NCBI GenBank assembly: GCA_002067235.1
Contig: MVQP01000026.1
Location: 1-32,557, forward strand
DNA length: 32,557 nt
Direction of reading: 5' to 3'
From: Syntrophorhabdus sp. PtaB.Bin047
GTDB lineage: Bacteria; Desulfobacterota; Syntrophorhabdia; Syntrophorhabdales; Syntrophorhabdaceae
Shown: piece by piece, positions 1 through 32,557 of the stretch
Layout: each line of letters opens with the position of its first letter
How positions within the stretch are numbered: the stretch's first letter is position 1
Position numbers and translations under genes: made by a program
The notes under the pieces: generated by a model
Told to the model about the DNA's origin: nothing
Seen by the model: the letters and a program-made list of their open reading frames with translations, nothing else
Databases searched by the model: none

Positions 1-9
1 CGGAAGAGC

Positions 10-699
10 TCAGCCGTCCGAGAGAAACTCAAGCAGGGCAAGGTGGTCGTCAATAGAACCATCCGCCTCGAGGGCGCTGTTCTTGTAAGCCACGAACCTG
101 ACCCCCGAGGACCGCGCCGTGCCCATGTCGACCTCGGAATCGCCGATATACAGGGTGGCCTCGCGCCTTACATTCAATGTCTCGAGGATCTTCTCGACCC
201 CTTCGGGGTCCGGCTTTGACTTCGCCTGAAGTATCGTCCCTGCGGGCCCCCCATCGCTCCCGGCCTGGGCCTGATGAGTGGCGGTCACCACAACGTCGAA
301 ATACCGCCATAACCCGTAGCGTTCCATGACATGTTTCATCGAAGTCGTCCGGTTGGTGCTTATCGCCCGCGATATGCCCCGGGTCTTCAGCGCCTCCAGG
401 GTCTCCGTGACGTGGGGCTCCATCGTGAGGTAGGGGATGAAATCCCGGAAGTCTATGTTGCTCCTGAAAAACTCCTGGGCCCGGAGCTCGGATTCCGCAT
501 CGTTGCGGCAGATGTGAGCGATGGATTGAAAGACGGTGTGGGTGTGGCAATAGCGGAGCTCGTCGTCATCAAGCTCAGCACCGCGGGCGGCAAGGGCGAT
601 CATATTGTAGAGACGCCGGTTGGCGTCGAAGGAGTCGAAGAGCACTCCATCACAGTCGTAGATGACACAATCGACATCCCATTTCTTCTGCTGGTCCAT
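10..699 (-). CDS. HAD-superfamily hydrolase, phosphoglycolate phosphatase-like
   Basis: A 229-residue haloacid-dehalogenase-fold hydrolase, probably a small-molecule phosphatase of the cytoplasm. Motif I is near the N-terminus (IYDCDGVLFDS, first Asp the nucleophile, second the acid/base). Motif II is the Thr/Ser step in ISTNRTTS, motif III the Lys in SKPDPEG, and motif IV YIGDSEVDM with its acidic pair. A helical cap sits between motifs I and II, as in the Gph/PpaX group. I start at the ATG at 699 because GAGGAG lies 9 nt upstream; a TTG at 723 would add eight residues without a ribosome site. The gene is divergent from the HAD-like gene at 869. The family is sure; the substrate (phosphoglycolate, pyrophosphate or a sugar phosphate) cannot be read from the sequence. 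Confidence 0.85.
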   Translation of the reverse strand: MDQQKKWDVDCVIYDCDGVLFDSFDANRRLYNMIALAARGAELDDDELRYCHTHTVFQSIAHICRNDAESELRAQEFFRSNIDFRDFIPYLTMEPHVTETLEALKTRGISRAISTNRTTSMKHVMERYGLWRYFDVVVTATHQAQAGSDGGPAGTILQAKSKPDPEGVEKILETLNVRREATLYIGDSEVDMGTARSSGVRFVAYKNSALEADGSIDDHLALLEFLSDG

Positions 700-829
700 G
701 GTCCCATTCTCCTCGCACGGCAATCTCGAACCCTCTGCTTTTAAACCGTAAGTTGCAAAAAATCAAGAGAAAACCTGTGAGGAATATCGCTTAAAGACGC
801 AAATTAATGGTTCTAATTGCATTAATATA

Positions 830-838
830 TGCTACAAT
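830..838 (+). promoter_or_regulatory. Extended -10 promoter element
   Basis: TGCTACAAT is an extended -10 (TG-n-TACAAT) about 30 nt before the ATG at 869, in an AT-rich divergent intergenic region. No convincing -35 is seen at the usual spacing, which extended -10 promoters tolerate. Confidence 0.45.
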
Positions 839-868
839 TGTATGCGAAAGACTACCAAGGAGGCTATT

Positions 869-1339
869 ATGATAAGTGTTTCCGTTCCCGGATGGGGCGA
901 TCTCGATATTGAGTACCTGGTCATCGACTACAACGGGACCTGCGCCTTTGACGGAAAGATGAAGGAAAGCGTCAAGGAGATGCTCGAAAGGGTGTCCCGC
1001 TACATAAAGGTATTCATCATCACATCCGACACCTACGGCAACATAGACAGCGAAGGAAACACTATCGGTTTCAGTATCATCAAGGTGGGGAAAGAATCGA
1101 GCGCCCAGGAAAAAGCGAAGATAATCAAGGAACTGGGGCCCGAGAAGATAGTGGCCATCGGCAACGGCTCGAACGACGTATTGATGCTCAAGGAGGCGTC
1201 CCTGGGGATCGGCGTGATCGGCGAGGAAGGCTGCTCGAAGGATGTGCTCAGGGAGGCCGATTTTTTCGTAAAGGACATAAACGACGCGCTGAGCATCCTT
1301 CTCCATCCCGAGAGGATCGTCGCGACACTGAGAGACTGA
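869..1339 (+). CDS. Soluble P-type-ATPase-like HAD protein (COG4087 type)
   Basis: A 156-residue stand-alone HAD domain resembling the phosphorylation domain of P-type ATPases but without membrane segments. The nucleophile motif reads VIDYNGTCAFDG, the DxNGT variant of the P-type DKTGT. The closing motif is GNGSNDVLMLKEA, matching the GDGxNDxxML hinge. A conserved Lys lies near the middle (SSAQEKAKII). The start at 869 is set by AAGGAGG at 857-863, 5 nt upstream; an upstream ATG at 842 has no ribosome site. A hairpin plus T-run follows before secA. Such proteins are annotated as soluble ATPases or phosphatases; the physiological substrate is unknown. Confidence 0.8.
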   Translation: MISVSVPGWGDLDIEYLVIDYNGTCAFDGKMKESVKEMLERVSRYIKVFIITSDTYGNIDSEGNTIGFSIIKVGKESSAQEKAKIIKELGPEKIVAIGNGSNDVLMLKEASLGIGVIGEEGCSKDVLREADFFVKDINDALSILLHPERIVATLRD

Positions 1340-1362
1340 TAGGAATTAGGGAAAAGAACGGA

Positions 1363-1417
1363 CAGCTCAGGGCAGCCTTCCCAGTCACGAAGCATGGCCT
1401 GAGCTGAAGGTTTTTTT
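1363..1417 (+). terminator. Intrinsic terminator or attenuator ahead of secA
   Basis: CAGCTCAGG (1363-1371) is the exact reverse complement of CCTGAGCTG (1398-1406). The 26-nt loop is followed by AAGG and seven T (1411-1417). It ends the upstream HAD gene, but the T-run stops only 19 nt before the secA ATG, so it could also act as an attenuator. No separate secA promoter was identified downstream of it. Confidence 0.6.
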
Positions 1418-1436
1418 ACCGAAGGTACATAAGACC

Positions 1437-4052
1437 ATGATCGGAAACCTGATCAAGAAGATCGTCGGCACAAAGAACGAGCGCGAGCTCAAGCGCATTC
1501 AGCCCATCGTCGACAGGGCGAACGAGTTTGAAGACAGAATGAAAGCCTTGAGCGACGACGAGCTTAAGGCCATGACCCCGCATTTCAGGGAACGGCTCGC
1601 CGGCGGCGAAGAGCTCGACTCGCTCCTGCCCGAGGCCTTCGCCGTTGCCCGCGAAGCGGCCTGGCGCACCCTAGGAATGCGCCATTTCGACGTCCAGCTC
1701 ATCGGCGGCATCGTGCTGCACGAGGGCAGGATCGCCGAGATGGCAACAGGCGAAGGAAAGACCCTCGTCGCCACCCTGCCCGTCTACCTCAACGCCCTGA
1801 CGGGTCTCGGCGTCCATGTCGTCACCGTCAACGATTACCTCGCGAAGAGGGACGCCGAATGGATGGGACCTGTGTATCAATTTCTTGGCCTTTCCGTGGG
1901 TGTCATCGTCCACGACCTCGACGATGCGGCCCGCAAGCACGCCTACGGCTGCGACGTCACTTACGGGACGAACAACGAGTTCGGCTTCGACTACCTCCGC
2001 GACAACATGCACTACGACCTGGAAGACTGTGTCCAGCGCGAGTTCAACTATGCCATCGTCGACGAGGTGGACAGCATCCTCATCGACGAGGCAAGGACCC
2101 CGCTCATCATCTCCGGTCCCGCCGAGGAATCTACGGACAAGTATTACAGGATCAACAAGCTGATACCCCAGCTCAAACGCGAGCAGGACTTCATGATAGA
2201 CGAAAAGGCCCGCAGCGCCTACCTCACTGAGGACGGCGTCGCGAAGCTCGAGAGGATCCTCAACATCGAGAACCTCTACGACCCAAAGTACGTCGATTTC
2301 CTCCACCACATCAACCAGGCCCTGAGGGCTCATCAGCTCTTCGCCCGCGACGTGGATTACATCGTCAAGGACGGCCAGGTCGTCATCGTCGACGAGTTCA
2401 CGGGCAGGCTTATGCCCGGAAGGCGGTACAGTGAAGGGCTCCACCAGGCGCTCGAGGCCAAGGAGAACGTCAAGATAGAGAGGGAGAACCAGACCCTGGC
2501 CACGGTCACCTTTCAGAACTACTTCAGGATGTACAAGAAGCTCGCCGGCATGACGGGCACTGCCGACACGGAAGCCGTCGAGTTCAAGAAGATCTACAAC
2601 CTGGATGTCGTCGTCATCCCCACGAACAGGGAACTCATCAGGACGAACTTCCCCGACGTCGTCTACAGGACGGAGAAGGAGAAGTTCCGGGCCGCCGTGA
2701 AGGAGATAGAGGAACTCTACAACGCCGGAAAACCCGTCCTTGTGGGAACCCTCTCCATCGAGAAATCGGAAAGGGTCGCGGAGATGCTCAAACGCAGGGG
2801 CATCCCCCACAACGTCCTCAACGCGAAGAACCATGAGCGCGAGGCCGAGGTGGTGGCGCAGGCAGGGCGCTCGAAGGCGGTCACGATATCGACAAACATG
2901 GCGGGCCGCGGCACCGACATACTCCTTGGCGGCAATCCCGGATTCCTTGCCCTGTCCATGGCAAAAGGCGACAGGGACTCCGGAGAGTACGCGAAGGCCC
3001 TCGAGAAGGCAAAGGAGATATGCGCCGCCGACAAGGAAAAGGTCATCGCCCTCGGGGGTCTGCACATCCTCGGCACGGAACGCCACGAATCGCGGCGCAT
3101 CGACAACCAGCTGCGCGGCCGTGCCGGCAGGCAGGGAGATCCGGGATCGTCGCGCTTCTATGTCTCCCTCGAGGACGAGATCATGCGCCTCTTCGGCTCC
3201 GACAGGGTGTCGCCCATCCTGGGCAAGCTCGGCATGGACGAGGACACTCCCATCGAGCATCCCCTGATCACGAAGGCCATCGAGAACGCCCAGACGCGGG
3301 TCGAGGGCCACAACTTCGAGATACGCAAGTACCTCCTGGAATACGACAACGTTATGAACAAGCAGCGCGAGACCATCTACGGGATGCGCCGCGAGGTCAT
3401 GAAGAACGGGGACGTCCGGGAAAAGATCATGGAGATGGTGGATGAGATCTGCGAGGACATGGTGTTCGAGTGCGCCCCGGAGAAGGTATATCCTGAGGAA
3501 TGGGACCTCACAACGCTCAAGAACCGGATCTACGAGAATTTCCTCATCCACGTGGACTTCGCTATAGACGATGTGAAGAGCCTCACACGGGAGGGTCTCC
3601 TCGACAGGGTCATCGAAACGGTCAAATCCTTCTACGAGAAGAAATCCCAGGATTTCGGCGCAGACGAGATGCGGGCCGTCGAACGTTTCATCGTCCTCAA
3701 CTCCATCGACACCTTCTGGAAGGAGCACCTGCTCGCCCTCGATCACCTCAAGGAAGGCATAGGCCTCAGGGGCTACGGGCAGAAGGACCCCTTGAGAGAA
3801 TACCAGCGTGAGAGTTTCGACCTTTTCCTCGACATGGTGGAGAGGGCGAAATACGATACGGTGCGCAAGCTCTTCGCTGTCCAGCCCGCAAAGGAGCAGG
3901 AGGTGGAGTACCACGAGCCGGTGATGTTCTTCAACATGGGGGACGGCACGGCCAGCGCTGACACCGCCGGAAAGAAGGACAAAAAGGTGGGCCGCAACGA
4001 CCCCTGTCCCTGCGGCAGCGGGAAAAAATACAAGAAGTGCTGTGGACGGTAA
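1437..4052 (+). CDS. secA: Preprotein translocase ATPase SecA
   Basis: SecA is the cytoplasmic motor that pushes unfolded preproteins through SecYEG. The protein is 871 residues, normal length. It shows the Walker A step GEGKT near residue 106, the DEVD box near 210 followed by [14 protein letters not shown], the preprotein cross-linking domain, and the second nucleotide-binding domain with [10 protein letters not shown] and [19 protein letters not shown]. The tail is [13 protein letters not shown] at about 856-868, the zinc-binding SecB/ribosome-contact motif. The start follows GAAGG at 1421-1425. The gene is alone, with a terminator-like hairpin before it and a heptad-repeat palindrome after it. 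Identification is certain. Confidence 0.98.
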
Positions 4053-4056
4053 AGAC

Positions 4057-4159
4057 GGTTCCAGGTTCCAGGTTCCAGGTTCCAGGCAAAAACTATTGTC
4101 TCTGAAGGCTTTTCTGGTTCTCCCTGAGACGTGAAACCTGAAACGTGAAACTTTCTTTT
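4057..4159. repeat. Heptad-repeat palindromic element A1 (secA-argJ)
   Basis: The left arm is four perfect GGTTCCA units (4057-4084). The right arm, in TGAAACN register (4125-4152), is four units whose complements are GTTTCA-like. The arms span exactly 96 nt around a 40-nt centre. The right arm runs straight into TTCTTTT (4153-4159) just before the argJ ribosome site. The structure recurs with other heptads elsewhere in the window. Confidence 0.8.
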
Positions 4160-4171
4160 GGAGGTTGGGTA

Positions 4172-5335
4172 ATGGCGAAGGTTCCGTTGATCGAGGGGAT
4201 TGAGTTTTCGGGGGTGGCTTCGGGGATCAAGGCCGAGGGGCTTGATCTCGGGCTTGTGGTGTTTCGCGAAGAGACGAATGTTCTCGCAGTCTATACCCGT
4301 AATCAGGTGAAAGCAGCCCATATCCTTTATGACCGCAGGATCGATAAAGGACCCGTACGCGCCATTGTGGTCAACAGCGGATGTGCCAACGCCTGCACCG
4401 GCAAGGAAGGCGTGGGCGATCTCACGGCGATCGCGTCAGGCCTGGCGCCGCTCATCGACGCCAACCTCAAGGAGATACTCTTTGCCTCCACCGGCGTCAT
4501 CGGCAAGAGGCTTCCCGCCGATGCCATGATATCGGCTCTGCCCGGGGCGGCGCGCCTCAGGAAGGAATCGGGCCTCAGAAGCTTTGCCCGAGCCATCATG
4601 ACGACGGACACATATCCCAAGATCGCCCACAGGACCTTCCAGGGGAAGAAGACGTACACGATCGCCGGAGTTGCCAAGGGCTCAGGCATGATCAATCCTC
4701 TCTTCGCCACGATGCTTGCCTTCGTTTTCACCGATTTCCCCGTCTCGCCCGAGAACGTGAGGCTCGACTTCGACCAGGCGGTCAGGGACAGCTTTGAGCG
4801 GATAACGGTGGATGGAGAATGCAGCACCAACGATACGGTCATGCTCTTCACGCGGCGCGGGCAGGAAGACGTCGACGCCCTGAAAAGCTTCAGAGAGGGA
4901 CTTCGCCAGGTCCTGAAAGAGCTTTCCATGATGGTAGTGCGCGACGGCGAAGGCGCCACAAGGGTGGCCCACATCATGGTGGAGGGGGCGCGGAAAAAGG
5001 ACTGGGCCGAGAAAATAGCCCGGCGCATCGCCCTGTCGCCGCTGACAAAAACGGCCTTTTTCGGCGCCGACCCCAACTGGGGCCGCATCATCGCCGCCGC
5101 GGGCGACGCGGGCGTCCCCCTTAACCCCTCGAAAGTGGACATCACCCTGCAGGGCGAGATGATCGCCAGGGGCGGGACGGAGATCCCCTTCAGCGAAAAG
5201 AAGATGAAGAAACTGATGGGCAGGAAGGAGATATCCGTCATCGTCAACCTCAATGACGGCAAGGCCTCCTTCGACATCTACACAACAGACCTCACATACG
5301 ATTACGTGAAGATAAACGCTTCATATAGAAGCTAG
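4172..5335 (+). CDS. argJ: Arginine biosynthesis protein ArgJ (ornithine acetyltransferase)
   Basis: ArgJ transfers the acetyl group from N-acetylornithine to glutamate, recycling acetyl in arginine biosynthesis; some members also acetylate glutamate with acetyl-CoA. The precursor is 387 residues. AKGSGMINP is followed by FATMLAFV, holding the Ala-Thr autocleavage site at which the protein splits into alpha and beta chains, the new N-terminal Thr being the nucleophile. Downstream are DGECSTNDTVML and GADPNWGRI, both family signatures. GGAGG at 4160-4164 lies 7 nt before the ATG at 4172; an ORF extension to 4145 reads through a repeat arm and is rejected. No other arg genes are adjacent. Confidence 0.96.
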   Translation: MAKVPLIEGIEFSGVASGIKAEGLDLGLVVFREETNVLAVYTRNQVKAAHILYDRRIDKGPVRAIVVNSGCANACTGKEGVGDLTAIASGLAPLIDANLKEILFASTGVIGKRLPADAMISALPGAARLRKESGLRSFARAIMTTDTYPKIAHRTFQGKKTYTIAGVAKGSGMINPLFATMLAFVFTDFPVSPENVRLDFDQAVRDSFERITVDGECSTNDTVMLFTRRGQEDVDALKSFREGLRQVLKELSMMVVRDGEGATRVAHIMVEGARKKDWAEKIARRIALSPLTKTAFFGADPNWGRIIAAAGDAGVPLNPSKVDITLQGEMIARGGTEIPFSEKKMKKLMGRKEISVIVNLNDGKASFDIYTTDLTYDYVKINASYRS

Positions 5336-5360
5336 AGGCGGGTGACAGGAATAGATAATA

Positions 5361-5456
5361 GGTGATGGGTTATGGTTGATAGGTGATGGGAAGAGCAGCA
5401 ACACGGTGCTTCGATATGCTTCCTTCCACCTATTACCTATTACCCATCACCTATCA
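5361..5456. repeat. Heptad-repeat palindromic element B1 (argJ-flagellar gene)
   Basis: The left arm 5361-5388 reads GGTGATG, GGTTATG, GTTGATA, GGTGATG. The right arm 5429-5456 reads CCTATTA, CCTATTA, CCCATCA, CCTATCA. Total span is 96 nt with a 40-nt centre whose ends (GGAAG/CTTCC) can also pair. It is followed by CCTGCCTTTTAG. It lies between two convergent genes, where it could serve as a bidirectional terminator. Confidence 0.8.
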
Positions 5457-5464
5457 CCTGCCTT

Positions 5465-5809
5465 TTAGCCTATGATATCCAGCAGCGACCCTATCATCTC
5501 GCCCTCGACCTTGAGCGCGTTGATGTTGGCCTCGTAGCCCCTCTGGGAGATAATCATGCGGGGGAATTCCTCGGCGAGCTCCACGTTCGAGAGCTCGCGC
5601 AGGGTGCCGTCCGTCTCCTGTATGATGGAGCCGGGTGTGTCCCGCTTCTCGATGCTCACCTCGGGCAGCCCGTTTGTGTCCTCAACAATGGTCGCTCTCG
5701 TCCTCTTGTACCCATCGGTGTTGACGTTGGCAATGTTGTTGGCTGTGTTCGACAGGGTCCTTGTGAAGGCCGACAGGCCGGATAGCGATGAACTGATTCC
5801 TGAGATCAT
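5465..5809 (-). CDS. Orphan flagellar basal-body rod (FlgC/FlgG-type) small protein
   Basis: A 114-residue protein that looks like the two ends of a flagellar rod/hook protein joined without the central domain. The N-terminus has the rod signature (SGLSAFTRTLSNTANNIANVNTDGYK region, about residues 8-33). The C-terminus has ELAEEFPRMIISQRGYEANINALK, matching the C-terminal rod helix. No other flagellar genes are nearby, so a structural role in a flagellum is not implied by context. I chose the ATG at 5809; a TTG at 5827 adds six residues and neither has a clear ribosome site. The domain is recognised; the function of this orphan family is not known to me. Confidence 0.75.
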   Translation of the reverse strand: MISGISSSLSGLSAFTRTLSNTANNIANVNTDGYKRTRATIVEDTNGLPEVSIEKRDTPGSIIQETDGTLRELSNVELAEEFPRMIISQRGYEANINALKVEGEMIGSLLDIIG

Positions 5810-5877
5810 GCATATGTTATCGGTCAAAAGAAAAAGGACTTAAGAAAATTTTTCAAGTTTCTTCCCCTTCCACTCAC

Positions 5878-5912
5878 CCCATGACCCATTGCCCATCACC
5901 TGTCTCTTTCTT
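5878..5912. repeat. Single heptad arm, family B (flagellar gene-kdsB)
   Basis: CCCATGA, CCCATTG and CCCATCA (5878-5898) run into CCTGTCTCTTTC. Only one arm is visible; no matching GG-rich arm lies upstream. The CTTTC tail matches the ends of the complete elements, so this looks like a decayed copy. It sits in the divergent region ahead of kdsB. Confidence 0.6.
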
Positions 5913-5929
5913 TTCCCTTCCCTGTCTAG

Positions 5930-5935
5930 TATAAT
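5930..5935 (+). promoter_or_regulatory. kdsB -10 box close to the start codon
   Basis: A perfect TATAAT lies 11 nt before the kdsB ATG, which has no Shine-Dalgarno sequence. Transcription would begin about 4-5 nt before the ATG, giving an almost leaderless message. The -35 region is weak (TTTCTT at 17-nt spacing). Confidence 0.5.
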
Positions 5936-5946
5936 GTGCGAGTCCC

Positions 5947-6678
5947 ATGAAAAAGCTCATCGTCATACCAGCGCGATACGAATCGACACGGCTCCCCGGG
6001 AAACCCCTTCTCGAGATAGCCGGCAAGCCCCTCATACAACTCGTCTACGAACGTGCCGCCGAATCCCGGCTCCAGAACGGGGTGATCGTGGCGACCGACG
6101 ACGAACGCATACTCCGTGCCGTCACAGCCTTCGGCGGCGACGCGGTGATGACGAGCCCCTCCTGCAGGAGCGGCACCGACAGGGTGTTTGAGGCCATAGG
6201 TGAGAGAGAGGCGGGTCTTGTCATCAATCTTCAGGGTGACGAACCCTTCATGCGCCCCGACATGGCGGACCTTCTCTTCTCCGTCATGGACAACGAAGAC
6301 CTCGACATGGCCACCCTGTGCTCACCCATCGCCGACGACAGGGAGTATCACGACCCCAACACCGTGAAGGTCGTCCTCGACGGCCGCGGTTTCGCCCTCT
6401 ATTTTTCCCGGTCTCCCATCCCCCACCTGAGAAACGGCGCGGCGAAACCCCTGCTCTACAAGCATATCGGCATCTATGCGTTCAAAAGGGACTTCCTGGA
6501 GCGTTTCGTGAAAATGCCGAGGAGCAGGCTCGAAGATCTGGAATCGCTCGAACAGCTTCGCGTCCTGGAGAACGGCTTCAGGATACGGGTCCTCACCACC
6601 CAGTACGACGGATTTGGCATCGATACCCCCGCCGACCTCCAGCGCGCAAGACTCACCCTCGACAGAAAGATAAGCTGA
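5947..6678 (+). CDS. kdsB: 3-deoxy-manno-octulosonate cytidylyltransferase (CMP-KDO synthetase)
   Basis: KdsB activates KDO with CTP to CMP-KDO, the donor for the LPS inner core, in the cytoplasm. The 243-residue length is normal. The N-terminal nucleotide-binding motif is IPARYESTRLPGKPL, followed by ATDDERI, SGTDRVFEA, LVINLQGDEPF and the later HIGIYAF, all standard for the family. LPGKPL and the metal-binding Asp in QGDEP are present. It implies an LPS-bearing Gram-negative cell. The gene stands alone, divergent from the flagellar-rod gene, with a -10 box very close to its start. Confidence 0.97.
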   Translation: MKKLIVIPARYESTRLPGKPLLEIAGKPLIQLVYERAAESRLQNGVIVATDDERILRAVTAFGGDAVMTSPSCRSGTDRVFEAIGEREAGLVINLQGDEPFMRPDMADLLFSVMDNEDLDMATLCSPIADDREYHDPNTVKVVLDGRGFALYFSRSPIPHLRNGAAKPLLYKHIGIYAFKRDFLERFVKMPRSRLEDLESLEQLRVLENGFRIRVLTTQYDGFGIDTPADLQRARLTLDRKIS

Positions 6679-6794
6679 CAACCCTGCACCGTAGAGACAG
6701 TTCCCCCCGCATCCGCCTTTCCACATCACTTTTCTGATTACAATGAAGGTATACGTGCTCTTACGTCAGACTACAGGCCATTCCCAGAGGCCCC

Positions 6795-6839
6795 GGAAAC
6801 CTTTGGACTCTGAGACTCTTGACCTCTTGAACCTTTCTT
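6795..6839. repeat. Degenerate heptad arm next to tRNA-Leu
   Basis: The stretch reads as loosely 7-nt-spaced words (GGAAACC, TTTGGAC, TCTGAGA, CTCTTGA, then CTTGAACC), ending in TTTCTTT right at the 3' end of the tRNA gene. It resembles a single right arm of the A-type elements, with the same TTCTTT end, but no left arm was found between it and kdsB. Confidence 0.4.
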
Positions 6840-6927
6840 TGGTGCCGGAGGCGGGGCTTGAACCCGCATGATCGCAAGGATCACCGGATTTTGAGTCCGG
6901 CGCGTCTGCCACTTCCACCACTCCGGC
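6840..6927 (-). tRNA. tRNA-Leu (CAA)
   Basis: The acceptor strands GCCGGAG and CTCCGGC pair, and CCA is encoded. The anticodon arm is CCGGA-CTCAAAA-TCCGG with anticodon CAA, reading UUG. There is a long class II variable arm, and the T-arm contains GGTTCAAGC. Length is 88 nt including CCA. It lies between kdsB and the porin, reading leftwards. Confidence 0.95.
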
Positions 6928-7003
6928 GTGCTTAATATTAAAGGGTTTGCTCCGCCTTTGTCAACTCTTCTCTTCGCGAAGATCGACCCCGATGATATCT
7001 TAC

Positions 7004-7028
7004 AAAAAAAGGGGCCCGAAGGCCCCTT
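7004..7028 (-). terminator. Intrinsic terminator of the porin gene
   Basis: On the minus strand AAGGGGCC, loop TTCG, GGCCCCTT is followed by an uninterrupted T tract. It lies 24 nt past the porin stop codon. The UUCG tetraloop and T-run make it a textbook terminator. Confidence 0.92.
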
Positions 7029-7051
7029 CTTGTCTTGCGTATATCTGTTTC

Positions 7052-8329
7052 TTAGAAGAAATACCAGGCGCCGAATCTGTAGATATCGGCCACGCCTGTG
7101 CGGTCGGCGACACCCGGGCCCACGCTGGCGGCGGGATTGCCATACTGGTTGTAGCCCGTGTAGTTCCGGACCCACTGGATACCGAACCTCATAGCCTGGT
7201 TCGCATCCCACAGCAGGTTGACGCCGTAGCTCTGGGTCATGTTGTAGTTGTTGACCATGAGACGGCGGGCGTAGTTGCTGGCGTTGTGTTTCAGGTAACC
7301 GTAGTTGCCGTTGAGGTGAAGGGCGTTGGTGATCCACCATGACAGGTTCGCCTGGAGGCCGAACTGCGTCGGGGCGGCGTAGGTGCCATCGGGCCTCTGG
7401 TAGGAGGCGTAGTTGGAATCGTAGAGCCAGCCGTTGCCGTTCAGGTTCTGGCCGACCCAGAAGTTACCGTTGAGGAGGACGGACATGGCCTTGTTGCCGG
7501 CCTTCTCGGGAACGATGGGTACTGAATACCGGAATGCCACCACCCAGGAATTCAGGGTATCATCCCTGTAGTCCGTGCCAGCCGCGTTGAGGTACGTCGT
7601 GCTGCTGCTGTTGTCCTTTCCATAGTAGCCGCCCAAGGCGAACTTCAGGTTGTGGGGGCCGATCTTGCCACAGCGGTCGGTCCAGTAGGCAACCTCGCCT
7701 TCGAGTCCCGGCCAGCTGCTTCTGGCGAAGCCGTCATTGGACTGACGGACGCCGCGGAAGCCTGACCACTCTGTCGCGGACGCAAGGCCGAACATGGCGT
7801 TGAACTCTTTCGTGAAGAAATAACGGAATGTCATCTGGGGAATCCTGATGCCCTTGAAATACTGGGCGAAATCAAGGATGCTGACCGTCGGGACGTAGTA
7901 GGGCATGCCAAACTGCTGCCAGTTCTGGCCCATCATCAACTCTGCAGACTGCCAGTTCAATTTCATGAAGGCGTGCCTGAGCTGGAATCCACCATACTGG
8001 TTGCCCGTTGACGTGCCGCGGAAGTCGCCTTCGATGAAGGCGCTCGTCTTGGCGCCCCACAGGTCGGGACCCTTGATGAGGAAGTTGAAACGGGTCTCAG
8101 CACCGCTCATGAAGGTGTTGCCGTACTCGTCGGCAAAAACCTTGCGTGAGGATGAGCTTGACCGGGAAGCGTTGACCGCATCCGCGTTGGCGTTCTGTGA
8201 GGTCCAGCCGAGGTCGAACTTCACGAAGCCGCCGAATGTGACATCGTATCTGCTTGTCATGCTGCCTGCGTTGCTCACTACAGGAATAACAAGGAACAAT
8301 GCAAGCATAACCAATACTAACTTCTTCAT
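7052..8329 (-). CDS. Outer-membrane porin-like beta-barrel protein
   Basis: A 425-residue exported protein. MKKLVLVMLALFLVIPVVSN is a signal peptide with likely cleavage after SNA. The mature part has alternating aromatic/polar strands, many Gly, Asn and Tyr, and ends FGAWYFF with a C-terminal Phe as required for BAM-dependent insertion. It resembles DcaP/OprB-type porins, and a passive channel for small solutes is inferred. AAGGAGG (8335-8341) lies 5 nt before the ATG at 8329; a GTG further upstream with its own GGGAGG reads in frame but would bury the signal peptide. It has a strong promoter and terminator of its own, so it is probably abundant. The substrate is unknown. Confidence 0.85.
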   Translation of the reverse strand: MKKLVLVMLALFLVIPVVSNAGSMTSRYDVTFGGFVKFDLGWTSQNANADAVNASRSSSSSRKVFADEYGNTFMSGAETRFNFLIKGPDLWGAKTSAFIEGDFRGTSTGNQYGGFQLRHAFMKLNWQSAELMMGQNWQQFGMPYYVPTVSILDFAQYFKGIRIPQMTFRYFFTKEFNAMFGLASATEWSGFRGVRQSNDGFARSSWPGLEGEVAYWTDRCGKIGPHNLKFALGGYYGKDNSSSTTYLNAAGTDYRDDTLNSWVVAFRYSVPIVPEKAGNKAMSVLLNGNFWVGQNLNGNGWLYDSNYASYQRPDGTYAAPTQFGLQANLSWWITNALHLNGNYGYLKHNASNYARRLMVNNYNMTQSYGVNLLWDANQAMRFGIQWVRNYTGYNQYGNPAASVGPGVADRTGVADIYRFGAWYFF

Positions 8330-8407
8330 TCTTGCCTCCTTAAGATTTTTTTTCGCATCCTTATACACTATTGTCGCCACTCCACCTCCCTTAATTAAGT
8401 TTTTTTA

Positions 8408-8436
8408 ATAATACCAACCCCCCCTGGGGCTGTCAA
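8408..8436 (-). promoter_or_regulatory. Strong sigma70-type promoter for the porin
   Basis: On the minus strand TTGACA (8436-8431), a 17-nt spacer and TATTAT (8413-8408). This leaves a leader of about 70 nt before the ATG at 8329, containing the palindrome CTTAATTAAG (8390-8399). Confidence 0.8.
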
Positions 8437-8469
8437 GCAAAAAATTAATATCTTTTAATGAAAAATTCG

Positions 8470-8597
8470 GGTCATGGGCGATAGGTCATGGGTCATGGGG
8501 AAAGACTATGGAACGCTTTCCTCAATTAGATGTTTTGCCCATCACCTATAGCCCATCGCCCATGACCCGTCTTTGGCATTTTGCCCATCACCCATAA
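8470..8597. repeat. Heptad-repeat palindromic element B2 (porin-aldolase)
   Basis: The left arm 8470-8497 reads GGTCATG, GGCGATA, GGTCATG, GGTCATG. The right arm 8538-8565 reads CCCATCA, CCTATAG, CCCATCG, CCCATGA. The span is 96 nt with a 40-nt centre holding an inner GGAAAG/CTTTCC hairpin. The arm is followed by CCCGTCTTTGG, then a second partial arm of CCCATCA and CCCATAA (8584-8597) ending CCCCTCTTTTATG. The 316-base gap between the porin and aldolase genes holds this element plus the two promoters and nothing else I can see. Confidence 0.8.
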
Positions 8598-8608
8598 CCC
8601 CTCTTTTA

Positions 8609-8617
8609 TGCTATACT
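8609..8617 (+). promoter_or_regulatory. Extended -10 promoter for the aldolase operon
   Basis: TGCTATACT is an extended -10 element 28 nt upstream of the aldolase ATG, directly after the CTTTT tail of the repeat element. No good -35 is seen; that position is occupied by the repeat. Confidence 0.55.
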
Positions 8618-8645
8618 GTCTACCAACTAATCCAAGGAGGGGAAT

Positions 8646-9497
8646 ATGGAACCGAAAGAGGTACGGCTTCAAGGGTTGTTTCAGACATATGGGAAGACGA
8701 TCATACTGCCCTACGACCAGGGGCTTGAACACGGGCCGAGGGACTTCTTCAATGCCAGGTATGCCGAGGACCCCCTTCATATAATCGAGATCGCAAAGAA
8801 AGGGCGGTACAATGCCGTCGCTCTCCATATCGGGAATGCCAGGCGCTATTTCAAGGACATGTACAACCAGGTGCCTCTTGTCCTGAAGGTGAACGGCAAG
8901 ACGGAGATCCCCTCGGACGACGAGCCGCTCTCTCCCATCACCGCTACCATCGATGAGGCGCTCCAGTTGTCCGCGATCGCCGTGGGTTACACGCTGTACA
9001 TAGGCTCACCGAGACAGGACGAGGACATCGAGCAGTTCACGTACGTCCGCGAAGAGGCCCACAGGGCTGGTCTACCCGTCATAGTCTGGTCCTACCCGAG
9101 GGGCCGTGAGATAGAGGCGAAAGGCGGCAAGAACAGTCTCTACGCCGTCGAATACGCCGCCCGCGTCGCCGCCGAGCTCGGCGCCGACATGATCAAGGTG
9201 AACGTCCCGAACCCGAAGAAGAATTCTGCCGTGCCGGCTCCGTACCGCGATTTCGAGACGGACCAGATGGAGGCCATCAAGAGGGTGATAGGTACCACGG
9301 GCGGGGTTCCCGTGATCTTTGCCGGCGGCGAGATGGTCTCAGACGAAGACCTCCTCGCCAAGGCGAGCCTGTGCATCCGTGCGGGTGGTTCCGGCTTCAT
9401 CTTCGGGCGCAATATCTGGCAGAGGCCGCTCGACAAGGCGCTCGATATCACCCGCAGTATCAAAGAGGTGATCAGAACGCAAAGACCGAAGAAGTAG
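8646..9497 (+). CDS. Class I fructose-bisphosphate aldolase family protein (DhnA type)
   Basis: A 283-residue TIM-barrel aldolase of the DhnA/archaeal class I group (COG1830), which cleaves or forms fructose 1,6-bisphosphate through a Schiff-base lysine. Visible landmarks are ILPYDQGLEHGP near the N-terminus, VWSYPRG, the strand GADMIKVNVPNP holding the likely Schiff-base Lys, and the phosphate-binding end IFAGGEM and GGSGFIFGRN. AAGGAGGGG precedes the ATG. It heads an apparent operon with archease 14 nt downstream, then RtcB and cobalamin adenosyltransferase. Related enzymes act on other aldol substrates (for example the ADH-synthase branch), so the exact sugar is probable rather than proven. 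Confidence 0.85.
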   Translation: MEPKEVRLQGLFQTYGKTIILPYDQGLEHGPRDFFNARYAEDPLHIIEIAKKGRYNAVALHIGNARRYFKDMYNQVPLVLKVNGKTEIPSDDEPLSPITATIDEALQLSAIAVGYTLYIGSPRQDEDIEQFTYVREEAHRAGLPVIVWSYPRGREIEAKGGKNSLYAVEYAARVAAELGADMIKVNVPNPKKNSAVPAPYRDFETDQMEAIKRVIGTTGGVPVIFAGGEMVSDEDLLAKASLCIRAGGSGFIFGRNIWQRPLDKALDITRSIKEVIRTQRPKK

Positions 9498-9511
9498 CCG
9501 TTGAGGTCCCC

Positions 9512-9919
9512 ATGGAGCCCTTCAAGGTCCTCGATCATGACGCCGACATCCTTCTCGAGGTCTGCGGGGCTTCACGGGAAGAGCTCTTTGAGAATGCCGC
9601 CGGGGCCATGCTTTCCCTCATCACCGATCCCGGGAAGGTGAGGTCGGCGCTTGAAAAAAGGATCACCGTCCCGGGCAACGGGGAGCTCCTCATCAACTTC
9701 CTCAACGAGCTCCTCTTTGTCTGGGATGTGGAAAGATTCATCCCCGCCGAAGTGGCCGTCACCTTTGAGGGAGAAGGCCTCACCGCCCTCCTCAAAGGCG
9801 AAGCCTTTGACGAGGGCAGGCACAGCATCGAAGCGGAGCTGAAGGCCGTCACCTACCATAAGTTCGCCATAACCGAAGAGAAGGGGAAATTCAAGGCTAC
9901 CATTATTATAGACGTGTAA
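9512..9919 (+). CDS. Archease, RtcB-activating protein
   Basis: A 135-residue archease. In characterised systems archease speeds guanylylation and turnover of the RNA ligase RtcB. Family features are the N-terminal LDHDADILLEV (metal-binding acidic and His residues), ELFENAAGAMLSLITD, LINFLNELLFVWD, and the C-terminal AVTYHKFAI leading to the ending IIIDV. GAGGT at 9503-9507 sits just before the ATG at 9512. It immediately precedes rtcB, the usual functional pairing, separated here by a heptad-repeat palindrome. Identification is firm. Confidence 0.93.
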   Translation: MEPFKVLDHDADILLEVCGASREELFENAAGAMLSLITDPGKVRSALEKRITVPGNGELLINFLNELLFVWDVERFIPAEVAVTFEGEGLTALLKGEAFDEGRHSIEAELKAVTYHKFAITEEKGKFKATIIIDV

Positions 9920-9925
9920 GAAACC

Positions 9926-10032
9926 GGTTTCAGGTTTCACGTTTCAGGTCTCAAGGAAGGGCCAGGAACATCAGGGCCTTCGCCGGGTCTCTCAACCTGG
10001 AACTTGAAACGTGGAACCTGAAACCTTCTTTT
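9926..10032. repeat. Heptad-repeat palindromic element A2 (archease-rtcB)
   Basis: The left arm 9926-9953 reads GGTTTCA, GGTTTCA, CGTTTCA, GGTCTCA. The right arm 9998-10025 reads TGGAACT, TGAAACG, TGGAACC, TGAAACC, then TTCTTTT (10026-10032). Span is 100 nt. AAGAAACC on the left mirrors the T-rich tail on the right. It sits inside an apparent operon, so it should be transcribed and could fold into a long hairpin just before the rtcB ribosome site. Confidence 0.8.
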
Positions 10033-10046
10033 AGGGGGGGTGAGGT

Positions 10047-11498
10047 ATGAAGGGAGAAAGAAGGATGCTCGAGAAGCTTGATGAGAACCGTTATGTCGTC
10101 AGGAGATCCGGGGCGATGCGGGTTGACGGCATCATCTATATCGATGAGGAGTTGCTCGGATATCTCGGCACTGATGAAAGTATAGAACAGGTTCGGAATG
10201 TGGCCACCCTTCCCGGGATCGTCAGGGCGTCCCTTGCCGTGCCCGATATCCATTGGGGCTACGGCTTTCCCATAGGCGGGGTGGCGGCTTTCGACGTCGA
10301 TGAAGGGGTCATTTCTCCCGGCGGCGTCGGCTACGACATCAACTGAGGGGTCCGTCTCCTGCGCTCCGTGCTGAGCGCGAAGGACGTGAAGGACAGACTG
10401 CCGGACATCGTCGAGGGTCTATTTCGGAATGTTCCGAGCGGCGTCGGTTCCCGCCGCAAGGACCTGAGGTTATCTCACGGCGAGCTCAGGGGAGTGCTCG
10501 AGAAAGGGGCGCGGTGGGCAATAGCGAACGGTTTCGGCACCTCCTCTGATCTGGAAAACATCGAGAATCAGGGCTGTCTCGACGAGGCCGATCCGGACGC
10601 CGTTTCCGACAGGGCGTACGAACGGGGAAAGGACCAGCTCGGAACCGTCGGCAGCGGGAACCATTTCGTCGAAGTGGGCTATGTCGCGCAGATATTCGAC
10701 GAGGAGGCAGCACGGGCCTTCGGCCTTACCCGTGGCCAAGCGACCATCATGATCCATACCGGGTCGCGCGGTCTCGGCTACCAGGTCTGCGATGAATCCA
10801 TACGGCAGATGCTGTCCGCCGCCGGGAAATACAGTATAGCCCTCGTCGACAGGCAGCTGTGCTGCGCCCCGCTCAACTCCCCGGAGGGACGGCGCTATTT
10901 CTCGGCCATGGCCGCTGCCGCCAATTACGCCTTCGCAAACCGTCAGCTCATAACGCACTGGGTCCGTGAGACGTTCGAAGAGGTATTCGCCGCAAGCGAC
11001 TCTTCCCTGGGTCTCGGACTCGTCTACGACGTGTGTCACAACATCGCCAAGAAGGAACTGCACAGGGTGGAAGGCAAGGATATGATGCTCTGTGTTCACC
11101 GGAAAGGGGCCACGAGGGCCTTTGCGCCGCACCACCGCCTCGTCCCCGACAGGTACCGGGAGGTGGGGCAGCCCGTTCTTGTGCCCGGCGACATGGGCAG
11201 GGCCTCCTATGTCCTCGCGGGAACACAGCGCGCCATGGACGAGACCTTTGGGAGCACCTGCCACGGCGCGGGCAGGATGATGAGCAGGAGTGCGGCGCTG
11301 AGGTCCGCCAGGGGGCGATCTATCATCAGGGAAATGGAAGAGCGCGGTGTCTACGTGAGGGCGGCCAGCAAGGCAACGCTCGCAGAGGAGATGCCCGAGG
11401 CCTACAAGGACGTATCGAAGGTCGTTGAGGTCGTTCACAGGGCAGGCATCTCGCGGCTGGTGGCAAAGATCATCCCGATGGGGTCGATAAAAGGGTAA
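10047..11498 (+). CDS. rtcB: RNA-splicing ligase RtcB with in-frame TGA at the catalytic cysteine (predicted selenoprotein)
   Basis: RtcB joins 2',3'-cyclic phosphate or 3'-phosphate RNA ends to 5'-OH ends using GTP and Mn2+. An ORF caller breaks it at TGA 10344-10346, but the frame continues uninterrupted to 11498, giving 483 residues, normal for the family. The break reads [16 protein letters not shown], where RtcBs have DINCGVR and the Cys bridges two metal ions. All other motifs are intact: [18 protein letters not shown], the His in [23 protein letters not shown] (guanylylated His, codon 406) and a C-terminal [14 protein letters not shown]-like hairpin follows the TGA. I therefore translate codon 100 as selenocysteine. 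The start may instead be ATG 10065, which has GGGAG upstream. A nonsense mutation is the alternative but fits the data less well. Confidence 0.9.
10360..10379 (+). promoter_or_regulatory. Putative bacterial SECIS hairpin in rtcB
   Basis: GCGCTC (10361-10366) pairs with GAGCGC (10373-10378), plus a U-G closing pair, around the loop CGTGCT. The stem's apical loop begins 20 nt after the TGA and contains a G in its first two positions. Bacterial SECIS elements are coding-region hairpins just downstream of the UGA with a G at the loop start, so position and shape fit. Folding was done by eye. Confidence 0.6.
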
Positions 11499-11500
11499 GG

Positions 11501-11523
11501 ACCGTTGCAACGGTTCTTATAAT
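11501..11523 (+). promoter_or_regulatory. Palindrome and -10 box before the cobalamin adenosyltransferase gene
   Basis: ACCGTTGCAACGGT (11501-11514) is a perfect 14-nt palindrome directly after the rtcB stop codon. TATAAT follows at 11518-11523, just before the adenosyltransferase. The pair could be an operator and an internal promoter. No good -35 was found, so this is tentative. Confidence 0.35.
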
Positions 11524-11539
11524 AATGGTATTAACTGGT

Positions 11540-12067
11540 ATGGGCGACAAAGAGGGGCTTATCATTGTCTTTACCGGCGATGGCAAGGGGAAAACCACGG
11601 CGGCTCTTGGTATAGCCCTCCGCGCGCTCGGCCGGGGGCAAAGGACGGCCATCTTCCAGTTCATGAAAGGCCAGGGGAGGTCGGGGGAACAAATGCTCGA
11701 CGGGAACACCGTCCCGCTTATCGAGGTCCACGCCTTCGGCGCCGGTTTCTTGAGAGACGGTGACGATCCGGCGCCCCATCGCAAGGCCGCCGAAGAGGGC
11801 TGGCGGGCCGCCGAAGAGGAGCTTTCCTCCGGCAGCGCCAACATCGTTGTCCTCGACGAGATATCCCACGCTGTCAACAACAGCCTCATCCCCGCGGAGC
11901 AGATCGTCCGATCGCTCGGGAGCAGACGGAACGGCCTCCACGTGGTCCTCACCGGCCGAAACATGCCCCGCGACCTCATTGACGTCGCCGACATGGTCAC
12001 GGACATGAAAGAGATCCGCCACGCTTACAGCAGCGGCAAAGGAGCCGTTGAGGGAATAGACTATTGA
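11540..12067 (+). CDS. cobO: Corrinoid adenosyltransferase, CobO/BtuR family
   Basis: This enzyme transfers the adenosyl group of ATP to cob(I)alamin or its precursors, producing the adenosyl form of B12. From the ATG at 11540 it is 175 residues. The P-loop is FTGDGKGKTTAALG near the N-terminus, the unusual ATP site of this family, and the Walker-B-like strand is NIVVLDEISHAV. The C-terminal part has VVLTGRNMPRDLIDVADMVTDM and IRHAYSSGKGAVEGIDY, close to the family ending AxxGIEY/F. A start at ATG 11525 is possible; neither has a ribosome site. It follows rtcB by about 40 nt in the same direction. No cobalamin riboswitch is visible. Confidence 0.9.
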   Translation: MGDKEGLIIVFTGDGKGKTTAALGIALRALGRGQRTAIFQFMKGQGRSGEQMLDGNTVPLIEVHAFGAGFLRDGDDPAPHRKAAEEGWRAAEEELSSGSANIVVLDEISHAVNNSLIPAEQIVRSLGSRRNGLHVVLTGRNMPRDLIDVADMVTDMKEIRHAYSSGKGAVEGIDY

Positions 12068-12253
12068 ATCAACAATGACCAACCTAGAAATCAATAACCA
12101 ATAATCAAATTCCAATGACCAATGAAAAAGATAATGACCAATTTACCAATAGCCAATTGACCTAAGGGAAGGCAAAACGGATTGCCTGTATCACGTTTGG
12201 TTATTGGTCATTGTCTGTTTATCTGGTCATTGGAATTTGGTTAATTGGTTATT
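12068..12253. repeat. Heptad-repeat palindromic element C1 (adenosyltransferase-EamA)
   Basis: The left side (12068-12164) is a long run of CCAAT-type words spaced mostly by 7 nt, for example AACCAAT, AATCAAA, TTCCAAT, GACCAAT. The right side (12199-12253) reads GGTTATT, GGTCATT, then GGTCATT, GGAATTT, GGTTAAT. The arms are complementary in type, and the left is longer and more decayed than in other copies. It fills most of the 270-base convergent gap; no gene was seen there. Confidence 0.7.
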
Positions 12254-12337
12254 CTTCTCTCCCGCGATTGCTCCTGAGGGTCAGCATGTCCGTCGCCGCA
12301 GATCTACTGTGGACAGGTGTGGGTCATTACCCCTTCC

Positions 12338-13207
12338 TCATCTTCTCGCCATCCAGACGCTCGCAAAAATGATCAGTCCCCCGATAAGCTGGGAGAAATG
12401 GAGGGTCTCGTTGAGAACGAAGTAGGCTGTCAGCGCCGTAAAGACGGGAACGCAGTACTGGTAGACCATCGTGCGGGAGGCCCCTATCCTTGCCACCCCC
12501 CGGTACCAGAGGAAGAAGGCGACAACCGTCGAGAGAACGATGGAAAAGGCGATGATGAGCCAACCCGGCAGGGAAAGGTGCCCGAGTTCCTCCGCATCGA
12601 AGAACGACGGCACGAAGAACCCGAGGAGAATGGAGCCGGCCGCCATGCTGTAAGCCGTCACCTTCAACGGCGAATGCTTTTCGAGGAGCGGTTTGGACAG
12701 GATCGTGTAAAGCGCCCAGGAAACACTGGCCAAGATGGCAAGCACTCCTCCGGCGGCATCGCCCTTAATGAAGAAACCCAAGTCCCCCTTCGTCATGAGA
12801 ATGTAGACACCGGCAAATCCGGTAATGATCGCAAAGAGCCTCTTCTTCATGAACTTCTCATAGCCGAAGAGACTGCTCAGGAAGCCGCCGTATATGGGGG
12901 ACATGTTTATGAGTATCCCCACGTTGACGGCGGAGGTGTATTTCAAGGCGAAGGTGAAAAGGAACTGGTAGAACGCCACGCCCACGGCCCCGAGGAGTGT
13001 AAGTCTCCATATATCCCTGGGCGGCACCTTTACATCTTCGAGAAAAAAGAGTAAAAGAAATAGAAGAAAACTCCCCGTGATGAACCGCACCAGTATGAGG
13101 TTCACCGGGGACAGGTCGCCCAGAAGGTACTTGACGGCCACGAGGTTCATACCCCAGATAACAGAGACACTGAGGAGCAGGATATCTGACAGGCGTTCAT
13201 GTTCCAC
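12338..13207 (-). CDS. EamA/DMT-family transporter
   Basis: An integral inner-membrane protein of the drug/metabolite transporter superfamily with about ten hydrophobic helices in two EamA repeats. The first repeat begins LLLSVSVIWGMNLVAVKYLL, the second near VLAILASVSWALYTILSKPLL. It probably moves amino acids, nucleosides or similar metabolites, but the cargo is not predictable. I place the start at GTG 13207 (289 residues) because the TTG at 13243 that would extend it forms part of a TTGACA -35 box. It is convergent with the adenosyltransferase and divergent from pyrF. Confidence 0.82.
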   Translation of the reverse strand: MEHERLSDILLLSVSVIWGMNLVAVKYLLGDLSPVNLILVRFITGSFLLFLLLFFLEDVKVPPRDIWRLTLLGAVGVAFYQFLFTFALKYTSAVNVGILINMSPIYGGFLSSLFGYEKFMKKRLFAIITGFAGVYILMTKGDLGFFIKGDAAGGVLAILASVSWALYTILSKPLLEKHSPLKVTAYSMAAGSILLGFFVPSFFDAEELGHLSLPGWLIIAFSIVLSTVVAFFLWYRGVARIGASRTMVYQYCVPVFTALTAYFVLNETLHFSQLIGGLIIFASVWMARR

Positions 13208-13214
13208 GCAGTTA

Positions 13215-13243
13215 TTCTTAATTGTCGCGAAACGCTTTGTCAA
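13215..13243 (-). promoter_or_regulatory. Promoter of the EamA transporter gene, leaderless type
   Basis: On the minus strand TTGACA (13243-13238), a 17-nt spacer and TAAGAA (13220-13215). The GTG start lies 7 nt beyond the -10 box, so transcription would begin essentially at the start codon. There is no Shine-Dalgarno sequence. Confidence 0.5.
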
Positions 13244-13271
13244 TCGTTAACCGCGAGGAGTCAGAACAATA

Positions 13272-14006
13272 ATGGAGAGTGCGATGGACCCCAGGGAAAA
13301 AATGATCTTTGCTCTCGACGTAGACCGTTTCGAGGAGGCGCAGCAGCTTGTCATGGAGTTCAAGGACCACGTGGGCATGTTCAAGGTGGGCAAGCAGCTC
13401 TTCACGCAGTGCGGGCCCAAGATAGTGGACTACATAAAGCTGAAGAACTCGAAGGTCTTCCTTGACCTCAAGTATCACGACATCCCCAACACCGTGGCCA
13501 AGGCCTCCATCGAGGCGGCAAGGCTCGGCGTCGACATCCTCAATGTCCACGCCTCGGGGGGATTCGCCATGATGAGCGAGGCCAAGCGGGCCCTCGTCGA
13601 GGCGGGGAAGAACCCCGGCCTCGTGCGCCCCAGGATCATAGGGGTAACGGTCCTCACGAGCCTCGATGACGGGGAACTGAAAAGGGTCGGCTTCGACATA
13701 CCCGTCATCGAACTGACCAAGAGGCTGGCACTCCTTGCGAAGGAGGCCGGGCTCGACGGAGTCGTCGCGGGGGGAAGCGAGATCGAGATGATCCGCGAGA
13801 CCTGCGGAAGGGATTTTCTCATCATCACACCGGGGGTAAGGGTCGAAGACAGGAAAGACGATCAGAAACGGACGATCACACCCCGGGAGGCCATAGAGAG
13901 GGGGGCCTCGTACATCGTCCTCGGCAGGGCTGTCAGGGACGCGTCGGACCCGAAAGCCCTTTTGAGAAAGATCACCGGGGACATACGCGATGCCCTTTCT
14001 GTTTAA
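13272..14006 (+). CDS. pyrF: Orotidine 5'-phosphate decarboxylase
   Basis: PyrF decarboxylates OMP to UMP, the last step of de novo pyrimidine synthesis. It is 244 residues. Visible are IFALDVD at the N-terminus, the catalytic DLKYHDIPNT (Lys at codon 67 and the paired Asp), the phosphate-binding TPGVRVEDRKDDQKR and the closing YIVLGRAVRDASDP. GAGGAG at 13255-13260 is 11 nt before the ATG at 13272; an ATG at 13284 is also usable. It overlaps the next gene, an SpoU methyltransferase, by 17 nt, so the two are probably co-translated. Confidence 0.97.
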   Translation: MESAMDPREKMIFALDVDRFEEAQQLVMEFKDHVGMFKVGKQLFTQCGPKIVDYIKLKNSKVFLDLKYHDIPNTVAKASIEAARLGVDILNVHASGGFAMMSEAKRALVEAGKNPGLVRPRIIGVTVLTSLDDGELKRVGFDIPVIELTKRLALLAKEAGLDGVVAGGSEIEMIRETCGRDFLIITPGVRVEDRKDDQKRTITPREAIERGASYIVLGRAVRDASDPKALLRKITGDIRDALSV

Positions 14007-14709
14007 CAGGAACAGCATCAAGGAAGCCCTGAAGAACCATCCGGGCAAGGCCCGCAGGCTTCTCGTCCGGCAGGGCCACGAAAAGCTCTCAGAGGAGTTG
14101 ATCGAGGAGGCGAGAAGGCAGGGCGTGGCATTCCGGGTCCTCCCTTCCGAGGCCTTCGCAAAGAAGTGCGGCTCTCCGAGATCGCACGTGTGCCTCGAAC
14201 GCGAAGACTTCGATTACACTGACCAGGATATCTTCCTCAAACGTCTCGATACCATGGGCCCCGTTTTCCTGGGAGCGCTCGATGGCGTGCAGGACCCCCA
14301 GAACCTGGGGAACATAGCGAGAAGCTCGGCCTGCCTGGGCATCGACGCCCTCATTCTTCCCAAGGACCGTTCCTGCGTGATAAACGAGACGGTGGCCAAC
14401 ATATCCCGGGGGGCCACCGAATTCATAGAGGCCGTGAGGGTCACCAACCTTTCGCGGTATCTTGAAGCCCTGAAAGAAAGGGGGGTTTTCTGCTACGGTC
14501 TTGATGAACGAGGCACCACCGCGCTCTGGCAGATCGACCTGACGGGGCCCGTATGTCTTGTCTTCGGTGGTGAAGAAGGCTTGCGCAGGCTGACGAAGGA
14601 GACCTGCGACACCCTCGTGAGGATCCCGACAAATCCCTCGTTCCCGTCGCTCAACGTTGCCACCTCCTTTGCCCTTGCCTGCTATGAGGTCAGAAAACAA
14701 AGGCTCTGA
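13990..14709 (+). CDS. rlmB: 23S rRNA 2'-O-ribose methyltransferase, SpoU/TrmH family (RlmB-like)
   Basis: A SAM-dependent SPOUT-fold RNA methyltransferase of 239 residues, most like the RlmB/YjfH group that methylates a 23S rRNA guanosine ribose. A short substrate-binding N-domain (about residues 1-75) is followed by the catalytic domain. The three SpoU motifs are DGVQDPQNLGNIARSS (motif 1), VCLVFGGEEGLRRL (motif 2) and PSLNVATSFALACYE (motif 3); together they form the trefoil knot. It begins inside the pyrF 3' end. The family is certain; assignment to RlmB rather than another SpoU subfamily is likely. Confidence 0.85.
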   Translation: MPFLFNRNSIKEALKNHPGKARRLLVRQGHEKLSEELIEEARRQGVAFRVLPSEAFAKKCGSPRSHVCLEREDFDYTDQDIFLKRLDTMGPVFLGALDGVQDPQNLGNIARSSACLGIDALILPKDRSCVINETVANISRGATEFIEAVRVTNLSRYLEALKERGVFCYGLDERGTTALWQIDLTGPVCLVFGGEEGLRRLTKETCDTLVRIPTNPSFPSLNVATSFALACYEVRKQRL

Positions 14710-14775
14710 CAGGCCCTTTCCCCCATCTGGCGGCACCGGCCTTCTCCGCCGGCATTCGAACCCCCTGGATCGAAA

Positions 14776-16125
14776 ATGAACCTGACAAAGATCTGCCAGG
14801 AAAAAGAAATCCGCGGTCTTGTCTCCCAAAGCTGGTCGGTGAGCGCACCCATGACGCTCATCATGGTGTTCGAATTCCTCATCGGGATCACAGACATTTA
14901 CGTTGCCGGAAAGGTCGGCAAGGAGACACAGGCTGCATACGGTTTCGTCATCCAGCTCTACTTCGCCTTCATCATCATAGCCAACGCCCTGACAACGGGA
15001 ACGGTATCGGTCATCTCCCGGCTTTTCAGCTCCGGTGACAGGGTAGATCTCGCCCGGGCCATTTTCTCCGTTCTCGTCGTGACTGCCGCGGCGGGTCTCA
15101 TCTTCGGGGTGCTGGGGATCGTCCTGACGCCCGAACTCATCGCCATCGTGAACATTCCGGACCGTCTCAAACCCCTCTCGGCACCGCTGGGACAGATATA
15201 TGCGGCGGGTCTCATCTTTCACTATATCCTCATCAATACGAACGGCGTTCTGCGCTCCTGCAAGAAGGTGCGCCTTTCCCTCGCCACGATGGCGACGGTC
15301 TGCGGCTGCAACATATTCTTCAATTTCTTTCTCGTCTTCGGCACACCCCTCGGTTATACCGGGATCGCACTGGCCACCGCTTTGAGCACCCTTGCGGGAT
15401 GCCTTTTGAACCTTCGCCATCTGCGGGCCCTCGTGCCGTCTTCCGCGATGGTGTTCGCGCTGGAACGCGTCAGGGAGATAGCCGGTATCGCCTGGCCATT
15501 CGGACTCAGCCAGTCCCTGTGGCAGGTGCATTCCATGGTCCTCTATCTTATATTGAGTTCCCTGCCGCGACACAGCATAGAGATCCTTGCGGCATTCTCG
15601 GCGGGACTCAGGATCGAATCGGCCGCGTTCCTCCCCGCTATAGCCTTTCACATGGCGAATGCCGTCATGACGGGCAACCTTCTGGGAGAGCGAAGGTCCG
15701 CTGCAGCCTTTCGCGCTGGCCTCGTCACCGCCATGATGGGCGTCTGCCTCGTCATTCTCCTCGCCCTCGGGGTGGTCATCACCGCGCCGGGGCTCGCGTC
15801 CCTGGTGTCCGACAACGCCGTCGTGATGAGGGAAACGATGACGTATCTCTACATCAACATGCTCGGCGAGCCTTTCATGGCACTGTGGGTGATACTCGCG
15901 GGGGCCTTAAGCGGAGCGGGGGACACGAGGAGTATGATGTTCATCATCGCCGCCTGCACGTGGCTGGTCAGAGTCCCTTTGTGTTATCTCTTCGTCGTCG
16001 TCATGGGATTCGAGGCACACGCCGTGTGGTGGACCATGAACCTGTCGCAGGTCCTCGCCGCCGCGCTCATGTTCAGAAGATACATGGGGAAGAAGTGGCT
16101 GCCGGGTCCTCCGGCCGAGCCCTAG
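14776..16125 (+). CDS. MATE-family efflux transporter
   Basis: A 449-residue inner-membrane transporter with about twelve hydrophobic helices in two six-helix halves, typical of multidrug and toxic compound extrusion proteins, which export organic compounds against Na+ or H+. The N-terminal half contains SWSVSAPMTLIMVFEFLIG and DIYVAGKVG; the second half starts near IAWPFGLSQSLWQ and includes GEPFMALWVILAGALSGAGD, a family hallmark. The ATG has no clear ribosome site. Its stop codon overlaps that of the convergent gene within a single CTAG (16122-16125). The substrate is unknown. Confidence 0.88.
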   Translation: MNLTKICQEKEIRGLVSQSWSVSAPMTLIMVFEFLIGITDIYVAGKVGKETQAAYGFVIQLYFAFIIIANALTTGTVSVISRLFSSGDRVDLARAIFSVLVVTAAAGLIFGVLGIVLTPELIAIVNIPDRLKPLSAPLGQIYAAGLIFHYILINTNGVLRSCKKVRLSLATMATVCGCNIFFNFFLVFGTPLGYTGIALATALSTLAGCLLNLRHLRALVPSSAMVFALERVREIAGIAWPFGLSQSLWQVHSMVLYLILSSLPRHSIEILAAFSAGLRIESAAFLPAIAFHMANAVMTGNLLGERRSAAAFRAGLVTAMMGVCLVILLALGVVITAPGLASLVSDNAVVMRETMTYLYINMLGEPFMALWVILAGALSGAGDTRSMMFIIAACTWLVRVPLCYLFVVVMGFEAHAVWWTMNLSQVLAAALMFRRYMGKKWLPGPPAEP

Positions 16126-16715
16126 AAATTCGTCTTGAAGCGAAACCGCCAGCCATCGTCGCGGGATTCCAGGCCCCTGTCATCCTTGCGCTCCAGAACG
16201 AGGCCGCGGCCCACCATCACTTCGCTTGACTCGGAAACCTTGACGCCAAGACCCACGTCGGCCTTGTGCTCCTTTCTTGGCTCCGGAGTCGCGTTCTTCT
16301 TCTTGTCGAGGTCCTCCACCCTTTCAACAGCGAGCCGGGCTCCGTCATTCGCGGGAGAACTCTGCTGCTTGTTCTCTGCGCCGGCCCTGTCATCGAGCAC
16401 CTCGAGCGTGTAGACGGTGGAACTTTCCCCCTTCGACCCCGGGGGATCGACGGGCTTCAGCCGGATGTGATTCGTCTTCTCCGGTTTGATCTCCTTCGTC
16501 ACGACCCGGTAGCCCGTACCATCGAACTGAAGGAAACCATGGGGGTTCTTCACCGCCGACACCTTGGGAAGGTCATCGGAGGCAACGATCGTTTTGTCAT
16601 TTGCCTGCGGGTCTCCCACGGGCAGGGGATCCGATTTGACAGCGCCGACGGTCAGGAAGAGAATGACTGCGGAAAGGATCGCTCCGCGGAGCAGATAGGG
16701 CCTTATGAAGACCAT
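16122..16715 (-). CDS. Exported protein of unknown function
   Basis: A 197-residue protein I do not recognise. The N-terminus is a positively charged, hydrophobic export signal (about residues 5-27, likely cleavage after AVKS or nearby). The rest is polar, rich in Lys, Asp, Glu and Pro, with no Cys. The C-terminus ends WRFRFKTNF; the terminal Phe and alternating pattern recall outer-membrane proteins but are too short to decide. There is no ribosome site, and a TATAAT lies 9 nt before the ATG. The stop overlaps the MATE gene stop, and the promoter overlaps that of thrC head to head. Confidence 0.7.
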   Translation of the reverse strand: MVFIRPYLLRGAILSAVILFLTVGAVKSDPLPVGDPQANDKTIVASDDLPKVSAVKNPHGFLQFDGTGYRVVTKEIKPEKTNHIRLKPVDPPGSKGESSTVYTLEVLDDRAGAENKQQSSPANDGARLAVERVEDLDKKKNATPEPRKEHKADVGLGVKVSESSEVMVGRGLVLERKDDRGLESRDDGWRFRFKTNF

Positions 16716-16724
16716 GGTATGTCA

Positions 16725-16766
16725 ATTATAAAGGAAGTTGAAAAAAAAGCAAACTTTTTGTATGCT
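16725..16766. promoter_or_regulatory. Overlapping divergent promoters of thrC and the exported protein
   Basis: Plus strand: TTGAAA (16738-16743), 17 nt, TATGCT (16761-16766), then 9 nt to the thrC ATG. Minus strand: TTTGCT (16753-16748), 17 nt, TATAAT (16730-16725), then 9 nt to the other ATG. The two promoters share bases 16738-16753, so polymerase could occupy only one at a time, and both would give near-leaderless messages. Confidence 0.65.
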
Positions 16767-16775
16767 TAACCTGCC

Positions 16776-18233
16776 ATGGGCGAGACCGCGTATTACAGTA
16801 CCAACAACCCGGCGGAACGCGTCAATTTCGAGACCGCGCTGCTCACCGGGATGGCGTCTAACTACGGGTTGTACATGATAGCCCGAAAGGACGTTCCGGT
16901 CCTGTCCCGGGAGCGGATAGAAGCCATGAAGGGCATGACCTACGCCGGGATAGCCCATGAGGTCCTGGAGCCTTTCCTCGGGCGGGAGGTACCCCCGGCA
17001 CGTCTGAGATCGCTTCTCGATGACGCCTACGACACCCGGAAGATCCCGACCGTGGTCCAGAGGGTCACGGGGCAGACGTACATAATGTGGCTCACCCGGG
17101 GACCGACATATTCCTTCAAGGACTACGCCGCCCGGTTCTTCGGCAGGATGCTCAATCACTTCCTCGGGCAGAGGGGTCTGCGAAGGGTCGTCATCGTTGC
17201 CACGAGTGGAGACACCGGGGGAGCTGTGGCCGATGCCCTCCTTGGCCTCAAGAACATCGACAACATCGTTTTCTATCCCAAAGGGTCCATCAGCGAGGGT
17301 CAGCGGCGGCAGATGACCACCCTCGGCGACAACGTCCACGCCTTCGAAGTGAACGGCGATTTCGATGTCTGCCAGGCGCTTGCCAAGAACATCCTGGGCG
17401 ACACGTCTTTTGCCCTCGAGCTCTTCGGTGACCGGGACCGTTTCACCTCCGCAAATTCCATCAGCGTCGGCAGGCTCCTTCCGCAGGCGGTCTACCCCTT
17501 TTACGCATATTCGCAGATGGAAACGTCCTTGGAGCCCTTCATTGCCAGCATCCCCTCGGGAAACTTCGGTAACATGATGGGGACCGTCATAGCGAGGCAG
17601 ATGGGGCTTCCCGTCGAAAAGATCATCTGCGGCGTCAACGAGAACACGGAGTTTCCCGATTTTCTCGCCACGGGGACATATACCGTACGGCCCTCCATCA
17701 AATCGCCGTCATCGGCCATGATCGTCTCCCATCCGAGCAACCTGGCGCGCCTCATCGACTTTTACGGTGGTCACATGTTCGACGAGCGGGACCCGTCAAC
17801 GGGCAACGTGACGAGACCGGGCATCATCGACCGGATGCCCGACATGCAAGCCATGCGGCGGGACATCGTCTCCCTCGGGGTCAGCAATCCCCGTCATTTC
17901 GAGACGATGAAGGATGTTTACGAGCGTTACGGCATCATCCTCGATCCCCACGGTGCCGTGGGCTGGGCCGTACTTGAAGAGTTTGTCGGGGCAAGACACG
18001 ACCGGCCAGCCGTGATCTATGAGACCGCCGACCCGGGGAAGTTCCCCGACGACGTGCACAGGGCCATAGGGGTGGTCCCCGGATTGCCCCCGGGCATGAA
18101 GGAACAGGCAGGCCTCCCCGAGCGCATCTACAGCATCGAAGCGGAACCGGAACAGACTCCAGCGGGACTCAAGCTTTCACCGGCACAGGTCAACGAGGCA
18201 AAGCAGAGGATCCGAAGAATATACAAACCGTGA
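16776..18233 (+). CDS. thrC: Threonine synthase
   Basis: ThrC converts O-phosphohomoserine to threonine with pyridoxal phosphate. It is 485 residues, the long ThrC class. The N-terminal YYSTNNPAERVNFETALLTG is characteristic, and the PLP-binding lysine is in PTYSFKDYAAR (Lys115). Phosphate-binding ATSGDTGGAVADAL, TSANSISVGRLLPQ and IPSGNFGNMMGTV follow, all standard. The start has a promoter 9 nt upstream and no Shine-Dalgarno sequence. The stop codon overlaps the GTG start of the downstream rhodanese (GTGA), which suggests coupled translation. Identification is certain. Confidence 0.97.
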   Translation: MGETAYYSTNNPAERVNFETALLTGMASNYGLYMIARKDVPVLSRERIEAMKGMTYAGIAHEVLEPFLGREVPPARLRSLLDDAYDTRKIPTVVQRVTGQTYIMWLTRGPTYSFKDYAARFFGRMLNHFLGQRGLRRVVIVATSGDTGGAVADALLGLKNIDNIVFYPKGSISEGQRRQMTTLGDNVHAFEVNGDFDVCQALAKNILGDTSFALELFGDRDRFTSANSISVGRLLPQAVYPFYAYSQMETSLEPFIASIPSGNFGNMMGTVIARQMGLPVEKIICGVNENTEFPDFLATGTYTVRPSIKSPSSAMIVSHPSNLARLIDFYGGHMFDERDPSTGNVTRPGIIDRMPDMQAMRRDIVSLGVSNPRHFETMKDVYERYGIILDPHGAVGWAVLEEFVGARHDRPAVIYETADPGKFPDDVHRAIGVVPGLPPGMKEQAGLPERIYSIEAEPEQTPAGLKLSPAQVNEAKQRIRRIYKP

Positions 18234-18694
18234 ACCGCGGTGTTTCCCTGCGTCGCCATATGGCCCGCCATCATCCACCAACCGCCTCAAAGCATGCCCC
18301 ACCCCTCCTCGCTCTCCTGGCGCTGGCCGTCCTCAACCTCTTTCCGGCCGGTTGTTTCTTCGCGGGCAGTATCGGAGACATAGATGTCAGGAAGCTCGAA
18401 GGTTTGATGGAAAGAGAGAAGCAACTCCTCATCGTCGACAACCGGAGCACCCTCGAATATGCGTCAGGCCATATACCGGGCGCCATGCACATTCCTCAGG
18501 AGGAGTTCTACAGGCTGGCGTCTTTTCTTCCCCCTGAGAAGGACACGCCCATCGTCTTCTACTGCCGGGGATACGGTTGAGCCCCCAGTTTCAAGGCCGC
18601 GGTCGCGGCAAGGAACGCGGGCTACACCAACGTCATGACCTTTCTGGCCGGATATCCCGCCTGGGTCAGGAAGGGCAACCCGGTGGAACGCTGA
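18230..18694 (+). CDS. Rhodanese-like lipoprotein with in-frame TGA (predicted selenoprotein)
   Basis: A 154-residue single-domain rhodanese when the TGA at 18578-18580 is read through. The N-terminus is a signal with a lipobox-like LFPAGC, so it is probably anchored facing the periplasm. The domain runs from KLEGLMEREKQLLIVDNRS through YASGHIPGAMHIP to the active loop FYCRGYG-TGA-APSFKAA, then AGYTNVMTFLAGYPAW, the usual family ending. Related anaerobe proteins have Cys-x4-Cys-x2-Ser here, so the TGA replaces the second Cys (codon 117). A tight hairpin lies 20 nt downstream. It starts on a GTG overlapping the thrC stop. A Cys-Sec redox or sulfur/selenium-transfer role is inferred; a truncated pseudogene is the less likely reading. 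Confidence 0.85.
18596..18609 (+). promoter_or_regulatory. Putative bacterial SECIS hairpin in the rhodanese gene
   Basis: GCCGC (18596-18600) pairs perfectly with GCGGC (18605-18609) around the loop GGTC. The loop begins 20 nt after the TGA, the same distance as in rtcB. The GGUC loop start matches the classic E. coli fdhF SECIS loop. Lower pairing between GCCC (18581-18584) and GGGC (18619-18622) could extend the structure. Folded by eye only. Confidence 0.65.
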
Positions 18695-18737
18695 AGACGC
18701 CGGACCCGTCTTTGACGGTGTTTCCCGCAATGCCGCA

Positions 18738-18782
18738 TTGACATACTGCTCCCCTTGCCATACAATAAACGAAAATAATTTC
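18738..18782 (+). promoter_or_regulatory. zur-znu operon promoter with possible Zur operator
   Basis: TTGACA (18738-18743), 17 nt, TACAAT (18761-18766) is a near-ideal sigma70 promoter. At the expected transcription start lies GAAAATAATTTC (18771-18782), an AT-rich imperfect palindrome of the kind Fur-family proteins bind. Autoregulation by the first gene product is inferred. Confidence 0.65.
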
Positions 18783-18789
18783 TATTTAG

Positions 18790-19230
18790 ATGGCCATGAA
18801 GGATCATAGCGACATTCTGAAAGAACTTGAACTTAAGGCAACACCGAAGAGGCTTGCCATTCTCGACATCCTGTCCGGCGCGTCGACCTATCTGAGTCCC
18901 GACGAGGTGTGGACGACGATGAAAGAGCGTTTCCGCGCCATCGGTCTTCCCACTGTCTATCGCAACCTGGAAGAATTGGCGGGCGGAGGGGTCATCTCCA
19001 AGGTGATCCATCCGGACCGCAAGCTCTATTACTTCTTCTGCGGCAACAGGGAACATCATCATCATTTCGTATGCACCTCCTGCAGGAGGGTGGACGATCT
19101 CAGTTTCTGCGCCTTTGAGGAGATCGAGAAGGAGGTCTCGCAGACCCTGAATGCGACCGTATCATCCCACATCATGCAGGTCTTCGGTATCTGCAGTGAT
19201 TGTTCGGCGGGCAAAGGAGGGCAACGATGA
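18790..19230 (+). CDS. zur: Fur-family metalloregulator, probable Zur
   Basis: A 146-residue Fur-superfamily repressor. The winged helix covers about residues 10-85, with LKATPKRLAILDIL and LPTVYRNLEELAGGGVI as recognition elements. The metal-binding C-domain has EHHHHFVCTSCRRV and the final CSDC, giving the paired CxxC structural zinc site. The gene heads znuACB and overlaps znuA by ATGA, so zinc-responsive repression of its own operon is the natural inference. An ATG at 18796 is an alternative start; neither has a ribosome site. Fur or PerR would share the fold; the operon context favours Zur. Confidence 0.88.
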   Translation: MAMKDHSDILKELELKATPKRLAILDILSGASTYLSPDEVWTTMKERFRAIGLPTVYRNLEELAGGGVISKVIHPDRKLYYFFCGNREHHHHFVCTSCRRVDDLSFCAFEEIEKEVSQTLNATVSSHIMQVFGICSDCSAGKGGQR

Positions 19231-20192
19231 AGACACTGCGGCCGGCCATGGTTGTTCTTCTTGCGCTGCTTCTCCTTGCAGCCGCTTCCTGCGGACCGGA
19301 CAGGAAGGATGTCTCCGACGGCCACGGGAGGATCACCGTCGTCACCACCCTGTTTCCTCTCTATGATTTCGCCAGGGCCGTAGCCGGCGACAGGGCCGTG
19401 GTGACCCTCATCCTGCCACCGGGGGTAGAGGCCCACGCCTTTGAACCGAAGCCCGGTGATATGGCGCGTGTCAATTCCGCACAGCTTTTCCTCTACACCG
19501 GCAGGTATATGGAGCCCTGGTCGGAAAAACTCCTCAAGGGGATCGCCAATAAGACCCTCATCATCGTCGATACGAGCCGGGGCATCAAACTGATGAGAAG
19601 TGGTGAAGAGCACCATGAGGGCAGTCAGAAGGACCATGGCAACGGGCACCACGACCACGGCGCTTACGATCCCCACATCTGGCTGGATCTCGGGAACGCG
19701 ACGAAAATGGTCGATACGATCACGGAGGGTCTGTGTGCCGCCGACCCTCAGGGAAGCGAACTTTTCCGCAAGAACGCGGCCGCTTACAGGGAACGGCTTT
19801 CCGCGCTCGACGCAAAGTTCCGCGAGACCCTGGGGACATGCGGAAAGAAGACCATCATCCACGGCGGCCATTTCGCTTTCGGGTATCTCGCGCACAGGTA
19901 TGGCCTCGAATACGTGAGCGCTTACGAAGGGTCTCCGAATGCCGAACCGACGGCGAGGAAGATAATCGCTCTCAAGAAGAAGATGGACGAGAACGGTATC
20001 CGTTACGTCTATTTCGAGGAACTGATCAATCCGAAGGTGTCCGAACTCCTCTCCAGGGAGACCGGGGCGACGCTCCTTTATCTCCATGGAGCTCACAATC
20101 TGACGAGGGACGAGTTCGAGAAAGGCGCCACCTTCATCACTCTCATGGAGAACAACCTCGAAAACCTCAGGAAGGGCCTCGAATGCAGATGA
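19227..20192 (+). CDS. znuA: Zinc ABC transporter substrate-binding lipoprotein ZnuA
   Basis: ZnuA captures Zn2+ outside the inner membrane and delivers it to ZnuBC. It is 321 residues with a signal peptide and lipobox LLAAASC, so it is lipid-anchored. The cluster A-I fold begins ITVVTTLFPLYDFARAV and has the first metal His in GVEAHAFEPKPGDM. A His/Asp-rich loop (about residues 128-152, HHEGSQKDHGNGHHDHG) precedes DPHIWLD; this loop distinguishes zinc from manganese binders. HGGHFAFGYLAHRYGL supplies a further His ligand. AAGGAGG lies 6 nt before the ATG, and the start overlaps the zur stop. Confidence 0.94.
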   Translation: MKTLRPAMVVLLALLLLAAASCGPDRKDVSDGHGRITVVTTLFPLYDFARAVAGDRAVVTLILPPGVEAHAFEPKPGDMARVNSAQLFLYTGRYMEPWSEKLLKGIANKTLIIVDTSRGIKLMRSGEEHHEGSQKDHGNGHHDHGAYDPHIWLDLGNATKMVDTITEGLCAADPQGSELFRKNAAAYRERLSALDAKFRETLGTCGKKTIIHGGHFAFGYLAHRYGLEYVSAYEGSPNAEPTARKIIALKKKMDENGIRYVYFEELINPKVSELLSRETGATLLYLHGAHNLTRDEFEKGATFITLMENNLENLRKGLECR

Positions 20193-20944
20193 CGGACGTG
20201 GTGAGGACGGAGAACCTGTCTTTCCGGTTCAATGGCGTCGAGATATTGAGCGACATCACCTTTGCCCTCGAAAAGGGAGAGTTCCTGGGGATCGTCGGGC
20301 CGAACGGCTCCGGGAAAACCACCCTGATCCGCTTGCTTCTCGGCCTGATCAAACCCACTCGGGGCACGATCGCTCTCTTCGGACGGAGCGCCGACGCCTT
20401 CACTCAGTGGCGGAAGATCGGGTATCTTCCCCAGAAGATAGCAGCCTTCAACCCGCATTTTCCCGCCACGGTGGAAGAGATCGTGGCCCTGGGGCTGCTC
20501 GGCGGCAAGAGTTTTCCGAGGAGGGTCGCGCGGACCGACAGGAGGTCCATCGATGAAGCCATGGCCCTCCTGGACATCACTTCCATCGGGAACAAGCTCA
20601 TAGGGGAACTCTCGGGGGGCCAGCAGCAGCGCGTGCTCATAGCCAGGGCGCTGGTGGCCCAGCCTGAGCTTCTCATTCTGGACGAGCCGACGACCGCCCT
20701 CGATCCCGAGGGGAGGGAGAGGTTCTTCGGAACCCTCAGGAGCCTCAACAATCACAAGGCGGTAACGATCATCATGATAACTCACGACATAGGGACCATC
20801 GGCCAGCATGCTTCGAAGCTCCTCTATCTCGACAAGAACCTTATCTTCTTCGGCGGCTTCGACGATTTCTGCCTCTCCAGGGACATGACAGACTACTTCG
20901 GTGAGCATTCCCAGCACCTGATCTGCCACAGGCATAACACGTGA
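20183..20944 (+). CDS. znuC: Zinc ABC transporter ATP-binding protein ZnuC
   Basis: The ATPase that powers ZnuB, on the cytoplasmic face. It is 253 residues with Walker A GPNGSGKTT near residue 37, Q-loop LPQK, signature LSGGQQQR, Walker B LLILDEPTTALD and the H-loop His in MITHD. It starts ten nt inside the znuA 3' end with GGAAGGG upstream, indicating translational coupling. A heptad-repeat palindrome of about 100 nt then separates it from znuB. Confidence 0.94.
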   Translation: MQMTDVVRTENLSFRFNGVEILSDITFALEKGEFLGIVGPNGSGKTTLIRLLLGLIKPTRGTIALFGRSADAFTQWRKIGYLPQKIAAFNPHFPATVEEIVALGLLGGKSFPRRVARTDRRSIDEAMALLDITSIGNKLIGELSGGQQQRVLIARALVAQPELLILDEPTTALDPEGRERFFGTLRSLNNHKAVTIIMITHDIGTIGQHASKLLYLDKNLIFFGGFDDFCLSRDMTDYFGEHSQHLICHRHNT

Positions 20945-20961
20945 TGATAATTGACCGGATT

Positions 20962-21062
20962 CCAACAACCAATAACCAGACAACCATCGAACCTGTCCGT
21001 GCGGACAGCTCATCTATCGTTCTGTCGTTTCGTTGGTCATTGGAATTTGGTCATTGGTCATT
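20962..21062. repeat. Heptad-repeat palindromic element C2 (znuC-znuB)
   Basis: The left arm 20962-20989 reads CCAACAA, CCAATAA, CCAGACA, ACCATCG. The right arm 21035-21062 reads GGTCATT, GGAATTT, GGTCATT, GGTCATT. Span is 101 nt. In the centre CTGTCC-GTGC-GGACAG (20993-21008) is a perfect hairpin. The element is inside an operon, between znuC and znuB, so it is probably transcribed. Confidence 0.8.
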
Positions 21063-21076
21063 GCCCGGGGGGCCCC

Positions 21077-21919
21077 TTGGACTTTCTTGAACTTTTCAGC
21101 CACGGCTTCATCCAACGGGCTCTCGTTGCGGGCTGCTTCATAGCCGCGCTTTGTTCGGCGCTCGGGACGTTTCTCGTCCTGAGGAGGCTTTCCCTGATAG
21201 GCGACGGGCTCGCCCACGTCACCTTCGGAGGCGTCGCCGTGGGGCTCCTCTTCCAGGCCTACCCGTTCTACGTGGCTGTCCCCATCGTGGCGGCAAGCGC
21301 CCTGGGGATCCTCAAGCTCATCGACAAGGCCCGTCTCTACGGTGATGCCGCCATAGGCATCGTCTCCTCGCTTGGGATAGCGGGTGGTATTCTCATCGCG
21401 AGCGTGGCGGGCGGTTTCAATGTCGACCTCTTCAGCTATCTCTTCGGCAACATCCTGGCCATAAGCTACGCGGAGGTGTGGACCTCCGTTCTTCTGTGCC
21501 TGTGCCTCATCGCCGTGATCACCCTCTCCTACCAGGAGCTTCTTGCCATCACCTTCGACGAGGAATCGGCCAGGGCGTCGGGCATACGGACGGAGTGCAT
21601 CAACCGCATCCTGGTCCTTCTGACGGCTCTCACCGTTGTGCTCGCCATGAGGGTCGTGGGGATCATGCTCGTTTCGGCACTGCTTATCATTCCCGCCGTG
21701 ACGGCGCTGCAGTTCGCCAGGGGGTTCAGGACAACGATCGTCATATCCTGCCTCACCGGTGTTTTCTCCGTGATGGCAGGGATCACTATCTCCTTCCTTC
21801 TCGATCTGCCGGCCGGGGCCACCATAGTCATGGTGAATTTCGCCCTCTTCCTGCTGTCCTTTGCCGGTGCCCGCCTGCGGGGCCTGAACGCCTCCGGCCG
21901 CCCCCCGGACAGGGCCTGA
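21077..21919 (+). CDS. znuB: Zinc ABC transporter permease ZnuB
   Basis: The membrane channel of the zinc importer, 280 residues with about eight or nine hydrophobic helices. The family signature FLVLRRLSLIGDGLAHVTFGGVAVG lies near residues 29-53, and ALTVVLAMRVVGIMLVSALLIIPA follows in the second half. I place the start at TTG 21077 (DFLELFSHGFIQRALVAG), preceded by GGGGGG at 21067-21072, because this matches typical ZnuB N-termini. Upstream codons only translate the repeat element. It is last in zur-znuA-znuC-znuB. Confidence 0.92.
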   Translation: MDFLELFSHGFIQRALVAGCFIAALCSALGTFLVLRRLSLIGDGLAHVTFGGVAVGLLFQAYPFYVAVPIVAASALGILKLIDKARLYGDAAIGIVSSLGIAGGILIASVAGGFNVDLFSYLFGNILAISYAEVWTSVLLCLCLIAVITLSYQELLAITFDEESARASGIRTECINRILVLLTALTVVLAMRVVGIMLVSALLIIPAVTALQFARGFRTTIVISCLTGVFSVMAGITISFLLDLPAGATIVMVNFALFLLSFAGARLRGLNASGRPPDRA

Positions 21920-22005
21920 GCAGCCCATCGTCCGGATCCGCTTTCTTGTTGATAACTCTCGGAATTTTCAGCCGGATAGCGTCAAAAAAAGATTGGCCCT
22001 CAACG

Positions 22006-22034
22006 TTGACAAGGTTAGACCGCAACATTATATT
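22006..22034 (+). promoter_or_regulatory. dnaK promoter, sigma70 type
   Basis: TTGACA (22006-22011), 17 nt, TATATT (22029-22034), leaving a leader of about 30 nt before the dnaK ATG at 22070. No sigma32 consensus and no CIRCE inverted repeat are visible, so heat-shock control is not evident from this region. Confidence 0.8.
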
Positions 22035-22069
22035 ACGCTAGACGCGAAAAATTTCAGGAGGAGATGAAA

Positions 22070-23989
22070 ATGGCAAGAAAAGTGATAGGTATAGACCTGG
22101 GCACCACTAATTCGGTCGTTGCGGTCATGGAGGGGGGCGAGCCGAAGGTCATCATAAATGAAGAAGGAAGCAGGCTTACGCCAAGCGTGGTCGCGTTCAC
22201 GAAGGACGGCGAGATACTCGTCGGGCAGACGGCAAAGAGACAGGCCATCACGAACCCCGAGAACACCATATTTTCGATAAAGAGATTCGTGGGAAGACGG
22301 TTCAACGAAGTGCAGGAAGAGATCAAGACGGTCCCTTATAAGGTGGTCGGAGATCAGGACGGCAACGTCCGTGTCGACGTCCGGGGCAAGCAGTACACCC
22401 CCCAGGAGATATCGGCCTTCGTTCTCCAGAAGCTGCGGAAATCGGCCGAGGCATACCTTGGCCAGCAGATCGACGATGCGGTCATAACCGTGCCGGCCTA
22501 TTTCAACGACTCGCAGCGGCAGGCCACGAAGGATGCCGGAAGGATAGCGGGACTCAACGTCCTTCGCATCATCAACGAACCGACGGCTTCCGCCCTGGCC
22601 TACGGGCTCGACAAGAAGAAGGACGAGACCATCGCCGTCTACGACTTTGGCGGCGGCACCTTCGACATATCCATCCTCGAGGTCGGCGACAATGTCGTTG
22701 AGGTCAAATCCACCAATGGCGACACCCATCTCGGCGGCGACGACATCGACCAGCGCGTGATAGACTGGATCGTTTCCGAGTTCAAAAAGGACCAGGGCAT
22801 AGACCTCTCCAAGGACAGGATGGCACTGCAGAGACTGAAAGAGGCGGCGGAGCGCGCGAAGGTGGAGCTTTCCACGACAGTGGAAACGGAGATCAATCTC
22901 CCCTTCATCACCGCTGACGCCTCGGGTCCGAAACATCTCAATATGAAGCTCAGGAGGGCGGAGCTGGAGAAGCTCGCCGACGACCTCTTTCAGAGGACCA
23001 TAGAGCCCAGCAGGCGGGCCCTCGAGGACGCGAAGATCCCCACCAACAAGATCGACGAGGTCGTCCTTGTCGGCGGCTCCACCAGGATACCCAGGGTCCA
23101 GGAAATAGTGAAGGAATTCTTCGGAAAGGAGCCCCACCGGGGCGTTAACCCCGACGAGGTCGTGGCCCTTGGCGCGGCCGTTCAGGCGGGTGTTCTGGCG
23201 GGCGAGGTCAAGGATGTCCTTCTTCTCGACGTCACGCCGCTGTCGCTGGGCATCGAGACGCTGGGCGGGGTACTCACGAGGATCATCGAACGGAACACCA
23301 CCATCCCGACGAAGAAGAGCCAGGTATTCACCACCGCCGAGGACAGCCAGACCAGCGTCGAGATCCACGTCCTTCAGGGCGAGAGGGAGATGGCCAGGGA
23401 CAACAGGACACTGGGGAGGTTCCACCTCATCGGCCTGCCGCCGGCGCCGAGGGGCATACCCCAGATCGAGGTCACCTTCGATATAGACGCCAACGGCATA
23501 CTCCACGTATCGGCGAAGGACACGGCGACGGGGAAGGAGCAGAGCATACGCATCACCGCCTCCACGGGCCTCTCCGAAGACGACATCCAGAAGATGGTCC
23601 ACGATTCCGAGACCCATGCCGAGGAGGACCGCAAGAGAAAACAGGAGATCGAGCAGCGCAACCAGCTCGACAACATCATATACACGACGGAGAAAACCCT
23701 CAACGAGAACAGGGACAAGCTCTCCGCCGAGGACATCAGGGCCGTCGAGGACCTGCTGAACCCCGCGAAGGAAGCCATCAAGAGCGGCGATTCCGAGAGG
23801 ATCAAGAAAGCGGCGGAGGACCTGACCAAGGCTTCCCATCATCTTGCCGAAACGCTCTACAAGAAGACCTCGCAGGCGACGTCGCAGGGCGCTCCGGGCC
23901 AGGATGGCGGCGCGCAGCGTGAAGCCCAGCAGGGCGGCAAGAGAGATGACGACGTTGTGGACGCGGAATTTGAGGATGTCAAGCGATAG
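22070..23989 (+). CDS. dnaK: Molecular chaperone DnaK (Hsp70)
   Basis: An ATP-dependent cytoplasmic chaperone of 639 residues, normal length. The N-terminal ATPase domain starts [12 protein letters not shown] and contains [31 protein letters not shown] and [11 protein letters not shown]. The linker [16 protein letters not shown] leads to the substrate-binding domain and helical lid. The tail ends [14 protein letters not shown], the conserved acidic EEVD-like terminus of bacterial DnaK. AGGAGG at 22056-22061 is 8 nt from the ATG at 22070 and only 2 nt from an ATG at 22064, so 22070 is preferred. grpE and dnaJ are not adjacent; lon follows after 8 nt. Confidence 0.97.
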
Positions 23990-23997
23990 GGGGAATA

Positions 23998-26352
23998 ATG
24001 GTAATCGGCTTAAAAAACGACAAAAGCATCAAAGACAGGATGTTCATACCGGCGGAACTGCCCGTTCTGCCGCTCAGGGGCACGGTGGCGTACCCCGATC
24101 TTGTCATGCCTCTCATCGTGGGACGCGAGAAGTCGATACGCCTCGTCGATGACGCGATGAGCAAGGACAAGATGATAGCCATCATAACGCAGAAGAATCC
24201 CGATATCGAGGACCCGGGGGCCGAAGACCTCTATACCGTCGGGACCGTCGCCACCATCATGAAGATGGTCAAAATGGTCGACGGCAGCCAGAGGGTCGTC
24301 ATCCAGGGCCTGTGCAGGTGCAAGGTGATAGAGTTCACCGAGGCGGAGCCCAACATCAAGGCAAGCATTCTCCCTGTCTTCGAGGACTACCAGAAAGATA
24401 TCGAGATAGATGCCATGTACATCAACCTCAAGAATCTCTACCGCAAGGCGATCGAAATGGCCCCGTACCTTTCATCCGAGCTCGCCCAGATCGCGGCGAA
24501 GGTGGAGAACCCGGGCAACCTAGCCGACCTCATCGCCTCGACGATAAATATATCGGTCATCGAAAAGCAGGAGATACTGGAGAAGATAGACCTCAAGGAA
24601 CGGCTGAAGAAGGCGACGATCTACCTCAACAGGGAAGTGGAAACGCTTGAGCTCAGCAGCAAGATCCAGTCACACGTGAAAGAAGGCATCGACAAGACCC
24701 AGCGCGAGTACTACCTGAGGGAACAGCTCAAGGCCATCCAGAAGGAGCTTGGCGAGAGCGACGACAAGATAAACGAGGTCGACGAACTCAAGAAGAAGAT
24801 AAAAGAAGCCAAAATGCCCGACGACGTACGCAAGGTGGCGGACAAGGAGCTCGACAGGCTCTCCAAGATGAGCAGCATGTCGGCGGAATACACCGTCTCG
24901 CGGACGTACCTCGACTGGCTGACGGAGTTGCCCTGGTCGAAGGCGACGGAAGACAACCTCGACATAGACGGGGCTTCGAAGATACTCGATGAAGACCACT
25001 ACGACCTGGAGAAGGTCAAGAAGAGGATCCTGGAATACCTGGCTGTGAGGAAGCTCAAGGCCGACATGAAGGGGCCCATCCTGTGCTTCGTCGGGCCTCC
25101 CGGCGTCGGCAAGACGTCGCTTGGCAAGTCCATCGCGAGGGCCCTGGGCCGCAAGTTCATGAGGATATCCCTCGGCGGCATCAGGGATGAGGCCGAGATA
25201 CGGGGACACAGGCGCACCTACGTCGGGGCCCTCCCCGGCCGGATCGTACAGGGCATAAAGAAAGCGGGGTCCAACAACCCCATATTCATGCTCGACGAGG
25301 TCGACAAGATCGGCACGGACTTCAGGGGCGACCCTTCGAGCGCCCTGCTCGAGGTCCTCGACCCGGAACAGAATTTCTCCTTCAGCGATCACTACCTTGA
25401 AGTGCCCTTCGACCTGTCCAAGGTCATGTTCATAGCGACGGCAAACATGCTCGACCCCATACCGCCGGCGTTGAAGGACAGGATGGAGGTCCTGGAGCTA
25501 CCCGGCTACACCGAGGAAGAAAAGCTCATGATAGCCCGGCAGTTCCTTATCCCCAAGGAACGCTCCGAGCACGGCCTCTCCGAAGACCATATCGAATTCG
25601 AAGAGGAGGCCCTCAAGGTGGTCATACGCTCCTACACCCGGGAGTCGGGTGTCCGTAACCTTGAAAGGGAGATAGCCGCCATATGCCGCGCCGTTGCCAA
25701 GGACGTGGCACAGGGCAAGACAGAAAAACAGATCATTACTGCCGACAGCATCCATACCTTCCTCGGTCCCATCAAGTTCTTCTCCGAGGTGGCGGAACGC
25801 ACCAAATATTCAGGGGTCGCCACGGGCCTTGCCTGGACACCGACGGGCGGGGATATACTCTTCATCGAATCCACAAAGATGCGCGGCAAGGGCGCCCTGT
25901 CGCTGACAGGCCAGCTCGGTGACGTCATGAAGGAGTCGGCCCAGGCGGCGCTGAGCTACATCAGGAGCAAGTACGGAGACTATGAGATACCCGAGGATTT
26001 CTTTGAGAAGAACGACCTCCACGTCCACGTCCCCCAGGGGGCCATTCCCAAGGACGGCCCTTCGGCGGGCATCACCATGCTCGTTTCGCTTGTCTCGCTC
26101 CTCACGGACAAACCGGTCCGCAACGACGTGGCCATGACGGGGGAGATCACCCTGCGCGGCCTCGTCCTACCCGTGGGCGGCATAAAACAGAAGGTCCTCG
26201 CCGCACGGCGGGCCGGGATACGGAACATCGTCCTGCCGAAGCTCAACGAGAAGGACCTCGAGGAGGTCCCGGAAAGCATCAAGAACGGCATGGATTTCAA
26301 GTTCATTGAAAAGATGGACGAAGCAATAGACATCTGCCTGGCGAACAAGTAG
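23998..26352 (+). CDS. lon: ATP-dependent protease Lon
   Basis: Lon degrades misfolded and regulatory proteins in the cytoplasm. It is 784 residues. The N-terminal LON substrate-binding domain begins [19 protein letters not shown]. The AAA+ domain has Walker [15 protein letters not shown] near residue 366 and Walker [13 protein letters not shown]. The C-terminal protease domain has the catalytic Ser in [11 protein letters not shown] (about 691) and the partner Lys in [10 protein letters not shown] (about 733). It starts 8 nt after the dnaK stop with AGGGGG as ribosome site, so chaperone and protease appear co-transcribed. It is convergent with the acetolactate decarboxylase gene. Confidence 0.97.
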
Positions 26353-26356
26353 AGAC

Positions 26357-26511
26357 TGTTTCAGGTTTCAGGTTTCAGGTTTCAGGTTTCAGGTTTCAAA
26401 AGAATAACTCAAAAAGGGGCAAGCTCAACAGCTTGCCCCTTCACATTTTGGAGTTGTCTTCCGTCTTTTTTTTGCCTGAAACCTGAAACTTGAAACCTGA
26501 AACATTCTTTG
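26357..26511. repeat. Heptad-repeat palindromic element A3 (lon-decarboxylase)
   Basis: The left arm is TGTTTCA followed by five perfect GGTTTCA units (26357-26398). The right arm 26477-26504 is TGAAACC, TGAAACT, TGAAACC, TGAAACA, followed by TTCTTTG. The centre is longer (78 nt) and contains a strong terminator hairpin. It lies between convergent genes. Confidence 0.8.
26414..26441. terminator. Bidirectional terminator hairpin between lon and the decarboxylase gene
   Basis: AAGGGGCAAGCT (26414-26425) and AGCTTGCCCCTT (26430-26441) form a perfect 12-bp stem with the loop CAAC. The left flank CTCAAAAA gives a T-run for minus-strand transcripts; the right flank CACATTTT is a weaker T-tract for lon. 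Confidence 0.85.
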
Positions 26512-26513
26512 CC

Positions 26514-27290
26514 TCACTTCTCCACCGCCTTGAGCTCGGCGGCTCTGTCCGGTTCGAGGTTCGCCCTGTCGAAGGCGGCGTCATCGGGGAGGATGAGGGA
26601 GAATTCCCGGGAGTCGTCGATCTCCATCGTCGCGTTCTCAACGACAAAGTCCAGAACATGGCCTCCCTTTTTCCCGTCAGCACGGAGGAAGTGAAGGTGG
26701 TAACCGGGCACGTTGACGCCTTTCACGAAAGAGGGACACCAGAATCCCACCATCGTCCCGGTAACATCGGCAAGGTCGAAGACCGGCTGCGTCTTGACTA
26801 TATCGGTCAGCGGTCGGTATGGCTTCTGCTGCGCCGGAACGCTGCGGGTCTTCACCATCTTGAACCTGCCTATTATCTTGACGGCGTAAAAGCTGTTCCG
26901 CGTGGGGAAATTCCTCTGTGTCTCTGAAGTGAAGGCCTTGAAGTCCGTCCCCCGCGCGAGAGGAACCGTTCTGTCCGCCTTGAAGAAGGTGACTGCCGCG
27001 AAAGGGGTCCTCACATCGGGACCGGGCTTCCTGACATCCCCCGTGCTTGTGACCTGGTAGAAGACGCCGTCGAGAAGGACCATCTCGCCATCGAGGGCGG
27101 CGAATGTCCCGAGGCCGAAATCGCCCTTCCCGCGCAGTTCGCCCAGCGTGGTCGGGCCGTCATACACACCCGTCATGAGGGCGTCTATCGTCGACACCTG
27201 CGTAATGGTATCCTCTCCCGCAAGACCCGGGATCGCCGCCAGGAACAGACAGCACGCGGCAAACAATATTCTGAACGAACACTTCATCAT
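26514..27290 (-). CDS. Alpha-acetolactate decarboxylase, exported form
   Basis: Acetolactate decarboxylase converts 2-acetolactate to acetoin and CO2. It is 258 residues; MMKCSFRILFAACCLFLAAI is a signal peptide (cleavage near GLAGE), so the enzyme is probably periplasmic. Family motifs are STIDALMTGVYDG, LGELRGKGDFGLGTFAALDGEM, LDGVFYQV, VKTRSVPAQQKPYRPL and NVPGYHLHFL followed by GGHVLDF, containing the three zinc-ligand histidines. GGGGAG sits 5 nt before the ATG at 27290. It follows two small unknown genes in what looks like an operon. The known Bacillus and Lactococcus enzymes are cytosolic, so export is unusual. Confidence 0.88.
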   Translation of the reverse strand: MMKCSFRILFAACCLFLAAIPGLAGEDTITQVSTIDALMTGVYDGPTTLGELRGKGDFGLGTFAALDGEMVLLDGVFYQVTSTGDVRKPGPDVRTPFAAVTFFKADRTVPLARGTDFKAFTSETQRNFPTRNSFYAVKIIGRFKMVKTRSVPAQQKPYRPLTDIVKTQPVFDLADVTGTMVGFWCPSFVKGVNVPGYHLHFLRADGKKGGHVLDFVVENATMEIDDSREFSLILPDDAAFDRANLEPDRAAELKAVEK

Positions 27291-27303
27291 TCTGACTCCC
27301 CTG

Positions 27304-27639
27304 TCACGGCGCCAGTTGCACCTGGTCGCCGAACCTTTTTTCCAGCGCCTCGATGAGCCCATCCACCTTGTCCTGGGATTCGAACTCCACCATCAGCTCG
27401 CCGCCGTCACCGACAACAAGGCGGCCGAAGGGCCTGACCACCTCGGAGACGTCCTCGGGCTCAACGGTCCACCAGCCGCGGGTCCTTCGCAGGAGTTCCT
27501 CCCCCTTCAGCTTCTGGGGGGTCACGAGGTCTATGGTGCGGAACCAGGCCGTCCAGCCTATCTGCGCGGGCTCCCGCATGACGGGGGCCACCGGGTCATG
27601 GTAGATCCTGCACCTGCCGAAGAGACGAAGGCGGATCAC
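27304..27639 (-). CDS. Small protein of unknown function
   Basis: A 111-residue soluble protein with no signal peptide or membrane helix, which I do not recognise. It contains WTAWFRTIDLVTP and a Trp-rich centre (RRTRGWWTVEPED); the C-terminal part LMVEFESQDKVDGLIEALEKRF looks like a small alpha/beta fold. It starts on GTG overlapping the upstream stop (GTGA) with GAGGTG as ribosome site, and ends 14 nt before the decarboxylase start. The tight spacing makes it part of the same three-gene unit. Confidence 0.65.
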   Translation of the reverse strand: MIRLRLFGRCRIYHDPVAPVMREPAQIGWTAWFRTIDLVTPQKLKGEELLRRTRGWWTVEPEDVSEVVRPFGRLVVGDGGELMVEFESQDKVDGLIEALEKRFGDQVQLAP

Positions 27640-27974
27640 TGAAGCACCTCATCCACGAGTCTTTTCAATTCCCCATTGCCCGGCAGAGACGCGTCAGGGA
27701 CCTCGACCCCCTTCATCGACAATGCTCGCGCGAGGCAGAGGATGTATATCGCCGCGGCGGAGTCATCGCCTGTTTCCATGCCGCGCCGCATCGCGGCTAC
27801 CCATGACCTTTCGAACAACGCCAGGGCAACTTCGCGAAACCGCCGAAGCCGGGGATCGACGGGCGATACCCCAAGGGTGCGCAGAAACTCCCTCTGCGCC
27901 CTCTCGATTGCGGCAAACACAGTGCGCATGTAGCGCACCTGGGGGTCTCGTCCCCAGGTGTCGTCATCGGTCAT
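27636..27974 (-). CDS. Small helical protein of unknown function
   Basis: A 112-residue, mainly helical soluble protein that I do not recognise. It begins with a charged segment (MTDDDTWGRDPQ), then long amphipathic helices such as RTVFAAIERAQREFLRTLGV and LALFERSWVAAMRRGME. There is no signal peptide or known motif. GGAGGAG precedes the ATG at 27974. Its TGA overlaps the GTG of the next gene, so the two proteins are probably made together; they may form a complex, but nothing in the sequence shows it. Confidence 0.65.
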   Translation of the reverse strand: MTDDDTWGRDPQVRYMRTVFAAIERAQREFLRTLGVSPVDPRLRRFREVALALFERSWVAAMRRGMETGDDSAAAIYILCLARALSMKGVEVPDASLPGNGELKRLVDEVLQ

Positions 27975-28129
27975 GTCTCCTCCTCTTGAGGGCCATACCG
28001 TCCTCCCCGACAGGTGGCACGGTGGCAATCTTCGCGGCAACTGCAATACAATAATAGAACCCTTCGTGAGTGTCAACCGTAAAGCCCCCGGCGGGCGGAC
28101 CCCTTTCGGGGGCGCGGGAGCTTTTTCTC

Positions 28130-28159
28130 TTTACAACGAGGCGGCCGCTGGACCATACT
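28130..28159 (+). promoter_or_regulatory. Promoter of the DsbA-like gene, leaderless type
   Basis: TTTACA (28130-28135), 18 nt, CATACT (28154-28159), then 8 nt to the ATG at 28168. No Shine-Dalgarno sequence lies before that ATG. Confidence 0.45.
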
Positions 28160-28167
28160 TTAAGACC

Positions 28168-28752
28168 ATGAAGAAGCCCTCATTCACCGCCGCACTGTTT
28201 CTTGTTTTCCTGTGTATCGGCTCCGCTGCGTGGCCTCCGCCCACCGCGGGCGCCGGGCCCACGGACATGTTCCTCCTCTCCTTCGGCGGGGGAAAGGTTG
28301 AAGTTAAGCTCTATTCCGATTATTTCTGCGGAGCTTGCAAGAGTCTCGAACCGAACGTCGAATACCTCATCGCCGACCTCGTTCAGCGGAACATCATCAC
28401 CATCACCTTCGTTGACGCCCCTCTGCACAAGCATTCCAGTCTCTACGCGCGGTATTTCCTTTACATCCTCAACGGGAAAAAGGAGATAGGCCACGCCCTC
28501 AGGGCAAGGAGGGCCCTCTTCGAGGCGGCACAACAGAATATCTCCGACGGCGCCAAGCTGGAGAGTTTTCTCACCGCGAAGGGATTCAGACCGAAGCCTT
28601 TCGATGTGGCCCCCGTCTTTTCCATTCTCCAGGGATACCTTCGCAATGACAACATAAGAGCCACCCCGACGGCGGTGGCCCTTCGGGGCGGCAAGAGAGA
28701 GATGCATCAGGGTGTTCCCGGCATAACGGCGATGTTCGAAAGCCTGAAGTAG
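28168..28752 (+). CDS. DsbA-family thioredoxin-fold protein, exported
   Basis: A 194-residue thiol-disulfide protein. A signal peptide covers about residues 1-28 (KKPSFTAALFLVFLCIGSAA). The thioredoxin fold starts VEVKLYSDYFCGACKSLEP with a CxxC site (CGAC). The helical insert follows, and the cis-Pro loop is RATPTAVAL near the end. The layout is like DsbA/DsbG-type oxidoreductases or the DsbA-like thioredoxin_4 group, acting on periplasmic disulfides. There are no Dsb partners nearby. The start has no ribosome site; upstream in-frame codons are not protein-like. Confidence 0.8.
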   Translation: MKKPSFTAALFLVFLCIGSAAWPPPTAGAGPTDMFLLSFGGGKVEVKLYSDYFCGACKSLEPNVEYLIADLVQRNIITITFVDAPLHKHSSLYARYFLYILNGKKEIGHALRARRALFEAAQQNISDGAKLESFLTAKGFRPKPFDVAPVFSILQGYLRNDNIRATPTAVALRGGKREMHQGVPGITAMFESLK

Positions 28753-28772
28753 AACGAGCGCGGAGGGAAACC

Positions 28773-29213
28773 ATGGACAAAAAGGATGAAGAGAGAAAGA
28801 ACCTCCTCGAAACGGCGCGGGTGATAGCCGTCGTCGGCCTGTCGCCGGACACCGCGAAGGCAAGCAACAGCGTCGCGAGATACCTCATGGCTCACGGATA
28901 TCGGGTAGTACCCGTCAACCCGGGCCACTCGGAGCTGATGGGGCAGAGATCGTATCCCTCCCTCTCCGACGTACCTGAAATGATAGACATCGTCGACATC
29001 TTCCGGAAAGCCGAGGATGTCCTGCCCATCGTGGAGGAAGCGGTCCGTCTCGCACCGAAAGCGATCTGGCTGCAGCTAGGTATCGTGAACGACGAAGCCA
29101 GGAAGATCGCCGAAGACGGGGGGATCAGCTTCTTCATGGACCTCTGTATCAAACAGGAACACGAAAGGCTCATCGGAAAGCGGAAGGCGGAGGGCCCTGT
29201 CGGGGCTCCCTGA
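28773..29213 (+). CDS. CoA-binding domain protein (YccU family)
   Basis: A 146-residue Rossmann-fold protein of the YccU/COG1832 family. The nucleotide-binding start is VIAVVGLSPDTAKASNSVARYL, then YRVVPVNPGHSELMGQRSYPSLSDVPE, and later IWLQLGIVNDEARKIAEDGG and FFMDLCIKQEH. These match the CoA-binding domain of succinyl-CoA-synthetase-like proteins without the catalytic part. It probably binds CoA or an acyl-CoA; its physiological role is not established. GGAGGG precedes the ATG, 20 nt after the DsbA-like gene. Confidence 0.88.
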   Translation: MDKKDEERKNLLETARVIAVVGLSPDTAKASNSVARYLMAHGYRVVPVNPGHSELMGQRSYPSLSDVPEMIDIVDIFRKAEDVLPIVEEAVRLAPKAIWLQLGIVNDEARKIAEDGGISFFMDLCIKQEHERLIGKRKAEGPVGAP

Positions 29214-29276
29214 CACCGCTGGGGGGCAACAGGCCACCCGACGGCGAGGGTCAGATGAAGGAACCCCGGAGAAACC

Positions 29277-31025
29277 ATGGTCAAGAGACCGTCTGCACAG
29301 CATATGTCTTCCCATGACGAAGCGGCCCACCTTTTTCTCAGGGGCGGGACCATACTCAACGTCTATTCCGGAGAACTGTTAAAGGGCAACATTGCCGTCC
29401 GCGGAGAGAGGATCGTCTACGTGGGCCCCTCGGAGCATCACATGGGAAGGGACACGAACGTTCTCGATCTTGCGGGCAGGACGATAGCCCCTGGATACAT
29501 CGAACCCCATTTCCATCCCTGGGATGTCTACAACCCCGTGTCCGTCGGTGAAGAGGCCTGCAGGCGGGGAACAACCACAGTCTTCTGCGATGACCTTGTA
29601 TTCTATATGGAGATGGGTCCGAGACTTTTCCAGGAATTCATGGATGCCTTCTCGGACATGCCCATCAAGTACTACTGGTCGTTGCGGACGGCACCCCAAT
29701 CCCCCATGCGTGACGAGAAGAGAGTGTTCTCCGTGGAGAACCTCCTTGCCGTCCTCGAGAATCCCCGTGTCCAGTCCATCGGTGAGATCACGCGGTGGAT
29801 GGAACTGATAAAGGGCACCTCCGGGATACCCCCCGTTATAGCGAGGACGAAGGAGCTGAAAAAGAGGGTGGACGGCCACACGGCAGGCGCCAGGTACGAC
29901 AAGCTCAACCGTCTTGCCCTGGCCGGGATAGAATCCTGCCATGAAAGCATCAACGGCCAGAACGTCCTCGACAGGCTGAGGCTCGGCTTTTACGTCATGC
30001 TCCGCGAGAGCTCGCTGAGACAGGACCTCAGCCTCCTTCTCAAGACCGTAGCCCGGGAACGTGTGCTGACGGACCGTCTCCTCCTCACGACGGACGGTTC
30101 CATGCCGGAGTACTACGACAGGCAGGGGGTCACGGACCACCTGATACGGATAGCCCTCAGGGAAGGGATCGATCCCGTAAGCGCTTACCGGATGGTAACG
30201 ATCAACCCCGCCGTCTACTTCGGGCTCGACCACAGGATCGGAGGGATAGCCCCGGGACGGGACGCCGATATGGTGGTCCTCCGGGATATCCGCGAACCCA
30301 CCCCGGAGACCGTCATCTCCCGCGGCAGGATAGTCGCGAAAGAAGGCGGGCTCGTCGGGCCCTTCCCTCCAGTCGACTGGGAGAGGTATTTTCCGAAGAC
30401 CTCTTTCTCCAAACGCGACTGGCGGGCCCGGGAGGAGCTCTTCCGGGTCTCCGTCCCCCCCGGCGTGTCCACCCCCTTTCCCGTCATCGAGCTTGCAAAC
30501 CCTGCCATCACCCGGATCAAGTGGGTCGATCTTCCTTCGCGCGACGGCTATCTGGATTTCGATGCTTCCCGGTATCTCATGGTGGCCATGATCGGGAGGG
30601 ACGGCGACTGGATAACGACGGGGCTCCTAGAAGGTTTCGGCGACGGGATCGAGGCGCTGGCATCCTCCTACAACACGGCGGCCCAGATCCTCGTCGTGGG
30701 CAGGAACGCCCGGGCGATGAGCGCCGCCGTGAACAGAATCCTCGATATGAAGGGGGGCATCGTGATCTTCGACGGGGACGGCCCCTGCTTTGAGCTGGCC
30801 CTGCCGATCGGCGGCGTCATGTCCGAGAAGGCCTTGCCCGAACTTGCCGGGAAAGAGAGGGAGCTCCAATCCATCCTTTTCTCAAAAGGATATCCCTACC
30901 ATGACCCCATGTACACGCTGGTGTTCCTGCCGAATGATTTTCTTCCCGAGGTGAGGGTCAATTACCGGGGCATCCTGGACGTCAAGAACAACAGGGTGCT
31001 CTGGCCGAGGACGGACCTCATCTGA
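29277..31025 (+). CDS. Adenine deaminase-like amidohydrolase
   Basis: A 582-residue metal-dependent hydrolase of the adenine deaminase group (COG1001). It has the N-terminal beta-sandwich, the metal site PGYIEPHFHPWD, then GEITRW, the His in DGHTAG, SCHESI and the catalytic Asp in LLTTDGSMP, followed by GGIAPGRDADMVVL and a C-terminal adenine-deaminase-type domain (NTAAQILVVGRN to LPIGGVMS). Canonical Ade proteins have a DPHEIAN segment after GTTT; here it is GTTTVFCDDLVFY, as in a YerA-like branch whose substrate is uncertain. GGAG lies 5 nt before the ATG. Adenine may not be the substrate. Confidence 0.82.
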   Translation: MVKRPSAQHMSSHDEAAHLFLRGGTILNVYSGELLKGNIAVRGERIVYVGPSEHHMGRDTNVLDLAGRTIAPGYIEPHFHPWDVYNPVSVGEEACRRGTTTVFCDDLVFYMEMGPRLFQEFMDAFSDMPIKYYWSLRTAPQSPMRDEKRVFSVENLLAVLENPRVQSIGEITRWMELIKGTSGIPPVIARTKELKKRVDGHTAGARYDKLNRLALAGIESCHESINGQNVLDRLRLGFYVMLRESSLRQDLSLLLKTVARERVLTDRLLLTTDGSMPEYYDRQGVTDHLIRIALREGIDPVSAYRMVTINPAVYFGLDHRIGGIAPGRDADMVVLRDIREPTPETVISRGRIVAKEGGLVGPFPPVDWERYFPKTSFSKRDWRAREELFRVSVPPGVSTPFPVIELANPAITRIKWVDLPSRDGYLDFDASRYLMVAMIGRDGDWITTGLLEGFGDGIEALASSYNTAAQILVVGRNARAMSAAVNRILDMKGGIVIFDGDGPCFELALPIGGVMSEKALPELAGKERELQSILFSKGYPYHDPMYTLVFLPNDFLPEVRVNYRGILDVKNNRVLWPRTDLI

Positions 31026-31040
31026 CAGGTGCGAACCCTT

Positions 31041-31054
31041 TCCGCCCGGGCGGA
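31041..31054. terminator. GC-rich palindrome between convergent genes
   Basis: TCCGCCCGGGCGGA is a perfect 14-nt palindrome in the 37-nt gap between the amidohydrolase and the convergent small gene. It could stop transcription from either side, but no T-run follows it, so termination is only suggested. Confidence 0.3.
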
Positions 31055-31062
31055 TCCGGGTG

Positions 31063-31410
31063 TCATTTGCCGTAAAGGAACTTCCTGAAGCACTCTTCCC
31101 TGGCCTCCCTGAGAAGCCTGTCCAGCCGTTCGCTGGAATGTCTCGGCAATCCGCAGTCCTTCGGCTTCCCGTAGGCCTGGCACGCGCGGTCCCAGTCGGA
31201 GGCATAGGTCGCCAGGGCCTCACCCCGGCATTGTTCGTAGCCCTTTCTGTCTTTTGCCCTCTGGAGTTCAGCTTCCTGTCTTTCCCTCGTCGCCCTGTCC
31301 CGTTCGGCTCTCTTTTCGGAAGGAAGGAAGATCACGAAGTAATAGAAAAGAGAGAACGCCACCGCCAGTGTACAGATGACGACAACCACCCTCACGATCC
31401 TGTCCATCAT
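31063..31410 (-). CDS. Membrane-anchored small protein with conserved cysteines
   Basis: A 115-residue protein with a single N-terminal membrane helix (VVVVICTLAVAFSLFYYFVI), then a charged coiled-coil-like stretch (SEKRAERDRATRERQEAELQ), then a Cys-containing domain: YEQCRGEALATY, WDRACQAYGKPKDCGLP and ARECF-like REECFRKF. The four Cys pattern suggests disulfides outside the membrane. I do not know a function. The start is ATG 31410 with AAGGA 6 nt upstream (31416 is possible). It follows another envelope protein gene on the same strand. Confidence 0.65.
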   Translation of the reverse strand: MMDRIVRVVVVICTLAVAFSLFYYFVIFLPSEKRAERDRATRERQEAELQRAKDRKGYEQCRGEALATYASDWDRACQAYGKPKDCGLPRHSSERLDRLLREAREECFRKFLYGK

Positions 31411-31443
31411 CTCCATTCCTTGCCGGAGGCCGACACGTCTGCG

Positions 31444-31953
31444 CTATTTCGTCTTGGAGATCAGATACGCGGCGTAGCCTTCTTCGGTCTGCCACGCATC
31501 CGACACGTTCTTCGGCAACTGTCCGTTATAGTGCTTCAGCAGATCCTGTCTCAGGTTCTGATAATCCTTCTCGAGCTTGCGTATCCTCTCCTCTGCATCG
31601 GCCTTCCTGCTCCTCGCCGTCTGCTCCTGTTCCCTGGCCTCGCGCACTGAGCTTTCCTGGTCCACGATATCGGCCATGCTCATGCCCTTCGGCGTCTTCA
31701 CGGGATTGTTGTACTTGTATACCTCACGGTGGGCAGCCACAAGCTCTGAATTGATGCTCCTCTGCTTCTTCAGACACTGCGTGGTCGTCTCGTCAAACCC
31801 GCCACCGGCCGCTGGCGCGCCACTTCCCTTGACCGCGGTCGACGACGGTCCTGCTTCGCCCGGCTTCTTGTCCGGGCCGTCAGCCCCGGACACGACGGCT
31901 GCAAATCCGATCAACAAACACAAAACGACCAATACCCGGAATACGTTCTTCAT
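31444..31953 (-). CDS. Exported coiled-coil protein of unknown function
   Basis: A 169-residue protein with a signal peptide (MKNVFRVLVVLCLLIGFAAV, cleavage near VSGA), a low-complexity Gly/Ala/Pro/Ser linker, and a long charged coiled coil (QESSVREAREQEQTARSRK and ERIRKLEKDYQNLRQDL). It ends AYLISKTK. It is probably a periplasmic scaffold or adaptor; the family is not recognised. AGGAG lies 6 nt before the ATG at 31953. The gene is the last one before the boundary of an integrated element. Confidence 0.65.
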   Translation of the reverse strand: MKNVFRVLVVLCLLIGFAAVVSGADGPDKKPGEAGPSSTAVKGSGAPAAGGGFDETTTQCLKKQRSINSELVAAHREVYKYNNPVKTPKGMSMADIVDQESSVREAREQEQTARSRKADAEERIRKLEKDYQNLRQDLLKHYNGQLPKNVSDAWQTEEGYAAYLISKTK

Positions 31954-32001
31954 CGCTCTCTCCTCAGGCAAAAAGTCTATCGCCCGTAATCCTTACTGAC
32001 A

Positions 32002-32047
32002 TTACAAATATCATTCAACAGACGATTTGTAAATTAAAGATTTGTAG
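32002..32047. repeat. AT-rich inverted repeat near the element boundary
   Basis: TTACAAAT (32002-32009) and ATTTGTAA (32025-32032) form an inverted repeat with a 15-nt gap, and a third ATTTGTAG copy lies at 32040-32047. They sit upstream of the exported coiled-coil gene and about 80 nt from the tRNA-Arg fragment. They may be a regulatory site for that gene or a protein-binding site of the integrated element. Confidence 0.4.
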
Positions 32048-32126
32048 AGTCCAATGCTCGACAACTGCCATGCAGGCGGTTCCGTCGACTACGGTCTGGA
32101 GGGCACCGCAAACCCTGGGAGGTTAC

Positions 32127-32175
32127 TGGCGCGCCCGCCGCGATTTGAACGCGGGGCCTTTGGCTCCGGAGGCCA
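32127..32175 (-). other. 3' fragment of tRNA-Arg(CCG), likely attachment site
   Basis: Reading the minus strand, four of five anticodon-stem pairs enclose the loop CTCCGGA (anticodon CCG). A 5-nt variable loop, a perfect T-arm (CCGCG-TTCAAAT-CGCGG), the acceptor 3' strand CGGGCGC, a discriminator and CCA follow. The D-arm and 5' acceptor strand are absent; homology stops at 32175. This is the usual footprint left when an element integrates into a tRNA 3' half, with the element on the side lacking the tRNA 5' half. Confidence 0.8.
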
Positions 32176-32303
32176 TTATCAGGGTTTTTTTGTTATTCGC
32201 GATATCATTAGCAATTCTTTTTGAGTTGTTGCTATTGCTGCCTCTGCATGTGATTCTTGTTGACACAGTATTACTCACTGGGGCATCATATTTCGGTGGC
32301 GCT

Positions 32304-32324
32304 GTTAGCAGGACGTTAGCAGGA
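32304..32324. repeat. Direct repeat upstream of the integrase gene
   Basis: GTTAGCAGGA occurs twice (32304-32313 and 32315-32324) with an 11-nt period, about one helical turn, 17 nt before the integrase start. Such spacing suits a pair of protein-binding sites, for example arm-type sites or an excisionase site. Confidence 0.45.
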
Positions 32325-32340
32325 TTCAAGGGGGAGCCAA

Positions 32341-32557
32341 GTGACAGACAGAAAAAAAGCAAAGTCTACAACTCAGGTGCAACGCCACCGCGCCATCAAA
32401 AACCAGCGGAAAAGGAAAGATGGCACAGTGGAGATCACATACCACCCTGGTGTCTATATCAATGAACACACGACCCGCAAACACCGCGGTCAACCTGATG
32501 AATGCTATTATATCTGCTATCGACACAAGAGTAAACTCCGCTGGGAAAAAGTCGGCT
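32341..32557 (+). CDS. Tyrosine recombinase/integrase, N-terminal part
   Basis: The first 72 codons of a gene cut by the window end. After a basic, Lys/Arg-rich start (TDRKKAKSTTQVQRHRAIK), the segment DGTVEITYHPGVYINEH, then GQPDECYYICYRHKSKLRWEKVG, resembles the arm-binding N-domain of phage-type integrases. The catalytic Arg/His/Tyr residues lie outside the window. GGGGGAG (32330-32336) is 4 nt before the GTG start. Position beside a tRNA fragment supports the call. Codon use and base composition are AT-richer than the neighbouring chromosome. Confidence 0.72.
   Translation, partial: MTDRKKAKSTTQVQRHRAIKNQRKRKDGTVEITYHPGVYINEHTTRKHRGQPDECYYICYRHKSKLRWEKVG

Follow-up and report, generated by a model that had tools for sequence, protein, structure and literature searches.

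A thrC-linked, apparently lipid-anchored rhodanese selenoprotein predicted in Syntrophorhabdus and related anaerobes

Introduction

Catalogues have included rhodanese-like selenoproteins since 2005, and the accessible parts of two reviews (PMC13188914, PMC9312934) distinguish several arrangements of selenocysteine (Sec, U) among them: form 1 with UxxS, forms 2 and 4 with UxxG, form 3 with CxU, and TsoB with UxxxxU. Form 1 (PF00581, UxxS) is listed there as WP_010941598.1, credited to Zhang and Gladyshev 2005. A 2016 survey, in the portion available, lists a sulfurtransferase homologous to rhodanese-like protein, with the entries 24 and 25 in its row. Within the accessible text of the selenoprotein literature searched, no function is reported for rhodanese-like selenoproteins.

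In this study, we analyzed a window of 32,557 nucleotides (contig MVQP01000026.1, assembly GCA_002067235.1) from Syntrophorhabdus sp. PtaB.Bin047. The window contains a rhodanese gene interrupted by an in-frame TGA at position 18578 (Table 1), and comparison of sequences indicates that this gene almost certainly encodes a selenoprotein in which the UGA specifies Sec.

Results and Discussion

Relation to described rhodanese selenoproteins

By motif description, the window protein resembles form 1, a rhodanese domain with Sec-x-x-Ser; the window sequence reads UAPS, and the Ser was found in 24/24 aligned sequences. Linkage to thrC is not reported for form 1 in the accessible parts of PMC13188914 and PMC9312934. 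The best NCBIfam match of the window domain was TsoB (NF045694, rhodanese/DsbD fusion-like) at 68.9 bits, which does not reach the cut-off of 805 bits for that family. Sec117 matches the second of the two Sec residues in UxxxxU; TsoB, however, carries Sec at the two positions and includes a DsbD-like membrane part, whereas the window protein has CxxxxU and the domain only. NF041203 (LYCAU/CxU, form 3) likewise describes a small rhodanese whose Sec lies close to the catalytic Cys, but this Sec is located at Cys+2 rather than at Cys+5, and the window protein (40 bits) did not reach its cut-off of 115 bits. Exported Cys-type FYCxGxxC rhodaneses of the same phylum (L053, L057, L054) have Cys in place of Sec at the same position; unlike the window protein, several of them are two-domain proteins, and no thrC was found in the flanks searched. 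Further CxxxxU Sec rhodaneses occur elsewhere in the phylum. A rhodanese of two domains, preceded by a lipoprotein-like leader (LMGC), was also observed (L112 1-1701; G346 C211:48800-50500); it contains two Sec, one per domain (FYCGGPTU and FYCGGYTU).

Given that rhodanese-like selenoproteins, UxxS included, are already catalogued, the window protein represents a new clade within an established kind, and as predicted here it adds an apparently lipid-anchored, thrC-linked clade fitting the form 1 motif. The first-pass annotation had stated that such selenoproteins were reported before, which is correct for several listed families; the thrC-linked, apparently lipid-anchored clade, which it had called less familiar, is a new addition.

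Table 1. Features of the predicted rhodanese selenoprotein locus and its neighbors in the window
Feature	Position	Strand	Remarks
thrC (threonine synthase)	16776..18233	+	PF00291 + PF14821; conserved, directly upstream of rhodanese gene
Rhodanese-like selenoprotein gene (predicted)	18260..18694	+	likeliest start ATG 18260; GTG 18230 is open as well; TGA 18692-18694 is the stop
Signal peptide, hydrophobic core (predicted)	18260..18355	+	ends at conserved putative lipid-attachment Cys C42 (LFPAG-C; codon 18353-18355)
Rhodanese domain PF00581	18392..18670	+	E 8.2e-18; rhodanese structures matched in a fold search
Cys112	18563..18565	+	invariant in aligned set; aligns with usual rhodanese catalytic Cys (6mxv, GlpE)
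TGA, predicted to be read as Sec117	18578..18580	+	TGA in 25/26 orthologues of order, TGC (Cys) in one
Bacterial SECIS apical stem-loop (predicted)	18596..18609	+	stem 18596-18600 with 18605-18609; loop GGUC 18601-18604
Sigma-70-like promoter TTGACA-17-TACAAT, 11/12	18738..18766	+	consensus match only; between rhodanese gene and fur-znuA
fur-family regulator and znuA zinc-binding protein	18790..20192	+	downstream neighbors

The reading frame continues through a conserved TGA

If TGA is allowed to encode a residue, 18230-18694 translates into one rhodanese protein, and only one TGA lies within it. The residues surrounding this codon read ...FYC-RGYG-U-APSFKAAVAARNAGYTNVMTFLAGYPAWVRKGNPVER, the U being followed by APS, and the frame then ends at its own stop codon. 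The Pfam PF00581 match (residues 55-147, E 8e-18, 65.2 bits against a gathering score of 22.2) covers both sides of the TGA, bearing out the first-pass claim that the frame proceeds to a proper rhodanese C-terminus. The TGA had also been placed at the second Cys of a YC-x4-C-x2-S loop, and the resulting Cys-x4-Sec reading (C112, U117) was found to be right. The same annotation had begun the gene at GTG 18230, from which the residue numbers used here (C42, C112, U117) are counted. This start needs revision: in the closest relatives an ATG is located 24-25 nt past the thrC stop and aligns with 18260, and GTG 18230 has no counterpart there, so that translation probably starts at ATG 18260.

A protein search of 60 related genomes recovered an orthologue with exactly one internal TGA in 11 relatives of the same genus and 13 other members of the order, with the TGA at the identical codon in every orthologue; within the genus, the in-frame TGA is present in 12/12 genomes. 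A profile search of 46 genomes of the order found the rhodanese orthologue in 26, 25 of which have the TGA and one of which (G422) has an open frame. In G422, the Sec codon is TGC (Cys), the locus order thrC-rhodanese-fur-znuA is kept, and the DNA retains an intact copy of the stem-loop described below (GGCTGC-GGTC-GCAGC) despite the Cys codon; this genome has selB. In contrast, G032 and G036, which belong to the same genus as G422, have TGA at this codon. As judged from the aligned genes, this is a natural Sec/Cys exchange within one genus and at one locus, and it provides an unusually clean pair for measuring the benefit of Sec in a rhodanese. Cys also occupies the Sec position in distant exported rhodaneses, and the expectation that homologues would have either Cys or Sec at this site was thereby confirmed. 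In a tree of rhodaneses, Sec and Cys forms were intermixed, with at least five changes between them, in an alignment of few columns and with a weak fork uniting the window clade. A scan of named genomes with a back-translated pattern yielded one Cys relative (an Anaeromyxobacter MAG); the pattern needed Cys codons and therefore missed TGA genes. Within the genus, median dN/dS values were low both ahead of the TGA (0.15) and beyond it (0.10).

A conserved stem-loop follows the TGA

A five-pair stem begins 15 nt past the TGA, and its GGUC loop, which resembles that of the E. coli fdhF SECIS, begins 20 nt past it. When 23 sequences were aligned, 115/115 cells of the stem were paired, 7 of them double-compensatory, against 14-78% for slid versions of the stem. 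One pair is C-G in 14 sequences, U-A in 7, and U-G in 2; another is G-C in 20 and G-U in 3. RNAalifold, used unaided, recovered the identical helix. Codon usage pointed in the same direction. The Ala codon seven past the TGA, the second Ala of the protein sequence AAVAA, is GCG in 24/24 sequences, compared with 37/157 Ala codons elsewhere in the same genes. Wherever Val is encoded in the stem region (22 sequences), its codon is GTC. The protein sequence therefore does not account for the conservation. The same-codon fraction over four codons also has its strongest peak in the gene at the stem (0.82, versus a median of 0.45). The folding energy of the window element alone gave a z-score of only -1.9, and Rfam yielded no significant match across the TGA region. 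From these covariation and codon data, the stem-loop is a predicted bacterial SECIS for UGA 18578.

These data bear directly on whether the TGA could simply terminate translation, or could stem from a sequencing error or a pseudogene, with a truncated rhodanese of 106-116 residues as the product. A TGA is a stop by default, and the assembly, as described below, is without a tRNA-Sec. This explanation nevertheless appears extremely improbable, given that the same TGA recurs in 25 genomes with TGC in one orthologue, that purifying selection and a conserved stem-loop are found past it, and that a protein ending at the TGA would lack the last part of the rhodanese fold. A well-supported selenoprotein is thus predicted in 25 genomes from a single anaerobic order, in which a standard annotator would end the gene at the TGA.

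Sec-decoding genes

The presence of Sec-decoding genes in the genome, on which the first-pass prediction depended, was verified by the detection of selA (571 bits), selB (393 bits), and selD (371 bits). No tRNA-Sec was found in this genome assembly; it was found in 7/11 relatives of the same genus. In G002, DNA that flanks the tRNA-Sec aligns with the final 300 bases of contig C5 of the present assembly, which thus ends about 1.2 kb before the expected place of the tRNA; a break in the assembly is therefore the most likely reason for the gap. Among relatives with the TGA gene, no selB above the cut-off was found in three (G010, G015, and G029), which probably reflects gaps in draft genomes.

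Several additional features of these loci were observed. The selD gene (L036 687-1598; G000 C94:687-1598) itself has one in-frame TGA, as in a Sec-containing selenophosphate synthetase, and adjoins a 389-aa rhodanese-domain frame, perhaps mnmH. The tRNA-Sec locus of the genus (L071-L074, L088) resembles a site of insertion or repeats: contigs of G003 and G008 stop immediately past tRNA-Sec, and G009 has a 68-base partial copy, 99% identical, about 40 kb away (C1:4522-4589). A second full-length selB is found in G007 (C119:15222-17111) and in G032 (C5:19533-21422); the former contig also has a tRNA-Sec (C119:4107-4199), and the latter has a tRNA-Sec-like match barely above the cut-off (C5:19400-19489).

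Export leader and gene neighborhood

A hydrophobic leader ending in Cys, 74-78 residues ahead of Sec, is invariant in 25/25 sequences. Because Pro occupies position -3 in most of the genus, the strict lipobox pattern fails there, and the Prosite-like pattern was passed by 10/25. The protein is quite likely an exported, lipid-anchored rhodanese, as first proposed, on account of the invariant Cys after the leader; the lipobox itself is non-canonical.

The thrC gene lies directly upstream of the rhodanese gene in 22/25 genomes, the three exceptions (L021, L022, and L025) being members of another family of the order; the linkage, which the first-pass annotation had marked for checking, is thus conserved. 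In four relatives, the two genes share 4 nt, at the stop of thrC and the ATG of the rhodanese gene. From this arrangement, the rhodanese gene is probably co-transcribed with thrC, and the link may reflect co-transcription only. The promoter-like site between the rhodanese gene and fur-znuA suggests that fur-znuA forms a separate transcription unit. Assignment of the rhodanese gene to a fur-znuA unit was considered and rejected in view of that site and of the tight spacing to thrC. No sulfur-metabolism gene adjoins the rhodanese gene.

This neighborhood is relevant to another candidate function, in which the protein would handle selenium or metal oxyanions at the envelope, reducing or delivering selenite, for instance. 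Rhodaneses are able to carry perselenide, a rhodanese-like extH belongs to the selenite-linked ext cluster of Geobacter (PMC5877670), and a Fur-family regulator and znuA come next downstream. However, a promoter-like site precedes fur-znuA, the tight neighbor is thrC rather than a metal gene, and ExtH is a different protein of 49 kDa (PMC5877670). We therefore consider such a role unlikely.

Active-site pair and proposed chemistry

A structure model of modest quality (pLDDT 68, two sequences) supports a rhodanese fold in which a strand ends at the Cys and the following helix begins close to the Sec. In a profile alignment, Cys112 falls on the active-site Cys of 6mxv, with Sec in a loop two residues longer. 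An alignment with GlpE, to be taken only as a lead, likewise puts Cys112 on the catalytic Cys and Sec in the longer loop. In the TsoB-like L028, Sec occupies both positions of the pair (YUAGLAU). This suggests that the two loop positions act as a pair, and the retention of Cys at the Sec place in Cys relatives, together with both Sec in L028, favors a redox or persulfide pair.

In the mechanism that we propose, UGA 18578 would be read as Sec by SelB and tRNA-Sec, directed by the stem-loop 15 nt downstream. The single-domain rhodanese would be exported via its signal peptide and probably lipid-anchored at its Cys, its setting being the reduced periplasm of an anaerobe. Recoding and anatomy of this kind are together quite likely, a judgment in which the chemistry is not included. 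As in other rhodaneses, Cys112 would take sulfane sulfur from thiosulfate, polysulfide, or persulfide, and Sec117, in the longer active-site loop, would attack the Cys112 persulfide or oxidised Cys112. A Cys-S-Se-Sec bond would form with release of sulfide, and Sec117 would then be re-reduced by an envelope thiol reductant. Such persulfide/polysulfide-type chemistry, with a Cys-Sec pair in a reductase-like rhodanese, is plausible, and we would place its probability just short of one half.

A selenoprotein with no part in sulfur handling is a possibility of some weight, though well short of an even chance. The protein would then be an envelope thiol/disulfide or peroxide-type redox protein built on the rhodanese fold, in which Cys112 and Sec117 cycle between selenol/thiol and selenenylsulfide. 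The CxxxxU(C) pair resembles dithiol redox centers, and in the TsoB-like L028 such a domain is combined with a membrane part like that of DsbD and an end resembling thioredoxin; on the other hand, Cys112 retains the rhodanese catalytic position, and the conserved neighbors in the order are thrC, fur, and znuA rather than redox genes (in a survey of window genes within 1.5 kb on each side). Returning to persulfide/polysulfide chemistry, its most specific version would make the protein a lineage-specific, thrC-coupled, lipid-anchored Sec-rhodanese acting as an envelope polysulfide/persulfide reductase, with at least one Sec-to-Cys switch (G422) that left a fossil SECIS; taken whole, this proposal is tentative and rather unlikely. 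In the accessible text of the literature searched, no assay of a Cys-Sec rhodanese as an envelope polysulfide/persulfide reductase was found.

An RtcB gene with an in-frame TGA

The window also contains an RtcB RNA ligase gene (10047-11498, + strand), in which an in-frame TGA (10344-10346) replaces the Cys of GVGYDIN-C-GVRLL, a metal ligand in known RtcB. RtcB is unmentioned in the accessible parts of the selenoprotein reviews PMC13188914 and PMC9312934. The TGA is kept in 8/9 full-length matches of the same genus and in several other genera, and the remaining matches have no internal stop.
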